Assembly (NCBI GenBank): GCA_944325685.1
Contig: CALVBC010000029.1
Coordinates: forward strand, 62,001-126,000
DNA from: an uncultured Erysipelotrichaceae bacterium
Lineage (GTDB): Bacteria > Bacillota_I > Bacilli_A > Erysipelotrichales > Erysipelotrichaceae
DNA: 64,000 nt
Direction of reading: 5' to 3'
Shown here: piece by piece, positions 1 to 64,000 of the stretch
How positions within the stretch are numbered: the stretch's first letter is position 1
Layout of the letters: every line of letters starts with the position of its first letter
Made by a program: the position numbers and the translations under genes
The notes under the pieces: model-generated
Database searches by the model: none
What the model saw: the letters and a program-made list of their open reading frames with translations, nothing else
Told to the model about the DNA's origin: nothing

Positions 1-147
1 TCAAACATCGATCTTAGAAAGTGGATCTGTGTCGGTATCGAAGAGAGCCAATTAGTCGTTGAAGATCGTGGTGATACGATCTTAGTTGTCGTCGTCGAAG
101 ATCAAGCGACAAGAGACAAGATCGTGGAGAATTTTAATAACCTCTAA
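1..147 (+). CDS. C-terminal fragment of an upstream gene, possibly a sugar-nucleotide pyrophosphorylase
   Basis: An open frame runs from the first base of the window to a TAA at 145-147, giving 48 residues of a protein whose start lies outside. The end reads roughly VVEDRGDTILVVVVEDQ followed by TRDKIVENF. This spacing weakly resembles the C-terminus of mannose-1-phosphate guanylyltransferases (typically D-x-DALLV-x-x-DRAQ-x-x-KKIVE). That family would suit the polysaccharide-type neighbours, but the fragment is too short to assign. The stop overlaps the ATG of the MBOAT gene (TAATG), so the two genes are translationally coupled members of one operon. Confidence 0.55.
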   Translation, partial: SNIDLRKWICVGIEESQLVVEDRGDTILVVVVEDQATRDKIVENFNNL

Positions 148-1484
148 TGGTCTTCTCTAGTATCAATTTTATCTTCTATTTTTTAGTGATCGTCATTGCC
201 TTATATGCCCTTGTCAAAGGGGCATATAAGAATGGCGTTTTATTATTGTCTTCACTATTTTTCTATTTCTATGGTGAGGGTACTTTAGTCATCATCCTAG
301 TCGGCACCTTATTATTCAGCTATTACTATGCGCGCTTTATCGAGAAACATCGAAAGCCGATCTATCTTTTCATCGGGATGGTGATATCCTTTTTACCACT
401 GATCTATTTTAAATATACTTCATTTATCTTGAGCAATTTTGGCATCATCTATCACATAACCCTGCCTTTAGGGATATCCTTTTTCAGCTTCCAGGCAGCA
501 AGTTATATCATCGATGTCTATCGCGAGGATGTCAAAGCCAGTCACTCTTTAGTGAACTATGGTACCTATCTCACCTTCTTTGGTCAATTAGTGGCTGGAC
601 CGATCGTCCGTTATGAGACGATCGCTAAAGAAGTTGAAAAGGTAAGGCCATATAATGAAAATGAGACCTATATCGGGATCAGGCGTTTTATGGTCGGTCT
701 ATTCAAAAAGTGCGTCCTAGCCAATATGCTCGGTCTTATCGTAAGTGAGATGAGCGCCTATGATAGTGGTCTTATCTTATGGATGATCGCGATCAGTGAA
801 GTGCTTCAGCTGTACTTTGACTTTAGCGCCTATAGTGATATGGCGATCGGTTTAGGATTATTCTTTGGGTTTCACTTTTTAGAGAACTTTGACTATCCTC
901 TGATGGCGACATCAGTGCGCACCTTCTGGCAAAGGTGGCATATATCTTTAGGGACTTGGTTTAAGGACTATGTCTACTTCCCACTTGGTGGCTCACGTGT
1001 TAAACCACTACGCCATATCTTCAATCTCTTGGTCGTTTGGTTGCTTACTGGACTCTGGCATGGGGCGGCTTGGAACTTTGTCTTATGGGGACTATACTTT
1101 GGTGTCCTTATCATCTTAGAGCGCTATACGCCACTTAGAAATCTCACCAAGATCAAATATGTCGACCATATCTATACGCTATTTGTCGTCATCATCGGCT
1201 TCGTCTTTTTTAACCATCCGGATACTTTGGGATATCTTGCCAAGATGTTTGATATCAGTAGCTTTATCGATCCTGTATCTATCTATTATCTATCAAGCTA
1301 TGGCTTATTTATCCTCATCGCCTTTATCGGGGCAACACCATTAATAAAGAGGATCTATCGAAAAGTCATTTGCTTTAAGTATTTCAAGTATATCGAAGTC
1401 ATCGGTATCTTTGCCTTATTCTTTATGAGCCTAGCATATCTAGTAGGACTGGGCTTTAATCCTTTTTTGTATTTTAGGTTTTGA
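147..1484 (+). CDS. MBOAT family O-acyltransferase (AlgI/DltB-like)
   Basis: This is a 445-residue polytopic membrane protein of the membrane-bound O-acyltransferase family, which moves acyl groups across the membrane onto exported polymers such as alginate, teichoic acid or cellulose. Family hallmarks are visible: a FWQRWHISLGTWF block near residues 260-272 followed by YFPLGGSR, and the invariant-histidine segment TGLWHGAAWNF near residues 300-310. Around ten hydrophobic segments span the chain. The start overlaps the preceding stop. The next gene, two bases downstream, encodes a DHHW protein, which is the usual AlgJ/AlgX-like partner. The substrate polymer cannot be read from the sequence; without dltA/C neighbours a D-alanine role is not supported here. 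Confidence 0.93.
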   Translation: MVFSSINFIFYFLVIVIALYALVKGAYKNGVLLLSSLFFYFYGEGTLVIILVGTLLFSYYYARFIEKHRKPIYLFIGMVISFLPLIYFKYTSFILSNFGIIYHITLPLGISFFSFQAASYIIDVYREDVKASHSLVNYGTYLTFFGQLVAGPIVRYETIAKEVEKVRPYNENETYIGIRRFMVGLFKKCVLANMLGLIVSEMSAYDSGLILWMIAISEVLQLYFDFSAYSDMAIGLGLFFGFHFLENFDYPLMATSVRTFWQRWHISLGTWFKDYVYFPLGGSRVKPLRHIFNLLVVWLLTGLWHGAAWNFVLWGLYFGVLIILERYTPLRNLTKIKYVDHIYTLFVVIIGFVFFNHPDTLGYLAKMFDISSFIDPVSIYYLSSYGLFILIAFIGATPLIKRIYRKVICFKYFKYIEVIGIFALFFMSLAYLVGLGFNPFLYFRF

Positions 1485-1485
1485 T

Positions 1486-2544
1486 ATGTATAAGAAATTT
1501 ACGATTATCGTTTTAGCAGTCATCGTTTTATTTATCAGTATCACGACGATCTTAAATAAAAACACGGTGTCATATCTAGAGAGAAGACACCTAGCAAGCT
1601 TTCCTAAAGTCGATCTATTAGATCCGGATTTTTATAGTGATCTTGATACATATATGAGTGATCATCTATTATGGCGTGATAGCTTTATCAAATACAGCAG
1701 CCTAGCTAATCGTTATCTCTTTGGCTTTAAGGATAATCACGGTGTTTATTCTAGTGATGGTTATCTGTTTGAGACGGCGATCGAAGATGATGATTCGATA
1801 AATGACCTCATCGCTAAGACCAATGGCCTTAAAGATACCTATTTCAAAGATCAAGAGGTCTACTTTATCGCGATACCGCGCAAGAATGACTACACGGAGC
1901 GCTATTTCCCCTTAGATCTAAGATATGATGATATCAAGGATAGCTTAAAAGATAACTTAGATATGGACTATATCGATATCAGTGATCTATTAAGCCTTGA
2001 TAGTTATTATCATACCGATATCCATTGGCGCCAAGATAAGATCGAAGCGGTAGCTGACTATATAGTTAGATCATTAGGTGATGAGTACAGTGAAGTAGAA
2101 GGCACTTATAAGACCATAAATGATTTCAAAGGCTCTTTATATGCATCATCGTTTTATGATGTCGCACCAGATCAGATCGATTATCTGACCTTCGATGAGA
2201 CGGATATCAGCGTCTATGACTTAGAGAAGGATGCATATGTCGGTGTCTATGATGAAGGAGCCATCGGTCATCCAGATATGTATGATGTATTCTTAGATGG
2301 GCCAAGTGCCTATATTCATATCGAAAATAAAAAGGCCCCTAGCGATCAAAAACTGATCATCTTCAGGGACTCCTTTGCCTCATCTTTGATCCCGCTTATG
2401 ATCGATTCATATGCATCGATCGATGTGATCGATCTTCGCTACTTTAATAGCTCACTGCTCGATACCTTAGAGCTTGATCAAGATGCGAAGGTATTATTCA
2501 TGTACAGTTTAGAATTCATCAATAAAAGTGGCGCTTTAAGATAA
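1486..2544 (+). CDS. DHHW family protein (AlgX/AlgJ-like SGNH partner of MBOAT)
   Basis: This 352-residue protein has one N-terminal hydrophobic segment (about residues 5-24) that should act as a signal anchor and place the rest outside the membrane. It carries the name-giving motif as YHTDIHW near residues 176-182 and a late IIFRDSFASSL block near residues 297-307, which resembles the catalytic-serine region of the SGNH-like AlgX/AlgJ fold. Proteins of this kind partner MBOAT acyltransferases to acetylate extracellular polysaccharide. Only two bases separate it from the MBOAT gene, so co-transcription is near certain. It ends in a terminator shared with the convergent ECF gene. Confidence 0.88.
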   Translation: MYKKFTIIVLAVIVLFISITTILNKNTVSYLERRHLASFPKVDLLDPDFYSDLDTYMSDHLLWRDSFIKYSSLANRYLFGFKDNHGVYSSDGYLFETAIEDDDSINDLIAKTNGLKDTYFKDQEVYFIAIPRKNDYTERYFPLDLRYDDIKDSLKDNLDMDYIDISDLLSLDSYYHTDIHWRQDKIEAVADYIVRSLGDEYSEVEGTYKTINDFKGSLYASSFYDVAPDQIDYLTFDETDISVYDLEKDAYVGVYDEGAIGHPDMYDVFLDGPSAYIHIENKKAPSDQKLIIFRDSFASSLIPLMIDSYASIDVIDLRYFNSSLLDTLELDQDAKVLFMYSLEFINKSGALR

Positions 2545-2553
2545 GCGCCATTT
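2526..2553. terminator. Bidirectional terminator between DHHW and ECF genes
   Basis: Perfect 8-bp stem TGGCGCTT (2529-2536) / AAGCGCCA (2543-2550) with a 6-base loop, A-rich on the left and T-rich on the right. It lies across the two convergent stop codons (2544 on +, 2556 on -). Confidence 0.85.
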
Positions 2554-2555
2554 CT

Positions 2556-3068
2556 TTACTTCCTTCTGATAAACATGACTAATAGTGGGATCAGGATGAT
2601 CTGTAGGATGATACCTGGTATTGCATCTGTCAAGGCACCAGCCATAAACGCACTGAAGGTAAAAACACCACCATTTATACCCATCAAGACCATCATCACG
2701 ATACCCCAGACGATACGACCGACGATCATTGCGATGATCAAAGCGACATAGATATTAGCTTTGGTCTTTTTTAGTTTGTCATATAAAATACCTGCCATAA
2801 AGCCATAAGTCGCAAGTTCAAATGCCATGGCGATCGCTTGTGGGAATAGGGGTGGCATACATAATGTCAATGACCTTGTGATCGGTGCGATAAAGCCAAC
2901 TAGTAAGCCATAAGGCCAACCACAAATAAAGCCACACAAGATGACTGGGATATGCATCGGTAGTAGCATCGAGCCGATCTCTGGTATTTGACCAGTGATA
3001 AAAGGCAAGATATAAGCTAAAGCTAGACATAATGCCGATATCGTTAGCTTTTTGATCCTTTGATCCAT
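2556..3068 (-). CDS. ECF transporter S component (vitamin-type substrate-binding subunit)
   Basis: This integral membrane protein of 170 residues has about six hydrophobic segments. The stretch MHIPVILCGFICGWPYGLLVG followed by APITRSL is typical of the substrate-capture (S) subunits of energy-coupling factor transporters. The vitamin or cofactor bound cannot be assigned from sequence alone, and no ECF A/A'/T genes are in the window, so it presumably shares a module encoded elsewhere (group II ECF). I chose the ATG at 3066-3068 because GGAGG lies at 3076-3080 with suitable spacing; an in-frame ATG 51 bases further upstream lies beyond the leader hairpin and has no ribosome site. A terminator-like hairpin sits immediately upstream of the Shine-Dalgarno site. 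Confidence 0.85.
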   Translation of the reverse strand: MDQRIKKLTISALCLALAYILPFITGQIPEIGSMLLPMHIPVILCGFICGWPYGLLVGFIAPITRSLTLCMPPLFPQAIAMAFELATYGFMAGILYDKLKKTKANIYVALIIAMIVGRIVWGIVMMVLMGINGGVFTFSAFMAGALTDAIPGIILQIILIPLLVMFIRRK

Positions 3069-3083
3069 AAGTGTTCCTCCATT

Positions 3084-3112
3084 AAAAAAGTGTCGATATA
3101 ATAAGACACTTT
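3084..3112 (-). terminator. Leader hairpin or attenuator in front of the ECF S-component gene
   Basis: On the minus strand AAAGTGTC, a 10-base loop and GACACTTT form a perfect 8-bp stem (3105-3112 with 3087-3094), followed by six T. It could simply end the DUF3842 transcript. It stands only 4 bases from the Shine-Dalgarno site of the next gene, and its 5' arm could also pair with ACACTT (3069-3074) just before the start codon. A regulated attenuator is therefore possible. Confidence 0.6.
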
Positions 3113-3186
3113 CTAGCATCGTGTATAAGAAACTTCTGTTCCTTGGATCATTTTTCTAAATGACGCTCTTTTTATAGCATCAAGAT

Positions 3187-3597
3187 CTAGTTTTTGTCAA
3201 TGAGGGACATGAGCTTATTGACTGCATCATTTATCAGATCTTTGGTGTTGATGGCATTGATTCCGGCGACGAGGTTATCGCAACGATTGATCGGTATTAA
3301 GATCCTTGTGGCATCAGCACTGCCGATCGCTTTAGCGATATTAGGTGTTATCTCACCATTTAGGGCATCAGCGATGACGATGCCGATCGGACCGATGATC
3401 ACATCGGCTTTACGACAGGCGACGATGATGGGATTTTCACCGGTCGCGGCGATATCCGCTCCTGCCTTGAGCATATTCTCAGTAGCGATCGCATTAGTAC
3501 CGACCGCGGTTATAGTACAGGTAACTTTCTTTTTGATGGCTTTGATGACTTCGCTGGCTAACTTACCACCTTGACCATCAACGATAAGGATCTGCAT
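3187..3597 (-). CDS. DUF3842 family protein
   Basis: This 136-residue protein begins MQILIVDGQGGKLASEVIKA and contains GTNAIATENMLKAGAD and GPIGIVIADALNGEITP, the conserved blocks of the uncharacterised DUF3842 family common in Clostridia and Erysipelotrichia. The glycine-rich start (VDGQGGK) looks like a nucleotide-binding loop, but no activity is established for the family. An AAGGAGG site (3602-3608) precedes the ATG. The gene lies 119 bases upstream of the ECF S component on the same strand. DUF3842 genes are often found close to ECF transporter genes, so a shared pathway is plausible but unproven. Confidence 0.85.
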   Translation of the reverse strand: MQILIVDGQGGKLASEVIKAIKKKVTCTITAVGTNAIATENMLKAGADIAATGENPIIVACRKADVIIGPIGIVIADALNGEITPNIAKAIGSADATRILIPINRCDNLVAGINAINTKDLINDAVNKLMSLIDKN

Positions 3598-3638
3598 AAA
3601 GGACCTCCTTTTTTAAAAATGATAACACAAAACTCTTG

Positions 3639-3651
3639 TATAATAGCCTTA
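3639..3651 (+). promoter_or_regulatory. Leaderless-type promoter of the YbaK-like gene
   Basis: TATAAT at 3639-3644 is followed by six bases and then the ATG at 3651. The predicted transcription start coincides with the start codon, and no Shine-Dalgarno sequence is present. No clear -35 box is seen. Confidence 0.65.
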
Positions 3652-4187
3652 TGGAAAACTTTAAGATCGAAAAGTTTATAGATCGTCCTGACTTTTATCG
3701 CTCTAGCGATGAAAGGATGTGTTATGACTTACTAGATGAGCTTTCGATCGTTTATGAGCGCTATGTCTATGATCACTATCCTGTCGATGATAAAGAGACG
3801 ACGATATTAGATTCCTATATCGAAGTCAAAGCGATCAAAAACCTCATCTATCGCACCCAAAACAAGAGCGATTTCTATCTCATTATCATGCCTAAGACTG
3901 TCATATTCGATAAAAAGCGCTTTAAAGAAGCGATGCATCTAAAGAAGATCGCGATGGCGACATTAGATGATCTAAAGATCATCCATGCTCAAAAGGGCAA
4001 TGTCGGGATCTTTGACCTCGCATATGATATAGATCATCGCTTTAGTGTATACATCCATGAGAATGTCTTAAGTGAGCCTTATTTTCGCTTTCATCCCTTT
4101 TATGATGATACGCTCATCAAGATCAAAAGCACAGACCTTTTAAAGATCTTAGAAAGGCTTGGCTATTCGATAAAGACCTTTCACTAG
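3651..4187 (+). CDS. YbaK/PrdX-like aminoacyl-tRNA deacylase
   Basis: The 178-residue product matches the YbaK/ProX aminoacyl-tRNA editing fold in its PrdX (prolyl-tRNA synthetase-associated) form. It shows KNLIYRTQNKSDFYLIIMP in the middle, NVGIFDLAYDIDHRFSVYI after it, and FRFHPFYDDTLIKIKSTDLL near the end. These correspond to the family's KNLF-LRN, G-S-x-x-GL-x-ND and GFHPN blocks. Such enzymes hydrolyse mischarged tRNA, typically Ala-tRNA(Pro). Loss of the usual Asn and Thr in the HPN-T motif (here HPFYDDT) leaves substrate specificity open. The start at 3651 sits 6 bases after a TATAAT box and lacks a ribosome site. The stop overlaps the convergent regulator's stop by four bases. Confidence 0.75.
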   Translation: MENFKIEKFIDRPDFYRSSDERMCYDLLDELSIVYERYVYDHYPVDDKETTILDSYIEVKAIKNLIYRTQNKSDFYLIIMPKTVIFDKKRFKEAMHLKKIAMATLDDLKIIHAQKGNVGIFDLAYDIDHRFSVYIHENVLSEPYFRFHPFYDDTLIKIKSTDLLKILERLGYSIKTFH

Positions 4188-5389
4188 AGATGGTGGCGAT
4201 TTCGCTCATTTATGAATCTGATCATCTCGATCGACCATAAAAGAGTTGGATCGATATCTTCATCTTCGATACCTAATATCTCCTTGATCTTCAAGATCCG
4301 ATAATTGATCGTATTGCGATGTAGATACATCGCTTGGGCCGTTTGTTGGATGCTTTTTTGATAGGTGAGATAGTATTTTAAAGTCTTGATGTAGTCGGTA
4401 TTATGATGATCATCTAGATGTTTTAAAGCGAGGATCTTCTGATCGCAAAAACGCAAAAGCTCATCATTATCGAAGTGCTCATACATGTGATAATGTCGGA
4501 TCTTATCATAATGGTAGATCCGTGTTTCATCATTGTTGAGGTGATGCAGGCGGATGGCAGCTTTAGCTTCTTTATAATACTCTTTTAAAGAGTATAGATC
4601 ATTCGATAGATTGCTGACACCCATCATCAGATCATTCTCTTTAAGGAAGTCATCGATGGCTTTTGGATCTTTGATATCACCACTTGTAAAGATGACTAAG
4701 GACTTATCATAAAAGACCAGTGTCGAAGCGGGGATATATGATCTGATGGTCGTGGTGATATCAGATGTCTTGGCATTATAGGAGATGAAACTATCAAGAT
4801 CGATACAGGCGATCTTATAGGGGACTTTATTGATGAGCTCTAAGCTGTGGCAGCGAGAGATGAAGTGGACGCGATCGATAAAGTGCTCTTTTAAAAGATC
4901 AATGATGATCTCTTCTTCATTGACGGCGATATCTTTGATATCGAGATCCTGTAGGTTGAATAAGAGCTCTTTAGTCAAAAGTCTAGCGATGAAAAGATAG
5001 TCTTCGATCGCTAGTCTATCTAAAGGTGACTTATCTTCGGTGATATTGAGATAGCCATAGGTATGACCTTCAAAGTCCATCTTGATGAAACGACGGACCT
5101 TATTACTGATCTTATCGACATCGATATAGGGCTTATTTGGCTCTGCGACCTTATCCCAATTGGATAGGGTCGAGCCAAATTCAAGGGTGATATATCCTCT
5201 AGCGACTGCTTCTTGCCAGATGGTGTCATTAGCTTTGAGGCTTTTAGAATAAGCGATGATATTGAAGGCATTGTCGATGACGACTAGCGGATTATCAAGT
5301 GCCTTGGCGCACATATCGACAAGTTCATCATAGACGATCCCATCAAAGGCGGCATCGACAAGATTTCGGGTGACAGCGTTTTTAAACAT
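4184..5389 (-). CDS. PucR/CdaR-type transcriptional regulator
   Basis: This 401-residue protein ends in a PucR-type helix-turn-helix: SIQQTAQAMYLHRNTINYRI then LKIKEILGI at about residues 345-375. The middle holds a degenerate-cyclase-like (GGDEF-like) region ahead of the HTH, and the first 130 residues resemble a sensory GAF/PAS-like fold. Members include CdaR (sugar diacids) and PucR (purines). The divergent SDR and KDG-permease genes suggest that this one senses a sugar acid. The start at 5389 follows AAGGAGG; an upstream in-frame ATG lies before that site. A 17-base palindrome is in the leader. Confidence 0.88.
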   Translation of the reverse strand: MFKNAVTRNLVDAAFDGIVYDELVDMCAKALDNPLVVIDNAFNIIAYSKSLKANDTIWQEAVARGYITLEFGSTLSNWDKVAEPNKPYIDVDKISNKVRRFIKMDFEGHTYGYLNITEDKSPLDRLAIEDYLFIARLLTKELLFNLQDLDIKDIAVNEEEIIIDLLKEHFIDRVHFISRCHSLELINKVPYKIACIDLDSFISYNAKTSDITTTIRSYIPASTLVFYDKSLVIFTSGDIKDPKAIDDFLKENDLMMGVSNLSNDLYSLKEYYKEAKAAIRLHHLNNDETRIYHYDKIRHYHMYEHFDNDELLRFCDQKILALKHLDDHHNTDYIKTLKYYLTYQKSIQQTAQAMYLHRNTINYRILKIKEILGIEDEDIDPTLLWSIEMIRFINERNRHHL

Positions 5390-5398
5390 AAGACCTCC

Positions 5399-5415
5399 TT
5401 GTGCTATAAGCACAA
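5399..5415. promoter_or_regulatory. Palindrome in the regulator leader (possible operator)
   Basis: TTGTGCT-ATA-AGCACAA is a perfect inverted repeat with 7-bp arms. It lies just upstream of the AAGGAGG of the regulator and downstream of its likely extended -10 (TGG-TATAAA, minus strand, 5430-5435). It could be an autoregulatory operator or an RNA hairpin beside the ribosome site. Confidence 0.5.
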
Positions 5416-5469
5416 AATTACTTGTTAATTTTATACCATGATAACATATTCACAATAGGTCGACAAGCA

Positions 5470-5475
5470 TATAAT
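5470..5475 (+). promoter_or_regulatory. Promoter -10 box for the SDR-KDG permease operon
   Basis: TATAAT at 5470-5475 with a TTCACA-like sequence about 15 bases upstream gives a start point near 5482, just before the AAGGAGG at 5487-5493. It lies back to back with the regulator promoter in the shared intergenic region. Confidence 0.5.
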
Positions 5476-5501
5476 TCTAGGTGCATAAGGAGGAAATGAA
5501 T

Positions 5502-6254
5502 ATGTTGTTTGATTTTAAAGGAAAGACGATCATCGTTACTGGTGCAGGTCAGGGCATCGGTAAAGAGATCGCTAAAGGGATCGTTGAAGGTGGCGGTAAT
5601 GTCATCATCTGTGATATCAACGAAGAAACAGGTAATGCTACAGCTAAAGAGCTAGGTGAAAGAGCTAGCTTCTATCGCATCGACTGTGGTGATAGCGCTA
5701 ATATCAGAGCTGTCATCGGTCAGATCTTAGATGACTATGATCGTGTCACTGGTCTTATCAATTGTGCTGGTGTCATCTCGAAAAAGCCATTCCAAGACAT
5801 CAGCGACGAAGAGTGGGAAAGGACGATCAGGATCAACCTCACCGGTACATTCGCCGCTTGTAGTGCTATTTATCCATATTTCATCAAAAACGGAGGTGGC
5901 CGTATCACCAACGTATCATCAGTCGCTGGTAAGATCGGTGGTGGCTTATTAGGTACAGCTGCTTACGCATCAAGTAAGGCTGGTGTCAATGGTTTAACGA
6001 AAGCGATAGCTAAAGAAGGTGGCAAATACGGTATCTCATGTAATGCGGTATGTCCATCATTTACCCATACACCAATGACCAAAGATCTATCAGATGATCC
6101 AACACAAAATGCCCGTGTTTTAAGTATCATCCCATTAGGTAGGGCTGCTGAGCCTGTTGAGATCGCTCAGATGATCTTATTCTTTGCGAGTGATGCCGCA
6201 TCATTTGTCAATGGTGAGATCGGTGATTGCGATGGCGGTATCGTCTTAGACTAG
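5502..6254 (+). CDS. SDR family NAD(P)-dependent oxidoreductase, probably sugar-acid dehydrogenase
   Basis: This is a classical short-chain dehydrogenase of 250 residues. It has the Rossmann motif TGAGQGIG (about residues 12-19), NCAG after the fourth strand, a catalytic Ser in NVSSVAGKIG and YASSK with the active Tyr and Lys. The adjacent 2-keto-3-deoxygluconate-type permease and divergent sugar-acid regulator make a KduD-like or gluconate/ketoacid reductase role likely, though SDR substrates cannot be read from sequence. Start at 5502: the AAGGAGG at 5487-5493 is eight bases upstream, against only two for the ATG at 5496. Confidence 0.88.
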   Translation: MLFDFKGKTIIVTGAGQGIGKEIAKGIVEGGGNVIICDINEETGNATAKELGERASFYRIDCGDSANIRAVIGQILDDYDRVTGLINCAGVISKKPFQDISDEEWERTIRINLTGTFAACSAIYPYFIKNGGGRITNVSSVAGKIGGGLLGTAAYASSKAGVNGLTKAIAKEGGKYGISCNAVCPSFTHTPMTKDLSDDPTQNARVLSIIPLGRAAEPVEIAQMILFFASDAASFVNGEIGDCDGGIVLD

Positions 6255-6262
6255 GTCGATAT

Positions 6263-7198
6263 ATGGAAAAGAGATTTCATATCCCAAGGATCCCTGGTGA
6301 TACCATCGTCTATCCGATGATCATCGGTGTCATCCTCAATTCGTTTTTCCCATCGGTATTACAAATGGGTAGCTTCTTCACCGGCATCGTCGGTGGTACT
6401 AGCGCACTCGTCGGTGCCTTCCTATTCTTCTTAGGTGCTAGTATCGATGTGCGCAGTACACCAAAAGCGATCAAGAAAGGGGCGGTGATCATCATCACCA
6501 AGATCGCCTTATCGATCATCTTAGGTCTTGCGATCGCCTTCTTCTTCGATGATAGCTTCTTAGGATTATCATCGCTTGCGATCATCGGTGGTATATCAGT
6601 TGCCAATAATGCCTTATATTCAGGCATCACCAGTGAATATGGTGATGACTCCGATAAGGGCGCTGTTGCGATCACTTCATTGAGTGTTGGTCCAACTGTC
6701 ACGATGATCGTCTTATCAAGCGCTGGCTTAGCTAGCATCTCGATCGGTCCGATCATCGGTTCGATCTTGCCACTAGTTTTAGGTATCATCTTTGGGGCAT
6801 TCTTCCCCTTTATGAAAAAGACCCTTTCAGCAGGTGTCACCGCTAGTATCATCGTCGTCGGTTTTGCCTTAGGGGCAAATATGTCGATACAACAGCTGAT
6901 CGCTGGTGGTATATCCGGTATCTTGCTTGGTATCATCACTTCGCTTGTCGTAGGCTTTGTGACGATGCTGGCGGATAAGGCAACAGGTGGTAGTGGTGTC
7001 GCTGGAGCAGCGATATCAAGTACGGCAGCAAGTGCTGTCGCTAATCCTAGCGCATTAGCTGATGCTGATCCAGTGTATGCTGCGATCGCTCCAACGGCAG
7101 CTGCTCAGATCGCCGCATCAGTCATCATCACATCGTTTGTGACCCCATTGTTTACCGCTTGGGTCCACAAACGCAATCAAGCTAAACGAAAAGCCTAA
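6263..7198 (+). CDS. 2-keto-3-deoxygluconate permease family transporter
   Basis: The 311-residue hydrophobic protein begins with IPGDTIVYPMIIGVILNSFF and contains FLGASIDVRSTPKAIKKG, hallmarks of the KdgT 2-keto-3-deoxygluconate permease family, proton symporters for pectin-derived keto-acids. About ten membrane segments are visible. It follows the SDR by eight bases and has no good ribosome site, so coupling to the SDR gene is likely. The ATG at 6263 is preferred over an upstream in-frame ATG inside the SDR gene because KdgT proteins begin shortly before the IPGG/IPGD motif. The real substrate may be another C6 sugar acid. Confidence 0.88.
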   Translation: MEKRFHIPRIPGDTIVYPMIIGVILNSFFPSVLQMGSFFTGIVGGTSALVGAFLFFLGASIDVRSTPKAIKKGAVIIITKIALSIILGLAIAFFFDDSFLGLSSLAIIGGISVANNALYSGITSEYGDDSDKGAVAITSLSVGPTVTMIVLSSAGLASISIGPIIGSILPLVLGIIFGAFFPFMKKTLSAGVTASIIVVGFALGANMSIQQLIAGGISGILLGIITSLVVGFVTMLADKATGGSGVAGAAISSTAASAVANPSALADADPVYAAIAPTAAAQIAASVIITSFVTPLFTAWVHKRNQAKRKA

Positions 7199-7228
7199 AA
7201 GTTGAGCACCATTATCGGTGCTCTTTTA
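7199..7228. terminator. Bidirectional terminator after the KDG permease
   Basis: GAGCACC (7204-7210) / GGTGCTC (7217-7223) stem with a 6-base loop, flanked by A-rich and T-rich tracts. It serves the permease operon on + and the convergent nuclease gene on -. Confidence 0.85.
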
Positions 7229-8047
7229 TTTGATACAGCATTTAGCTGGCTCATAGCCTTTATTTATGAGGTCTACTTTAGTGCTTTGGATCTCCTTTCG
7301 ATTATCTTCGCTTATATCATCGACATTCTCACAATCTGAAGTGTGGAATTTACGGGTATTGGTATTAAGGACAAAGTCTTCTAATTCGCCTTTTAATAGC
7401 GATGTATCTTCATGATTATCACCTGTCTTATAGTCGATGATGATACCAGGTTCAACATTATAGGCAAAGACATTGAACGATAGATCATCTTCCGTACACA
7501 TGCATTCCATCAAGACACCACGACAAAGTAGTTCATCATCCACAAAGATCGGTGTGACCCGATACAACACACGATGATCGGTCTCATCGATGTGCTCTTT
7601 GACCTTTTCTTCAAATGGCAACATCCCCATCGTATTCATATACCTTGTCCCAGTGATCAGATTTCGCTCATTGGCGTCTTCTCCTGTCAGCATCCTCCCG
7701 ATCAGATGACAGCGATTATAGAGGTTCTCACCATCGATAAAAGCGTATTTATCACTGTGCCAACCAGTCGGGTGGATAAAGCTGATATCATCTCTTTCGT
7801 CTTGTGGCATTAAACTCTTATCGATACTAGCGATCGCATAGCTACAGCGGCCAAGCTCATCGAGTTTGCCATATTCTTCATAGGCTTCTGCTTTAGCTTT
7901 TTCGATGTCGCTTTCAAGGAAGTAAGGCTTGTTGTCGCTTATGATGATATAAGGGACATCATCATAAGCTGGTATTTGATATGTGCTGTCTTTACTTTGA
8001 CAAGATACAAGGATGATACAAAGAATGACCAAGATTAGCTTTTTCAT
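7226..8047 (-). CDS. Secreted DNA/RNA non-specific endonuclease, lipoprotein
   Basis: The N-terminus is a lipoprotein signal (hydrophobic run then LVSC, Cys16), so the product should be anchored outside the membrane. The core carries the EndA/NucA-like motif YNRCHLIGRML with His114 as the general base, followed by NERNLITGTRYMN, which includes the metal-coordinating Asn region. The last 50 residues form an extra module (FVLNTNTRKFHTSDC then GYEPAKCCIK) with three Cys and a His, often seen after secreted nuclease domains in Firmicutes and possibly zinc-binding. Similar nucleases degrade DNA for nutrition or help DNA entry; a comG operon is 40 kb away. The ATG sits 6 bases after a TATAAT box with no ribosome site. 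Confidence 0.87.
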   Translation of the reverse strand: MKKLILVILCIILVSCQSKDSTYQIPAYDDVPYIIISDNKPYFLESDIEKAKAEAYEEYGKLDELGRCSYAIASIDKSLMPQDERDDISFIHPTGWHSDKYAFIDGENLYNRCHLIGRMLTGEDANERNLITGTRYMNTMGMLPFEEKVKEHIDETDHRVLYRVTPIFVDDELLCRGVLMECMCTEDDLSFNVFAYNVEPGIIIDYKTGDNHEDTSLLKGELEDFVLNTNTRKFHTSDCENVDDISEDNRKEIQSTKVDLINKGYEPAKCCIK

Positions 8048-8059
8048 AGCGCTATTATA
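8047..8059 (-). promoter_or_regulatory. Leaderless-type promoter of the nuclease gene
   Basis: On the minus strand TATAAT (8054-8059) is followed by AGCGCT and then the ATG ending at 8045. No Shine-Dalgarno sequence is present. Confidence 0.65.
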
Positions 8060-8094
8060 ACCCGTAAATAACTTTTATCGAAGAGGGACTATGT

Positions 8095-8100
8095 TATAAT
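8095..8100 (+). promoter_or_regulatory. -10 box for the 8112-11462 gene set
   Basis: TATAAT at 8095-8100 lies eleven bases before the ATG at 8112. The leader would be only about four or five bases, without a Shine-Dalgarno site. It is divergent from the nuclease promoter. Confidence 0.5.
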
Positions 8101-8111
8101 GGGGCTAAGAT

Positions 8112-9473
8112 ATGAAACGCTTTATATCGATCATCGTCATCTTGATCATGACTTTAGATATCAGTGCTAATTCAGCACTTATGTACTATACCGGTAATAA
8201 GAGTGGTGAAGTCATTTACTATGGCGATGAAGATATCCCGATCATCTTAGATAAAGAGGTCTTGACCTTTGAGTTACCTGATGTGCCTGATTATTTTAGG
8301 AGCACTGAAGATATCGAAAACTATGATAATCGTATCTTAGTTGACTATACATTTACTAATCCCAGTGATGAAGATATCAAGATGCGCTTATTATTTCCGA
8401 TCGGCAATGTACCATATAACTATATCGCGGAAGATTTCACTTATGATGACTTAAAAGATCATGGTGTATATGTAAATGATCAAAAGATCGAAGCTAAAGT
8501 GCGCTATTCCTTTGATATCGATCCATATACATTTAGCTATGATGATCTAGCAAATATAAGTGACCAACCGATAAAAGATGATAACTATGATATCGATCAA
8601 GATAGTATAGTTAGAAAATATACCTACCGTTTAAAAAGCCAAGGTGAAGATGACTTGTCGGCGGCTTTTTTCACTATCCCAAAAAGCGATGATCGTCTCA
8701 TTTATATCGATGAGATCAATAGTACCAAAGATAAAGGTGACAAGATCGAAGTTGGGACCTTTATCGATGATCAAACCAAGACCGTCGATGTCTATGTCAT
8801 TGGTGAACCAATAGAAGAGTTGACATGGGATTTCTATGATGATCTATCACAAGACAAGATGATCGAAGGTACAAGTGAATTATTAGCTACTAAAGAGATC
8901 GGTACCCTGTGGGAAGTGATCCAAGGGATCAAGCACGATATCGATGATATCGATCATTATAATCGCTGGTTTACGATGATGATATCAGGATCACAAGGTC
9001 TTGGTGTCATGATGGATGTGCTTACTTTAAATGATCCTAGATCTATGATGCGCTGGTATGACTATACTTTAGATATCAAAGCTCACAAGACCGTCTCTAA
9101 TAAGATCAGTGTACCGGTATATCCAGATAAAGACATGAGTTATGATGGAGATGTATATACTTATCACTACCTATTATCACCAGCCGAGGTATGGCAAAAT
9201 GTCAGATCTTTGACGATCGATATCAAGACCGACAAGTATATGGTCTTTGATGAAGATGGTTATACAAAGACCGATGATGGCTATACTATAAGCTATGATC
9301 ATTTAAAAGAAGGGGAATTACGATTTAGCTTATGCGCGATAAGTGATCCACAAAAAGAAGCACGTGGTCTTCATGTGCTTGATCTATATTTTTTAGCTTT
9401 TATGATCGTTTTTATCACCTTGGTCGTAGGCATCATCTATTCGATATGGAGGTTTATGAATAGGAAGCGATGA
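8112..9473 (+). CDS. Uncharacterised membrane-anchored extracellular protein
   Basis: I do not recognise the family. The 453-residue product starts with a signal peptide (hydrophobic residues 4-18, then DISANSA) and ends with one transmembrane segment (about residues 424-446) and a basic tail RFMNRKR, so it should be a type I membrane protein with a roughly 400-residue ectodomain. The ectodomain is Asp- and Tyr-rich. It opens with a VDYTFTNPSDEDIKMRLLFP block, an immunoglobulin-like pattern reminiscent of DUF4424 proteins; that is only a guess. The stop overlaps the ATG of the DUF3784/PH gene (ATGA), so the pair is translationally coupled and may form a membrane complex. Confidence 0.8.
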   Translation: MKRFISIIVILIMTLDISANSALMYYTGNKSGEVIYYGDEDIPIILDKEVLTFELPDVPDYFRSTEDIENYDNRILVDYTFTNPSDEDIKMRLLFPIGNVPYNYIAEDFTYDDLKDHGVYVNDQKIEAKVRYSFDIDPYTFSYDDLANISDQPIKDDNYDIDQDSIVRKYTYRLKSQGEDDLSAAFFTIPKSDDRLIYIDEINSTKDKGDKIEVGTFIDDQTKTVDVYVIGEPIEELTWDFYDDLSQDKMIEGTSELLATKEIGTLWEVIQGIKHDIDDIDHYNRWFTMMISGSQGLGVMMDVLTLNDPRSMMRWYDYTLDIKAHKTVSNKISVPVYPDKDMSYDGDVYTYHYLLSPAEVWQNVRSLTIDIKTDKYMVFDEDGYTKTDDGYTISYDHLKEGELRFSLCAISDPQKEARGLHVLDLYFLAFMIVFITLVVGIIYSIWRFMNRKR

Positions 9474-10186
9474 AGATATTCTTTATGATATTGGGCATCT
9501 TATTTTTGATCCTAGGTATCTGCCTTTTATTTGGTAAAGGAACTTTTTTGATCGCTGGTTATAATACGATGTCTAAAGAGGAAAAAGCGAAGGTCGATAC
9601 AAAGAAGCTCACTAGGATCATGGCTTTTATCGTCTTATTTGTGGCCTTTATATTTATCATGATCGTCTTTGATGTGGATAGTATAGCTTATATGGTCATC
9701 CCTTTAGTCATCATCGTCTTCAGCTTTATCGTCTTTGGTCAAAGATATATCCTAAATGAAGATGGTAAAAAAGAGTATGATCAAAAGTCACATACTTTAA
9801 ATAAGGTGATCGGTTCGATCTTTATCGTCGTCATCGCTTTTGTGACATATGTACTCATGTTTACGGGTGATATCAGTGTGCAATATAATGATGACTACAT
9901 CATCTTTGATGGTGGTTTTAAAGAGATGAGCATCAAGATCGATGCGATCGATGACCTTTATATCAAAGAAGATATCGATGAGGAATTTAAGGTCAATGGC
10001 TTTAGTAACCAAAGGGTCTTGGCTGGTCGCTTTAAAAACGATACATATGGTGAACATTACCTATATGCTTATAAGGATGCTGAAGCATATCTTGTCATAA
10101 AACGCGATAATGTCTATATCATCTATGGTGATGAACTTAAAAAGGTCAAAGATGTGATGACCTATATCGAAGAAAGGAAAGTGTGA
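9470..10186 (+). CDS. DUF3784 membrane protein with C-terminal bacterial PH-like domain
   Basis: The 238-residue product has an N-terminal DUF3784 region: a first membrane helix, then FGKGTFLIAGYNTMSKEEK (about residues 22-40), and further helices to about residue 85. A fourth helix lies at about 107-125. The rest (about 130-235) is a soluble domain with VQYNDDYIIFDG, IDAIDDLYIKEDI and a GRFKNDTYGEHYLYAYKDAE block, resembling the bPH_5 bacterial PH domain that follows membrane helices in other Firmicutes. Function is unknown. It is coupled to the preceding gene by an ATGA overlap and followed by a patatin gene. Confidence 0.75.
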   Translation: MKIFFMILGILFLILGICLLFGKGTFLIAGYNTMSKEEKAKVDTKKLTRIMAFIVLFVAFIFIMIVFDVDSIAYMVIPLVIIVFSFIVFGQRYILNEDGKKEYDQKSHTLNKVIGSIFIVVIAFVTYVLMFTGDISVQYNDDYIIFDGGFKEMSIKIDAIDDLYIKEDIDEEFKVNGFSNQRVLAGRFKNDTYGEHYLYAYKDAEAYLVIKRDNVYIIYGDELKKVKDVMTYIEERKV

Positions 10187-10199
10187 TAGAATACGATCA
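10187..10199 (+). promoter_or_regulatory. Possible leaderless promoter of the patatin gene
   Basis: TAGAAT at 10187-10192 overlaps the stop codon of the preceding gene and is followed by six bases and the ATG at 10199. No Shine-Dalgarno sequence lies in the usual window. Confidence 0.45.
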
Positions 10200-11038
10200 T
10201 GATCAAAGGTTGTTTAGTACTTGAAGGTGGAGCATTCCGCGGTGTATATGAAGAAGGTATCATCGATTTCTTGATGGAAAATGACATGTATTTCGAATGT
10301 GTCATCGGTGTATCAGCTGGCGCCCTTAATGGTGTCAACTACTTATCAAAACAGATCGGTCGATCAGCTAAGATCAATATCGGCCATCGCCATGATAAAC
10401 GCTATATCAATGAGGTCAAGGTATTGCAGAAGAAGATCGTCAATCTCAACTTCCTCTTTGAAGAAGCGGCTAAAGAATATCCTTTTGACTATGATACTTT
10501 TGCATCTTCTAAGCAGCGCTTTATAGCGGTAGCGACCAATTGTAAGACTGGCAAAGCCGAGTATTTTGAAAAAGGGAAGTGTGATATCTTCGCTGCGGTC
10601 AAAGCCAGTGCTTCGATGCCTTTTATATCCGATACAGTAGAGATCGATGGTATCCCATATCTTGATGGTGGATGTGCTGATAAGATCCCCTATGATAAGG
10701 CGATCGAAGAGGGATACGCTAAAATCGTCGTCTTAAGGACTAGAGATGCCGATTATCGTAAGGAGATCGACTATCCAAAGTCGATCATCGAGACCTTTTA
10801 TCGTGACTATCCAGCTTTTGTCGATATCTTAGCGATGACCAATAAGCTCTACAACGAACAATGTGATCGCTTAGAGATCTTAAATAAACTCGGGATCGTC
10901 TATACGATCGGGCCAAGTGAGCCACTTAATGTCGGAAGACTTGAAAAGGATCTTGAAGTACTCAAGGATGCTTATGAATTAGGAAGAAAGGATGCTGAAG
11001 CGAGCTTTGAAGGCTTGAAGGCATATTTAGGGATATAG
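10199..11038 (+). CDS. Patatin-like phospholipase family protein
   Basis: This 279-residue patatin-fold serine lipase of the YjjU type has the oxyanion-hole glycine run GGAFRGVYEEG (residues 10-20), the nucleophile elbow GVSAG (Ser39) and the catalytic Asp in LDGG near residue 156. Such enzymes hydrolyse acyl chains from phospholipids or lysophospholipids. No signal peptide is seen, so it should be cytoplasmic or membrane-associated. It sits twelve bases after the PH-domain gene and two bases before a helical protein gene, probably in one transcription unit. It may also have its own leaderless start. Confidence 0.9.
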   Translation: MIKGCLVLEGGAFRGVYEEGIIDFLMENDMYFECVIGVSAGALNGVNYLSKQIGRSAKINIGHRHDKRYINEVKVLQKKIVNLNFLFEEAAKEYPFDYDTFASSKQRFIAVATNCKTGKAEYFEKGKCDIFAAVKASASMPFISDTVEIDGIPYLDGGCADKIPYDKAIEEGYAKIVVLRTRDADYRKEIDYPKSIIETFYRDYPAFVDILAMTNKLYNEQCDRLEILNKLGIVYTIGPSEPLNVGRLEKDLEVLKDAYELGRKDAEASFEGLKAYLGI

Positions 11039-11039
11039 G

Positions 11040-11462
11040 ATGGAAGTATATTATAGAGAAGAGATATTAGAAGCGATCGAAGCGGCTGATGTCGCGATCG
11101 ATCGTCTACATGAAGCAAGTGAAAGCCTATCATCAGCTAGTGGCTGGGGCTTATTTGATATGTTCGGCGGTAGTCTAGTCACCACGATGATCAAACACGG
11201 TCGGATCAATGATGCCCAAGGGGCGATCGAAGAGGCTAAGGAAGCTTTAGTCGATCTTAAACAAGAGCTCCTTGATGTTGATAAGGACCTTGATATCAAT
11301 ATCGATATCGGTGGTTTTCTGACGGTCGCTGACTATCTATTCGACAATATCTTCACTGACCTCTTTGTCCAAGACAAGATCCAAGATGCTAAAGCACAGG
11401 TCCAAGAAGCGATCAATAAAGTCAAAGATATCAAAAGACAGTTACAGTCATATCTCGCATAA
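11040..11462 (+). CDS. Conserved helical protein of unknown function
   Basis: The 140-residue protein is predicted to be almost wholly helical and amphipathic: long EAIEAADVAIDRLHEASE-like heptad runs, a central GWGLFDMFGGSLVTTMIKHG turn and a second helical half. I have the impression of similar anonymous proteins across Firmicutes (the GW...DM-GG...KH-x-R pattern) but know no function. It starts two bases after the patatin stop, so it is co-expressed with it. The unit closes with a terminator at 11461-11492. Confidence 0.75.
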   Translation: MEVYYREEILEAIEAADVAIDRLHEASESLSSASGWGLFDMFGGSLVTTMIKHGRINDAQGAIEEAKEALVDLKQELLDVDKDLDINIDIGGFLTVADYLFDNIFTDLFVQDKIQDAKAQVQEAINKVKDIKRQLQSYLA

Positions 11463-11492
11463 GTCCTTGCACAAAAGCTTGGACTTTTATTA
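11461..11492 (+). terminator. Terminator after the patatin gene set
   Basis: AAGTCC (11461-11466) / GGACTT (11481-11486) stem with a 14-base loop, then TTTATTATAAT. The same bases hold the promoter of the following ABC operon. Confidence 0.6.
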
Positions 11493-11518
11493 TAATTAAT
11501 ATGTTAGCTAAAGCTAAC
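11467..11518 (+). promoter_or_regulatory. Promoter and palindromic operator of the CydDC-like operon
   Basis: TTGCAC (11467-11472), 18 bases and TATAAT (11491-11496) give a start near 11503. That is exactly where the perfect palindrome GTTAGCT-AA-AGCTAAC (11503-11518) begins. A second partial copy (TTAGTC..AACTAAC) lies near 11538-11554. A repressor bound at the start site would block the operon. Confidence 0.6.
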
Positions 11519-11563
11519 GTTTATTTTTAACTTGATATTAGTCTTAACTAACAAAGGAGGAAT

Positions 11564-13285
11564 ATGATCGATCGTCGTCTGCTTGATTATATCCCAAGTA
11601 CGAAAAAATATATCTATCTAAACGTCTTAGCACAGTGGATATCACTACTCGCTAATATCGTGATCATGTATACGATCGCTAAGATCTTGGCTTTTTTATT
11701 CTCAGGTAGTGATATAAATGTCTTTAGCTATTTTATGATCATAGTTATTGCGATCATCATCAAAGCGATCGCTAATGTATTTAGTAATAAGATGGCCTTT
11801 AAAGCGACAAGCCTTGTCAAAGTGACCTTTAGAGAAACGATCTTAGCGAAGCTATTAAAGATCAAAGATGGTTATCACAAAGAGCTCAGCAGTGCTGAAG
11901 TCACTCAGATCACCACGGAAGGGGTCGACCAATTAGAGACCTACTATGGTAGTTATATCCCCCAGTTTTTCTATGCCATCTTAGCTCCACTGACACTATT
12001 TCTAGTTGTCTTGCCGATCGATTTCTTGACGGCTTTGGTGTTATTTATTTGTGTACCTTTGATACCAGTTACGATCATCGTCATCCAAAGATGGGCTAAA
12101 CGCCTTTTGAGCAAGTATTGGGATAGCTATACATCCTTAGGTGATAGCTTTTTAGAAGACCTTGAAGGTCTTGTTACCTTAAAACTATTTGGTTCTGATC
12201 TTTATAAACAAGATGAGATGGATAAAGAAGCGGAAAACTTCAGGATCATCACGATGAAGGTGTTAAGCATGCAGCTAAATTCGATCACGGTGATGGACCT
12301 TGTGGCTTATGGTGGAGCAGCACTAGGCATCATATTAGCGCTTTTGGCCTTTAGCAATAATGCGATCAGCTTAGTTGAAGTGATCTTTGTCATCCTCATC
12401 AGCGCTGATTTCTTCTTGCCGATGCGCCTTTTAGGATCGTTTTTCCATATCGCGATGAATGGCATGGCGGCAAGCTCTAAGATCTTTCGTCTATTAGATA
12501 TGCAAGATCCAACTTATGGAGAAATGAAGGTAGGTAATGATGTCGATATCGTATGTGATCACATCACTAAGGAATACGATGGCCGTAAGGTCTTAAATGA
12601 TATCGATCTTAAGATCAAGGCCAATAGCTTAGTCGGTATCGTCGGTGTCTCCGGCAGTGGTAAAAGCACCCTAGCCAAGATCTTAAATGGCGATATCGGT
12701 GAATATCAAGGCGATGTCTATTATGGTGATCATAAGCTTTTAGATATCGACCCTTATGACTTAAAAAGAAAGGTCACCTATGTCGCAAATGATGCCTATA
12801 TCTTTTCTGGAAATGTTAGAGATAACCTCACGATGGGTAAAGTGATCGATGATGATAAATTATCGATGGCTTTAAATAAGGTCAAACTTAAAGATCACTT
12901 CGATAGTTTAGATGGCCTAGATACCAAGATCAAAGAGGGTGGAAGTGACTTATCTGGTGGCCAAAGACAACGCTTAGCGATCGCTAGAGCATTAGTCCAT
13001 GATAGTGATATCTATATCCTCGATGAGGCCACCAGCAATATCGACATGGAAAGCGAAAAGGCGATCATCGATCTTGTCTTGAGCTTAAAAGGACAAAAGA
13101 CGATCATCCTCATCTCCCATCGTTTAGCCAATGTCGAAAGGGCGGATGTCATCTATTGCCTAAAGGATGGCAAGATCGAAGAGTTTGGTGAACACACCGA
13201 TCTCATCGAAGCTAAAGGTGAATACTACAAGCTCTATAGTGAGCAGAAATACTATGAAGACTTTATGATAGGAGAAAAGGCATGA
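11564..13285 (+). CDS. CydD-like ABC exporter, fused permease-ATPase subunit
   Basis: This 573-residue half-transporter has six membrane helices in residues 1-310 followed by an ATPase domain: Walker A GVSGSGKST near residue 361, signature LSGGQRQRLAIARAL near 464, Walker B IYILDEATSNID near 483 and an H-loop in ILISHRLANV. Its sequence style and coupling to a second half-transporter match the CydD subunit of the thiol-reductant (cysteine/glutathione) exporter CydDC. No cydAB oxidase genes are in the window. In anaerobic Firmicutes, orthologues are often annotated simply as amino-acid or thiol exporters. AAGGAGG precedes the ATG. The stop overlaps the next start by four bases. Confidence 0.88.
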   Translation: MIDRRLLDYIPSTKKYIYLNVLAQWISLLANIVIMYTIAKILAFLFSGSDINVFSYFMIIVIAIIIKAIANVFSNKMAFKATSLVKVTFRETILAKLLKIKDGYHKELSSAEVTQITTEGVDQLETYYGSYIPQFFYAILAPLTLFLVVLPIDFLTALVLFICVPLIPVTIIVIQRWAKRLLSKYWDSYTSLGDSFLEDLEGLVTLKLFGSDLYKQDEMDKEAENFRIITMKVLSMQLNSITVMDLVAYGGAALGIILALLAFSNNAISLVEVIFVILISADFFLPMRLLGSFFHIAMNGMAASSKIFRLLDMQDPTYGEMKVGNDVDIVCDHITKEYDGRKVLNDIDLKIKANSLVGIVGVSGSGKSTLAKILNGDIGEYQGDVYYGDHKLLDIDPYDLKRKVTYVANDAYIFSGNVRDNLTMGKVIDDDKLSMALNKVKLKDHFDSLDGLDTKIKEGGSDLSGGQRQRLAIARALVHDSDIYILDEATSNIDMESEKAIIDLVLSLKGQKTIILISHRLANVERADVIYCLKDGKIEEFGEHTDLIEAKGEYYKLYSEQKYYEDFMIGEKA

Positions 13286-14922
13286 GATACTTATTACGCT
13301 TGATCGGCTTAGTAAAGCCTCTTATCGCTAGGATGATCATGGCTATCAGCTTTGGTTTATTCGGACATCTAGCAGCGACCTTTATCAACGTCTTAGGCGC
13401 TTATGGCATCTTGTATATATTAGGCATCGATACATCGATATCTTTATCTGTTTGTGCAGTGTTGATGATCATCTTAGCTGTCTTAAGAGCGATCTTTCGC
13501 TATATCGAACAAAATGCCAACCATTATATCGCCTTTAGGCTTTTAGCTCTTATCAGGCATAAGGTCTTTGTGGCTTTAAGGAAGCTTGCACCTAGTAAAT
13601 TAGATGGTCAAGATAAAGGTGATCTTATATCGATCATCACGACCGATATCGAACTATTAGAGGTCTTCTATGCCCATACGATATCACCGGTCATGATCGC
13701 GGTCATGTATTCGATCATCATGGTCATCTTCATCATGATGCAGGATATCTATCTTGGACTTATCGCGCTTTTTGCTTATATCACTGTAGGGATCATCTTA
13801 CCGATCATCGTCGATAAGATCAATGGTGATACAGGGATCAGATTTAGAGAAAAGTCAGGTGCTCTATCATCCTTTGTCTTAGGCAGTTTAAGAGGGATCA
13901 AGGAAATCGTCCAATATGGCGGTGAAAAGGAACGTTTAAAGACCCTTGTCGATCGATCAAATGAGTTAAAGGACTATGAGAAAAAGGCTAGTGATACAAG
14001 GACCATCAATACCACGATAGCAAATATCGTCATCTTCACCTTTGATATCTTCGTTATATTTGTCGCTGTTTATCTTGTGAGTATAAATAAGATCGATGCA
14101 TCTAAGGCCCTGATCGCTACGATCGCGATGATGTCAAGCTTTGGTCCGACGATGGCGATCGCTAATCTCGCTAGTACGATCCAAAATACCATCGCTGCTG
14201 CAAAAAGGGTCACTATGATAATCGATGAAAAGCCACTGATCGATGAAGTAAAAGATAAGGAAAAGATCGATAATGGTGATATCGAAGTAAGAGATGTATC
14301 CTTTAGCTATGATAAAGAGTTGATCCTTGATGATATAAATTTAGATATCGAAAAGGGTAATATCTTAGCTATCAGTGGGCGAAGTGGTAGTGGTAAAAGC
14401 ACGCTCTTGAAACTCATCATGCGCTTTTATGATGTCGATCAAGGAAAGATCATTATTAGTGACCGTGATGTCAAAGAGGTCAACAGCGAAGATCTGAGGA
14501 TGCTTATATCCTATATGGTTCAAGATACGATCATCTTCAGTGATTCCATCAAAAACAATCTCAAGATCGCTAAGCTCGACGCCACCGATGAAGAGATCAT
14601 CAAAGCCGCTAAGAAAGCGAAGATCCATGATCTCATCATCGGTTTAAAAGATGGCTATGATGCAAAGGTAGCAGAACTTGGTACCAGTTTATCCGCTGGG
14701 GAAAGACAGCGTTTAGGACTGGCCAGGATCTTTTTAAGGGATAGCCAGGTGATCTTACTTGATGAGCCTACAAGCAATCTCGACAGTTTAAATGAAGGGA
14801 TGATCTTAAGGTCGCTGAAAGAAGAGATGAAGGATAAGACGATCGTTATCGTCTCCCATCGTGAAAGTGCCTTAAGGATCGCCGATAAGGAATACAAGAT
14901 GACAAGTGGGAGGTTGAGTTAG
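13282..14922 (+). CDS. CydC-like ABC exporter, fused permease-ATPase subunit
   Basis: This is the 546-residue second half-transporter: six membrane helices, then Walker A GRSGSGKSTLLK near residue 366, signature LSAGERQRLGLARIF near 470, Walker B VILLDEPTSNLD near 490, and a VSHRES switch histidine. The signature departs from LSGGQ (LSAGE), which in heterodimeric exporters often marks the composite site with lower activity. The start overlaps the CydD stop (ATGA). Its stop TAG overlaps the GTG start of the next gene. Confidence 0.88.
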   Translation: MRYLLRLIGLVKPLIARMIMAISFGLFGHLAATFINVLGAYGILYILGIDTSISLSVCAVLMIILAVLRAIFRYIEQNANHYIAFRLLALIRHKVFVALRKLAPSKLDGQDKGDLISIITTDIELLEVFYAHTISPVMIAVMYSIIMVIFIMMQDIYLGLIALFAYITVGIILPIIVDKINGDTGIRFREKSGALSSFVLGSLRGIKEIVQYGGEKERLKTLVDRSNELKDYEKKASDTRTINTTIANIVIFTFDIFVIFVAVYLVSINKIDASKALIATIAMMSSFGPTMAIANLASTIQNTIAAAKRVTMIIDEKPLIDEVKDKEKIDNGDIEVRDVSFSYDKELILDDINLDIEKGNILAISGRSGSGKSTLLKLIMRFYDVDQGKIIISDRDVKEVNSEDLRMLISYMVQDTIIFSDSIKNNLKIAKLDATDEEIIKAAKKAKIHDLIIGLKDGYDAKVAELGTSLSAGERQRLGLARIFLRDSQVILLDEPTSNLDSLNEGMILRSLKEEMKDKTIVIVSHRESALRIADKEYKMTSGRLS

Positions 14923-15245
14923 TGGATATCGATAGTAAACGCGCAAAAGAGAAAAAGACGATCAGCAAGATGATCGCGATCTATTGCAAAGGCAAACACA
15001 AGACCAAAGACCTTTGTGATGATTGTAAAGAACTAGAAACATATGCACATAGGCGGATCGATCTTTGTCCCTTTATGGAGACAAAGACCTTCTGCTCTAA
15101 TTGCAAGGTCCACTGTTACCAAAAGGATATGCAACAAACGGTCAAAGAGGTCATGCGCTATAGTGGCCCTAGGATGCTTATCCATGACCCAGTGATGGCG
15201 ATAAGTCATCTCATCGAATCAAATAAGGAAAGGAAGAGATCATGA
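14922..15245 (+). CDS. Nitrous oxide-stimulated promoter family protein (cysteine-rich)
   Basis: The 107-residue protein matches the small family named after a nitrous-oxide-stimulated promoter: KEKKTISKMIAIYCKGKHKT, LCDDCKELETYAHRR, LCPF, CSNCKVHCY and VMRYSGPRML. Seven cysteines in CxxC-like spacing suggest metal or Fe-S binding; function is unknown. The GTG start overlaps the ABC gene stop (TAGTG) and follows a GGGAGG site. The family is repeatedly found beside CydDC-type exporters and DUF454 proteins, as here, which hints at a role in thiol or redox homeostasis. Confidence 0.85.
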   Translation: MDIDSKRAKEKKTISKMIAIYCKGKHKTKDLCDDCKELETYAHRRIDLCPFMETKTFCSNCKVHCYQKDMQQTVKEVMRYSGPRMLIHDPVMAISHLIESNKERKRS

Positions 15246-15613
15246 TCAAGAGATATCTGTATTTGACATTAGGTTTTATCGGCTTAGGTTTAGGCGCAGT
15301 CGGTGCCATCGTACCATTACTTCCAGCCTTTCCCTTTTTACTATTAGCCGCTTTTGGCTTTGGTAAAAGCTCAAAGCGACTAGAAGATTGGTTCAAAGGG
15401 ACCAAGCTCTACAAAAACAACCTTGAATCATATGTCCAAGGTAAAGGTATGACCAAAAAGACCAAGGTCAAGATCATGATCACCGTAACTATCCTCATGT
15501 CGATCGGTTTTGTGATGATGCATAAGGTCTTTATCGGTCAGATCATCTTAGCTTTTGTGTGGTTATTCCATATCGTCTATTTTATCTTTGGGGTCAAGAC
15601 GATAAGCGAATAA
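15242..15613 (+). CDS. DUF454 (YbaN) family inner membrane protein
   Basis: The 123-residue protein has the DUF454 pattern: an N-terminal helix with GFIGLGLGAVGAIVPLLPAF, then PFLLLAAFGFGKSSKRLEDW, a polar middle GTKLYKNNLESY and two more helices. It is a small membrane protein of unknown function. It overlaps the preceding stop by four bases and closes the CydDC-like operon. A terminator-like hairpin follows at 15637-15668. Confidence 0.88.
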   Translation: MIKRYLYLTLGFIGLGLGAVGAIVPLLPAFPFLLLAAFGFGKSSKRLEDWFKGTKLYKNNLESYVQGKGMTKKTKVKIMITVTILMSIGFVMMHKVFIGQIILAFVWLFHIVYFIFGVKTISE

Positions 15614-15627
15614 GATCGATAAAGTAG

Positions 15628-15633
15628 TATAAT
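15628..15633 (+). promoter_or_regulatory. -10 box of the butyrate kinase-like gene
   Basis: TATAAT at 15628-15633 gives a predicted start near 15640, inside the left arm of the hairpin at 15637-15665. No good -35 is seen. Confidence 0.5.
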
Positions 15634-15636
15634 GAG

Positions 15637-15668
15637 AGCCAAGTGAAAGGAGATAACACTTGGCTTTT
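15637..15668 (+). promoter_or_regulatory. Hairpin enclosing Shine-Dalgarno and TTG start of the kinase gene
   Basis: AGCCAAGTG (15637-15645) and CACTTGGCT (15657-15665) form a perfect 9-bp stem. The 11-base loop holds the AAAGGAG ribosome site and the right arm contains the TTG start codon, followed by TTTT. In read-through RNA from the CydDC operon it would act as a terminator or block initiation. RNA from the local promoter would lack part of the left arm. Confidence 0.65.
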
Positions 15669-16769
15669 AAAATATTCGTTATCAATCCTGGCTCGACCAG
15701 TACTAAATTATCACTATATGAAGATGAAAAAGAAGTATTCACGATCGATGTCTTCCATGATTCATCAGTCTTAAAGAAGTTTAAGACCATCAATGATCAA
15801 TTGTCGTTTAGGATGCAGGTGATCTATGATCTGATCCAAAAAGGAACTTTAGATCTTAGTGGTCTTGATGCGATCGCATGCCGTGGTGGCGCTAGTTACC
15901 CTTTAAAAAGCGGGACCTATGAAGTCGATGATCGCTTGATCGAAGATACTAGGGATGCCAAAGGTGGTTTATACCACTCTTCGATGTTAGGAGTACAGAT
16001 GGGCAAGCTCATCAAAGAACGCTATGGCGGTAGGCTTTTGATGTCAGATCCAACGGTCGTTGATGAGTTTTCTGATCTTGCGCGGATCACCGGGGTAAAA
16101 GGTGTGTATCGCCGAGCGATAAATCACGCCCTAAACCAAAAGGCGGTCGCGAGGATCTATGCCAAAAGTATCGATCGACCTTATGAAGAGCTCGATCTGA
16201 TCGTCGCACATATCGATGGTGGGATCACGATAACCGCTCATCATTTAGGCCAGATGATCGATTCCAATGATGGCGGCGGTGGCGATGGACCACTAACACC
16301 GACGAGGATGGGCTCTTTGGCGGTCACTGATGTCGTCGATCACTTATGGGATAAGTCCAAAGAAGAGATGCGCGAACTATGTAGTGTAAATGGTGGCTTT
16401 AGTAATTACTTTGGTACATCTAATGCCGATAAAGTCCATGAGTTAGTTGAAAAAGGGGACAAGGAAGCCACTTTAGTATGGCAAGCGATGATCTATCAGA
16501 TATCTAAAGCGATCGGTAGTATGGCTACGGTATTAAAGGGCCATGTCGATCAGATCATCTTGACTGGTGGTCTTATGCGTTTTGATGATATATATGAAGG
16601 GATCAAAGAGCGTTGTGGCTTTATCAGCGATATCAGCGTATATGCTGGGGAGTACGAACAAAAAGCCCTAGCTAATAACGCTTTAGACGTCTTAAAAGGC
16701 GAGATAAAAGCCTCCCGTTATGAAGGTAAGCCGGTCTTTAGCGGCTTTGGTTTTGAAGGAGAGAAATGA
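15660..16769 (+). CDS. buk: Butyrate kinase family protein
   Basis: This 369-residue acetate/butyrate kinase family enzyme shows FVINPGSTSTKLSLY at the start (phosphate loop 1), CRGGASYPLKSGTYEV, VAHIDGGITITAHHLG in the middle and ILTGGLMRFDDI late (adenosine motif). The spacing fits butyrate or branched-chain acid kinases (acyl-P + ADP to acid + ATP) rather than acetate kinase. No phosphotransbutyrylase gene is adjacent, so the acyl-phosphate source is unknown. The TTG start follows AAAGGAG. Both are buried in a hairpin. The stop overlaps the threonine aldolase start (ATGATG). Confidence 0.88.
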   Translation: MAFKIFVINPGSTSTKLSLYEDEKEVFTIDVFHDSSVLKKFKTINDQLSFRMQVIYDLIQKGTLDLSGLDAIACRGGASYPLKSGTYEVDDRLIEDTRDAKGGLYHSSMLGVQMGKLIKERYGGRLLMSDPTVVDEFSDLARITGVKGVYRRAINHALNQKAVARIYAKSIDRPYEELDLIVAHIDGGITITAHHLGQMIDSNDGGGGDGPLTPTRMGSLAVTDVVDHLWDKSKEEMRELCSVNGGFSNYFGTSNADKVHELVEKGDKEATLVWQAMIYQISKAIGSMATVLKGHVDQIILTGGLMRFDDIYEGIKERCGFISDISVYAGEYEQKALANNALDVLKGEIKASRYEGKPVFSGFGFEGEK

Positions 16770-17794
16770 TGAAACTAGCTTTTGCCTCAGATTATCAAGA
16801 AGGAGCACATCCAAAGATCATCGAAAAGCTCGTTGAGACTAATGATCTAAAGACCACGGGTTATGGAAGTGACCCTTATACTATAAAAGCTTCAGAACTC
16901 ATCAAGAGGGCTTGTGGTAATGATGATCTAGATGTCTATCTATTAGTCGGTGGTACCCAGACCAACAAGGTCGTCATCGACTCTCTTTTAAGGCCCTATG
17001 AAGGGGTCATCAGCCCTGATAGTGGCCACATCAATGTCCATGAAGCAGGGGCGATCGAAAATGGCGGTCATAAGGTATTGACGATCAAAAACGAAAAAGG
17101 AAAGATAAGCAGTCAAGATATCAAAGACTATTGTAGGGCATTTTACGCTGACCAAAACGCTAGTCACATGGTAAAGCCAGGCATGGTCTATCTCTCACAA
17201 CCGACTGAGTTTGGGACCCTTTATCATAAAGATGAGCTTATGGCAATAAGGGAAGTCTGTGATGAGTATGATCTAGCCCTTTATATCGACGGTGCTCGGT
17301 TAGCTTATGCTTTGGCATGTGATGAAAACGATGTATCGCTTAAAGAACTAGCTTGTATCTCTGATGCCTTTTATATCGGTGGGACAAAGTGTGGAGCCTT
17401 ATTTGGTGAAGCACTAGTCACGAAAAAAGACCTCATCCCTCATCTTTTCACTCTCATCAAACAACATGGCGCCCTATTAGCTAAAGGACGGATCTTAGGG
17501 GTCCAATTCAGCGCTTTCTTTGAAGATGGCTTATATCTTGATATCGCAAGATCGGCTGTGGTATATGCCGATAAGATCAGAGATGCCTTAAAGGAAAAAG
17601 GATATAAGATCGTATATGAAGATCCGACTAATCAGATCTTCATCGAAGTCACTGATCAAAAGATGCATGAGTTAGAAAAGGACATCAGCTTCAGTTTCTG
17701 GGAAAAGAGCGATGAAGATCATACCGTTATCCGCATAGTCACCAGTTGGTCGACCACACAAGCTGAGGTCGATGATCTAATAGCATTACTGTAA
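16766..17794 (+). CDS. Low-specificity L-threonine aldolase-like PLP enzyme
   Basis: The 342-residue fold-type I PLP enzyme fits the beta-eliminating-lyase/threonine aldolase family. It has GGTQTNKVVIDSLL near the N-terminus, the SGHINVHEAGAIE cofactor-stacking His region, ALYIDGARLAYAL with the PLP-binding Asp, and GGTKCGALFGE with the Schiff-base lysine. Typical activity is threonine (or allo-threonine) to glycine and acetaldehyde. It overlaps the kinase stop and lies twenty bases before the next gene. Phenylserine or related aldolase activity cannot be excluded. Confidence 0.88.
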   Translation: MMKLAFASDYQEGAHPKIIEKLVETNDLKTTGYGSDPYTIKASELIKRACGNDDLDVYLLVGGTQTNKVVIDSLLRPYEGVISPDSGHINVHEAGAIENGGHKVLTIKNEKGKISSQDIKDYCRAFYADQNASHMVKPGMVYLSQPTEFGTLYHKDELMAIREVCDEYDLALYIDGARLAYALACDENDVSLKELACISDAFYIGGTKCGALFGEALVTKKDLIPHLFTLIKQHGALLAKGRILGVQFSAFFEDGLYLDIARSAVVYADKIRDALKEKGYKIVYEDPTNQIFIEVTDQKMHELEKDISFSFWEKSDEDHTVIRIVTSWSTTQAEVDDLIALL

Positions 17795-17801
17795 AAAATG
17801 T

Positions 17802-17815
17802 TATAATACACTTCA
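17802..17815 (+). promoter_or_regulatory. Leaderless-type promoter of the DUF5662-ald pair
   Basis: TATAAT at 17802-17807, seven bases, then the ATG at 17815. No Shine-Dalgarno sequence is present. The whole promoter fits in the twenty-base intergenic gap. Confidence 0.6.
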
Positions 17816-18345
17816 TGAATAAAGTGTTTGGACATTTAAAGACGATAACAAAGCACAAGATCAAAGTCGGTCAATTGTGTTTTCGTTGTCACCTCTATAA
17901 ACAAGGCCTACTACACGACCTAAGCAAGTATTCATATACCGAACTGAAGACGGGTTTTAAATACTATCAAGGCTATCGTTCACCGATCGATGCCGAAAAG
18001 GAAGAAAAGGGTTATTCGATGGGTTGGATGCACCATAAAGGGCGCAATAAACACCATTGGGAATATTGGCTCGATAATAGCCCTAATGGTGTCATCCCGA
18101 TCGAAATGCCCAAGCGTTATGCCCTAGAGATGTTTTGTGATGGGGTAGCAGCTAGTATGATCTATAAGGGTGATGCCTATACTGATCGCAGCCCCTTGGA
18201 TTATTTTGAAGGTGGTAGGAAAGTGCGCTTGATGCATCCTAATACCGATGCCTTATTGACCCATCTTTTTAATCATTTAGCGGATAATGGTCTAGATAAG
18301 ACGATCGAACATATATTGAAAGATATCAAAGGAGGAATATCATGA
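17815..18345 (+). CDS. DUF5662 family protein (HD-like)
   Basis: The 176-residue protein shows the DUF5662 pattern: an N-terminal KTITKHKIKVGQ-like helix, GLLHDLSKYSYTELK with an HD pair, YYQGYRSPIDAEK, GWMHHKGRNKHHWEYW rich in His, and a late DGVAASMIYKG helix. The His/Asp layout suggests a metal-dependent HD-type hydrolase, but no activity is known to me. It starts 7 bases after a TATAAT box, and its stop overlaps the ald ATG. Confidence 0.8.
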   Translation: MNKVFGHLKTITKHKIKVGQLCFRCHLYKQGLLHDLSKYSYTELKTGFKYYQGYRSPIDAEKEEKGYSMGWMHHKGRNKHHWEYWLDNSPNGVIPIEMPKRYALEMFCDGVAASMIYKGDAYTDRSPLDYFEGGRKVRLMHPNTDALLTHLFNHLADNGLDKTIEHILKDIKGGIS

Positions 18346-19451
18346 TAATCGGTGTACCTAAAGAGATCAAGAATAATGAAAACCGTGTCGCCTTGACGCC
18401 AGCTGGCGCTCATGACTTAGTTGTAAGAGGTCATGCGGTCTATGTCGAAACGATGGCAGGAGAGGGCAGTGGCTTCAGTGATGATGAGTATCGTGAAGTC
18501 GGCGCTATCGTGACTGATAAGGAAGAAGTATTTAAAAAAGCCGATCTTATCGTCAAGGTCAAAGAGTACTTAGAAGAAGAATACAAGTACTTACGTCAAG
18601 ATCAGATGGTCTTTACCTACCTACATATCGCCGCCGATGAAAGCTTCGCTAACGCGCTCATCGATTCAAAGACCACGGCGATCGCCTATGAGACGGTCAC
18701 GGATAAAAACGGTGGACTACCGCTTCTTACGCCGATGTCACAGGTCGCCGGTAGGATGGCAGTACAAGTCGGTGCTTGGATCTTACAAAAGGCCAATGGT
18801 GGTAGTGGCATCCTATTAGGTGGTGTACCTGGTGTCCATCCAGCGAAGGTCGTCGTCTTAGGTGGTGGTGTCGTCGGTTTTGAAGCAGCTAGGATGGCCA
18901 ATGGTTTAGGTGCTGATGTCGAAGTATTCGAAGTCGATCAAAGGCGGATGGCTCAGATCGATGAGATCACAAATGGTCAGATCCATACTGTCTACTCCAA
19001 TAGCTATAATCTTAAAAAAGCGATCAGAGAAGCTGACCTTGTGATCGGAGCGATCCTCATCCCTGGTGCTAAGGCACCAAAGATCGTCACTGAAGAGATG
19101 GTCAAGACGATGAAGAAAGGATCAGCCATCGTCGATGTCGCGATCGACCAAGGCGGATGTATCGCTACATGTGACCATACGACATCTCATGATGTCCCGA
19201 CATATGAAAGATATGGGGTCAATCACTATTCAGTCCCTAATATGCCAGGTGCTGTTCCTCGTACTTCGACCTTGGCTTTATCCAATGCGACCTTGCCATA
19301 TATAATCAAATTAGCTGATAAAGGGATCAAGGCTTTAAAGGAAGATCCAGGTTTTATGGATGGTCTTAATACCTATGATGGTCACTTTACATGCAAGGCT
19401 GTAGCCGAAGCATTTGATAAAGAATATATCGATCCTGATACATTATTTTAA
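18342..19451 (+). CDS. ald: Alanine dehydrogenase
   Basis: The 369-residue enzyme interconverts L-alanine and pyruvate with NAD. Signature blocks are IGVPKEIKNNENRVALTPAG at the start, catalytic Lys and His regions (VKVKEYLEEEY; FTYLHIAAD), the Rossmann motif VVLGGGVVGFEAARMA near residue 170 and HYSVPNMPGAVPRTST near 297. Length fits the family (about 370). AAAGGAGG precedes the ATG, which overlaps the DUF5662 stop. It ends at a strong terminator. It probably serves alanine catabolism or NADH recycling. Confidence 0.96.
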   Translation: MIIGVPKEIKNNENRVALTPAGAHDLVVRGHAVYVETMAGEGSGFSDDEYREVGAIVTDKEEVFKKADLIVKVKEYLEEEYKYLRQDQMVFTYLHIAADESFANALIDSKTTAIAYETVTDKNGGLPLLTPMSQVAGRMAVQVGAWILQKANGGSGILLGGVPGVHPAKVVVLGGGVVGFEAARMANGLGADVEVFEVDQRRMAQIDEITNGQIHTVYSNSYNLKKAIREADLVIGAILIPGAKAPKIVTEEMVKTMKKGSAIVDVAIDQGGCIATCDHTTSHDVPTYERYGVNHYSVPNMPGAVPRTSTLALSNATLPYIIKLADKGIKALKEDPGFMDGLNTYDGHFTCKAVAEAFDKEYIDPDTLF

Positions 19452-19478
19452 AAAAGAGTCCCTTCGCGGGGACTTTTA
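19452..19478. terminator. Bidirectional terminator after ald
   Basis: AGTCCC (19457-19462) / GGGACT (19469-19474) stem with a TTCG-containing loop, A5 before and T4 after. It is shared with the convergent gene ending at 19476. Confidence 0.85.
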
Positions 19479-20489
19479 TTTGAATTCAAGATTTGGGAAT
19501 AACCATTCCATCGTTTCATTGGGATATGTCTTATCGATCAGGTCATCTAAAGATGAGGTAGCAGCGACACCATTCACCCTTTCTTGCCAGCGATAGACGA
19601 CAAGACCACTAGCTAAAGAGTTGACGATCATAAAGACCAAAAGACACCATGTCAGGGTTTTGCCGATCTTGTTGGGGATCTTTAAGATCCAGATCGCCAT
19701 GCGTGGGTAGATCTCCTTGATCCAAAGGATGCCCAAGATCCCCCAGAAGATCGAATACAACAAGCAGATCCGCCCATTGAGGTTAAAGGGCATACTAGAG
19801 TAATCCCAAGATGTTGAGCCAAAGACCATCTCTTGGAAGAAACTACAGAGATATTCGATCACACTGCCGACGACAAAGCCACCCACAAAGGAGTAGATAC
19901 GTGATCTATTACGGTATTTATATAGGAAAAAGGAAAGGGCTAAAGCACCTAGACCATATACTAAGTTAAATGGTCCCCAGATAAGACCGACCCTATTTTC
20001 AAGATGACCTCTGGTGATAAGACAAAACAACATCTCGATCGCGACACCACCAAAACAACCGATGAAGAAGATCCAAAAGAGCTTGTAGAAGGTATTTCCT
20101 CTTGCGAAGTGACTAGCTTTATCTTCCTTATAGTCGATCATCGCATTAGGTGGTTTAGGCTTAAAGAAGCCACCTTTATCACTCTGTTTCTCAAAGTCTT
20201 CAGCCTCTTTGATCCGCGTTTTGATCTCATCAGCTGCTTCTTTGGTACTATGATGCATCCTTTGAAAGATATCACTCGCATCATCTAAAAGTTCAACTTC
20301 ATCTAATAGGGCATCCTTCAGTCTTTCGACATCAGATATCCCATCTTCTGTCGCTTTAGCTAATTCGTCCATCTGTGACCTGACACTATAGGTTACATCT
20401 TCTTCTAATTCCAAGAGATCTTTTTTAACGCTGTCATAGCGATAGCGCAATTTCTCATTCATCTTATATCGTCTTTTTTCTTTTGCCAT
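19476..20489 (-). CDS. CmpB-like putative ABC-transporter type IV membrane protein with coiled-coil N-terminus
   Basis: The 337-residue product begins with a charged, Glu/Lys-rich coiled-coil of about 130 residues. A membrane domain of the CmpB family (putative ABC-transporter type IV) follows: FFIGCFGGVAIEMLFCL, NRVGLIWGPFNLVYGLGAL, GGFVVGSVIEYLCSF and GRICLLYSIFWGILGI. Six to seven helices are visible. Function is unknown. The start at 20489 follows an AGGGG site and a TATAAT at 20507-20512 (minus). A shorter paralogue lies at 24961-25662. Confidence 0.82.
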   Translation of the reverse strand: MAKEKRRYKMNEKLRYRYDSVKKDLLELEEDVTYSVRSQMDELAKATEDGISDVERLKDALLDEVELLDDASDIFQRMHHSTKEAADEIKTRIKEAEDFEKQSDKGGFFKPKPPNAMIDYKEDKASHFARGNTFYKLFWIFFIGCFGGVAIEMLFCLITRGHLENRVGLIWGPFNLVYGLGALALSFFLYKYRNRSRIYSFVGGFVVGSVIEYLCSFFQEMVFGSTSWDYSSMPFNLNGRICLLYSIFWGILGILWIKEIYPRMAIWILKIPNKIGKTLTWCLLVFMIVNSLASGLVVYRWQERVNGVAATSSLDDLIDKTYPNETMEWLFPNLEFK

Positions 20490-20630
20490 ATATTACCCCT
20501 AGCTATATTATAAATGAACAACATAAGGACCAAAAGTTATTTATGTTCAAGATGTATGAAACTGTATACGACCTAAGTATTAGACAACGAAAATAAAGTG
20601 ATCTAAAATGGAGAAAAGAGGAGGAAGATC

Positions 20631-21056
20631 ATGAAATATCTAGAAAAAGAAGAATTCGCTAAGGTCAACAGTTTTGGCCTCGGCTTTCCTAATGATGCAT
20701 ATGCTAAGTACTTTATCGGGCAAAGCTATCTCAATACACTGACTAAAGAGCCACTGGCAATGTCTAATGTCACCTTCGAGCCAGGATGTCGTAATAACTG
20801 GCATATCCACCATGCGAAAAAGGGTGGTGGCCAGATCTTGATCTGCACAGCAGGTGAAGGTTGGTATCAAGAATGGAGTAAAGAAGCGGTGAGCCTAGAG
20901 CCAGGTAAAGTCATCGTCATCCCCGAAGGTGTCAAACATTGGCATGGCGCTAAGAAGGATTCGTGGTTTGCTCATATCGCTTTTGAAGTGCCAGGTGAAA
21001 ATACTTCAAATGAATGGTTAGAAGCTGTTACTGATGAAGAGTACGCTAAATTATGA
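20631..21056 (+). CDS. Cupin domain protein
   Basis: The 141-residue single cupin has motif 1 as PGCRNNWHIHHAKKGGGQIL and motif 2 as PEGVKHWHGAKKDSWFAHIA, giving the His/Gln/His metal set. GAGGAGG precedes the ATG. The stop overlaps the start of a carboxymuconolactone-decarboxylase-type gene (ATGA). This pair recurs in Firmicutes, where it is usually linked to aldehyde or peroxide detoxification by context only. With its partner frameshifted here, the cupin may be acting alone. Confidence 0.88.
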   Translation: MKYLEKEEFAKVNSFGLGFPNDAYAKYFIGQSYLNTLTKEPLAMSNVTFEPGCRNNWHIHHAKKGGGQILICTAGEGWYQEWSKEAVSLEPGKVIVIPEGVKHWHGAKKDSWFAHIAFEVPGENTSNEWLEAVTDEEYAKL

Positions 21057-21737
21057 TCGATCTAAATAGCTACGATAAGGAGTATAAAGAGCGTCTAGAT
21101 GCCTTTATCGATGAAGTCAAAAACGAAGAAGGTTATACCTTAGATAAGGATATCCGCTATTTGGTGATCTTTGGCTTCTTTAGTAGGTGAAGGGGCATAT
21201 GATGCCTATAAGATCGTCTTAGATGAAGCGATAAAATATGGTATGAAGGCGACGATGGTCAAAGAGATGGTCTATCAAGCTACTGATTATCTAGGTTTTG
21301 GTCGTGCATTGCCTTTTATCGAGATCACAAATGACATCTTGACTCAAAATAAGATATCTCTACCCTTAGAAGATATGGCGACAACGACTAAAGATGATCG
21401 TCTAGAAAAAGGTGTTAAAGCGCAAGTAGCGGTCTTTGGTGATCATATGAAAGAAGCCTATAAACAAGGCAAGATCAATGAGTATCTAGCGGCTAATTGC
21501 TTTGGTGATTACTATACTAGAAAAGGTCTTGATCTCACTTTGCGAGAGCTTATGACCTTCTGTTTCCTTATGGCCCAAGGTGGTTGTGAGCCACAACTTA
21601 TCGCCCATGCCAAAGGCAATATGCGTATGGGAAATGATAAGGACTACTTGATGCGTGTCATCATCCAGTGCTTACCATATATCGGCTATCCTAGGGCGTT
21701 GAATGCTATAAGTTGTGTTGAAAAAGCTTCCGCATAA
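21053..21737 (+). pseudogene. Carboxymuconolactone decarboxylase family protein, frameshifted
   Basis: Two reading frames encode one protein. Frame A starts at the ATG at 21053 and reads to ...DIRYLVI before diverging and stopping at 21188. Frame B continues with LASLVGEGAYDAYKIVLDE from 21171 to the TAA at 21735-21737. Together they give the expected ~228-residue carboxymuconolactone decarboxylase/AhpD-like chain (YQATDYLGFGRALPF, FCFLMAQGGCEPQL). One extra T in the ATCTTTGGC run near 21168-21173 explains the break. Either the gene is recently inactivated or the base is an assembly error. The redox Cys pair of AhpD is not seen. Confidence 0.82.
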
Positions 21738-21746
21738 CGGAAGCTC
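21721..21746 (-). terminator. Terminator of the SNF2 gene, within the end of the CMD frame
   Basis: AGCTTCCG (21725-21732) / CGGAAGCT (21738-21745), perfect 8-bp stem with a 5-base loop. Read on the minus strand it is followed by TTTTT, so it mainly serves the helicase gene ending at 21745. Confidence 0.8.
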
Positions 21747-24700
21747 ATCTTTCAAATAACTTGATGATGTCTTCTTTAGACATCTTGGCTAAGGATCCGT
21801 CATTGCCTTCTACGAAGGCATCGGCGAGATCCTTTTTACGTCTTTGCATCTTGACGATCTTCTCTTCGATCGAATCGCGCATGATCAGACGATAGACCTG
21901 GACATTGGCATTTTGGCCGATGCGGTGGGCACGATCGGTGGCTTGCTCTTGGGCGGAGATATTCCACCAAGGGTCGATGTGGATGACCGCTTCAGCAGCG
22001 GTGAGATTAAGGCCAGTACCACCAGCCTTAAGCGATATGAGAAAGACTGGTGTCTTGTCGCTTTGGAATTTAGCGACAAGATCTCTTCTTTCCTCTTTAG
22101 AGGTCTTACCAGTCAATGTATAGTATTTGATATCCTCTTTATCTAACTCTAGGGCTAATAGATCGATGAGGGAAGTAAAGCTTGAAAAGATCAAGACTTT
22201 TTTGTCGTGCTCGTGTAAGATCTTGACAAGGTCGATACAGGCTAAGACCTTACTAGATGGTTCCTTGATATCATCATAGATCAGCCTTGGATCAAGACAT
22301 AACTCCCTCAGCCTTGTCAGCATCGCCAAAATGGCGATGTGGTCGATCTCAGGACCGTTCATCTTGATCTTCATCTCCTTGTTGACGGTAGCAAGATTTG
22401 CCAGGTATAGCTTATGTTCATCCTCATTAAAATCGATGAGATATTCATGATCGACCTTATCCGGCAATTCCTTTAAGACATCCTTCTTGGTCCGCCTTAG
22501 GATAAATGGCGATACTAAGGTCTTTAGCTCATCGCGTTTTTCATCATCATCATATAAGACGATCCCTGTTTCAAAGTTTGTCTTAAAATAGTTATAGCTG
22601 AATAGATAATGAGGCATCAAAAAATCAAAGATCGACCATAGTTCAGCTAAGGAGTTCTCGATCGGTGTCCCACTTAGGGCTAAGCGATGGCGACTCTTTA
22701 ACTCTTTGACGCTGGTGGCATTTTTCGTCTTTTGGTTTTTGATATTCTGAGCTTCATCTAAGATGACATATTCAAAGTCATGGTCTTTATAAACCTCGAT
22801 ATCACGACGCAAGTAGTCATAAGATGTGATGATGACATCATACTCTTCATATCTTTTGATCGCTTCTTCACGCGCTTTTTTAGTGCCGGTGATAAGCTCA
22901 TACTTTAAGCCAGCACTAAAGCGGTTGATCTCATCTTCCCAGTTGTATATTAATGATGCTGGACAGACGATGATCGAGTGCTTCTTCTCATCTTTGATCG
23001 TATCTAATAGGGCGATGACTTGGATCGTCTTACCTAAGCCCATCTCATCAGCTAGGATGCCATTTAGGTTATAATCATAAAGCATCAATAACCATTTAAC
23101 ACCATACTTTTGATAGTCACGTAAGATATCATCATAGCGCTCTAACATCTCATGGTCGCTTCTCAGGTCTTTAAGACCATCGATGTAGCTAAGCAAGGTC
23201 GGATCTTTATCGACTGTAAGCTTTGTCATCTTATCGAGTTTACTATCTAAGCCAAAGGCACGATAGGCATCGATGGTGGCTTTACCGTTTTTGAGGACCT
23301 TTAGATCAAGGTCGACACTTCTAAAGAGATCATCGAGCTCTTTTAATTCTTCGCTTTCAAGTTTGATGGTACTTCCATCTTTAAGACGATAGTATTTCTT
23401 CTTTTGCCGATAGGCACTTAAGATCTTACTAGCTTCATCGATATTGAGATCATCGCTACTGATGTCGATCTCTAAAAGGCCATTGTTGAAGCGGACACCG
23501 GCTTGGATCTTGTAACGCGCTTTTTTAGCGAGCTTTTTGATTGCTTCACTGATATAGACATCACAGTATTTGTTTAACTTGCTTAAGCTGTTTTGGACAA
23601 AGTCGAGCGTCTTTTCATCTTCAAGGTCTAATAGATAATGACCATCTTCGATATGACCGTAATTATTTAAGACTGTCTTAAGGACCTGGACTTTAAAGTC
23701 ATGGTCGTATTTATCATTATCGATGATCGCTATCTTTTCGCCTTTTTCATCTAGACCATAGATATCGATGAGGATATTATCATCATATAGGTCACCATAT
23801 AGTGATAAGCTTTGGATATCATCTCTTTTCTTGAGCGCTACATTGGTCTTGAGCTTGATGATATTTTGATATGGATAGATAAAGGTATTCAAGACATCAT
23901 CCAGATCATCATCGGCGACGATGAGCTTATCAGCGTTTACTTGATATAGGAATTCACATATGATCTCATCGGCTTTTGCAAAGTATTCGATGATATCATC
24001 ACGATAACGATAGATACCAAATTTAGTAAAGATCATATCATCATCTTCGATCGATAAAGAATAGTAATAACCTTCATCGCTAAGGGTCACTTCGACGATA
24101 TCATCCGTCTTTTTAAAAATGGTCTCATCATCATTAAAGATATGATAAAAGGCATCCATATCATCGCCTTCTAGATATACATAGCGATGACGGGGACGAT
24201 GATAACTATCGTAGCCATAATTATCGACGGCATTGCCTTTTACCTGCCTTAAAAAGGTGATAAAGTGCTTTGAGCGCTCGGAAAAAGCATCGATATCATG
24301 GATAAAGGCGATCTTTTTACCATAGCGGACATCGTCATGATCATCGATCGCATCGAGTAGTTTGTACCAGTTTTTGATGACATAGTGGTCATTTTCTTTA
24401 TTGTAGATATTAAAAGATAGGTATAGGCGACCATCTTTTTCAAAGCTTGGTACAAGATAATAGGTATCATCTTGAAAGACCTTTTTGATCAGTTTTGATC
24501 GTTTTGTATTGTTGTGGATCAAGAGGCTTTGCGTTCGTAATTTGCCTCTTTCGATATTCATCTTTTCAAAATAGCTGAGTTTACTATTTCTGATGTCACG
24601 GATGCTTTTCTCGCTTTCTTCCTTGGCATCATAATAATAACCATCTTCATCGATAAAACGACCGATGAGATGGTAGATACAAGCACCGATATGAGCGCAT

Positions 24701-24942
24701 AGCTTATCGGGCTTAAACCAATGACAATCACATCCAGCATCGACGATCCTTTGATCAGGTGTGATAAAAAAGGATGGATGATAATAGTTATAGCCGACCT
24801 TTAAAGAAGCTTCTACTTGATAACCATAGTCATCATCTCCCCAAACATCCAAAAAGGTTATCGAACCATTTTCGGCATAATTTTGGGCGACGATACGGTC
24901 GACTTCACTGATATAAAAAAGGTATGTCTTATCGATAAACAT
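21745..24942 (-). CDS. SWIM zinc-finger SNF2-family helicase/ATPase
   Basis: This 1065-residue Swi2/Snf2 DNA translocase has a SWIM zinc finger near residues 70-90 (CDCHWFKPDKLCAHIGACIYH, a CxCx(n)CxH pattern). A long helicase-associated region follows, then motor lobe 1 with Walker A DEMGLGKT near residue 633 and DEAQ near 728, and lobe 2 ending with TGLNLTAAEAVIHIDPWWN and DRAHRIGQ. The family acts on protein-DNA complexes, often near RNA polymerase, but its precise role in Firmicutes is unsettled. A TACCAT extended -10 lies 6 bases before the ATG. An AAAGGT directly before the ATG could alternatively serve as a weak ribosome site. Confidence 0.93.
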   Translation of the reverse strand: MFIDKTYLFYISEVDRIVAQNYAENGSITFLDVWGDDDYGYQVEASLKVGYNYYHPSFFITPDQRIVDAGCDCHWFKPDKLCAHIGACIYHLIGRFIDEDGYYYDAKEESEKSIRDIRNSKLSYFEKMNIERGKLRTQSLLIHNNTKRSKLIKKVFQDDTYYLVPSFEKDGRLYLSFNIYNKENDHYVIKNWYKLLDAIDDHDDVRYGKKIAFIHDIDAFSERSKHFITFLRQVKGNAVDNYGYDSYHRPRHRYVYLEGDDMDAFYHIFNDDETIFKKTDDIVEVTLSDEGYYYSLSIEDDDMIFTKFGIYRYRDDIIEYFAKADEIICEFLYQVNADKLIVADDDLDDVLNTFIYPYQNIIKLKTNVALKKRDDIQSLSLYGDLYDDNILIDIYGLDEKGEKIAIIDNDKYDHDFKVQVLKTVLNNYGHIEDGHYLLDLEDEKTLDFVQNSLSKLNKYCDVYISEAIKKLAKKARYKIQAGVRFNNGLLEIDISSDDLNIDEASKILSAYRQKKKYYRLKDGSTIKLESEELKELDDLFRSVDLDLKVLKNGKATIDAYRAFGLDSKLDKMTKLTVDKDPTLLSYIDGLKDLRSDHEMLERYDDILRDYQKYGVKWLLMLYDYNLNGILADEMGLGKTIQVIALLDTIKDEKKHSIIVCPASLIYNWEDEINRFSAGLKYELITGTKKAREEAIKRYEEYDVIITSYDYLRRDIEVYKDHDFEYVILDEAQNIKNQKTKNATSVKELKSRHRLALSGTPIENSLAELWSIFDFLMPHYLFSYNYFKTNFETGIVLYDDDEKRDELKTLVSPFILRRTKKDVLKELPDKVDHEYLIDFNEDEHKLYLANLATVNKEMKIKMNGPEIDHIAILAMLTRLRELCLDPRLIYDDIKEPSSKVLACIDLVKILHEHDKKVLIFSSFTSLIDLLALELDKEDIKYYTLTGKTSKEERRDLVAKFQSDKTPVFLISLKAGGTGLNLTAAEAVIHIDPWWNISAQEQATDRAHRIGQNANVQVYRLIMRDSIEEKIVKMQRRKKDLADAFVEGNDGSLAKMSKEDIIKLFER

Positions 24943-24957
24943 ACCTTTATGGTACCA
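24942..24957 (-). promoter_or_regulatory. Possible leaderless extended -10 promoter of the SNF2 gene
   Basis: Minus strand TGG-TACCAT (-10 at 24949-24954) is followed by six bases and the ATG. The spacer AAAGGT could also be read as a poor Shine-Dalgarno site, so this case is ambiguous. Confidence 0.35.
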
Positions 24958-24960
24958 TTT

Positions 24961-25662
24961 TTAACGCTGATTTTTAAGGTTATCGAGATATTCTCGGATA
25001 TCTTTGCGGTCAGGGAAGCGGAAGAAGGTCGCCTTATTTTCATTGAAGGTCTTGGCTATATCCGAACGCATGTCCTTGAAGGTGATGACAAGATCGCTGT
25101 TTTTGAGGGTTTTAGCGATCTTGGTCGATAGATGCATCGTCTCAAAGAGGTCGATCAGGACAAAGCCATAGAACATACCGACCACAAAGGAGAACTCGAT
25201 GTGGGAGGTGAATAGACCTACAGCTCTAACTAGATATGGGTTGACTAAGAAATAATAGATGACCGATACTACGCCCCATAAGATCGAAAAACGTAGACAG
25301 ATCAGACCCTTGTAGTTGAACTTCTCATTGCGATAATCCCACAAGCGCATCTTGAGACCTTTGAGGAAGAATTCACCACCGACAAGCTCAAGTAAGGTCA
25401 TGAGTACACTAGCCAAGATGAAGATCATGACGACATCGAAGATGATATTACCTAAACTGAATTTATCTAAAAGATAGCTCAGGATATAAAGGATGACTGT
25501 CCCAAAGCCATAGATCGGAAGATATGGTCCTTGTAAGAAACCAGGGTTGATCCAACGTCGTGCTTTACCGATAAAACGATTGAAGAATAACTCCATGAAC
25601 CAACCGACGATCGATCCGATCATGAATAAGAATAATAGGACTAATAGATCAAAGCGGTCCAT
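24961..25662 (-). CDS. CmpB-like putative ABC-transporter type IV membrane protein
   Basis: The 233-residue polytopic protein belongs to the same family as the 19476-20489 product but lacks the coiled-coil N-terminus. It has MIGSIVGWFMELFFNRF, NPGFLQGPYLPIYGFGTVIL, LELVGGEFFLKGLKMRLWDY and KGLICLRFSILWGVVSV. Such proteins have five to six helices and no known substrate. The ATG overlaps the htpG stop (TAATG), so it is translated from the CIRCE-controlled htpG message and could be heat-inducible. The SNF2 gene follows eighteen bases after its stop. Confidence 0.85.
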   Translation of the reverse strand: MDRFDLLVLLFLFMIGSIVGWFMELFFNRFIGKARRWINPGFLQGPYLPIYGFGTVILYILSYLLDKFSLGNIIFDVVMIFILASVLMTLLELVGGEFFLKGLKMRLWDYRNEKFNYKGLICLRFSILWGVVSVIYYFLVNPYLVRAVGLFTSHIEFSFVVGMFYGFVLIDLFETMHLSTKIAKTLKNSDLVITFKDMRSDIAKTFNENKATFFRFPDRKDIREYLDNLKNQR

Positions 25663-27548
25663 TATTTATTGATCGCCTTTATCATGAGGTCACTGATGGC
25701 CTTAGTATAGGCAACAGGATCTTTGATCTCAAGCCCGGCGATAAGCAGCGCTTGATCATATAAGACCTTAGCGATATCACTGATGTCTTCTTTTTTGTCA
25801 TACGCGTTTTTGATCGCTTTGAATAGCTCATGATCAGGATTGATCTCTAGTATCTTATTAGCCTTGATCCCAGCACCTTGGTTAGTCTCATTCAAGAACT
25901 TTTCCATCTCGATCGAGATATCGTTTTCTCCTGATACTAAACATACTGGATGGCTCTTTAGACGGCTAGATAAACGGACTTCCTTGACTTCACCATCAAG
26001 GGCGTCTTTGATCGTCTTGAGGATGTCCTTATTTTCGGTATTCTCCTTTTCGATCTTCTCTTTTTCTTCTTCTGTTTCAAGATCTAGATCACCCTTATTG
26101 ACCGACTTGAAGTTATGACCATCATAATCGCGCAACACTGTCGCCATGAATTCATCGACATTCTCTAAGAAATACAAGACCTCATAACCTTTATCTAAGA
26201 CCCTTTCGATCTGAGGCATCTCTTTGATCTTCTCGATACTGTCGCCAACAGCATAGTAGATGTCCTTTTGGTCTTCCTTCATCCTTGATACATAGTCTTT
26301 TAGTGACGTATAGTCATCATCATTTGATGACTTAAAGATCAAAAGATCGACTAATTCATCTTTATTTTGACCATAGTTTTCATAAGCTCCATACTTTAGT
26401 TGAGCACCAAATTCCTTGAAGAAGCCCTTATAAGTGTCAAATTCATCCTTCATCATCTTCTCTAAGGTGTTCTTGATCCGCTTATCGACGCTCTTGCGGA
26501 TGGCTTCCATCTGGTGGTCTTGCTGTAAGAGTTCACGGGAGATATTCAAAGACAGGTCATCTGAATCGATAAGACCTCTGATGAATTTGTAGTGATCAGA
26601 TACGAGCTCTTTAGCTTCATTCTTGATAAAGACGCCTTTAGAATAGAGCTTAAGTCCTAACTTATAGTCAGTGGTATAGTAGTTATATGGCGCTTTAGCT
26701 GGTATATACAACAAAGCTGTATATGACGTATTACCTTCAACGCTGTAGTGTAGTGTCTTTAATGGCTTATTGTAGTCATAGTAGTTTTGCATATAGAAGT
26801 CATCGTATTCGTCTTGAGTGATGTCCTTTTTGGCTTTTTTCCAAAGTGGTGTCATCGCATTGACGGTCTCTTCTTTGATCTCAGTCTTGGTCTTGCCTTC
26901 TTCTTCGGTGGCTTTGACGACTTCGACATCCATCTTGATCGGATAGCGGATGTAGTCAGAGTATTTCTTTACTAACATCTGGATCTCATCGCTTGATAGA
27001 TACTTAGAATACTTGACTTCATCAGTATCCTCTTTGATATGCAAGGTGATCACAGTACCAGCTTCTTCTTTACTAGCTACCTTGATCTCATATCCTTCTT
27101 CACCATTTGATGTCCAAAGATAGGCTTTATCACCATTGACCTTGCGCGATAAGACTTCGATGTGGTCAGCGACCATGAAGGCACTGTAGAAACCGACACC
27201 GAATTGGCCGATGATATCGACGTCCTTTTTGTTTTCAAGTTCGTTCATGAATTCATAAGAACCAGATCTTGCGATCGTGCCGAGGTTATTTTCAAGGTCT
27301 TCTTTATCCATGCCGATACCATTGTCGCTGATCGTAAAGGTCCGTGATGCACGGTCGACACTGAGTTTGATCTCAGGATCGCCTTCGGTTATCGTCGTAT
27401 CGGTCAAAGCCATATAGTGTCTTTTATCTAAAGCGTCTGATGCATTGGATATCAGCTCCCTTAAAAAGATATCTTTATTGGTATATATCGAATTAGCCAT
27501 CAGGTCGAGTAGCCTTTTTGATTCTGTCTTGAACTGTTTTATTGCCAT
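25662..27548 (-). CDS. htpG: Molecular chaperone HtpG (Hsp90)
   Basis: The 628-residue bacterial Hsp90 has the GHKL ATPase domain with FLRELISNASDALDK, ISDNGIGMDKEDL and GQFGVGFYSAFMVAD, then middle and C-terminal dimer domains. It refolds client proteins in the cytoplasm using ATP. I place the start at 27548 (MAIKQFKTE), the family's normal beginning, because AAAGGAGGT (27555-27563) is eight bases upstream; further upstream in-frame ATGs are too close to or beyond that site. A CIRCE operator at 27574-27600 lies just upstream, so HrcA control is expected. Confidence 0.96.
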   Translation of the reverse strand: MAIKQFKTESKRLLDLMANSIYTNKDIFLRELISNASDALDKRHYMALTDTTITEGDPEIKLSVDRASRTFTISDNGIGMDKEDLENNLGTIARSGSYEFMNELENKKDVDIIGQFGVGFYSAFMVADHIEVLSRKVNGDKAYLWTSNGEEGYEIKVASKEEAGTVITLHIKEDTDEVKYSKYLSSDEIQMLVKKYSDYIRYPIKMDVEVVKATEEEGKTKTEIKEETVNAMTPLWKKAKKDITQDEYDDFYMQNYYDYNKPLKTLHYSVEGNTSYTALLYIPAKAPYNYYTTDYKLGLKLYSKGVFIKNEAKELVSDHYKFIRGLIDSDDLSLNISRELLQQDHQMEAIRKSVDKRIKNTLEKMMKDEFDTYKGFFKEFGAQLKYGAYENYGQNKDELVDLLIFKSSNDDDYTSLKDYVSRMKEDQKDIYYAVGDSIEKIKEMPQIERVLDKGYEVLYFLENVDEFMATVLRDYDGHNFKSVNKGDLDLETEEEKEKIEKENTENKDILKTIKDALDGEVKEVRLSSRLKSHPVCLVSGENDISIEMEKFLNETNQGAGIKANKILEINPDHELFKAIKNAYDKKEDISDIAKVLYDQALLIAGLEIKDPVAYTKAISDLMIKAINK

Positions 27549-27573
27549 TTCCATTACCTCCTTTAGCAGTAAA

Positions 27574-27600
27574 TTAGCACTCAATAGATGAGATTGCTAA
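27574..27600. promoter_or_regulatory. CIRCE operator upstream of htpG
   Basis: TTAGCACTC (27574-27582), nine bases, GATTGCTAA (27592-27600): the HrcA-binding inverted repeat with one mismatch to GAGTGCTAA. It lies 26 bases from the htpG start and about 40 bases from the divergent Nudix promoter. Confidence 0.88.
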
Positions 27601-27615
27601 TATATCTTAACACTC

Positions 27616-27650
27616 TTGTGTCAATTGTGCAATGACTTATAATAGATGCA
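27616..27650 (+). promoter_or_regulatory. Leaderless-type promoter of the Nudix-cyclophilin-YitT operon
   Basis: TTGTGT (27616-27621), 16 bases, TATAAT (27638-27643), six bases, then ATG at 27650. There is no Shine-Dalgarno sequence. Confidence 0.65.
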
Positions 27651-28039
27651 TGAAAAAGATCATTTTGACCAATATGGGCTTAGTTAAAAAAGGTGAAGAG
27701 ATCTTAGTATTAGATCGCAAGAAAGATGATTGGCCAGGGATAACCTTCCCTGGTGGCAAAGTAGATGATGATGAGGATATCTATGCATCGGTCATAAGAG
27801 AAGTAAAAGAGGAGACAGGACTTACGATGATCGATCCTAAGTGTATCGGTTATATCGAATGGAATATCGAAGATGATCGCCATCTGTGTATCCTATTTGA
27901 AAGTGATAACTATAGTGGTGAACTAAAGTCATCAAAAGAAGGGGAAGTCTTTTTTATTAAGACAAATGAAATAAAAAGTTATAAACTATCTACAGATATG
28001 GATAGGATATTAGACCTATATGGTCTTAAGTGGAGGTAG
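27650..28039 (+). CDS. Nudix hydrolase (MutT-like)
   Basis: The 129-residue protein contains a complete Nudix box: G-x5-E-x7-REVKEETGL (GGKVDDDED then IYASVIREVKEETGL at about residues 38-61). It begins with MKKIILTNMGLVKKGEEILV, typical of 8-oxo-dGTP/nucleotide diphosphatases of the YjhB/MutT type. The ATG at 27650 lies 6 bases after a TATAAT box and lacks a ribosome site; the longer frame from 27632 would start within the -10 region. The cyclophilin start is two bases past its stop. Confidence 0.9.
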   Translation: MKKIILTNMGLVKKGEEILVLDRKKDDWPGITFPGGKVDDDEDIYASVIREVKEETGLTMIDPKCIGYIEWNIEDDRHLCILFESDNYSGELKSSKEGEVFFIKTNEIKSYKLSTDMDRILDLYGLKWR

Positions 28040-28040
28040 T

Positions 28041-28472
28041 ATGATCAAAGGTGAGATCAAGATGGCAAATGGGGAAGTGATACCCTTTGTCTTATATCCG
28101 GAATATGCCCCTAATACAGTGGCTAACTTCGTCAAATTAGTAAGGGAAGGCTTTTATGATGGACTTACCTTCCATCGGGTCATCAGAGGCTTTGTCTCGC
28201 AAGGTGGTGATCCTAAAGGCGATGGTACAGGAGAATTATCCTATACGATCAAAAATGAGAATGAAGGCAATCCTTTAAGGCATAAAGCTGGTTCTATCGC
28301 GATGGCACATCGAGGCAGAGATACAGCTAGTTGCCAGTTTTATATCTGCCATGAAGCACAACCGCATTTAGATCAAGATTATACGGTCTTTGGTGAAGTG
28401 ACAGATAATCTAGAAGCGGTCAAGAATATGTTTCCAGGGGATGTGATCGAATACATCCGTGTCGAAGGATGA
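28041..28472 (+). CDS. Cyclophilin-type peptidyl-prolyl cis-trans isomerase
   Basis: The 143-residue single-domain cyclophilin shows FVKLVREGFYDGLTFHRVIR then GFVSQGGDPKGDGTG, SIAMAHRGRDTASCQFYICH and DYTVFGEV. Catalytic Arg (HRV), Phe/Gln (QFYI) and His regions are intact apart from Trp-loop divergence. No signal peptide is present, so it is cytoplasmic. It starts at 28041 after GGAGGT; the stop overlaps the YitT start (ATGA). Confidence 0.95.
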   Translation: MIKGEIKMANGEVIPFVLYPEYAPNTVANFVKLVREGFYDGLTFHRVIRGFVSQGGDPKGDGTGELSYTIKNENEGNPLRHKAGSIAMAHRGRDTASCQFYICHEAQPHLDQDYTVFGEVTDNLEAVKNMFPGDVIEYIRVEG

Positions 28473-29332
28473 AAAACGCGCTAAACAAAAGGGATATCGG
28501 TCTTGTCGTCATCGGATCGATCATCTTCGCTTTAGGTTGTAATCTATTTATCGTTTCAACGGATATCTACAGTGGTGGTATCGTTGGGACATCACAAGTG
28601 ATCAGATCATTGCTCATCGAGCATACATCTTTAGATCCGAATTTTGATATCGCCGGTATCATCAATATGATCATCAATGTCCCATTGCTTGTGATCGCTT
28701 TAAGGGTCTTAAAAGGTCCTTTTGTCTATAAGACCGTCTTAAGCGTCGCCATCCAAACCGTGGCCTTTTCGATCATTCCGACCGATCCGATCATCGATGA
28801 TCGCCTTGCATCGCTCATCATCGGAGCGATCGTATCTGGTGTTGGTGCGGGCCTTGTCTTGACGGCTAAAGCTAGTGCTGGGGGTAATGATATCACCGGG
28901 ATGTTACTTTTAAGTCGTGATCCTAAGACCAGTGTCGGCAAGGTCAATCTTTACTACAATATCGTCTTATATATCCTCTGTGCGATCTTCTTTGATATCG
29001 AGACGGCGATCTATTCGGTCATCCAATCATTTGTCTTCTCGTTTGCTTTAGATAAGACCCATCTGCAGAATATCGAAGTATCCTTGATGATCTTTACTCG
29101 AAACAAAGATGTTAAAAAGATGATCATCAACGATAAACACCGTGGTGTCACCTATTGGCAAGGTCTAGGTGCTTATACCGATAAGGAGACGGAAGTACTT
29201 GTCACGATCTTATCGAAATATGAAGTCAACGATATCAGGCAAAAGATCAAAGAGATGGATGAACATGCCTTTATCATCTGTTTTGAAGATCTCGGTAGTG
29301 TTGATGGCAATGTGGAAAAGAGATTGATATAA
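28469..29332 (+). CDS. YitT family membrane protein (DUF161/DUF2179)
   Basis: The 287-residue protein has five to six membrane helices (IGLVVIGSIIFALGCNLFIV, GGIVGTSQVIRSLL, a glycine-rich GAIVSGVGAGLVLTAKASAGG) and a cytoplasmic C-terminal DUF2179 domain (about residues 220-275: VTYWQGLGAYTDKETEVLVTI). This is the YitT/YvjA layout common in Firmicutes; transport function is suspected but not shown. It overlaps the cyclophilin stop. Its stop codon overlaps the -10 box of the next small gene. Confidence 0.9.
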   Translation: MKNALNKRDIGLVVIGSIIFALGCNLFIVSTDIYSGGIVGTSQVIRSLLIEHTSLDPNFDIAGIINMIINVPLLVIALRVLKGPFVYKTVLSVAIQTVAFSIIPTDPIIDDRLASLIIGAIVSGVGAGLVLTAKASAGGNDITGMLLLSRDPKTSVGKVNLYYNIVLYILCAIFFDIETAIYSVIQSFVFSFALDKTHLQNIEVSLMIFTRNKDVKKMIINDKHRGVTYWQGLGAYTDKETEVLVTILSKYEVNDIRQKIKEMDEHAFIICFEDLGSVDGNVEKRLI

Positions 29333-29340
29333 TGACCATA
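29328..29340 (+). promoter_or_regulatory. Leaderless-type promoter of the 51-aa membrane microprotein
   Basis: TATAAT at 29328-29333 overlaps the YitT stop codon; six bases follow, then the ATG at 29340. No Shine-Dalgarno sequence is present. Confidence 0.6.
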
Positions 29341-29495
29341 TGAAAAGATTTAAAAACATCCTCAAGATCTTAGGGATCGTCATCATATTTGCCTTACTTG
29401 CCTATCTTGTCGGCTATCTAGCCACAGGGGCTGATGGGACGCGCCCTTATGTCACACCATCAGTGACACCAGAAGTGACCGATATAAGCCAATAA
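29340..29495 (+). CDS. Small single-pass membrane protein (51 aa)
   Basis: This short ORF reads MKRFKNILKILGIVIIFALL and continues AYLVGYLATGADGTRPYVTP to a TAA at 29493-29495. A basic N-terminus, one strong membrane helix (about residues 8-28) and a Thr/Pro/Val-rich tail suggest an N-in anchor with a short external tail. It has its own leaderless-type promoter and is closed by a strong terminator that begins at its stop codon, which supports it as a real gene. No family is recognised. Confidence 0.65.
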   Translation: MKRFKNILKILGIVIIFALLAYLVGYLATGADGTRPYVTPSVTPEVTDISQ

Positions 29496-29520
29496 CTTCC
29501 TGTTTAGGGAAGTTATTTGT
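29491..29520 (+). terminator. Terminator after the 51-aa gene
   Basis: AATAACTTCC (29491-29500) / GGAAGTTATT (29508-29517), a perfect 10-bp stem with a 7-base loop, followed by TGTTATAAT, which is the next gene's -10 box. Confidence 0.8.
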
Positions 29521-29532
29521 TATAATAGGGTA
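29521..29532 (+). promoter_or_regulatory. Leaderless-type promoter of the 64-aa membrane protein
   Basis: TATAAT at 29521-29526, five bases, then ATG at 29532. It abuts the preceding terminator. Confidence 0.6.
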
Positions 29533-29726
29533 TGCTGAATCAAAGACATTATGACAAACAACACAAAGCTTATGTAGATGCGACTTATAGGGATGATCGA
29601 CCTATCGAAAAAGGTGATACTGAAAAGCCATCATTAAAAGGTATCATTATTGGGATCATCATCTTTATCACTGTCATCGGGCTTGCTTATATTATCTTTG
29701 GTGTCCTTTTTGATCTATTTTTATAA
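29532..29726 (+). CDS. Small single-pass membrane protein (64 aa)
   Basis: A hydrophilic N-terminal half (MLNQRHYDKQHKAYVDATYR with many charges) precedes one long hydrophobic helix (about residues 37-60) that reaches the C-terminus, so it looks like a tail-anchored microprotein with a cytoplasmic head. It has a TATAAT box 5 bases before the ATG and no ribosome site. No family is recognised. Confidence 0.6.
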   Translation: MLNQRHYDKQHKAYVDATYRDDRPIEKGDTEKPSLKGIIIGIIIFITVIGLAYIIFGVLFDLFL

Positions 29727-29794
29727 ATGATCGATATATCGATATTAAGAAGGATGGTCTTTTCTTGTGCTTTCATTAAAGGATCAAGATATAA
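29727..29794. other. Intergenic stretch without recognised gene
   Basis: Between the 64-aa gene and the terminator I see only a short palindrome (ATCGATATATCGAT, 29731-29744) and a 31-codon frame that runs into the terminator and is unlikely to be real. Confidence 0.5.
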
Positions 29795-29820
29795 AAAATG
29801 TCGGGATCATCCGACATTTT
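29795..29820. terminator. Strong terminator, mainly for the tRNA-Leu gene
   Basis: AAAATGTCGG (29795-29804) / CCGACATTTT (29811-29820), a perfect 10-bp stem with a GATCAT loop. On the minus strand it is followed by six T, fitting termination of the tRNA transcript. It could also stop + strand RNA. Confidence 0.85.
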
Positions 29821-29831
29821 AAAGTGCTATA

Positions 29832-29914
29832 TGGTGCACCAGACAAGACTTGAACTTGCACGATCACTCACACGCCCCTCAAGCGTGCGCGTCTACCAAT
29901 TCCGCCACTGGTGC
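29832..29914 (-). tRNA. tRNA-Leu (anticodon GAG)
   Basis: Read on the minus strand the sequence starts GCACCAG and ends CTGGTGC-A-CCA, so the acceptor stem is perfect and CCA is encoded. The D arm GGCGGAATTGGTAGACGC is typical of Leu. The anticodon stem CACGC/GCGTG holds the loop TTGAGGG with anticodon GAG (codons CUC/CUU). A variable arm and GTTCAAGTC T-loop follow. A TATAAT box lies upstream on the minus strand and the terminator at 29795-29820 lies downstream. Confidence 0.95.
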
Positions 29915-29940
29915 ATACCTACATAATTATAAGAATGTTG

Positions 29941-29978
29941 TTGAAAATGTCAAATGGCATCACTATAATATCTGCGTA
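29941..29978 (+). promoter_or_regulatory. Strong leaderless-type promoter of typA
   Basis: TTGAAA (29941-29946), exactly 17 bases, TATAAT (29964-29969), eight bases, then the ATG at 29978. This is the clearest full promoter of the leaderless class; no Shine-Dalgarno sequence is present. Confidence 0.75.
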
Positions 29979-31807
29979 TGGAATTTAGGAAGATTATTAA
30001 CGTAGCTGTCATCGCCCATGTCGATGCAGGAAAGAGTACATTAGTTGACGCTTTTTTGAAACAAAGTCACGTCTTTAAAGAACACGAAGAAGTCGTCGAT
30101 TGTATCATGGATTCAAATGATCTTGAAAGGGAAAGAGGGATCACGATCTATTCAAAAAACTGTAGTGTCAATTACAAAGACTACAAGATCAATATCGTCG
30201 ATACACCAGGACACGCTGACTTCTCCAGTGAAGTTGAACGGATCATCAAAACAGTCGATACGGTCATCCTATTAGTCGATTCAAGTGAGGGACCGATGCC
30301 ACAGACCCGTTATGTCCTAAAGAAATCACTTGAAGCTGAACTGAAACCGATCCTTCTTATCAATAAGATCGATAAGAAAGATCAAAGAGCGACTGAGGTC
30401 ATCGATGAAGTATATGACCTATTCTTAGAGCTCGGTGCGACCGATGAACAACTTGATTTCCCTATCTTATATGGCGTAGCGAAAGAAGGGATCGTCAGAT
30501 ATGAGCCAGAAGATACCAATGAAGATATCACGCCGCTATTTGAGACGATCATAAATAGGACACCTTATTATCCAGATAAGACAAGTGATGATCTCAAGAT
30601 GCAAGTCAGTGCTTTAGCATATGATGACTACATCGGTAGGATCGGTATCGGTAGAGTATATAATGGCATCATCAAAGCCAATGAGAATATCACCGTATGT
30701 GATAGTTCAGGTAAAAATAAGACCGCTAAGATCGCTAACCTATATAACTATCAAGGATTAAAGAGGGTCGCGATCAAAGAAGCCCAAGCTGGCGATATCG
30801 TCTTGATCAGCGGTATCAGTGATATCGAGATCGGTGACACGATCTGTGAACTTGGCAAATGCGATCCAATGCCGGAGATCGCGATCGAAGAGCCGACCTT
30901 GTCGATGAATTTCATGGTCAATACGTCACCATTCCAAGGTCAAAGCGGTAAATATGTCACCTCACGCAATATCAAAGAGCGTTTAGAGAAAGAGTTAGAA
31001 GTCAATGTCGGTCTTAAGGTCGAAGAGACTGATTCAACTGATACATTCAAGGTCTCAGGAAGAGGGGAATTACATCTTTCGATCTTACTTGAAAATATGC
31101 GTCGCGAAGGATATGAGATCGCGGTATCAAAACCAGAAGTCATCTTGCATGTCGAAGATGGCGTCACTAAAGAGCCGATCGAAGAGGTCGTATGCAGTGT
31201 CCCTAATGAATACAGTGGTACGGTCATCAATAAATTAAACCTGCGTAAAGGTACGATGATCGATATCCAAGATGAAGGAACATATACGCGGATCATCTAT
31301 CATGTCCCAACTAGAGGATTGCTTGGCTATCGTAGTGAATTCATCAACGATACTAAAGGTGAAGGCGTCATGGTCCGTAAATTCATCGACTATGAACCAT
31401 ATAGAGGTGAAGTACCGACAAGGCAAAACGGTGTCCTCATCTCATGTGATACCGGTAAAGCGATGACCTATGCACTATGGAACATCCAAGAAAGAGGTCA
31501 ATTATTCATCGGACCACAGACAGAGGTCTACGAAGGGATGATCATCGGTATGGCATCTAAGAATATGGATATGGATGTCAATCCGATCAAGAATAAGAAG
31601 ATGTCTGCTGTTAGATCGACCGGTAATGATGAAGCGATGAAGCTAGTACCACCAAGGCAATTATCGCTTGAAGAAGCCCTTGAATTCATCAATGAAGATG
31701 AGCTCGTTGAGATCACACCGGATGCGATCAGGCTCAGGAAGAAATACCTCACGGACATCGATCGTCGTCGTCACTATCGCGAACTTAAAAAAGAAGAAAA
31801 TGTTTAG
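29978..31807 (+). CDS. typA: Translational GTPase TypA/BipA
   Basis: The 609-residue ribosome-associated GTPase has G1 [15 protein letters not shown]2 RERGITI, G3 DTPGHADF and G4 NKID, followed by EF-G-like domains and the TypA-specific C-terminus ([17 protein letters not shown] and [19 protein letters not shown]). It assists 50S assembly and stress adaptation. The P-loop reads HVDAGKST where most TypA proteins have HVDHGKTT; both substitutions keep the Walker A pattern. The stop codon TAG lies inside the groES CIRCE element, so the two loci are physically interlocked. Confidence 0.95.
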
Positions 31808-31843
31808 CACTCTTATTGACAGAGTGCTATTTTGTGCTATAAT
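31804..31843 (+). promoter_or_regulatory. groESL promoter with CIRCE operator
   Basis: CIRCE: TTAGCACTC (31804-31812), nine bases, GAGTGCTAT (31822-31830; last base off consensus). The -35 TTGACA (31816-31821) is in its spacer, and TATAAT follows at 31838-31843. Bound HrcA would cover the -35. The element includes the typA stop codon. Confidence 0.93.
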
Positions 31844-31871
31844 ACCCATCGATGAAAGGAGATGAAGAGAT

Positions 31872-32150
31872 ATGATCAAACCTCTTTACAACAACGTTTT
31901 ATTAAAGAAAGAAAAGGTCGCAAATACGACAAGCAGTGGCATCATCCTTTCCCAAAAAGAAAAAGATGAAGATTATGCAAAGGTAGTTGCTATCGGCACT
32001 GGTAAGGTCGTCGATGGTAAGAAAGTAGAGATCCCTTTACATGAAGGCGATAAGGTCATGTATAAGAAGTACAGTGGCACTGATGTCAAATATGCGGAAG
32101 AAGAATATATCTTGATCGACGCTGAGGATATCTTAGCGATCGTAGAATAG
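31872..32150 (+). CDS. groES: Co-chaperonin GroES
   Basis: The 92-residue GroES starts MIKPLYNNVLLKKEKVANTT, contains SGIILSQKEKDEDYAKVVAIGTGK with the mobile loop, and ends with an IDAEDILAIVE strand. It forms the heptameric lid of GroEL. AAGGAG at 31857-31861 serves the ATG. CIRCE control is upstream and groEL follows after 12 bases. Confidence 0.97.
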   Translation: MIKPLYNNVLLKKEKVANTTSSGIILSQKEKDEDYAKVVAIGTGKVVDGKKVEIPLHEGDKVMYKKYSGTDVKYAEEEYILIDAEDILAIVE

Positions 32151-33779
<1,629 letters not shown>

Positions 33780-33786
33780 TAAATCC

Positions 33787-33820
33787 AAAGAAAGTGCAGA
33801 AAAAACTGTACTTTCTTTTT
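33787..33820 (+). terminator. Terminator after groEL
   Basis: A 13-bp stem with one G-T pair (33787-33799 with 33806-33818), an A6 loop and a T-rich tail. Confidence 0.85.
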
Positions 33821-33828
33821 ATTTTCAC

Positions 33829-33928
33829 CATTTGTACACAAATGTTTGGTTAAATACTATCGAGCTAGTAGTTTATAATTTCTTTTTCCTCAAGCAAACT
33901 TGGTCAATGGCCAAGTTTTTCTTTTTTA
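33829..33928 (+). promoter_or_regulatory. Dyads, internal -10 box and second terminator between groEL and the 464-aa gene
   Basis: This gap holds a palindrome CATTTGT-AC-ACAAATG (33829-33844), a weak dyad TACTA/TAGTA (about 33855-33870), TATAAT (33873-33878), then a perfect 8-bp hairpin AAACTTGG/CCAAGTTT (33896-33918) with a T-rich tail. A transcript from this -10 would end after about 40 bases. It may be a tiny regulatory RNA, an attenuator, or a remnant. Confidence 0.45.
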
Positions 33929-33945
33929 TCTTCAAATATCTATTA

Positions 33946-33958
33946 TATAATGTGGGCA
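33946..33958 (+). promoter_or_regulatory. Leaderless-type promoter of the 464-aa gene
   Basis: TATAAT at 33946-33951, six bases, ATG at 33958; no Shine-Dalgarno sequence and no clear -35. Confidence 0.65.
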
Positions 33959-35352
33959 TGAAGATCGAACTGATGAAACTCTACAAAGAGGATCTTATGA
34001 CTTTAGCCCAGGTATTCGTGGGGACTTTGATGAGCGACCTTGATTTTTTCGTCTCTTTTATGCACGAAAGGATCAATATCGATCTCGGCCTATTGTTGCT
34101 ATATCAGGATCTCGACTATTTCAAAGATCTCATGGATGATGATGAGAGAGCTCTATATAAGGAAGTCTTATCAAGACCAGAAAAGTTGACCAAAGAAGAG
34201 CTTGTAAGAGCGATCGAAAGCGTCTTAAATGATAAGGCCAAACTTGAAGGATTCATGATCGCTTTTACCGGCGCTGATGACGAATTAGTCAAGGTCTTTG
34301 AATCGATCGATCGCGTTGAAGACTATGAGATGATCAAAAAGGATAAGGTCTATCAAAAAAGAAGAGCTTATATCAATACATTAGCCAGCGTTGCCAAGGC
34401 GGCGGTCAATTTATATGGTGTCATCGCGATCGAAGATGTCTATGACATCATCGAGCATTATGACCTTATCAAGATCGAAGGTCGTGGCTATCAGAAAAAG
34501 AGCGGCACATATAAAAAGACGATCTTCGCTAGTCCTAAACATTTCTCGATGAGCATCTTACATATCTATATCGAGCTCATGGGCTCAAGGATCAATTTCA
34601 CCAATGATGGTTTATTATTAGATCAGTGCTTTGCGAGTGAATTTGATCAAGAATTTACTGACTTTTATGAGAAATTCAAGGATGGTATCGTCGATGATGA
34701 TGCATACAATAAGTTATTAGATGAATACGATGAGCGTTTCTCATATCGTCGTTTTCATATCGAGTCTTTGATGAAACCGTTGTGGTTACCAGAAAGCGCT
34801 GATGAATTTTTACTATACTCATCAGGCATGGCGATGGAAGTATCGAATGTCGCCGATGAGCTATTCGATTATATCGATAAACATCTATTGCGAAGGATGA
34901 AGATCCCAAATGCCGGGGGACTACCGGATTTTATGCTAAAGGATGTCGCTAAATACGATATCGTCGAGCGTTGTATGCAGCTTGTCAATGACCATAACGC
35001 TAAGATCGAGCCTGACCTTAATGTAGCCTATGATGGTCTAGTCGAATATCTTAAAAACTATCACGTCAGGCTCAAGGAGGATGAAAAATACGATATCCGT
35101 CTTATATTAGCTTCCTTGCATGATGAAGTAAGGCTTTGGCAAAACCGTGGCTATACCAATAAAGAATTAGAAGAAGGTGTAAAGACCGAACAATTACATC
35201 CATCAGATCTTGAACGTTATCTCGATGATCTATTCAGTCATAAGATGGAAGATTTCAGCGGCGATGAAGAAGAAACGATCGACCCAAAGACCGGTAAAAA
35301 GATCATCAAGGTCAAAAGAGCGATGCGCACGGATATGAAAGAAAAAAGATAG
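33958..35352 (+). CDS. Uncharacterised 464-aa cytoplasmic protein
   Basis: I do not recognise this protein. It is soluble, with no signal or membrane segment, and mostly helical and acidic. It starts MKIELMKLYKEDLMTLAQVF, has a central KKTIFASPKHFSMSILHIYI region, and ends in a charged linker and basic tail (DPKTGKKIIKVKRAMRTDMK). The tail occupies the place where SEC-C metal motifs occur in similarly built Firmicute proteins, but no SEC-C cysteines are present. A longer frame reaches back into groEL, but codon character and the TATAAT box 6 bases upstream fix the start at 33958. Confidence 0.75.
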   Translation: MKIELMKLYKEDLMTLAQVFVGTLMSDLDFFVSFMHERINIDLGLLLLYQDLDYFKDLMDDDERALYKEVLSRPEKLTKEELVRAIESVLNDKAKLEGFMIAFTGADDELVKVFESIDRVEDYEMIKKDKVYQKRRAYINTLASVAKAAVNLYGVIAIEDVYDIIEHYDLIKIEGRGYQKKSGTYKKTIFASPKHFSMSILHIYIELMGSRINFTNDGLLLDQCFASEFDQEFTDFYEKFKDGIVDDDAYNKLLDEYDERFSYRRFHIESLMKPLWLPESADEFLLYSSGMAMEVSNVADELFDYIDKHLLRRMKIPNAGGLPDFMLKDVAKYDIVERCMQLVNDHNAKIEPDLNVAYDGLVEYLKNYHVRLKEDEKYDIRLILASLHDEVRLWQNRGYTNKELEEGVKTEQLHPSDLERYLDDLFSHKMEDFSGDEEETIDPKTGKKIIKVKRAMRTDMKEKR

Positions 35353-35382
35353 CTAAAAATACTAAAGTTAACATGTTCACAA

Positions 35383-35411
35383 TTGACTATTGAGGTTTAT
35401 GCTCTTATAAT
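35383..35411 (+). promoter_or_regulatory. gap promoter
   Basis: TTGACT (35383-35388), exactly 17 bases, TATAAT (35406-35411). Start predicted near 35418, giving a leader of about 27 bases with AAGGAGG at 35426-35432. Confidence 0.85.
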
Positions 35412-35444
35412 ATATTAGAGTCATAAAGGAGGAAATATTAAATT

Positions 35445-36455
35445 ATGACAGTAAAAGTTGCGATTAATGGATTTGGTAGAATCGGTCGTTTGGCTTTCCG
35501 TCAAATGTTCGGTGATCCTGATTACGAGATCGTTGCGATCAACGACCTAACAAAACCTGAGATGCTAGCTCACCTATTAAAGTACGATTCAAGCCAAGGC
35601 AAATATGCTCATGAGATCACAAGCGGTGAAGAATCGATCACAGTTGATGGTAAAGAGATCCACATCTACAAAGAACCAGATGCTGCTAACCTACCTTGGG
35701 GTGAATTAGGTGTTGACGTTGTCCTAGAGTGCACAGGCTTCTATACAAAGAAAGAAAAAGCTATGGCACACATCAATGCTGGTGCAAGAAAAGTCGTTAT
35801 CTCAGCACCTGCTGGTAATGACCTTCCAACTATCGTTTACGGTGTAAACGAAGGCACATTGACTCCAGAAGATCACATCATCTCTGCTGCTTCATGTACA
35901 ACAAACTGCTTAGCACCAATGGCTAAAGCATTAAATGACTACGCTCCGATCGTCAGCGGTATCATGACAACTGTCCATGCTTATACTGGTGACCAAATGG
36001 TATTAGATGGTCCACATCGTAAAGGTGACCTAAGAAGAGCTCGTGCTGCTGCTTGCAACATCGTTCCTAACTCAACAGGTGCTGCTAAGGCTATCGGTCT
36101 TGTTATCCCTGAATTAGCTGGTAAGCTCATCGGTTCAGCTCAACGTGTTCCAGTACCTACAGGTTCAACAACGATCTTAGTTGCTGTTGTTAAGAGCGAC
36201 AAAGAAGTCACAAAAGAAGGTATCAACGAATACATGAAGTCAGTTGCTAGCCCATCATATGGTTACAACGATGAACCAATCGTTTCAAGTGATATCATCG
36301 GTGAAACACATGGTTCTATCTTTGATGCAACACAGACAATGGTTTCAAAAGTATCTGAAGGTGAATATCAAGTACAAGTAGTTGCTTGGTATGATAACGA
36401 AAATTCTTACACAACACAAATGGTAAGAACGATCAAATACTTGAGCAACCTTTAA
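35445..36455 (+). CDS. gap: Glyceraldehyde-3-phosphate dehydrogenase, type I
   Basis: The 336-residue glycolytic enzyme has an N-terminal NAD domain ([16 protein letters not shown]) and the active-site [15 protein letters not shown] with the catalytic Cys near residue 151. It converts glyceraldehyde-3-phosphate to 1,3-bisphosphoglycerate with NAD. It has a near-consensus promoter and strong Shine-Dalgarno site. Its codon usage stands out from neighbours (more GCT, GTT, AAC and fewer GATC-forming codon pairs), as expected for a very highly expressed gene. A terminator follows at 36481-36508. Confidence 0.98.
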
Positions 36456-36480
36456 TCGTTAAATTTACTTTATAAACAAG

Positions 36481-36508
36481 GGTCATACTTCATTGTATGA
36501 CTCTTTTT
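36481..36508 (+). terminator. Terminator after gap
   Basis: GTCATAC (36482-36488) / GTATGAC (36495-36501) stem extended by a G-T pair, followed by TCTTTTT. Confidence 0.88.
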
Positions 36509-36526
36509 ATTTGCTTCCATAATCGT

Positions 36527-36541
36527 TATAATAAACGCGTA
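36527..36541 (+). promoter_or_regulatory. Leaderless-type promoter of the XRE-RCC1 operon
   Basis: TATAAT at 36527-36532, eight bases, ATG at 36541; no Shine-Dalgarno sequence. Confidence 0.55.
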
Positions 36542-38343
36542 TGCTAAAACTACCTGAAAAACTCACAAAGCTGCGTAAGGCTTATTCATATTCGCAAAGC
36601 TACATCGCTGATCTATTAGGGATCGATGCTTTAGAATATATGAACTATGAAAACGGTAAGACCTTACCTAAGATCAGTGAACTCAAGATCTTAGCTAAGT
36701 TCTATAAGATATCCTTAGATTCTTTGGTCATCAATGATCTAGATGTTACGATCCAAGAAAACGATCGCTATGACATCGATAAAGAGAACTACAATTACCT
36801 CAAAAGGATGGCCAAAAGGGGAAAACGTGCCCGTTTTTTAAAAAAGAATCGTAATACGATCTTTTTAGCGATCGCTTTAGTCTTGATCTTAGCTATTACG
36901 ATCATCTTATGGCCAAAAGATACAAGTGTCGATCTCGAGCTTGCCCATAAGGCAAGTATCAAAGATCGTTTAGATGCCTCTGATACAACGGTCATCTATA
37001 TCGATAAAGATGGGAAGGTCACCGGTGCTGGTGATAATACCAATTCCCAATTAGATATCGAAGCTAATGATGTCTTAAGCGTCCATGAAGGCAGTAATTT
37101 CACGGTCGCCCTCAGATCTGATGGTACGATAGCGCATGCTGGACTTATCACTAGGCTCTCCGATGAATTAGATCAACTAGTAGATATCGTCAAGGTCGAT
37201 GTAGGTAGTGGCCATATAGTGGCTTTAGATAAAACAGGTCATGTCACTTGCGTTGGTGATGATAGTTATGGTCAATGTGCGATCGATGATATGGATGGGG
37301 TGGTCGATATATTTGCGGATGAGAATGCATCGGTGATCGTCAAAAGCGATGGCACGATCGAAGCCTATGGTGATTTTATCGGTAAAGATGAACTGGTACT
37401 GACTTCGATCGTCGATATGGATATCTCGACTTTTATCAGTGCCTTCGTCGATGAAGAAGGTCATGTCACCTATTACACCGCTGGTCAAGTCTTTGATGAA
37501 GCCAACAGCTTTAAAGATATCGTTGAGGTTGCTGTCGGTGATAGCTTTATCGCCGCCTTAGATCGAAGTGGTAAGATCCATATCGATCTAGCCCAAAACG
37601 ATGTCCTTACCGATGAAGTCGATTCGTGGATGGATGTCGAAGCGATCGCTGGAGGCAAAGATTACCTGGTAGCCTTGATAAATGGCGAGATATATGGTGT
37701 TGGCAATAATGACTATGGTCAGTTTACGGTGGAAGAATCACAAAAGACGACTTTAGCTAGTGTCACCAATGTCAAGGTCAGCTATACAGAGAATGATCTT
37801 ATCATCACCTTTGATAAGGTGGCTAATGCCACGGCTTATAACCTTCGGATCGATGTCGGGATGGGTATCGCCATCACATCGACGAGTGGTCAATTCATCA
37901 TCCCTTTGAGCCGTTTTGAAGATGGTGAACGCTATACCATCAGTATCACCACTAAAGGCGATAATGACCGCTATGAGGATTCAGCACCAAGTATCATCAA
38001 TTTCTTATTCACGATGCCAAGTGACGATGAAGAGGTCGAAGAGTTATATACTCTAGATCGTTTGACAGGAAAAAGCGAAGATGAGTTTTTAGCTTATCTT
38101 GATAGCTTTGGCGTCTTGAGTGAGCATATCATCAAGATGCAAAGCGATATCATCTGTGAAGGGGATGAAGAGATCGTCACTTATGTTGAAGGGATCAAGG
38201 ATTATGAGACCTTGACTTTAAGTGACCTACTGACTCGTGATATCATATACTATACGTGTGATAACACGATAGAAGAAACACCAGACCCAGTACCGACTGG
38301 ACAGGAGACGATAGATGGACAAGATATTTCAGATCAAGGATAG
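36541..38343 (+). CDS. Membrane-bound XRE-type regulator with extracellular RCC1-like propeller
   Basis: The 600-residue product joins several parts. Residues 5-65 form an XRE/Cro helix-turn-helix (LRKAYSYSQSYIADLLGI, YENGKTLPKISELKILAKFY). A basic stretch (about 88-104) leads into one membrane helix (107-124, IFLAIALVLILAITIILW). From about 150 to 410, seven RCC1-type units repeat (VALRSDGT, VALDKTGHV, VIVKSDGTIEAYGD, VALINGEIYGVGNNDYGQ), matching one seven-bladed propeller. An FN3-like domain (about 420-495) and a PASTA-like end (TGKSEDEFLAYLDSFGV) follow. The topology implies DNA binding inside and ligand sensing outside in one chain. The 3' end overlaps the next gene by 29 bases. Confidence 0.82.
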   Translation: MLKLPEKLTKLRKAYSYSQSYIADLLGIDALEYMNYENGKTLPKISELKILAKFYKISLDSLVINDLDVTIQENDRYDIDKENYNYLKRMAKRGKRARFLKKNRNTIFLAIALVLILAITIILWPKDTSVDLELAHKASIKDRLDASDTTVIYIDKDGKVTGAGDNTNSQLDIEANDVLSVHEGSNFTVALRSDGTIAHAGLITRLSDELDQLVDIVKVDVGSGHIVALDKTGHVTCVGDDSYGQCAIDDMDGVVDIFADENASVIVKSDGTIEAYGDFIGKDELVLTSIVDMDISTFISAFVDEEGHVTYYTAGQVFDEANSFKDIVEVAVGDSFIAALDRSGKIHIDLAQNDVLTDEVDSWMDVEAIAGGKDYLVALINGEIYGVGNNDYGQFTVEESQKTTLASVTNVKVSYTENDLIITFDKVANATAYNLRIDVGMGIAITSTSGQFIIPLSRFEDGERYTISITTKGDNDRYEDSAPSIINFLFTMPSDDEEVEELYTLDRLTGKSEDEFLAYLDSFGVLSEHIIKMQSDIICEGDEEIVTYVEGIKDYETLTLSDLLTRDIIYYTCDNTIEETPDPVPTGQETIDGQDISDQG

Positions 38344-38500
38344 ACCAGATACACTGATCTTAACTGAAAGCGAACTGATCGATGCGATCAAGAATGGACT
38401 TTTAGATGGCGAAGATGTCATCATCTGTAGTGAGCTTGTGAATGAAGCCAAGATCAAAGATTCCATCTACGCTTTTTATCTCGATAAGGAGGATGCATGA
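38315..38500 (+). CDS. Small acidic protein (61 aa) of unknown function
   Basis: MDKIFQIKDRPDTLILTESE continues with LIDAIKNGLLDGEDVIICSE, an alpha/beta pattern without membrane segments. The ATG follows a GGAGA site (ACAGGAGACGATAG) inside the end of the XRE-RCC1 gene. The TGA overlaps the ATG of the next gene (ATGA), so the three genes are tightly coupled. No family is recognised; it could be a cytoplasmic accessory to either neighbour. Confidence 0.65.
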   Translation: MDKIFQIKDRPDTLILTESELIDAIKNGLLDGEDVIICSELVNEAKIKDSIYAFYLDKEDA

Positions 38501-39192
38501 ATAAGACAAAATTCGAAAAGGCCCTATATTGGATCGTTTTAGCGACGCTAGTGGCTTCGATCATATATATCATCACCAGGATCATCATGGCACCGACGAC
38601 CAGTGCTGATGTGGGTGTAAGGACTAAAAGTAGCTATACACTGATGCTTGTACAGTGCATATTGGGAGTAGCGGTCATGCACTTACCGGATATGTTAGAG
38701 AAGCGTTTTAAAAGGGATATCCCATCACCCTTAGTCATCATCTATTTAATCTTCCTATATTGTGCGATCTATCTTGGTGAAGTACGCAATTTCTACTATA
38801 ATATCGCCAATTGGGATGATATCTTACATACGATATCAGGAGCGATGTTAGGGGCACTTGGCTTTAGTGCTGTCACCATCTTAAACAACACCGAAAAACT
38901 ACCCGTCAATCTATCACCGTTGTTCGTATCGCTATTCGCTTTCTGCTTTGCGATCACGATGGGTGTATTTTGGGAATTCTATGAATACAGTTTTGATGGT
39001 CTTTTAGGACTCAATATGCAGAAGTTCGCTCTAGAAGATGGTACTGAATTAGTAGGGCGTTTAGCCCTCTCTGATACGATGACCGATCTGTTTGTCGATG
39101 CAGTTGGCGCTGGTATCATCAGTATCCTTGGTGGTCTATCCATCAAATACAAGACCAAGCTCATCGGTTTGTTCCATTTTAAAAAGATATAG
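38497..39192 (+). CDS. YjdF/DUF2238-like integral membrane protein
   Basis: The 231-residue protein has about six helices with the conserved NWDDILHTISGAMLGALGF segment (WDD, His, SG), FAITMGVFWEFYEYSFDGLL and DTMTDLFVDAVGAG. These intramembrane Asp/His/Glu residues match the YjdF/DUF2238 family, of unknown function. It is coupled by ATGA to the 61-aa gene and precedes cysS by ten bases. Confidence 0.8.
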   Translation: MNKTKFEKALYWIVLATLVASIIYIITRIIMAPTTSADVGVRTKSSYTLMLVQCILGVAVMHLPDMLEKRFKRDIPSPLVIIYLIFLYCAIYLGEVRNFYYNIANWDDILHTISGAMLGALGFSAVTILNNTEKLPVNLSPLFVSLFAFCFAITMGVFWEFYEYSFDGLLGLNMQKFALEDGTELVGRLALSDTMTDLFVDAVGAGIISILGGLSIKYKTKLIGLFHFKKI

Positions 39193-39202
39193 GAGGAATG
39201 AT

Positions 39203-40531
39203 ATGAAGATATATAACACCAAGACTTTAAAAGTTGAAGAATTTGTCCCGATCAAAGAGGGTGAGGTCAAGATGTATGTCTGTGGACCAACGGTCTACAG
39301 TGATATCCATATCGGTAATACTAGGCCGATGATCGTCTTTGATACCCTAAGACGGCTATTTGAAGAGATCGGTTATGATGTCAAATATGCATCTAATTAC
39401 ACTGATGTCGATGATAAGATCATCAAGGCAAGTAAAGAAAAAGGGATCAGTGAATTAGAACTCACCGATGAGATGATAAAACGTGTTGAAGCGATCCGTC
39501 ATCTATTAAATATGGAAGACCTATACAAGACGCCAAGGGTCACGGAAACGATGGATGATATCATCGCTTTTATCGATGAGCTCGTCATGAATGGTAGTGC
39601 CTATGTCGTCGATGGCGATGTCTTCTTTAGGACAAATAGCGTCGATGACTATGGTTCATTATCCAATCAAGTTCTAGATGATCTTAAAGCTGGGGCTAGG
39701 ATCGAAGAGAATGCCAAAAAGGAATCACCGCTTGATTTTGTTTTGTGGAAAAAGACGGAAGAAGGGATCAAATGGCCAAGCCGTTATTCTGTCGGTCGAC
39801 CAGGATGGCATACCGAATGTGTCGTCATGATCCACAAGGAGCTCGGTGACGTGATCGATATCCACGGTGGTGGTAAAGACCTTCGTTTCCCTCACCATGA
39901 AAATGAACGCGCCCAAGCTAAGGCCTTATATAAGACCGGTCTAGCTAACTATTGGATGCACAATGGCATGATCGATATCGAAGGGGTCAAGATGAGTAAG
40001 TCCTTAGGCAACATCATGAAAGCCAAGGATATCTTAGAAGAATATGATCCGATGGTCATCCGTTGGCTCATGCAAAGCGTCCACTATCGTCAAGATCTCA
40101 ATATCTCGATCGATGTGATCAAAAACAGCGAAGTTGAACTAAATAAGGTCTTAAACGCCCTAAAACAAGCACAACTCACCTTGGCTTTAAGTGATATCGT
40201 TATAAACGATCATGAAAAAGAGCACTATGACCGTTTTATCGAAGAGATGGAAGATGATATGAATACACCAAATGCTTACAGTGTCATCTTTGAGACCGTC
40301 AAAGCGATCAATCAAGAGGTCAGAAATAAGGAAAAGGATCTAGTGAAGATCGCTGGTCTTATCGGATCACTTATGAGGATGCTTGATGTCTTAGGTATCA
40401 AGTATCATCGTATCGAGCTTTCAAAAGAAGATAAGGAACTATATGCTCTATGGCAAAAAGCTAAAGCAGATAAAGACTTCACGACAGCGGATAAGTATCG
40501 TGATATCTTAAAGGAAAGAGGTATCCTTTGA
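39203..40531 (+). CDS. cysS: Cysteinyl-tRNA synthetase
   Basis: The 442-residue class I synthetase charges tRNA-Cys. It has CGPTVYSDIHIGNTRPMIVF with the zinc Cys and HIGN motif, a second zinc cluster region (GRPGWHTECVVM, GGGKDLRFPHHENE) and KMSKSLGN. It is slightly shorter than the usual ~465 residues. AGGAGG precedes the ATG at 39203; the longer frame back to 39092 lies inside the previous gene. The TGA overlaps the TTG of mrnC. The cysS-mrnC-rlmB order is the classic Firmicute arrangement. Confidence 0.97.
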   Translation: MKIYNTKTLKVEEFVPIKEGEVKMYVCGPTVYSDIHIGNTRPMIVFDTLRRLFEEIGYDVKYASNYTDVDDKIIKASKEKGISELELTDEMIKRVEAIRHLLNMEDLYKTPRVTETMDDIIAFIDELVMNGSAYVVDGDVFFRTNSVDDYGSLSNQVLDDLKAGARIEENAKKESPLDFVLWKKTEEGIKWPSRYSVGRPGWHTECVVMIHKELGDVIDIHGGGKDLRFPHHENERAQAKALYKTGLANYWMHNGMIDIEGVKMSKSLGNIMKAKDILEEYDPMVIRWLMQSVHYRQDLNISIDVIKNSEVELNKVLNALKQAQLTLALSDIVINDHEKEHYDRFIEEMEDDMNTPNAYSVIFETVKAINQEVRNKEKDLVKIAGLIGSLMRMLDVLGIKYHRIELSKEDKELYALWQKAKADKDFTTADKYRDILKERGIL

Positions 40532-40893
40532 TCGATCCGACGCTATTAAATGGCACTTCTTTGAGCTTTATCGGTGATGCGGTATATAGTCTATATATCA
40601 GGGAATATCTAGTCTCTAAGGGTATCCACCGGGCTAACGAACTACAAAAAGCCACTGTCAGCTATGTCAGTGCTAAAGGGCAAAAAAGGGCTTATGATAA
40701 GCTTATAGAAGCTGATTATCTGACTGATGAAGAAAAAGAGGTCTTTAAAAGGGGGAGGAATGCGATCGGGCACATCCCTAAAAATGGTAATCTCAAGGAT
40801 TACAGTATCGCCAGTGGTCTAGAGGCGATCTGTGGTTATCTATATCTTAAAGATCAAGAAAGGTTAAAGGGTTTATTCGAGGTCATCTTATGA
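40528..40893 (+). CDS. mrnC: Mini-ribonuclease III
   Basis: The 121-residue RNase III catalytic domain lacks a dsRNA-binding domain. It shows NGTSLSFIGDAVYSLYIREY (signature with the GDAVY acidic site) and EKEVFKRGRNAIGHIPKNG. It matures 23S rRNA ends in Firmicutes. The TTG start overlaps the cysS TGA (TTGA), and the stop overlaps rlmB (ATGA). Confidence 0.93.
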   Translation: MIDPTLLNGTSLSFIGDAVYSLYIREYLVSKGIHRANELQKATVSYVSAKGQKRAYDKLIEADYLTDEEKEVFKRGRNAIGHIPKNGNLKDYSIASGLEAICGYLYLKDQERLKGLFEVIL

Positions 40894-41582
40894 ACGATAT
40901 CATCTGGGGCAAAAACAGTGTCAATGAAGCGCTAAAAGGCAAAAGAGTATTAGAGCTCTATACATATGACAAATACTATCTTGACATCGCTAAAAGGGAA
41001 GGTATCCCATATAAGGAAGCAAATAAAGCCACCTTAGATAAGATGGTAAAGGGCAATCATCAAGGTGTCGCCGCTAAGATCTTCGCCTATGAACCATATG
41101 CGCTTGATGAGATCATCAAAAAGGATAATGGTTTGATCATCATGCTTGATGGACTTGAAGATCCAAGGAACTTAGGTGCGATCATCAGGACGGCTGATTG
41201 TGTCGGTGCTGATGGTATCATCTACCGCAAAGACCGCAGTGTCCATGTCACCCCGACTGTCGCTAAGGTCGCAAGCGGAGCCTTAGAATATGTCAAATGC
41301 GCCGAAGTGACAAATCTTGTCGATACATTAAAGAGATTAAAAGAAGATGGTTATTGGGTCGTTGGCACTGATGCCAGCGCAAAGGTCGATTATACGGATA
41401 TCAAGTATGATATGAATGTCGTCATCATCATCGGCTCAGAAGGCAAAGGTATCTCAAGATTAGTCCTTAAAGAATGTGACCATATCGTCAAGATGCCACT
41501 ATTAGGTCATGTCAATTCACTAAATGCCTCAGTTGCGGCAGGCGTTATGTTGTATGAGGTGATAAGAAGTAGGGGTAAGTGA
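40890..41582 (+). CDS. rlmB: 23S rRNA (guanosine-2'-O-)-methyltransferase RlmB
   Basis: The 230-residue SpoU-class methyltransferase has the three knot motifs: LDGLEDPRNLGAIIRTADCV, IIGSEGKGISRLV and MPLLGHVNSLNASVAAGVML. An N-terminal substrate-binding domain (IIWGKNSVNEALKG) is present, as in RlmB/TrmH-type enzymes that methylate G2251 of 23S rRNA. It is coupled to mrnC and to a membrane protein gene at its end. Confidence 0.94.
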   Translation: MNDIIWGKNSVNEALKGKRVLELYTYDKYYLDIAKREGIPYKEANKATLDKMVKGNHQGVAAKIFAYEPYALDEIIKKDNGLIIMLDGLEDPRNLGAIIRTADCVGADGIIYRKDRSVHVTPTVAKVASGALEYVKCAEVTNLVDTLKRLKEDGYWVVGTDASAKVDYTDIKYDMNVVIIIGSEGKGISRLVLKECDHIVKMPLLGHVNSLNASVAAGVMLYEVIRSRGK

Positions 41583-42019
41583 TGAATAAGAAAGATGCAA
41601 GAGTAGTGCTGATATTATCAGTGATCATGTTGATCATCGGTATCATCTTAAAGATGTTTTTTGGACCAGTACCATATGGACTAGATAAAGCCTTTATCAG
41701 TGCAGGTATATTACCCGGTGCAGCATCTTTAGGTAGCTTGATCGATCTAAAGATGCGATCATATACCGATGAAAATAAAGAGAAAGAGATGGCTGAATTA
41801 AATGCTAGGGTAAAAGAAGTACCTACATATCGCATCATCACCGTCGCTTTACAGTTACTATTCATGGTCGTGATGTTTATCGTGAGTATCCAAGATATGC
41901 CGATCACGATGATCGCCATATTATTTGTCATCTTTGTATTTATCGCTGTCATCGCTTCTTTCAAGATCCGTAGCATCGAGCGAGAGATCAAAAAGGAAAT
42001 TAAAAGTTCAGGAGCGTGA
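41582..42019 (+). CDS. Uncharacterised four-helix membrane protein
   Basis: The 145-residue protein has two helices (about 7-25 and 37-52), a charged middle (YTDENKEKEMAELNARVKEV) and two more helices (about 81-120) before a basic tail. No family is recognised. The ATG at 41582 overlaps the rlmB stop (TGATG); a GTG three bases upstream is an alternative. It closes the cysS operon at the terminator 42015-42056. Confidence 0.65.
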   Translation: MNKKDARVVLILSVIMLIIGIILKMFFGPVPYGLDKAFISAGILPGAASLGSLIDLKMRSYTDENKEKEMAELNARVKEVPTYRIITVALQLLFMVVMFIVSIQDMPITMIAILFVIFVFIAVIASFKIRSIEREIKKEIKSSGA

Positions 42020-42056
42020 TAAGTCGCATACCATCGTGACTTATCACGTTCTTTTT
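42015..42056 (+). terminator. Terminator of the cysS operon
   Basis: CGTGATAAGTC (42015-42025) / GACTTATCACG (42038-42048), a perfect 11-bp stem with a 12-base loop, followed by TTCTTTTT. Confidence 0.88.
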
Positions 42057-42060
42057 AAAC

Positions 42061-42104
42061 AAAAAGGTGTGAAAATCCTCAAAGCGGATCTTTCACACCT
42101 TATT
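42061..42104 (-). terminator. Terminator of the trxB-like gene
   Basis: AAGGTGTGAAA (42064-42074) / TTTCACACCTT (42091-42101), an 11-bp stem with an additional inner ATCC/GGAT helix. On the minus strand it is followed by TTT, fitting the gene ending at 42106. Confidence 0.85.
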
Positions 42105-42105
42105 T

Positions 42106-42963
42106 CTATTTATCCTTGAAATACTTGATCACATCGGTGGCAGCTTGTGCGCCTTCATAGACGGCTTTTGCCACCTGCAACATCCCCTTAGTATCATCAC
42201 CAGCGGCATAGATACCAGGGATATTCGTGCGCATGTTTTCATCGACGATGATCTTGTTTTGTTCATCGATCATGATCCCGATCTTACGGGCTAGGTCAGC
42301 ACTGCCAGCACTGCCTAAGGCGATGAATAGACCATCGACCTCTAGTTTACTACCATCTTCAAAGATGACTGCTTCGATCTTATCTTCGCCACCTAATGAA
42401 GCGATCTTTTGAGTCTTTAGATCATATCCTTTTAGATCATCAGCTTCGATATCTAAGCCATTGGTCAAGATATATAGGTCATCAGTCAGGTTTTTAAGGT
42501 ATTCTGCTTCATGAAGGGCATATGCGCCATTGCCTAAGACAGCGACTTTTTTCTTGCGATAGAAGAAACCATCACATACAGCGCAATAGGAGACACCCTT
42601 GCCTTCGTAGTTTTTGATCCCTTTGATCGGTGGTACATTGCGATAGCTGCCTAAGGCTAATACGATGGCATCAGCACTATAGCGATCTTTTTTACCGATG
42701 ACATCAAAGCGTCCATTGAACTCTAATGATAAAACTTCATCGTCGATGATCGGGATATCAAGGGCTTTAGCTTGCTCCTTTCCTTTTTGGTATAATTCTT
42801 CACCACTGATCGGTCCTACACCGTAGTAGTTTTCGATCATATGAGCCTTTGACAGGGAACTTTTATCCATCGATACGATCTTGACGTCGATATTGGCGCG
42901 TTTGGCATATAATGCCGCACTGACTCCAGCTGGGCCAGCGCCGATTATCACTAATTCTTTCAT
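42106..42963 (-). CDS. trxB: Thioredoxin reductase-like FAD-dependent oxidoreductase
   Basis: The 285-residue flavoprotein has an N-terminal FAD loop VIIGAGPAGVSAALYAKRA, the redox dithiol CAVCDGFF near residue 130 (TrxB usually CATCDG), VAVLGNGAYALHEAEYL for NADPH binding and a C-terminal GIYAAGDDTKGM. It should move electrons from NAD(P)H to thioredoxin or a related protein. It is shorter than E. coli TrxB (321), and the NADPH motif GNGAYALHEA differs from GGGDSAVEEA, so the partner could differ. The start at 42963 lies 6 bases after TATTAT on the minus strand; the in-frame ATG two codons upstream would lie on the -10 spacer. Confidence 0.85.
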   Translation of the reverse strand: MKELVIIGAGPAGVSAALYAKRANIDVKIVSMDKSSLSKAHMIENYYGVGPISGEELYQKGKEQAKALDIPIIDDEVLSLEFNGRFDVIGKKDRYSADAIVLALGSYRNVPPIKGIKNYEGKGVSYCAVCDGFFYRKKKVAVLGNGAYALHEAEYLKNLTDDLYILTNGLDIEADDLKGYDLKTQKIASLGGEDKIEAVIFEDGSKLEVDGLFIALGSAGSADLARKIGIMIDEQNKIIVDENMRTNIPGIYAAGDDTKGMLQVAKAVYEGAQAATDVIKYFKDK

Positions 42964-42975
42964 GCCCATATAATA
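42963..42975 (-). promoter_or_regulatory. Leaderless-type promoter of the trxB-like gene
   Basis: Minus strand TATTAT (42970-42975), six bases, ATG at 42963. No Shine-Dalgarno sequence is present. Confidence 0.6.
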
Positions 42976-42994
42976 ACAAATATCCCCTTGGATG

Positions 42995-43010
42995 TGGTAT
43001 CATTTGACCA
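42995..43010 (+). promoter_or_regulatory. Leaderless-type extended -10 promoter of the murG-murB-divIB operon
   Basis: TGG-TATCAT (-10 at 42998-43003) is followed by six bases and the ATG at 43010. No Shine-Dalgarno sequence is present. It is divergent from the trxB promoter, with the two start codons 46 bases apart. Confidence 0.6.
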
Positions 43011-43261
43011 TGAAGTTATATCAAAAAGCTCTGTTTTTTATCACTTCGATCGTGATATATTTAATGGTCGCCATCTTTGGCAGCATCTTTTTGAATTATC
43101 TCATTGAGATGTTTACATTTAGTAGTATAATCAAGGTCGCGTGCACACTTGGATATGTGCTCATCATCGCCACAGTGATCAGTTATCTCATCGTCAATAA
43201 GATATATGATCGCGCTTTGATCAAAAAAGAAGTGGCAGAAAAAGAGGAAAGTGAAGGATAG
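43010..43261 (+). CDS. Small two-helix membrane protein upstream of murG
   Basis: The 83-residue protein has two hydrophobic helices (about 6-30 and 40-62) and a charged tail ending KKEVAEKEESEG. No family is recognised. The start at 43010 is 6 bases after an extended -10; a frame start at 42992 would lie upstream of the -10. murG follows two bases after the stop, so it is the first gene of the wall/division operon. Confidence 0.65.
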   Translation: MKLYQKALFFITSIVIYLMVAIFGSIFLNYLIEMFTFSSIIKVACTLGYVLIIATVISYLIVNKIYDRALIKKEVAEKEESEG

Positions 43262-43262
43262 T

Positions 43263-44327
43263 ATGCAGATCATTATCGCGACTGGTGGCAGTGGTGGCCA
43301 TATATACCCAGCCATGACCTTGGGTAAAGCATTAGAGGAAAAAGGACATAAGGTGACCTTTATCGGGTCTTTAGACCGGATGGAAAAAGATGTCATCCCT
43401 CAAAGTGGGGAGGCTTTTATCGGCCTTGATGTCAAGACGACAAGAGGTGGTATCATCCAAAAATTCAAGAGCTTATTTTCGATATATAGGGCATATCACC
43501 GCTGTATAAAGCTATTAGAAGGCCAAGACTTAGTTATCGGCTTTGGCAATTATATCAGTGTACCAGTCGTCCTAGCGGCTAAAAAACGCGGTATCAAGAT
43601 CGTTATCCATGAGCAGAACTCCTTTGTCGGTCGAGCTAATCGGATGCTTGATCAAAAAGCTGATCTCATCATCGCTTCTTATGCCGAAAGCTTAGATCAA
43701 TTCAAAAACCCGAATAAGGTATTATTAGGCAATCCGCAAAGCAGTGTCGCTTTAAAGGTGAAGGAAGATAGGTCACTGATCAGCGATCTTGGTCTTGATC
43801 CTAATAAAAAGACAGTGCTCATGTTTTTGGGGTCACTTGGCTCTGAGTCGGTACAAAAGGTCATCTTAGAGTATTTCGATAGCTTAAAAGATCAAGATCA
43901 TCAGATCATCTATGCAACTGGTGACAAACACTACGACAAAGCCAAAGGCTATGATAGCGATAAGATCAAGATCGTCAAAAAGGTCGATGGCGCTAAGATG
44001 ATGAAGGCTTGTGATCTTTTGGTATCAAGGGCAGGGGCGACGACTTTAGCGGAGATCGTGGCTTTAGGAACGGTCAGTATCCTCATCCCATCGCCATATG
44101 TACCGAATAACCATCAGTATCATAATGCCATGGCTCTATGTGATAAAAAAGCCGCTTTACTACTTGAGGAAAAAGATCTAAATGCTGATCGTTTAAAGAA
44201 AATGATCGAAGATACATTAAAAAATGATAAACTTTGTAAGGAGATACATGATAATGCCCGCTCTTTGAGCAATGATCATGTATTAGAAGATATAGTTAGT
44301 AGGATAGAAGGATTATGGAAACGATAG
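43263..44327 (+). CDS. murG: UDP-GlcNAc:undecaprenyl-PP-MurNAc-pentapeptide GlcNAc transferase MurG
   Basis: The 354-residue GT28 glycosyltransferase makes lipid II at the inner face of the membrane. Two glycine loops are visible: TGGSGGHIYPAMTLGKAL at the start and FGNYISVPVVLAAKKRG; VIHEQNSFVGRANR and the C-terminal SRAGATTLAEIVALG complete the family pattern. GAAGGA precedes the ATG at 43263. Its end overlaps murB by 13 bases. Confidence 0.96.
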   Translation: MQIIIATGGSGGHIYPAMTLGKALEEKGHKVTFIGSLDRMEKDVIPQSGEAFIGLDVKTTRGGIIQKFKSLFSIYRAYHRCIKLLEGQDLVIGFGNYISVPVVLAAKKRGIKIVIHEQNSFVGRANRMLDQKADLIIASYAESLDQFKNPNKVLLGNPQSSVALKVKEDRSLISDLGLDPNKKTVLMFLGSLGSESVQKVILEYFDSLKDQDHQIIYATGDKHYDKAKGYDSDKIKIVKKVDGAKMMKACDLLVSRAGATTLAEIVALGTVSILIPSPYVPNNHQYHNAMALCDKKAALLLEEKDLNADRLKKMIEDTLKNDKLCKEIHDNARSLSNDHVLEDIVSRIEGLWKR

Positions 44328-45208
44328 ATTTTTTATCATCACATGGTGATCTATTATTAGATAGTGCATTCAAAAAGATCACGACGATCAGGATCGGTGG
44401 ACCGATCAAGTATCTCGTGTCGCCTTTTGACATGAACCGTCTAAAACTCATCATCACTTACTTAAAAGAAGAAGGCATCGCCTTCAAGATGGTCGGAAGA
44501 GGATCGAATATGGTCTGTGGTGATGGCATGTATGATGGTTGTGTCATCAAGCTTGAACATCTTGACCACTATGAATTCCAAGATGATGGCAAGCTATATG
44601 TCGAGGCAGGTATGGTCGTCCCAAGGCTTGCCAACGTCTTAGCGACCCAAGGTTTGAGTGGCTTAGAGTTTGCAAGTGGGATCCCAGGTACGATCGGTGG
44701 TCTCATCTTCATGAATGCCGGGGCATATAAAGTCGAGATGAAGGACGTCATCGATTCAGTGCTCGTCTTTAGAGATGGGGAATTCGTTTGGTTATCGAAT
44801 GAAGAATGTGAATTTGCCTATCGCCGTTCGATCTTCCATAAACACCTTGATTGGGTCATCGTCGCTTGTAAGCTCAAGGTCGAAAGAGGTGATCGTGAGA
44901 AGATCAAGGCTTTGATGGCTGATCGCCAACAGCGTCGTCGTAATACACAACCTTTAGATAAGCCAAGTGTTGGATCTTGTTTTAAGAATCCTGATAGCGA
45001 TTATGCTTGGCGTTATATCGATGGTGTCGGTTTAAGGGGTTACCGTTACAATGGCATCGAAGTTAGTGAGAAACACCCTAATTGGCTTTTGAATGTTAAG
45101 GAGGCAACAGCACAAGACTTCATCGTCACCAGTAACTTTATCAAAGACCGGGTCAAAAGCGCTTATGATGTCGACCTAGTCATGGAAGTGGAGCTATTTA
45201 ATTGTTAG
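44315..45208 (+). CDS. murB: UDP-N-acetylenolpyruvoylglucosamine reductase MurB
   Basis: The 297-residue FAD enzyme reduces UDP-GlcNAc-enolpyruvate to UDP-MurNAc. It has TTIRIGGPIKYLVSP, the FAD loop GRGSNMVCGDGMYDG, EFASGIPGTIGGLIFMNAGA, and GSCFKNPDSDYAW with the catalytic Ser, as in type II (Firmicute) MurB. It overlaps murG by 13 bases and divIB by 7 bases. Confidence 0.96.
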   Translation: METIDFLSSHGDLLLDSAFKKITTIRIGGPIKYLVSPFDMNRLKLIITYLKEEGIAFKMVGRGSNMVCGDGMYDGCVIKLEHLDHYEFQDDGKLYVEAGMVVPRLANVLATQGLSGLEFASGIPGTIGGLIFMNAGAYKVEMKDVIDSVLVFRDGEFVWLSNEECEFAYRRSIFHKHLDWVIVACKLKVERGDREKIKALMADRQQRRRNTQPLDKPSVGSCFKNPDSDYAWRYIDGVGLRGYRYNGIEVSEKHPNWLLNVKEATAQDFIVTSNFIKDRVKSAYDVDLVMEVELFNC

Positions 45209-46053
45209 AGAAGGATGATATCTTAAAAGAGAATTATCTTGTCAAAAAGCGACAAGCATCACGGGATGAGAAGAAATATCGTGGTGATAAGAACCGTCTT
45301 TTTGTCGTTGCGGTCTTGTTGTGCATCATCTTACTAGCGTCGCTTTATCTCATGTCTTCTCGATCAAAGGTATACCGCGTCAGTGTATCAGGAAATGTCT
45401 ATCTTGATGATGACTACTATCGTGATCTTTCAGGTATTGATGAAGATGCGATCTATTATCTGACCCTTGATACCAACATCCAAAATGCCATCGCTAGTGA
45501 CCCTTTAGTCAAAAGCGTGACCGTTGATCACTTAGATCACAACGTGATCGGTATCAATGTCGAGGAAAAGAAGATCATCGCTTATATCTACGATGATGAA
45601 CCATATCTGATCGATGAGGATGGGGAAAGGATCCCGATGACCACCGATTACTATGACCTTATCAGTATGGTCCCGATCATCGAGGGTTATTCTATCGATG
45701 AGATCAAAGAGATCGCGCGTGGTTTCAAAAACGTCGATGATGATATGATCACTGAGATATCAGAGATCCACAAATATCCGTTCTCCTATGATGAAAGGAT
45801 GATGGAAGTCATCATGCGCAGTGGTAACTATGTCTATGTATCCTATTATGGTTTGTCACTATTAAATAACTACCACGGTATCGAAGCGAGCCTAGCCAGT
45901 GATGAAGACCATGTCTGTATCTTCTTAGATGAAGTCACCAATAGTGGCTATACATCAGCTTGTCCTTTCTGGCAAACAGAAGAAGAGACAATTGAAGAAG
46001 AACCTAGTGAGCCAAGTCAAGAGGGCACCGAGGCAAGACCGGCTAGTGAATGA
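45202..46053 (+). CDS. divIB: Cell division protein DivIB/FtsQ-type
   Basis: The 283-residue bitopic protein has a short basic cytoplasmic tail, one membrane helix (about residues 33-52) and an external POTRA domain (YRVSVSGNVYLDDDYYRDLS... about 57-125). A beta domain and an acidic, disordered end (EETIEEEPSEPSQEGTEA) follow. It acts in the divisome with FtsL/DivIC and FtsW/PBP2B. The start appears to be TTG at 45202, inside the end of murB; no better start is visible. ftsA/ftsZ do not follow, unlike in many dcw clusters. Confidence 0.87.
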   Translation: MLEKDDILKENYLVKKRQASRDEKKYRGDKNRLFVVAVLLCIILLASLYLMSSRSKVYRVSVSGNVYLDDDYYRDLSGIDEDAIYYLTLDTNIQNAIASDPLVKSVTVDHLDHNVIGINVEEKKIIAYIYDDEPYLIDEDGERIPMTTDYYDLISMVPIIEGYSIDEIKEIARGFKNVDDDMITEISEIHKYPFSYDERMMEVIMRSGNYVYVSYYGLSLLNNYHGIEASLASDEDHVCIFLDEVTNSGYTSACPFWQTEEETIEEEPSEPSQEGTEARPASE

Positions 46054-46055
46054 CC

Positions 46056-46085
46056 TTGCAGAGACAAATGGAGTTATGTTAAAAT
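46056..46085 (+). promoter_or_regulatory. rpmG promoter
   Basis: TTGCAG (46056-46061), 18 bases, TAAAAT (46080-46085). Start near 46092, giving a leader of about 23 bases with TGGAGG. Confidence 0.65.
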
Positions 46086-46114
46086 ATGTGAGCTTAAAAA
46101 TGGAGGTTATATAA

Positions 46115-46264
46115 ATGAGAGAAGACATCACTTTCAAGTGTTCTGAATGCGGTGAAGAAAATTACATCGGTACTCGCAATAAAAAGAAACATCCAGAAAA
46201 GATGGAGATCAAAAAATATTGCCCAAGATGCAATAAGATGACCGTTCACAAGGAGAAGAAATAA
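46115..46264 (+). CDS. rpmG: 50S ribosomal protein L33 (zinc-ribbon type)
   Basis: The 49-residue protein reads MREDITFKCSECGEENYIG... KYCPRCNKMTVHKEKK. It is the C+ form of L33 with two CxxC pairs (CSEC and CPRC), which bind zinc. TGGAGG (46101-46106) precedes the ATG. A perfect terminator hairpin begins inside the last codons. C+ L33 proteins are often exchanged for C- paralogues under zinc limitation; no paralogue is in the window. Confidence 0.93.
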   Translation: MREDITFKCSECGEENYIGTRNKKKHPEKMEIKKYCPRCNKMTVHKEKK

Positions 46265-46284
46265 GCTTAAGAGCTTATTTTTTT
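46260..46284 (+). terminator. Terminator after rpmG
   Basis: AATAAGCT (46260-46267) / AGCTTATT (46272-46279), a perfect 8-bp stem with a 4-base loop and T7. The stop codon is in the left arm. Confidence 0.9.
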
Positions 46285-46288
46285 GTAT

Positions 46289-46891
46289 ATGCAGATAAAT
46301 ACAGTCGTAACTGGTGCTTTTAGTACCAATACCTATATCATCAAAGCCCCCAAAGGGACGATAGTCATCGATCCTAGTGGTAAAGCCAATAAGCTTATCG
46401 ATACGATCAAAGATGAAGATATCACGATCCTATTGACCCACGGTCATTTTGATCATATCAAGGCTGTCGATGACTTATACGATCACTATCATTGTATGAT
46501 CTATATGCATAAAGATGACCTAGAATTGACCGATCCTGTTTCTAGTAAAAAGACCAATACCTTAGGTCCGTATAGCGCATCGATATCAGCCCCTATCGAT
46601 CACTTAAAAGAGGGTAAGATGATGATCTATGGTCAAGAAGTCGAAGTCTACTTTACGCCAGGGCACACTAAAGGCAGTGTCATCTATCGCATTGGTAATG
46701 TCATCTTTAGTGGTGATACCTTATTCAAAGAAAGCGTTGGGCGGACTGATCTATATGGCGGCAATGAGTCCGATCTAAAAAAGTCGCTTAGGATATTCAA
46801 GGAGTTTCCAAGTGATCTTGATGTATATCCCGGGCATGGTGATAAGACATCGATCGGCTATGAAATGATGTATAATCCCTTTATGAGGTGA
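46289..46891 (+). CDS. MBL-fold metallo-hydrolase (glyoxalase II-like)
   Basis: The 200-residue metallo-beta-lactamase-fold hydrolase has the metal motif THGHFDHIKAVDDL (HxHxDH), YFTPGHTKGSVIYRI, FSGDTLFKESVGRTDL and VYPGHGDKTSIG. This is the small GloB/YcbL type, acting on thioesters such as S-lactoylglutathione-like substrates. No ribosome site precedes the ATG at 46289; the rpmG terminator T-run ends 5 bases upstream. A poor TATTTT seven bases before the ATG might give a leaderless start, or a TTG at 46283 could be used. Confidence 0.9.
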   Translation: MQINTVVTGAFSTNTYIIKAPKGTIVIDPSGKANKLIDTIKDEDITILLTHGHFDHIKAVDDLYDHYHCMIYMHKDDLELTDPVSSKKTNTLGPYSASISAPIDHLKEGKMMIYGQEVEVYFTPGHTKGSVIYRIGNVIFSGDTLFKESVGRTDLYGGNESDLKKSLRIFKEFPSDLDVYPGHGDKTSIGYEMMYNPFMR

Positions 46892-46894
46892 GAT

Positions 46895-47638
46895 ATGCGT
46901 TATCAAGATGAAAATAGTAAGTTGATCGATAAATGGTGCCAAGATGGTTGGAAATGGGGCATCAAGATCGATCATGAGACCTATCTAAAGGCATTAAACG
47001 GCGAATATGAGCTCTATTTGACGCCGACTAAGCCAGTCCCGTCTTCTTGGCTTGATGTCAAAGGCAAAAAGGTCTTAGGTCTAGCGAGTGGTGGTGGCCA
47101 ACAGATACCGATCTTAAATGCCCTAGGAGCTAAGTGTACGCTTTTAGACTTTTCTAAAAGCCAGTGTCAAAGTGATCTAGATGTCGCTAAGCGTGAAGGC
47201 TATGAAGTTGAAGTCATCTGTGCTGATATGACAAAGCCTCTACCGTTTAAAGATGAGAGCTTTGATCTGATCGTCAATCCGGTATCGAATTGCTTTATAA
47301 AGGAAGTAGGACCACTTTTCAAAGAGTGTTATCGCATCTTGAAAAAAGGTGGTGAGCTCATCGGTGGTTATGATATCGGTGTTGGTTATGCCTTTGACGA
47401 TGATGGTGAGATGTGCTTTGTCTTACCCTATGACCCATTAAATGATCCTGATCATCAAAAAGCGGCCTTAGAGAACGATTGGGGCTATGATTTCTCCCAT
47501 TCGATACAAGAGCAGATCGGTGGCCAATTAAAAGCTGGCTTTACACTTATCGATATCTACGATGATACAAGTGGCTATGGCAAGCTAGAAGAATATAAGA
47601 TCCCGACATTTATCGCTACAAGAAGTATAAAAATTTAG
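46895..47638 (+). CDS. Class I SAM-dependent methyltransferase
   Basis: The 247-residue Rossmann methyltransferase has motif I VLGLASGGGQQIPIL, motif II TLLDFSKSQ, ADMTKPLPFKDESFDLIVNP (motif IV) and ECYRILKKGGELIGGYD. The N-terminal W-rich stretch (IDKWCQDGWKWGIKID) matches an uncharacterised Firmicute subgroup whose substrate is unknown. GAGGTGAG precedes the ATG. It starts three bases after the MBL gene and is probably co-transcribed with it. Confidence 0.87.
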   Translation: MRYQDENSKLIDKWCQDGWKWGIKIDHETYLKALNGEYELYLTPTKPVPSSWLDVKGKKVLGLASGGGQQIPILNALGAKCTLLDFSKSQCQSDLDVAKREGYEVEVICADMTKPLPFKDESFDLIVNPVSNCFIKEVGPLFKECYRILKKGGELIGGYDIGVGYAFDDDGEMCFVLPYDPLNDPDHQKAALENDWGYDFSHSIQEQIGGQLKAGFTLIDIYDDTSGYGKLEEYKIPTFIATRSIKI

Positions 47639-47652
47639 GATTTTTCGATTTG

Positions 47653-47686
47653 ACCCCCTTATATGGAAGTGTAAGGAGGTTTTTTA
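47653..47686 (+). promoter_or_regulatory. Terminator-like hairpin sequestering the comGA ribosome site
   Basis: ACCCCCTTA (47653-47661) pairs with TAAGGAGGT (47672-47680) through nine positions with one C-A mismatch, and seven T follow. The right arm is the AAGGAGG Shine-Dalgarno site of comGA. The hairpin would stop read-through from the methyltransferase gene and also mask comGA translation. Confidence 0.65.
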
Positions 47687-47688
47687 TT

Positions 47689-48672
47689 TTGGAAGAGAGA
47701 TTGAATGCCTTATTACGCTTGGCGATCAGTTTGAAAGCGACGGATATCCATTTTACGAGGAATCGTCTTGGCACTAAGATCGAGATGCGGATCAACGATC
47801 GGATCAGACTGGTCAAAAGCGACCCCAAAGATGATAAGATGATCCGCTACTTACAATATCTGGCCAACCTTGATGTCGGTAATCTAATCAAGCCCCAGAC
47901 GGGACAATTTGAGTATCTGATCGATGATGTCATCGTGTCACTGCGCTTTGCCTTGATCCATAGTGCGCACCTCGATAATGCGGTCCTTCGGATCTTGAAC
48001 AGCGACCTTGGTCTAAACATCCATTCACTGTCGACAAGCGCTGATCAAAACAATTTCTTTCGCAAGATGATGTCTTATCGCAGTGGTCTATATGTCTGTA
48101 GTGGTCCAACCGGTTCTGGTAAAACGACCAATTTGTACACCTTATTACATGGCGTCAATGGTAAGAAGATCTTTACGATCGAAGATCCGGTCGAGATGCA
48201 ATATGAAGACTTTATCCAATTGAACATCAACGAAGCGATCGGCTTTGGCTATGATGAAGCCATCAAACAGGTCTTACGGCATGATCCTGACATCATCATG
48301 ATCGGGGAGATCCGTGATGAACTTACGGCCCATATGGCGATCAGAGCGGCTAATACAGGCCATACGGTCATCACGAGCCTTCATGCGCCGAGTTGTCCTT
48401 TAGCGATCGAGCGGATCTTAGAGTTAAAGGTCGAAAAGGGTCAATTATTCAATGTGCTGATCGGTGTATCCAATCAAAGGCTCTTTTCACGTGTCGGTTC
48501 AGATCGTAAAGTCGTCATCTATGAGACGATGGACCGTGATGAGATCATCCACTATTTTCACTATGGTGAGGTCAGCGGTGATTTTTACACCTTAGAAGAA
48601 AGGATCGAAGATGCAAAAAGGCAAGGTATTATCCAAACTAGTGCCAGCGCGAGCGAATTTACTGTCGCATGA
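47689..48672 (+). CDS. comGA: ComGA, traffic ATPase of the competence pseudopilus
   Basis: The 327-residue GspE/PilB-type ATPase powers assembly of the DNA-uptake pseudopilus. It shows ATDIHFTRNRLGTKIEMRIN, Walker A GPTGSGKTTNLYTLL near residue 150, an Asp box (IFTIEDPVEMQYEDFIQLNI), Walker B RHDPDIIMIGEIRDELTA and a HTVITSLHAPSC His box. The four-cysteine zinc site of longer GspE proteins is absent, as usual for ComGA. The start is TTG at 47689, nine bases after AAGGAGG; upstream sequence is the masking hairpin. Confidence 0.93.
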   Translation: MEERLNALLRLAISLKATDIHFTRNRLGTKIEMRINDRIRLVKSDPKDDKMIRYLQYLANLDVGNLIKPQTGQFEYLIDDVIVSLRFALIHSAHLDNAVLRILNSDLGLNIHSLSTSADQNNFFRKMMSYRSGLYVCSGPTGSGKTTNLYTLLHGVNGKKIFTIEDPVEMQYEDFIQLNINEAIGFGYDEAIKQVLRHDPDIIMIGEIRDELTAHMAIRAANTGHTVITSLHAPSCPLAIERILELKVEKGQLFNVLIGVSNQRLFSRVGSDRKVVIYETMDRDEIIHYFHYGEVSGDFYTLEERIEDAKRQGIIQTSASASEFTVA

Positions 48673-49633
48673 CGACTTAGAAGGATTAGCTGAGCTACTT
48701 AAGACTGATCTATCCTTGACCGATGCCTTCTCGATCATCAAGACCAAGCGCAATGAAAAGGTGATCGATAAGATAAGTGAAAGGCTTAAAAACGGGGAGA
48801 TGATCGAAGTCATCTTCAAAGATCACATCGCTTCATCACTAAGGGTCACCTTTGAGGCTTTTATCTCCTATCTTTCTTTTGAGATGACTTTAAGACTGAT
48901 CCTATCGATCGAGAAAGAAGAAGGTGGCTTTACTAAAAAGGTCAAAAAGGATCTGACCTATCCGATCTTACTTTTGACCTTTAGTGTCATCGGTATCTAT
49001 CTTTTCAATAGTTATTGTTTTGAGCCACTACTTTACAGTATGGATCAATTCGCCAGTGACCTAACTGATCTTTATCTCTTTAAAGATGTCCTAGATGTCA
49101 TCATCACGGTGATGTTTGTACTGATATTATGTGGCCTTATCTTATTCTTGTATTTCCATAAGCCGAAAAGACAGGTCTTAGCTTATATCTTACTTGAAAG
49201 GTATATGAAGGATTCACTGATCAAAGAGTACCTGACCAGTCAATTCGTCTTATTCTTTGCCGAGTGTTATAAGATCGGACTTAAGACCAAGGACAGCATC
49301 GATATCTTACGTCACCTTAGATCAAAGCCCCTGGTATCCTTTATCGCTTCTAATGTCGATAGAGGACTACTTGAGGGTAAGGGGATGGCTGGCGCATTAG
49401 ACAATAAGTATCTTGATGAAAGGATCATCAGGTTCATCAAGATCGCCATGTATAGTGGTGAGATGGAAGGGATGTTAGAGAGTTATCTAGTGCAGTTTCG
49501 CAAACGGTTTACCAAGTATTGTGCCAAATGGGCAAAAGCCATCCAGGTGGCTAGTTATGGGATGATCGGTCTTGTGATCATCTTCATCTATCAGATCTTG
49601 TTTATCCCGATGGGAGTATTAGGAGGGTTATGA
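48611..49633 (+). CDS. comGB: ComGB, membrane platform protein of the competence pseudopilus
   Basis: The 340-residue GspF/PilC-type protein has three membrane segments: near residues 117-136, 172-192 and a C-terminal 315-335 helix, flanked by two helical cytoplasmic domains. The second domain contains SQFVLFFAECYKIGLKTKDS and IKIAMYSGEMEGMLESY. It connects ComGA to the pilus. It overlaps comGA by 62 bases, unusually long; GAAAGGA precedes its ATG. Confidence 0.88.
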   Translation: MQKGKVLSKLVPARANLLSHDDLEGLAELLKTDLSLTDAFSIIKTKRNEKVIDKISERLKNGEMIEVIFKDHIASSLRVTFEAFISYLSFEMTLRLILSIEKEEGGFTKKVKKDLTYPILLLTFSVIGIYLFNSYCFEPLLYSMDQFASDLTDLYLFKDVLDVIITVMFVLILCGLILFLYFHKPKRQVLAYILLERYMKDSLIKEYLTSQFVLFFAECYKIGLKTKDSIDILRHLRSKPLVSFIASNVDRGLLEGKGMAGALDNKYLDERIIRFIKIAMYSGEMEGMLESYLVQFRKRFTKYCAKWAKAIQVASYGMIGLVIIFIYQILFIPMGVLGGL

Positions 49634-49926
49634 AAAAACGCGGTTTTACATTACTAGAGATGATCGTTGTCGTCCTTATCATCTCAGTCTTATTCTTACT
49701 TACGATCCCCAATGTCAATAAGGTCATGACATCGGTGGAAGATGTCGGTTGTGACGCTTTGACGAAGGTCATCGACGCAGCGATCGTCGAATTCAAGCTT
49801 GACTACAATGAATATCCGACTTCTCTGTCTGACCTTGTGAGTGGTGGCTATATCAGCGAGGAACAGACCAAATGTTCTAATGGTAAAGCGATCACCATCG
49901 TCGATGGTCATGCGTATGTGGAATAG
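49630..49926 (+). CDS. comGC: ComGC, major pseudopilin
   Basis: The 98-residue prepilin has a short leader MKKRG then F-T-L-L-E as the cleavage and methylation site (cut before Phe; Glu at mature position 5), a hydrophobic helix, then a globular end with two Cys (GCDAL and KCSNG). It needs a ComC peptidase, which is not encoded here. The start overlaps comGB (ATGA). Confidence 0.92.
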   Translation: MKKRGFTLLEMIVVVLIISVLFLLTIPNVNKVMTSVEDVGCDALTKVIDAAIVEFKLDYNEYPTSLSDLVSGGYISEEQTKCSNGKAITIVDGHAYVE

Positions 49927-50227
49927 AAAAAAGGGCTTTTTGATGGCAGAGTTATTAGTCGTCATCGTCATCATGACCTTTTTGTGTCTTTTATATCTGC
50001 CAAGATATCCTAGTGTTGACAACAGTGACTATGGTTTTATCGCTGACTATCTACTAGCCCAATCAGAAGCGATGAAAGAAAAGGAGCGTGTCGATCTTTC
50101 GAGTGAACTTGATGATGATATCTACTTTTCGGAAAATGGCAATGTCAATCAAGCCAAGACGATCAAAGGCAAGAAACATACGATCGTGATCCATTTAGGC
50201 AATGGTTATATCACCTATGAAAAATAA
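49916..50227 (+). CDS. comGD: ComGD-like minor pseudopilin
   Basis: The 103-residue prepilin-like protein starts MWNRKKGFLMAELLVVIVIM: a basic leader, G-F cleavage point, Glu at mature position 5, hydrophobic helix. A short globular part follows. It overlaps comGC by 11 bases. An ATG two codons earlier (49910) is possible. The assignment as ComGD rests on operon position. Confidence 0.78.
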   Translation: MWNRKKGFLMAELLVVIVIMTFLCLLYLPRYPSVDNSDYGFIADYLLAQSEAMKEKERVDLSSELDDDIYFSENGNVNQAKTIKGKKHTIVIHLGNGYITYEK

Positions 50228-50417
50228 GGGCTTTATCCTAGTTGATGCCCTGATCGTCGTGGTATTAGTCATTGCGATGACCTTTGTCTTTTCGGCGACC
50301 AATGACATCAAAAGGCGCTATGAAGAGATAACAGAGGATCACTTTGATGATGACCATCTAGAAGGGATCGATGTGAAGAGGTGTGAAAGATGTATCGAAG
50401 AAGTGGATTTATCTTAA
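50217..50417 (+). CDS. ComGE-like minor pseudopilin
   Basis: The 66-residue protein starts MKNKGFILVDALIVVVLVIA. It has the prepilin G-F cleavage site, but Asp stands at mature position 5 where Glu is normal. A charged tail with one CxxC (RCERC) follows. It is very short for a minor pilin. It overlaps comGD by 11 bases and comGF by 28; the identity comes from order in the operon. Confidence 0.7.
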   Translation: MKNKGFILVDALIVVVLVIAMTFVFSATNDIKRRYEEITEDHFDDDHLEGIDVKRCERCIEEVDLS

Positions 50418-50782
50418 AGGATATGTTGATCGCGCTTTTGATCGTCATGATCATGTTTCCGATCGTCGTCGCGATCATGGATACAGTGGCTACATTCAAG
50501 ATGATCGATGATCGTCTGATCGATGAGATCGCGATCTTGCATCTACAAAAGCGGATGATCATCGCTGATGATATCAACGTCTCTTTAAAAGAGGTCAGCT
50601 TTAAAAGTGGTGATGATACTTGGATCATCAAAAGCGATGACGAGCGTGTCTATCTAACGCCTGGCTATCAGTTATTCATCGATGGCGCAAAAGAGGCGAG
50701 CTTTTATAGCGATGGCAAATATGTCTATCTTTTCTATATCAAGGATGAAAGGGAATATGAGAAGATCATCACGGTCCTTTAA
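50390..50782 (+). CDS. ComGF-like minor pseudopilin
   Basis: The 130-residue product starts MYRRSGFILKDMLIALLIVM: basic leader, G-F site, a hydrophobic helix, then a soluble domain with QKRMIIADDINVSLKEVSF and YLTPGYQLFIDGAK resembling ComGF. As in the ComGE-like protein, Asp occupies the usual Glu5 place. It overlaps its neighbours on both sides. Confidence 0.75.
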   Translation: MYRRSGFILKDMLIALLIVMIMFPIVVAIMDTVATFKMIDDRLIDEIAILHLQKRMIIADDINVSLKEVSFKSGDDTWIIKSDDERVYLTPGYQLFIDGAKEASFYSDGKYVYLFYIKDEREYEKIITVL

Positions 50783-51158
50783 AGGCTATACATCGGTCTT
50801 TGTACTGATGCTATTTGTGTTTATCATATCGACCTGTGTCGCTTATAGCACCGATCTTATCAAACAGCTATCGACGATCGAAAATCTCAAAGAGGTAAAA
50901 AAGGATATCGCTGATGAATATAAGGTACTCATAACTTTTGACTGTCTATTAAAAAACTATGAGCCAGAGCCGATCTACGACGAAGAGGGCAATGAGATCG
51001 AAAATGAAGACCCAGAGATCATCGTCGAAGACTTTGATGCTGACGGGATATATGTCGATGTCACGAATGCTGGTGACTTTTTTCTCTTGCACTACGACGA
51101 TGCAGCATTTAAGGTATATGGTGATCTAGAGGGCATAAAAGCGTACGAGTATCACTAA
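50757..51158 (+). CDS. ComGG-like protein, last gene of the comG operon
   Basis: The 133-residue protein has a basic N-terminus MRRSSRSFKGYTSVFVLMLF and one hydrophobic helix (about 12-31), then a soluble acidic domain (EPIYDEEGNEIENEDPEIIV). GAAAGGGA precedes the ATG at 50757. The signal lacks the typical G-F-x4-E pattern (KGYTSVFV), as in other ComGG proteins, which are the most divergent subunits. The assignment is positional. No terminator is evident before efp. Confidence 0.68.
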   Translation: MRRSSRSFKGYTSVFVLMLFVFIISTCVAYSTDLIKQLSTIENLKEVKKDIADEYKVLITFDCLLKNYEPEPIYDEEGNEIENEDPEIIVEDFDADGIYVDVTNAGDFFLLHYDDAAFKVYGDLEGIKAYEYH

Positions 51159-51202
51159 AATAAGGTCTTAAATACATAAAATCCTTTTAAAAAGCCCTAT
51201 TT

Positions 51203-51208
51203 TATAAT
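51203..51208 (+). promoter_or_regulatory. efp -10 box
   Basis: TATAAT at 51203-51208; start predicted near 51215. An AAGGAG site (51233-51238) precedes the ATG at 51244. Confidence 0.55.
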
Positions 51209-51243
51209 AGAATATAAAGGCGAAAATATTTTAAGGAGTATTT

Positions 51244-51801
51244 ATGATTATAGTTAATGATTTAAGACCAGGGATCACTTTTGAATATGAAAACAATATC
51301 TTCACGGTATTGGACGTCGATCGCAACAAGACAGCGATGCGTCAGATGATCGTCAAGGTCAAAGTCAAAAACTTACGTACCGGTGTCATCAATGAGATCT
51401 CATTCACCGGTGGTGATAAGGTCGAACAAGCAGCTATCGATAAGAAGAAGATGCAATATCTATACGATAGCGGTGATGCTTTAGTATTCATGGACAATGA
51501 TACATATGATCAGATCGAGATCAGCAAGGATAACTTAAAATGGGAAATGAATTTCCTCATCCCTAATCTCGAAGTTGAGATCACGATGTATGATAGCGAG
51601 ATCTTAGGTCTGACCTTACCGGATAAGGTAGCTTTAGAGCTCGTAGAGTGTGAATCAGCGGTCAAAGGCGATACACAGACCGGCGCTCTTAAAAACGGTA
51701 AATGCGAGACTGGCTTAGAAGTCAAGGTGCCGTTATTCATCGATGCTGGCGAGAAGATCTTAGTTTCGACAGTTGATGGCAAATATTCAAGTCGTGCTTG
51801 A
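51244..51801 (+). CDS. efp: Elongation factor P with atypical tip loop
   Basis: The 185-residue three-domain EF-P relieves ribosome stalling at polyprolines. It has the N-terminal MIIVNDLRPGITFEYENNIF, the middle VKNLRTGVINEISFTGGDKV and the C-terminal OB domain with QTGALKNGKCETGLEVKVPL. Colinear alignment with B. subtilis EF-P puts Met32 at the modified Lys32; the loop reads DRNKTAMRQM instead of HVKPGKGAAF. The Lys/Arg that carries the activating modification is thus missing or shifted (Arg33 is next). The rest of the protein looks intact. Confidence 0.93.
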   Translation: MIIVNDLRPGITFEYENNIFTVLDVDRNKTAMRQMIVKVKVKNLRTGVINEISFTGGDKVEQAAIDKKKMQYLYDSGDALVFMDNDTYDQIEISKDNLKWEMNFLIPNLEVEITMYDSEILGLTLPDKVALELVECESAVKGDTQTGALKNGKCETGLEVKVPLFIDAGEKILVSTVDGKYSSRA

Positions 51802-51808
51802 TATAATG

Positions 51809-51832
51809 AGGCTCTTTTAAGAGAGCCTTTTT
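51809..51832 (+). terminator. Terminator after efp
   Basis: AGGCTCT (51809-51815) / AGAGCCT (51822-51828), 7-bp stem with TTTAAG loop and T5. A TATAAT (51802-51807) just before it may be the promoter of the next gene, in which case the hairpin would lie in its leader. Confidence 0.7.
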
Positions 51833-51863
51833 AAAGATATGTTAGTTAGTGGAGGTATGAGTT

Positions 51864-53189
51864 ATGGCTCGTTTGACAAGAACACAGAAATATGCTGAGT
51901 TACGCAACCAATTAGAAAATAGTCGTGAGACTCAATTAGAGACCGAAGATCTTTCCAAATATGAAGATCGTTTGAACCAATTGCATGTTGATGGGCTACC
52001 AAAAGAAGAAGAGACTAAACCAGTCGAAGAAAAGAGTGAAGAAGAGATCAAAAAAGAACTCAATGATTCTTTAGATAGGCTCCTTGCACAGATGAATGCG
52101 GATGTTCAAAGACACATCGGACCAAAGGTCGAGGAAAGCTTTAAGGAGGAAACGATCGAAGAAACCCCTGAAGAGGTAAAAGAAGAGGTCTTAGAGGAAA
52201 GCGAAGAAGTATCAAGTGATGCAGAAGAAGAGCCTGTACAAGCACCTATCAAAGAGGCAATTCAAGAAAAAGCAGAGCCTGAAGTAAGTGAAGAAAAGGT
52301 CGAGGATGTAAAAGAAGGACCAGTTCAAGAAGCTGAACCTGAAGTCAAAGAAGAAAAGGCTGCACACGAGACCATTTCGATCGAAGATCTGATGCGCTCA
52401 GATATCGATGACAACTACATCAAAGACACTTTAGATGAAGTCAAAGCATACAATAAGTCGCTCGGTTCGATCACCGCTGATGATCTTCCTAAGACGATCT
52501 TAAGTGAGATCCGTGGCGAAAGCGAAGCACCAAAACAAGAAGATGATCTCAGCAATACTGTGACCTTAGAGATCAAAAAGATCCTTTCGGAACTCGATGA
52601 GCCAGAGACAAAAGAAGAAGCTAAGGAAGTCATCGAAGAGGAAAAGCCTGAAGTCAAAGAAGAGCCGATCACGCCGATCAGCATCGAGTCACCGCTCATC
52701 GCTGATGCCCTTGGCAAGATCGAACCAGAAAAAACGAAAGAAGAAGCTGCACCAACGGTCGATATTGATGAGCTCAGAAGAGCTGTCGATGGATTGCCGA
52801 AGGATGTCGGTGACTTACTAAGACAATACTTAGAATCAACACAAGAGGATGTCTTTGCTGAACCAAAGAAAGAAGAGATCCCAGTACCTCAAGAAGAACC
52901 ACTAGTTGCAGAAGTTAAACCAGAAGTCACTAGCGAAGTTAAAGAAACACCAAAAGAGCCATCACCGATCGAAGCAGCGCTCATGAATGAGACGATGCCT
53001 CTACAAGTCGAAAAGACAGCGGCGATGCCAAAGCTTGAAGATGAAGAAGATGAATATGAAGAGGAAGGTGCTTCAAGCAAAGTCCTCAATGTCATCCTCA
53101 TCATCCTCATCGTCATCTTAGTATTAGTATTGATCGTCGTTGCATATCTCATCTTAGTCGCTCAGGGTATCATCCCAAGCCTCTTCTAG
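51864..53189 (+). CDS. Glu-rich tail-anchored membrane protein of unknown function
   Basis: The 441-residue protein has a basic start MARLTRTQKYAELRNQLENS, then about 370 residues dominated by Glu, Lys, Pro and Val with low-complexity KEEP/EEKPEV-like runs. A few structured islands are predicted (TISIEDLMRSDIDDNYIKDT; TVDIDELRRAVDGLPKDVGD). One C-terminal membrane helix (about 415-436) is nearly the end of the chain. That makes it a cytoplasmic tail-anchored protein. No family is recognised, though I have the impression of similar starts in other Erysipelotrichia. GTGGAGG precedes the ATG. cmk follows after one base. Confidence 0.75.
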   Translation: MARLTRTQKYAELRNQLENSRETQLETEDLSKYEDRLNQLHVDGLPKEEETKPVEEKSEEEIKKELNDSLDRLLAQMNADVQRHIGPKVEESFKEETIEETPEEVKEEVLEESEEVSSDAEEEPVQAPIKEAIQEKAEPEVSEEKVEDVKEGPVQEAEPEVKEEKAAHETISIEDLMRSDIDDNYIKDTLDEVKAYNKSLGSITADDLPKTILSEIRGESEAPKQEDDLSNTVTLEIKKILSELDEPETKEEAKEVIEEEKPEVKEEPITPISIESPLIADALGKIEPEKTKEEAAPTVDIDELRRAVDGLPKDVGDLLRQYLESTQEDVFAEPKKEEIPVPQEEPLVAEVKPEVTSEVKETPKEPSPIEAALMNETMPLQVEKTAAMPKLEDEEDEYEEEGASSKVLNVILIILIVILVLVLIVVAYLILVAQGIIPSLF

Positions 53190-53190
53190 G

Positions 53191-53856
53191 ATGAGGATCA
53201 ATATAGCGATCGATGGACCAAGCGCCGCTGGCAAAAGCTCAGTAGCTGATAAGCTGGCTGAGCGCTTGGGATATATCCATCTTGATACAGGGGCGATGTA
53301 TCGTACAGTCGCCTATTTGTGCGATATCAAAAATATCGATGTCAACGATGAGAAAAGTGTCGTCAAAGCTTTAGATGAAGCGACGATCGATGTAAAAAGC
53401 GATGGAACGATCTATTTAGATGATGAAGTGGTCAACGACAAGATCCGTGATCCAAAGATCAGTATGCAAGCTTCAACGGTATCCAAAAATCCTCAAGTCC
53501 GTGCGCGTCTTGTCGCTATGCAACAGAAGATCGCTACTAGTAAAGGTTATATCCTCGATGGTCGCGATATCGGGACAGTAGTATTAAAGGATGCTGAGGT
53601 GAAGATCTTCTTAGTAGCTGACGCTTTAGAAAGGGCTAAAAGAAGGGTCAACCAGCAAGCACAGAAAGGGGTCATGCTCGATCTTGATGAGGTCTTAGCT
53701 GATATCAATCGTCGTGACTTACAAGATACAAATCGTGCTGCATCACCGCTTAAAAAAGCGGATGATGCCTATCTTATCGACAGCAGCTTCTTGACTCTTG
53801 ATGAAGTCGTCGATAAGATCTTAGAGATAATCAAAGAGAAAGTAAAGGAGGGCTGA
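53191..53856 (+). CDS. cmk: Cytidylate kinase
   Basis: The 221-residue CMP kinase has a P-loop IDGPSAAGKSSVADKLA (about residues 7-23), YIHLDTGAMYRTVAYLC with the NMP site, GYILDGRDIGTVVL and RRDLQDTNRAASPLKKADDA. It phosphorylates CMP/dCMP. It starts one base after the preceding stop and heads the cmk-der-gpsA group that is conserved in Firmicutes (rpsA is missing from between them). Confidence 0.96.
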   Translation: MRINIAIDGPSAAGKSSVADKLAERLGYIHLDTGAMYRTVAYLCDIKNIDVNDEKSVVKALDEATIDVKSDGTIYLDDEVVNDKIRDPKISMQASTVSKNPQVRARLVAMQQKIATSKGYILDGRDIGTVVLKDAEVKIFLVADALERAKRRVNQQAQKGVMLDLDEVLADINRRDLQDTNRAASPLKKADDAYLIDSSFLTLDEVVDKILEIIKEKVKEG

Positions 53857-53862
53857 TTTACG

Positions 53863-55176
53863 ATGATCGAAGGAGTAATTGCGATCGTTGGGCGACCAAA
53901 TGTTGGTAAATCAACTCTTTTTAATCGCATATTAGAAGAGAGAAGAGCCATCATTTTTGATGAACCAGGCGTCACTAGAGACAGGATCTATGGTGATTGC
54001 ACATGGTTATCTAAAAACTATCGTCTTATCGATACCGGTGGTATCCAATTAAAGGATGCTGCCTTCCAAAAGGAGATCAATGCACAAGTAGAGATCGCGA
54101 TCGACCAAGCAGGCGTCATCATCTTTTTGGTCGATGGTGTCCAAGGATTGACCGATGATGACCGTTATATCGCTAAATTATTACGCAAGGCGGATAAACC
54201 TGTCGTTTTAGCTGTCAATAAGATCGATGACCTATCAAAGCTCAATGACATCTATGAATTTTACGCTTTAGGTCTTGGTGATCCGATCGCTGTATCGGCA
54301 TCTCACTCGATCGGTGTCGGTGATGTCTTAGATAAGTGTGTAGAACTATTACCGGATAAAAAGATCGATGACTATGAAGGGATGATCCGTTTTGCGATCA
54401 TCGGACGACCAAATGTCGGTAAATCGAGCTTGACCAATGCATTAGTCGGTGAAAATAGAGTCATCGTATCGGATATCGAAGGGACGACCCGCGATGCGAT
54501 CGATACGGTCTTTAAAGTAAATGGCAAACAATATGTCGCCATCGATACCGCTGGGATCAGAAAGCGTGGCAAAGTCATTGAGAATATCGAAAAGTATTCG
54601 GTCTTACGGGCAAAAGCGGCGATCGATCGCGCTGATGTCGTCTTGGTCGTCATCGATGGCGAAAGAGGCATCATCGAACAGGACAAGCACGTCGCCGGCT
54701 TAGCACATGAGGCCCTTAAAGGTGTCATCATCGTCTACAATAAATGGGATCTTGTTAAAAAGGACCAAAATACGATGAGTGAGATCACTAAAAAGATCCG
54801 TGATGAATTCCAATATCTGGATTATGCGCCGATCGCTTTTACCAGCGCTTTAGAGAATAAAAGGGTCAATACCTTATTGCCACTGATCGAAGAGGTCTAT
54901 GAAAATGTCAATCGTCGGATCACGACGTCAGTATTGAATGAGGTCATCATGGATGCCCAGATGTCTAATCCACCAAAGACACACAATGGTAAACGACTTA
55001 AGATCTACTATGCATCACAAGTCGAAAGCGCACCTTGTGTCATCGCTTTATTTGTGAATGATCCTGAATTATTGCATTTCTCATATAAGCGTTATATCGA
55101 AAATAAGCTCAGGGAAGCCTTTGCGTTTGAAGGGGTCCCGATCAATATCAAAGCTATCAAAAAGGAGGACCGCTAG
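53863..55176 (+). CDS. der: Ribosome biogenesis GTPase Der (EngA)
   Basis: The 437-residue tandem GTPase has a first P-loop GRPNVGKSTLFNRI near residue 9 and a second GRPNVGKSSLTNAL near 182, with DTAG/DTGG G3 and NKID/NKWD G4 motifs in each, and a C-terminal KH-like domain. It is needed for 50S assembly. It lies six bases after cmk. Confidence 0.97.
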   Translation: MIEGVIAIVGRPNVGKSTLFNRILEERRAIIFDEPGVTRDRIYGDCTWLSKNYRLIDTGGIQLKDAAFQKEINAQVEIAIDQAGVIIFLVDGVQGLTDDDRYIAKLLRKADKPVVLAVNKIDDLSKLNDIYEFYALGLGDPIAVSASHSIGVGDVLDKCVELLPDKKIDDYEGMIRFAIIGRPNVGKSSLTNALVGENRVIVSDIEGTTRDAIDTVFKVNGKQYVAIDTAGIRKRGKVIENIEKYSVLRAKAAIDRADVVLVVIDGERGIIEQDKHVAGLAHEALKGVIIVYNKWDLVKKDQNTMSEITKKIRDEFQYLDYAPIAFTSALENKRVNTLLPLIEEVYENVNRRITTSVLNEVIMDAQMSNPPKTHNGKRLKIYYASQVESAPCVIALFVNDPELLHFSYKRYIENKLREAFAFEGVPINIKAIKKEDR

Positions 55177-56171
55177 TGAAGATCGCTGTTATCGGTAGTG
55201 GTAGTTGGTCGACAGCTTTAAGCCAAGTCTTAGTTGATAATGGTCACGATGTGATCATCTATGGTATCGCAAAAGAGGAGATCGACGATATCAATATTAA
55301 CCACCGCAATAGTAAGTTTTTTGATCGTGATATCCACCCTGATATCAAGGCAACACTGGATCTAAGTGTCGTCAAGGATGCTGAGATCATCTTATTAGGT
55401 GTTCCTGTCTTAGCCCAAGAGAGCGTATTAAGACAAGTAGATGCCATATTAGATAAACCGGTGACATTTATCAATGTCGCCAAGGGTTTCCATCCTGAGA
55501 CAAAAAAACGCCTCTCCGAAGAGATCATGGCGATCATGGGTGATAAAGCCCGTCATGTCGTTTCTCTTATCGGACCAAGTCATGCCGAAGAGGTCATCGA
55601 GCGTAAGCTCACCTTGGTCAATTCTGTTTGTGAAGATGAAGAAGAAGCTAAAAAGATCCAAGCGTTATTCGCTAATGATTACTTCAGAGTCTATACCAAT
55701 ACCGATGTGATCGGAGCTGAGATCGCAGCAGCGCTCAAGAATATCATGGCGATCGCAAGTGGCGCTTTATCTGGTTTGGGGCAAGGTGATAATGCTAAAG
55801 CGGCCCTGATGACAAGAGGCTTAGCTGAGATCACTCGTTTCGGTTTAGCTTGTGGTGGTAAACTTGAGACCTTTTTAGGCCTCAATGGCGTCGGTGATCT
55901 GATCGTTACTTGTTCATCGCTGCATTCACGTAACTATCAGGCCGGTCTTGCGATCGGTAAGGCTGATGATGCCACGGTCTTTTTAGCCACTAATCAGAAG
56001 ACGACCGAGGGCATCAACACCACCAAGACCGTCTATAACTTAGCTAAAGAGCTATCTATCGATATGCCGATCACAAATGAGGTCTACGCTGTTCTTTTTG
56101 AAGGTAAGCGTCCTTCGATCGCGATCGGTAACCTCATGCGTAGACCCCTACGTTCAGAAGTTGACAAATAA
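55176..56171 (+). CDS. gpsA: Glycerol-3-phosphate dehydrogenase [NAD(P)+]
   Basis: The 331-residue enzyme supplies glycerol-3-phosphate for phospholipids. It has the Rossmann loop VIGSGSWSTALSQVL, GPSHAEEVIERKLT, the catalytic Lys in AALKNIMAIASGALSGLG and LNGVGDLIVTCSS with HSRN. The GTG start overlaps the der stop (TAGTG) and follows AAAGGAGG. A weak GC-rich hairpin with T7 follows at 56171-56189. Confidence 0.96.
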   Translation: MKIAVIGSGSWSTALSQVLVDNGHDVIIYGIAKEEIDDININHRNSKFFDRDIHPDIKATLDLSVVKDAEIILLGVPVLAQESVLRQVDAILDKPVTFINVAKGFHPETKKRLSEEIMAIMGDKARHVVSLIGPSHAEEVIERKLTLVNSVCEDEEEAKKIQALFANDYFRVYTNTDVIGAEIAAALKNIMAIASGALSGLGQGDNAKAALMTRGLAEITRFGLACGGKLETFLGLNGVGDLIVTCSSLHSRNYQAGLAIGKADDATVFLATNQKTTEGINTTKTVYNLAKELSIDMPITNEVYAVLFEGKRPSIAIGNLMRRPLRSEVDK

Positions 56172-56189
56172 GGCCTCAGGGCTTTTTTT
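56171..56189 (+). terminator. Weak terminator after gpsA
   Basis: AGGCCTCAGGGC can form only a short stem, but it is followed by T7. Confidence 0.45.
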
Positions 56190-56197
56190 GATGCACT

Positions 56198-56223
56198 AAA
56201 AAAGCTCCACCGAAATGGAGCTT
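56198..56223 (-). terminator. Terminator of the class A PBP gene
   Basis: AAGCTCCA (56202-56209) / TGGAGCTT (56216-56223), a perfect 8-bp stem; on the minus strand a T-run follows. The PBP stop is at 56229. Confidence 0.88.
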
Positions 56224-56228
56224 AAGAT

Positions 56229-59200
56229 CTAATCATCACGATCGTCGTTTGGACGATCGTTTTCATTATCGATATCACTATCGTCATTGAGCCTTGAGAT
56301 ATCGACGACTTCACAGAACTCATTGTTTGATCCATTCATCGATGCACAAACTTCTACTTCATTAGCGTTTAAGATATCGCTCATACTGTAGTTAAGTGTC
56401 GTCTGAGTCGATGAAGTCGAGCTTGAATCGATGACACTACCATCAACGATCAGCCTTGCCTCAAAACCGACATCATCAGGTGTCCGATAGTGGATCCTCG
56501 GGAAGTATAGACGACCATATGCGTGGGTTACCTTACCGCTGAGACTTGTTGCGGTGAGGTCTTGCATACCAACGCCGGCATCACCGAGCATATTGAAGAT
56601 GACATCGATATCACCATAGCCATCAGGTTCGACACTGATACCAGCTAAGGTAGCTTCACGATATTCATATTCGATCTCGCTTTCTGGCACAAGTTCGGCA
56701 TATTCCTTTTTGATAAGACCGGTGACTGGTGTTCCTACAGTCGGTTCAACATATGGATATAGACCTCTCACATGAGTGATCTCAACGACATCGCTTGGCC
56801 TTTCGATCGCTTTTGCTTCATAGCCAAAGTGTTCGATACCAGCATCCAATAAGATATTACCGATCTGACCTTTGAGGTTGATATTGTCATCTCTTGAGGT
56901 CGTATAGGCACCCTCTTGAGCGCGGTCAAAGCCGATCCAGATGGCATTGGTATATTCGTTTGTCGAACATACAAGCCATGAGTCTTTAGCGGCACCAACT
57001 GGGATACCATAGCTTTCACCGCTATCACCCCAGTCAGTGGTCCCAGTCTTGGCATATACAGGATAGGAATCCTTTAAGATCTGGGTGTAGTTATACCAAT
57101 CACCATAGACGACTTCATATTCAAGTTGGGCTGATAGATAAGCGGCAGCCTCGGAAACGACGCGTTCTCCTTCGGTATCAGCTGTATAAGTCGTACCATC
57201 AGCCATCGTGACATAACGAATGGTATGTGGTTTGATATATCGTCCACCATTGAACAAGATCGCATGGGCACCAGCTAATTGTTCTGGTGATACTTGTAAG
57301 GTATTACCACCGATCGCATACTGTAAGTCAAATGACGAAGCATCGACTTCAAAACCGATCGCATTCAAGAAATCGACACAGAATTCCTCGCCTTCTTGAT
57401 CGATGACCGCTTGTAGGGTCTGGATCGCTGGTGTGTTCAAAGATCTCGCGACCGCTTCCGTCATAAGCATATCACCATCATATGTGCCACTGGCATTGGC
57501 GATCAAGTGATCCGAACCATATAGATAGATCGGTCGGTCAGTGATCGTATGGGTCGTAGCCCAACCGAGCTTTTCAAAGGCTAAGAGGTATTCAAAGATC
57601 GGTTTGATCGTTGAACCAGGTTGGATCTTCGACATGGTAGCCCGGTTCCAGTTAAGGGCACCAGTCTGATTTCTACCACCACCGATGGCGACGACAGCGC
57701 CGGTCTGGTTGTTCATCGAGATGATGGCGCTTTGTAGGTCGTCACGATACCAATTGACCTGTTCGTTGGTGTTTTGGATATCATATACGAGTTGTTGCAT
57801 ATAAGGATCCATGTTGGTATAGATCTTCATCGAATTGGTCGTTGGATCAAGACCAGTGACTTCTTTCACTTCGTCGATTACCGCATCGATATAGCTTTGA
57901 TAGTATGGGATCTCATCATTCCAGACATTGCTTTCACCGACTAATTGATCCTCTAATTTGACTGCCTTAGCTAAGTCGCATTCCTCTTGGGTGATATAGC
58001 CATGATAGACCATCATATTCAAGACTTCATTGCGTCTTTGCGTACCGTTTTCTAGATACATGATATCAGCGCTGACGTAGATATTAGTCTCATCGTATTT
58101 GATCAGTTCATTATATGGGTTACATGAGTTAGGTGAATTGATGATACCAGCTAAGAAAGCTGATTCCGATAGATCTAACTCACTGACATCTTTGCCAAAG
58201 TAGTATTGAGCAGCTTTTTGGATACCACGGATATTATTACCGAAGTTGATACGGTTTAAGTAGCTAGCGAAGATATCACGCTTATCAAGCTTGGCATCAG
58301 CTTCGATCGCTAAGATGATCTCTTGTGCTTTTCTTTGGACCGATCTTTGAGCGATCGTCGAATCTTCACCGGCATCTACCTGGAAGTAGGTATTTTTGAT
58401 CAGTTGCATCGTGAAGGTACTACCACCTTGATCAAATGATCCTGAGCGGAGGTTTTCTAATGCCGCTTTGGTGAAACGCGGGATATCAAAACCGAAGTGA
58501 TCAAAGAAACGCGAGTCCTCGATCGCTAAGAAGGCATCGACCAAGACATTAGGCATCTCTTCATAACCGACATTTTCGCGCTTATACTCACCAAGCTCAG
58601 CGACGACTTCATCATTGGCGTCATAGATGACACTTGACTCTTCGGCGACAAGATCAGTTAGGACAAGCTCAGGCATGCCTTCTAATAGGTTGAAACCGAT
58701 GATGGCACAGGCGATGACCCCGATGATGCCGATCCCGACGATCGAAGAGGTGATGATCGAAGCGATGAAGACCCCTTTAGAAGCCTTAGGGCGCTCATTA
58801 CTTGGTCTTTCATCTTGTAGTCTTCCCTCTTGGATCTTATCATAACGCGCTTTTTTAGCTCTTTTTTCTTTAAAGCCTTTCCACTTAGTTTTGATCTTAT
58901 CGAAGAAGGATGGTTCGGTATCGTTTTTGACTTCAACGACTTTTTTGGCCATCGGTTTAGGTTGAGCGCTCTTTTGTTTAGGGCGAGGATCTTTTTGGAT
59001 CTTCTTTAGCTCTTCGCTGGTCTTGATGACTTTTGTCGTATCACTGACATCTTTGGTCTGTGGTTTGGTCTTTTTGACGACCTTTGTCGTATTTTGACTG
59101 GTTGCCTTTTTAGTGACTTTTTTTACCGTTTGAGGACCGTTTGTCATCGTCTTATCGGTATTAGTGCTTTTTTTTGTTTGTACACCTTCCTTTTTGACTG

Positions 59201-59426
59201 GTGATGTCGTCTTTTTAGGTTTAGGAGCACTTGGTTTAGTCTCTTTATCAGTAGTAGGTCTACTAACTTCTCTTTTAGCTGTAGCATCAGTGGCCTCTAC
59301 TTTAGCCACGTTAGAAACATCCTTTTTTTCTAAGGATGTCTTGGTACTTATATCTTTTTGGATCTTACGATTTTGGACCCTTCTTTGCGCAGCGGTCTTT
59401 TTTCTTACTTCTTCTTCTTTTTTCAT
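56229..59426 (-). CDS. Class A penicillin-binding protein (transglycosylase/transpeptidase)
   Basis: The 1065-residue bifunctional wall synthase has an unusually long basic cytoplasmic tail (about 210 residues rich in Lys/Thr: KKTTSPVKKEGVQTKKST...). One membrane helix (about 217-243) follows, then a GT51 domain (EDSRFFDHFGFDIPRFTKAA with the catalytic Glu near 302; GGSTFTMQLIKN). The transpeptidase has PGSTIKP (Ser near 604), SLNTP and KTGTTDWGD near 793. A Ser-rich linker and acidic end (DDSDIDNENDRPNDDRDD) close it. The ATG lies 7 bases after an extended -10 inside the degV gene's stop. Confidence 0.95.
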   Translation of the reverse strand: MKKEEEVRKKTAAQRRVQNRKIQKDISTKTSLEKKDVSNVAKVEATDATAKREVSRPTTDKETKPSAPKPKKTTSPVKKEGVQTKKSTNTDKTMTNGPQTVKKVTKKATSQNTTKVVKKTKPQTKDVSDTTKVIKTSEELKKIQKDPRPKQKSAQPKPMAKKVVEVKNDTEPSFFDKIKTKWKGFKEKRAKKARYDKIQEGRLQDERPSNERPKASKGVFIASIITSSIVGIGIIGVIACAIIGFNLLEGMPELVLTDLVAEESSVIYDANDEVVAELGEYKRENVGYEEMPNVLVDAFLAIEDSRFFDHFGFDIPRFTKAALENLRSGSFDQGGSTFTMQLIKNTYFQVDAGEDSTIAQRSVQRKAQEIILAIEADAKLDKRDIFASYLNRINFGNNIRGIQKAAQYYFGKDVSELDLSESAFLAGIINSPNSCNPYNELIKYDETNIYVSADIMYLENGTQRRNEVLNMMVYHGYITQEECDLAKAVKLEDQLVGESNVWNDEIPYYQSYIDAVIDEVKEVTGLDPTTNSMKIYTNMDPYMQQLVYDIQNTNEQVNWYRDDLQSAIISMNNQTGAVVAIGGGRNQTGALNWNRATMSKIQPGSTIKPIFEYLLAFEKLGWATTHTITDRPIYLYGSDHLIANASGTYDGDMLMTEAVARSLNTPAIQTLQAVIDQEGEEFCVDFLNAIGFEVDASSFDLQYAIGGNTLQVSPEQLAGAHAILFNGGRYIKPHTIRYVTMADGTTYTADTEGERVVSEAAAYLSAQLEYEVVYGDWYNYTQILKDSYPVYAKTGTTDWGDSGESYGIPVGAAKDSWLVCSTNEYTNAIWIGFDRAQEGAYTTSRDDNINLKGQIGNILLDAGIEHFGYEAKAIERPSDVVEITHVRGLYPYVEPTVGTPVTGLIKKEYAELVPESEIEYEYREATLAGISVEPDGYGDIDVIFNMLGDAGVGMQDLTATSLSGKVTHAYGRLYFPRIHYRTPDDVGFEARLIVDGSVIDSSSTSSTQTTLNYSMSDILNANEVEVCASMNGSNNEFCEVVDISRLNDDSDIDNENDRPNDDRDD

Positions 59427-59442
59427 AGGTCATATCATACCA
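59426..59442 (-). promoter_or_regulatory. Leaderless-type extended -10 promoter of the PBP gene
   Basis: Minus strand TGG-TATGAT (-10 at 59434-59439), seven bases, ATG at 59426. The box overlaps the last codons of degV. No Shine-Dalgarno sequence is present. Confidence 0.55.
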
Positions 59443-60310
59443 TAAATCGGTAATCGGTTTCTTCTTTAAAGTATTGGATAGCGATCGCTTTTAGACCAGT
59501 ATGGATAGCGACTGGATTGTATAAGGAAATGATCTCAACACGACAATTGGGGAAGGACTTTTTCAAGTCATCTTGCAAGATGATCGCATCACCATAATTG
59601 TCGACATGAGCGACGATGATCGTATAGGCTTCATCACCGATCGCCTCCCTCATATGATCACTAGCTTTCTTGAGGGCTTTTTTAAAGGTCCTGGTCTTAG
59701 TGAGGACAGATATCTTGCCGTCAGTCTTTTTGGAGATCGCTAAGATCGGTTTGATCATGAAGAAATCAGCGATCGTAGCACTCGCTTTTGATAGACGCCC
59801 GCTTTTGGTCAGATGCATCATGTCATCAGGGATGATGAGCGTATCGGCTTTATTAGCTATCGCTTCGGCTTCATTTAATACTTCACGGATGTCGCGACCC
59901 TTATTTTCGATCTCATCTTTGAGATATTCGATGAGATACTTCTGCAAGACAGCCGTTACACCACAATCGACGCAGTGAAGGGGCATATCGGCTTGGTCAG
60001 CCGCGATATATAAAGCATTCATCGTACCGCTAAGCCCAGCACAGATGGGTACAGCGATGGCTTGTGTATAACCATTGGCTTTTAATGAGCGGAATAATTC
60101 ATTTATCAGACCCAAGGGTGGTAAAGATGTCGACATCGTCGCTCCGTTTTTTAATCCCTTGATCACATCAGCACTGGATACCTTCTCGATGTCAAAGTAG
60201 TTCTTACCATCGATCTCTATCTGTAGGGGTAAAGAGAAGATACCGATCTTGCGCATATCATCGATCCCATGCCCACAACCACTATCGGTGATAAAAGCGA
60301 TTTTCTCCAT
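59435..60310 (-). CDS. DegV family fatty-acid-binding protein
   Basis: The 291-residue protein of the DegV/FakB fold starts EKIAFITDSGCGHGIDDMRK, has GATMSTSLPPLGLINELFRS (the TSQPS-like fatty-acid carboxylate site, here TSLPP) and an IAVPICAGLSGTMNAL segment. FakB proteins present fatty acids to the kinase FakA, which is not in this window. The start at 60310 follows AAAGGAGGT; upstream in-frame ATGs lie before that site. Inverted repeats in the leader (CTTCA-N6-TGAAG on the plus strand near 60362-60377) might be an operator. Confidence 0.9.
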   Translation of the reverse strand: MEKIAFITDSGCGHGIDDMRKIGIFSLPLQIEIDGKNYFDIEKVSSADVIKGLKNGATMSTSLPPLGLINELFRSLKANGYTQAIAVPICAGLSGTMNALYIAADQADMPLHCVDCGVTAVLQKYLIEYLKDEIENKGRDIREVLNEAEAIANKADTLIIPDDMMHLTKSGRLSKASATIADFFMIKPILAISKKTDGKISVLTKTRTFKKALKKASDHMREAIGDEAYTIIVAHVDNYGDAIILQDDLKKSFPNCRVEIISLYNPVAIHTGLKAIAIQYFKEETDYRFMV

Positions 60311-60397
60311 AAGGTGACCTCCTTTTATATATTTATCATGATCTATGATCACACTGATACTTCATACTTCTGAAGCAAAAATATTATAACAGTGTTG

Positions 60398-60410
60398 TAT
60401 AATAATGTCA
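60398..60410 (+). promoter_or_regulatory. Leaderless-type promoter of dnaE
   Basis: TATAAT at 60398-60403, six bases, ATG at 60410. No Shine-Dalgarno sequence is present. A minus-strand TATAAT for degV lies nearby (about 60382-60388). Confidence 0.65.
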
Positions 60411-63382
60411 TGATTATTAGTCCATACATCCGTTCTTCATATACTCTTTTAGAGAGCCTTGTCCGATACGATGAGCTCATCGCTAAGGCTAAGTCTTTAG
60501 ACTGTGCGTATCTCGCTTTAGTCGATCGCAATATGCACTCAGCGATGGCCTTTAAAAAGGCTTTAGAAAAGACCGATATCAAGGCGATATATGGATTAGA
60601 AATAAGATATCGATATAAGGAAAATGAAGATGATATCGTCATCTATGCAAGAAATGATCGTGGTTATCACTTTTTATATCTAGCTTCATCGATCATGTGC
60701 GCTGAAGAGCGTGCATTAGCTAAAGAAGACCTTGATCGATATCGCGATGATGTCGTTATCATCATCCCATCGACCAGTAAATTCGTCGATCTTGACATAG
60801 AGTCATTAAAAGCGGAATTTAAAAGCTTTTATATCGGTGTCACCGATGAACATTATCCCCATCAAAAAAAGCGCAATGATGAGCTTAAAAAGCGCTTTGA
60901 AGGTCCTGATATCCAAACGATCGCATTTTATCGTACGCTATATATCGAAAAGGGCGATGAAGAAGCATATCGGATCTTGACGGCGATCAAGGACAAAAAG
61001 ACGATCGACGATAAAGATCTGATCGTACCAAGTGGGATGCATCTATTAAGTGATGAAGAGATCAAAGCCTTATACAGTGAAGATGACATACTAAGGCTCA
61101 TGCATCTATTTGAAGAGATCTACTTTATCCCATCATATCATAAGACGACCTTACCAGCTTATAAGTGTCCATCAGGCTATAAGAGCCGTGATTACCTTGT
61201 CAACCTTGCACGCTTTGGCCTTTCTAAAAGGTGTAAAGGGCAAGTATCAGATGTATATAAGAAACGCTTAGATCATGAACTCAGTGTCATCTTGAAGATG
61301 CACTTTGAGGATTACTTCCTCATCGTCTATGATTTCATCCTCTTTGCGAAGAAAAACGGCATCATGGTGGGACCAGGTCGCGGCAGTTCAGCAGGATCAC
61401 TTGTCGCTTATTGCCTTGGCATCACCGATATCGACCCGATCGCTTATGACCTCATCTTTGAGCGCTTTTTGAATAGTGAAAGGATCACGATGCCGGATAT
61501 CGATGTTGACTTCCCTGATGATAAAAGACAGATCGTGATCGACTATGTAAAGGACAAATACGGTGAAGAACACGTGGCTCATATCGTGACCTATGGTACG
61601 CTAAAGACCAAACAGGTCTTGCGCGATGTGGCTAGGGTCATCGGGTATGAGCGGATCGATCCTTTATGTAAACTGATCCCTGATGATAAGTTGAGCTTGA
61701 AGGAAGCTTATGGCATCAAGGCTTTCAAAGAGCGGATCAAGGCTGATCAAAAGGCGGCATATCTATATCAGATGAGTTTGAAACTAGAAGGTTTACCAAG
61801 GCATTATTCGACCCATGCCGCTGGTATCGTCATCAGTGCTAAAGACCTCAAAGATATCGTGCCTTTAGTCAAGGTCGAAGAAGACATGGCTTCCGTTGGT
61901 ATCACCCAGAGTTTTCTAGAAGAGCTCGGTCTTATCAAGATCGACTTTTTAGGACTTAAAAATCTCAGTGTCATTGCTGAAGTATCGGATGACATCAAAA
62001 AGGATGACCCGACGTTTGATATCACCAAGATCCCTTTAGATGATCCCAAGACCTATAAACTGATCGATGATGTGAATGTATTAGGGATCTTCCAGCTTGA
62101 ATCAAATGGCATGCAGAATATCATCAAGAAGATGAAGCCATCATCTTTTATCGATATCGCGACGACGATCGCCCTATTTAGACCAGGACCGATGCGCAAT
62201 ATCCCCGCCTATATCCAAAATCGTCAAGATCCCAAGTCGATCAAATACTTGCACCCGGCTTTAAAACCGATCTTAGAGAGCACTAGTGGGATCATCATCT
62301 ACCAAGAACAGATCATGCAGATAGCGCAGGTCTTAGCTAATTTTAGCTATGCCAAGGCGGATATCATGCGCAGAGCCATGAGTAAGAAAAAAGAGGATGA
62401 ACTGATATCTTTAAAGAATGACTTTATTAATGGAGCGACCAGTAATGGGGTCGAAAAAAAGACCGCTGAAGCCATCTATGATCTCATCTTGAGGTTTGCC
62501 AATTACGGTTTCAATAAATCCCATAGTATCGCTTATGGTATGATCGCTTATGAAGAAGCTTATCTTAAAGCTAATTATCCTCTGTATTTCTATAAAGCCC
62601 TTTTGAATAATGTCATCTCTTCCAACAACAAGACCTATGAATACATCCTTGAATGCAAAAGGGTAGCTTTAAAGGTCAATGGTCCTGATATCAATAAGTC
62701 ATATGATACCTACATCATCGAAGATGATCACTTGCGGATGCCTTTTGGTGTCGTCAAAAACGTCGGATCGATGTCGATCAAAGCGATCATCAAAGAAAGG
62801 GGAAATGGACCTTTTAAAGACTACAGTGAGACGATCGCGCGGATCAAAGGCATCGGTAAAACAGCGATCGAATCCCTGATCGATGCAGGGGCTTTTGATG
62901 GTTTCTTACTATCACGCAAGACGATGCGGGCCAATCTATATGAGGCGGTAAAGGTCGAGATGGGGATGCTGCTTGGGCCACAGCTTGGGATCAAGCTGAC
63001 TGAATATCCTGATGATATCAAAGAGGTCATCGCTAGGGAAAAGGAAGTTCTCGGCTTTGCGATCAGCTTCGATCAGATCGAAGAGATCAAAAAACGTCAT
63101 CATATCATCTGTGATCCTTTATATCGCATCAAGGGTACAAGTGGTAAGGTCAAAGGCTTAGCTGAGGTCATGCGTTATCGGATCATCACCGATAAAAGAG
63201 GTCAGAGGATGTGCTTTATGACGGTCAGTGATGATACGGATATATGCGATCTCACGATATTTGCGTTTGAGTATGCGCAAATGCAAGATATAATAAGGAA
63301 TAGTAAGGGCAAGTATGTCTATTTTGAAGGGACAGTCGATCACGACTCGATACTTGTCGATCGTTTAGAGATCAAGGAATGA
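60410..63382 (+). CDS. dnaE: DNA polymerase III subunit alpha, DnaE type
   Basis: The 990-residue C-family polymerase has a PHP-like N-terminal domain, then GPGRGSSAGSLVAYCLGITD and the catalytic PDIDVDFPD (two of the three Asp) near residues 363-371. It also shows GIFQLESNGMQ, YQEQIMQIAQVLANFSYAKA and NYGFNKSHSIAYG. A tandem HhH (GIGKTAIESLIDAGAFDGF) and a C-terminal OB fold follow. It is shorter than B. subtilis DnaE (~1115). The PHP start reads SPYIRSSYTLLES instead of H-x-H...S-LDG, so metal ligands are lost. The start at 60410 is set by the TATAAT box; a frame start at 60392 would be upstream of it. Confidence 0.95.
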   Translation: MIISPYIRSSYTLLESLVRYDELIAKAKSLDCAYLALVDRNMHSAMAFKKALEKTDIKAIYGLEIRYRYKENEDDIVIYARNDRGYHFLYLASSIMCAEERALAKEDLDRYRDDVVIIIPSTSKFVDLDIESLKAEFKSFYIGVTDEHYPHQKKRNDELKKRFEGPDIQTIAFYRTLYIEKGDEEAYRILTAIKDKKTIDDKDLIVPSGMHLLSDEEIKALYSEDDILRLMHLFEEIYFIPSYHKTTLPAYKCPSGYKSRDYLVNLARFGLSKRCKGQVSDVYKKRLDHELSVILKMHFEDYFLIVYDFILFAKKNGIMVGPGRGSSAGSLVAYCLGITDIDPIAYDLIFERFLNSERITMPDIDVDFPDDKRQIVIDYVKDKYGEEHVAHIVTYGTLKTKQVLRDVARVIGYERIDPLCKLIPDDKLSLKEAYGIKAFKERIKADQKAAYLYQMSLKLEGLPRHYSTHAAGIVISAKDLKDIVPLVKVEEDMASVGITQSFLEELGLIKIDFLGLKNLSVIAEVSDDIKKDDPTFDITKIPLDDPKTYKLIDDVNVLGIFQLESNGMQNIIKKMKPSSFIDIATTIALFRPGPMRNIPAYIQNRQDPKSIKYLHPALKPILESTSGIIIYQEQIMQIAQVLANFSYAKADIMRRAMSKKKEDELISLKNDFINGATSNGVEKKTAEAIYDLILRFANYGFNKSHSIAYGMIAYEEAYLKANYPLYFYKALLNNVISSNNKTYEYILECKRVALKVNGPDINKSYDTYIIEDDHLRMPFGVVKNVGSMSIKAIIKERGNGPFKDYSETIARIKGIGKTAIESLIDAGAFDGFLLSRKTMRANLYEAVKVEMGMLLGPQLGIKLTEYPDDIKEVIAREKEVLGFAISFDQIEEIKKRHHIICDPLYRIKGTSGKVKGLAEVMRYRIITDKRGQRMCFMTVSDDTDICDLTIFAFEYAQMQDIIRNSKGKYVYFEGTVDHDSILVDRLEIKE

Positions 63383-63387
63383 GAAAA

Positions 63388-64000
63388 ATGGTAAATATCT
63401 TAATTGTCGATGATGAACTGATGATCCGTGAGGTCGTCAAAGAATATGCCGAAGTAGCAGGATATACGTGTGATGAAGCAAGTGATGGCGCTATCGCTTT
63501 AGACATGATCGAAAAGAAGGATTATGATCTGATACTACTTGATATCATGATGCCGAATATGGATGGCTTTATGACTCTAAAGAAGATCAAAGCCCATAAG
63601 GATATCCCGGTGATCATGCTCAGTGCCCGCCAAGAAGAGAATGATAAGCTCTTCTCTTTTGAAGGTGGTGTCGATGATTATGTCACCAAGCCTTTTTCAC
63701 CGAAAGAGCTGATGGCCAGGATCAAAGCGGTCTTAGACCGTTATAAGAGGAATACCAATGAGATCATCAAGGTCGATACTTTAGTGATCGATGTCGATGG
63801 TCGTAAAGTGACGATCGATGATGAGAAGGTCGATATGACACCAAAGGAGATCGATCTTTTGATCTATCTGGCCCAACATAAGAATGTCGCCCTTTCGCGC
63901 GAGAAGCTTTTAAGCAGTGTTTGGGATTTTGATTACTATGGTGATGATCGTACAGTGGATACCCATATCAAGATGTTGCGTCATCATCTAGGTGAAAGAT
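63388..64000 (+). CDS. OmpR/PhoB-type response regulator, truncated by the window end
   Basis: The visible 204 residues hold a receiver domain (MVNILIVDDELMIREVVKEY; phospho-acceptor Asp52 in LLDIMMPNMDG; VIMLSAR; Lys of DYVTKPFSP) and most of a winged-helix output domain (MTPKEIDLLIYLAQHKN, DDRTVDTHIKMLRHHLG). AAGGA lies nine bases before the ATG at 63388; an in-frame ATG at 63379 overlaps the dnaE stop but would sit directly on that site. A histidine kinase gene presumably follows outside the window. Confidence 0.93.
   Translation, partial: MVNILIVDDELMIREVVKEYAEVAGYTCDEASDGAIALDMIEKKDYDLILLDIMMPNMDGFMTLKKIKAHKDIPVIMLSARQEENDKLFSFEGGVDDYVTKPFSPKELMARIKAVLDRYKRNTNEIIKVDTLVIDVDGRKVTIDDEKVDMTPKEIDLLIYLAQHKNVALSREKLLSSVWDFDYYGDDRTVDTHIKMLRHHLGER

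Follow-up and report, generated by a model that had tools for sequence, protein, structure and literature searches.

The EF-P gene of the window and its tip loop

The window, a stretch of 64,000 nucleotides from a gut bacterium (G000:C29:62001-126000), carries at positions 51244..51801 of its forward strand a gene whose translation is a 185-residue EF-P. The protein matched the curated profile TIGR00038 (efp) with 213.9 bits, above the cut-off of 185.8, and contained all three Pfam domains of EF-P (PF08207, PF01132, and PF09285). We refer to its lineage, that of the Erysipelotrichales/Mycoplasmatales, as type A and to the KPGKG EF-P copy as type B. An AF2 model of the protein (pLDDT 88.6) had the EF-P fold, a fold search with this model aligned 185 columns to solved EF-Ps including those of S. 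aureus and T. thermophilus, and the TM values against the full-length EF-Ps 9a6x, 6rji, 1ueb, and 6rk3 were 0.81-0.94. By profile, domain content, and predicted fold, the gene at 51244-51801 is a genuine EF-P of an order-wide lineage and has lost Pro30 and Lys32. Directly 5′ of it, positions 47650-51158 of the window hold comG-like competence pseudopilus genes; comG 5′ and cmk-der 3′ of the type A EF-P recur in many relatives.

In the predicted model, strands 18-27 and 36-43 flank the β3-β4 loop of residues 28-35 (51325..51348, forward strand), which reads NKTAMRQM in place of VKPGKGAA and is encoded by the codons AAC AAG ACA GCG ATG CGT CAG ATG. The Met32 codon (ATG; 51337..51339, forward strand) falls at the position that is modified in other EF-Ps, and in the alignments to S. 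aureus (6rk3), C. thermocellum (1yby), and T. thermophilus (1ueb) EF-P this residue lies opposite the tip residue with no gap near the loop. The codon that follows (CGT; 51340..51342, forward strand) specifies Arg33, the slid basic residue that we propose does the work of the tip. With Thr30 and Met32 instead of Pro30 and Lys32, the protein is not a member of the Lys-type (KPGKG) EF-Ps.

A sequence-only reading of this DNA had placed Met32, colinearly and without gaps, at the modified position and had described the KPGKG tip as absent from an otherwise canonical protein. Both points were borne out, the former by the alignments to solved EF-Ps and by the structural alignment over 185 columns, which keeps Met32 at the modified position, and the latter by the translation, the TIGR00038 match, and the three Pfam domains. 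The description of an EF-P without the tip loop is correct in that KPGKG is gone and is too strong if taken literally, as loop length and the charge near the tip are kept. Among the options offered there for the loop, an unmodified form and a role for Arg33 were narrowed, since one basic residue is always present at 32, 33, or 34, and Lys29 lost ground; Lys29 is found in KPGKG EF-Ps too and is thus not a special replacement.

A single basic residue across the order

Type A EF-P was nearly universal among 148 genomes of the order, each at least 95% complete, and the loop was read from 135 of them. Exactly one Lys or Arg was present at positions 32-34 in 135 of 135 members (R32 in 58, R33 in 64, and K34 in 13). 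The Arg32 loops had NKTARxxx and NKQGR/NKQAR forms, the Met/Gln32-Arg33 loops had NKTAMR or NKTAQR forms, and the Met32-Lys34 loop read NKTAMAKM. The alignment across relatives that the sequence-only reading had proposed as a check shows the odd loop to mark an order-wide lineage of EF-P. Two apparent losses of EF-P were not accepted: G024 gave no match even for LysRS or ValS, and G245 gave no candidates in its one listed search, both cases probably reflecting unreadable records.

Across 61 Met32-Arg33 genes, residues N28, K29, T30, A31, M32, R33, and M35 were invariant, yet all or nearly all synonymous codons were in use for the Thr, Ala, and Arg of the loop. Identity between species in these genes was 99% for the loop and 60% and 77% for the flanking segments. 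Because the loop is this conserved while its synonymous codons vary, we conclude that it is under purifying selection; order-wide conservation and the varied codons also rule out annotation error, frameshift, and sequencing error as sources of the odd loop. The same data bear on the proposal that rescue has passed to ABCF ATPases or other factors, with type A left to drift. The ABCF proteins YfmR and YkpA/YbiT do resolve stalls in B. subtilis (PMC11381351), but the 99% identity of the loop between species, alongside wide variation in its synonymous codons, excludes drift, which leaves this proposal with very little probability.

Trees built without the loop columns united type A and the Mycoplasmatales EF-Ps in one clade (support 95 in one tree and 99/96 in the other), the Mycoplasmatales loops being SKSGR-, SKTGR-, or SKQGR-like. 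Type B was separate from type A and grouped with families f12, f17, and f20 of the class. Parsimony on a tree without loop columns counts 7 changes between Arg32, X32-Arg33, and Met32-Lys34, of which a minimum of 3 for Arg33 and 3 for Lys34 are required even if one relies on well-supported branches only; the basic residue has therefore slid more than once with its presence kept. Judged from these trees, type A is the vertically inherited EF-P of the Erysipelotrichales/Mycoplasmatales, with Arg32 in some lineages and Met/Gln32 in others. Among the best 80 loci of a scan of named genomes, the NKTA-type loop occurred only in Erysipelotrichales-like records, such as Solobacterium and Erysipelothrix assemblies, and most of the other loci had KPGKG.

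Several unusual loops were also seen. Besides genus g142, a distant phylum has Gln32-Arg33 as a separate case (loop ARTAQRRA of a Zixibacteria MAG, L122). In Acholeplasmatales EF-Ps (L171 and L172 of G118, and L101) the loop is shortened by one residue and reads VLQNKVAY; both EF-Ps seen in G118 are of this type, and no KPGKG copy was seen there. The loop NKQGRLSG (L037, L038, L039, L271, L272, and L277) occurs with a strongly divergent domain I and with domains II-III that match those of relatives, possibly a domain replacement, and L169 (G103) has the loop MNVPTKRGS. In L275 (G198) and L276 (G182), the type A match begins at about residue 56-66 and there is an internal stop codon; G182 has a second EF-P.

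The position of the basic residue could also be explained by a register shift within the loop, a one-residue slip that would bring Arg33 into the spatial place of Lys32 and require no new tip chemistry. R33 directly follows M32, and the Gln32-Arg33 pairs of g142 and of the Zixibacteria loop (RTAQRRA) can be read in the same way, but the length of the loop is unchanged, the alignments are gap-free on both sides, and the K34 versions would need a slip of two residues. We regard such a shift as possible but doubtful; as it is a version of the main explanation given below and no separate reading, its probability overlaps with the one stated there.

The second EF-P and its gene cassette

A canonical KPGKG EF-P is encoded on the same contig outside the window (G000:C29:36581-37132), 76.7 kb upstream of the window EF-P, and this type B protein is 40% identical to the window protein. 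The idea that the window genome has a sole EF-P thus fails, and the sequence-only reading had itself named a second canonical copy in the genome as a refutation of its account of the loop. A KPGKG backup does not explain the odd loop away, however, because in 41 genomes, spread over 24 genera, no EF-P other than the Met32 type was detected, and 23 of these genomes are at least 97% complete. A recount with TIGR00038 in 41 relatives agreed on sole Met32 copies in that set, for example in G013 and G015. Genomes with a second EF-P were included in 9 of 28 Met32 genus entries versus 17 of 37 Arg32 entries (Fisher p = 0.31), counts that are not phylogenetically independent and that derive from a survey in which many genomes are metagenome assemblies. 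This lack of association, together with the 41 sole-copy genomes, rules out that Met32 is tolerated only thanks to a KPGKG backup. The PPP motif of ValS was kept in 9 of 9 Met32-only genomes checked, and therefore the demand for EF-P activity, that is the proline-stalling problem, remains.

It is also conceivable that the function of type A has shifted, as in a specialised or degenerate EfpL-like paralogue, and that the KPGKG copy carries out polyproline rescue. Both copies are present in the window genome, second EF-Ps occur within the 9 Met32 genus entries given above, and EfpL is a precedent for the specialisation of a paralogue (PMC11611912). Such a shift is nevertheless opposed by the 41 genomes with the Met32 type alone, by the rarity of type B without type A (3 of 146 genomes), and by the strong purifying selection on the loop. 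The window protein, moreover, is far from reaching the cut-offs of the EfpL models, with 118.7 bits against 216 and 110.8 against 264, and has no loop insertion, which rules out membership in EfpL/YeiP, and we consider a shifted function quite improbable.

The type B gene of the window genome is part of a cluster upstream of the window (L003:6578-10125 on G000:C29) in which efp-B, an SDR reductase gene, an inserted two-gene VapBC-like pair, and ynbB follow one another, all within 3.6 kb. Of the 63 genomes that have a second or type B EF-P, 61 encode full-length YnbB, as do 2 of the 83 that lack such a copy; these counts, too, are not phylogenetically independent. The pairing of YnbB with type B holds, with few exceptions, within the nine genera that have type B in some species only. 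In G225 and G276, both fragmented genomes, YnbB was present and only the Met32 EF-P was detected. The SDR gene adjoins type B in all 12 of the first loci and in further ones, three of them outside the order, and in 16 of 16 genomes with both on one contig, ynbB and the SDR gene are no more than about 4 kb apart. On the evidence of linkage and distribution, gain and loss within the order affect the efp-SDR-ynbB cluster as a whole, and the type B KPGKG EF-P is probably the modified, accessory EF-P cassette.

In B. subtilis, YnbB is strictly required for 5-aminopentanol formation and GsaB is the third strictly required gene (PMC5885033). The type B SDR is FabG-like and gave 157 bits with the YmfI model, versus a cut-off of 238, and the GsaB/HemL model, which had no match in G000 at 1e-60, is distributed without regard to type B. 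A complete B. subtilis 5-aminopentanol pathway for type B is thus unsupported, and because a GsaB counterpart is absent from G000 at this threshold the group carried by type B may differ from 5-aminopentanol.

Modification of the tip and comparison with known systems

In the general view, EF-P requires that a Lys or Arg at a single set position be chemically extended. We found EarP in none of the 148 order genomes (at least 95% complete). The single EarP match of the first set lay on contig C126 of G007 (L052), which also carries an Arg-type EF-P with a KSGRNAA loop, 30% identical to the window protein and of the rhamnosylation type; EarP was rejected as native to G007, the contig being taken as foreign and probably contamination, and the match demonstrates that the search worked. 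With Met32 rather than Arg32 and no EarP in the 148 genomes, the window protein is not of the EarP type. Nor is it of the EpmA type, as nothing above the cut-off was found for EpmA in 41 genomes, the best matches sitting in open frames of about 480-640 aa that we read as LysRS. YmfI likewise gave nothing above its cut-off in the genomes searched. Beside the type A gene no candidate modifier was found, its neighbours being the competence pseudopilus operon and cmk-der. The sequence-only reading had seen no EpmA/EpmB/EarP-like gene in the window, and these searches for epmA, earP, and ymfI, which it had proposed, returned no native match over the cut-off; no known modification enzyme could be matched to the window EF-P.

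Type A might instead be modified, on the slid Arg/Lys or on Lys29, by an enzyme unrelated to EarP, EpmA, YmfI, and YnbB. The strict retention of a single basic residue at 32-34 resembles that of known modification sites, rhamnosylation is what is otherwise known of Arg-type EF-Ps that lack Pro at -2, and fewer than half of bacteria encode any of the known enzymes that modify EF-P (PMC6544042). Such an enzyme, however, would have had to follow a target that moved several times among 32, 33, and 34 and between Arg and Lys, an awkward demand on a single enzyme, and the neighbourhood of the gene offers no candidate. The Arg32 version, in addition, is common to the tiny-genome Mycoplasmatales, and in a published survey of mollicutes the enzymes that modify EF-P in E. 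coli were all missing (PMC4014445). We judge this alternative unlikely.

We therefore favor, with a probability of roughly 60%, the reading that type A EF-P is functional without a known tip modification and that the type B KPGKG protein represents the modified, accessory cassette. Type A EF-P would bind the ribosomal E site and rescue proline-stalled ribosomes, with the backbone turn of NKTA and one unmodified basic side chain (at 32, 33, or 34; Arg33 here) touching the CCA end of the P-site tRNA. Sequence, conservation, distribution, and linkage are observed; the lack of modification, the role of Arg33, and the rescue activity we infer, with direct support from distribution and selection. 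The K34M variant of E. coli EF-P is inactive (PMC6544042), and the unmodified Arg-type EF-P of N. meningitidis works poorly (PMC4739656). An unmodified Met/Arg tip must thus depend on the altered context of the loop, and because these two proteins were tested in other loop contexts the results limit, without excluding, an unmodified tip. For the wider claim, that an order-wide EF-P lineage is unmodified, that its single essential basic residue is free to occupy 32, 33, or 34, and that in the same order the modified KPGKG EF-P is gained and lost as a cassette that includes its modification enzymes, we consider the odds evenly balanced.

The window EF-P shares three domains and its length with the EF-Ps of B. 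subtilis and S. aureus (KPGKG, 5-aminopentanol on Lys32) and is 42-46% identical to the S. aureus-type EF-P and other top structural matches; in contrast to these, its NKTAMRQM loop has no Pro30 or Lys32, and YnbB and the SDR go with type B. Like the EarP-rhamnosylated Arg-type EF-Ps of Pseudomonas and Neisseria, it has no Pro at -2 and an Arg near the tip, but its Arg is at 33 and EarP is absent from the 148 order genomes. As a paralogue of EF-P whose Arg near the tip is unmodified, EfpL (YeiP) resembles type A as read here, but it has a loop extension and forms a distinct branch. An actinobacterial EF-P subfamily was reportedly found by Pinheiro et al. in 2020 to act unmodified; it is reported to keep a Pro/Lys-type loop, unlike the NKTAMRQM loop of the window protein. 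The residue class of the window EF-P is that of the Met- and Gln-tip EF-Ps of Volkwein et al. 2019, which in the available text of that survey make up 0.77% and 0.6% of 1166 EF-Ps, never have Pro at -2, and are counted as a group and not described (PMC6544042).

In the literature searched, with subscription journals thinly covered, we found no description of the type A group, of a basic residue that slides, or of an efp-SDR-ynbB cassette. Described here are a lineage of Met/Gln-tip EF-Ps, a slid basic residue, and a paralogue cassette, the last of which points to the SDR as a candidate reductase that acts with YnbB. The Met-tip EF-P on which dozens of species rely has its basic residue at the next position or the one after it, and apparently no known enzyme modifies it. 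If the favored reading is true, the need for EF-P modification could be tested in natural pairs of close relatives, as those with and without a second, probably modified EF-P would reveal what modification adds.
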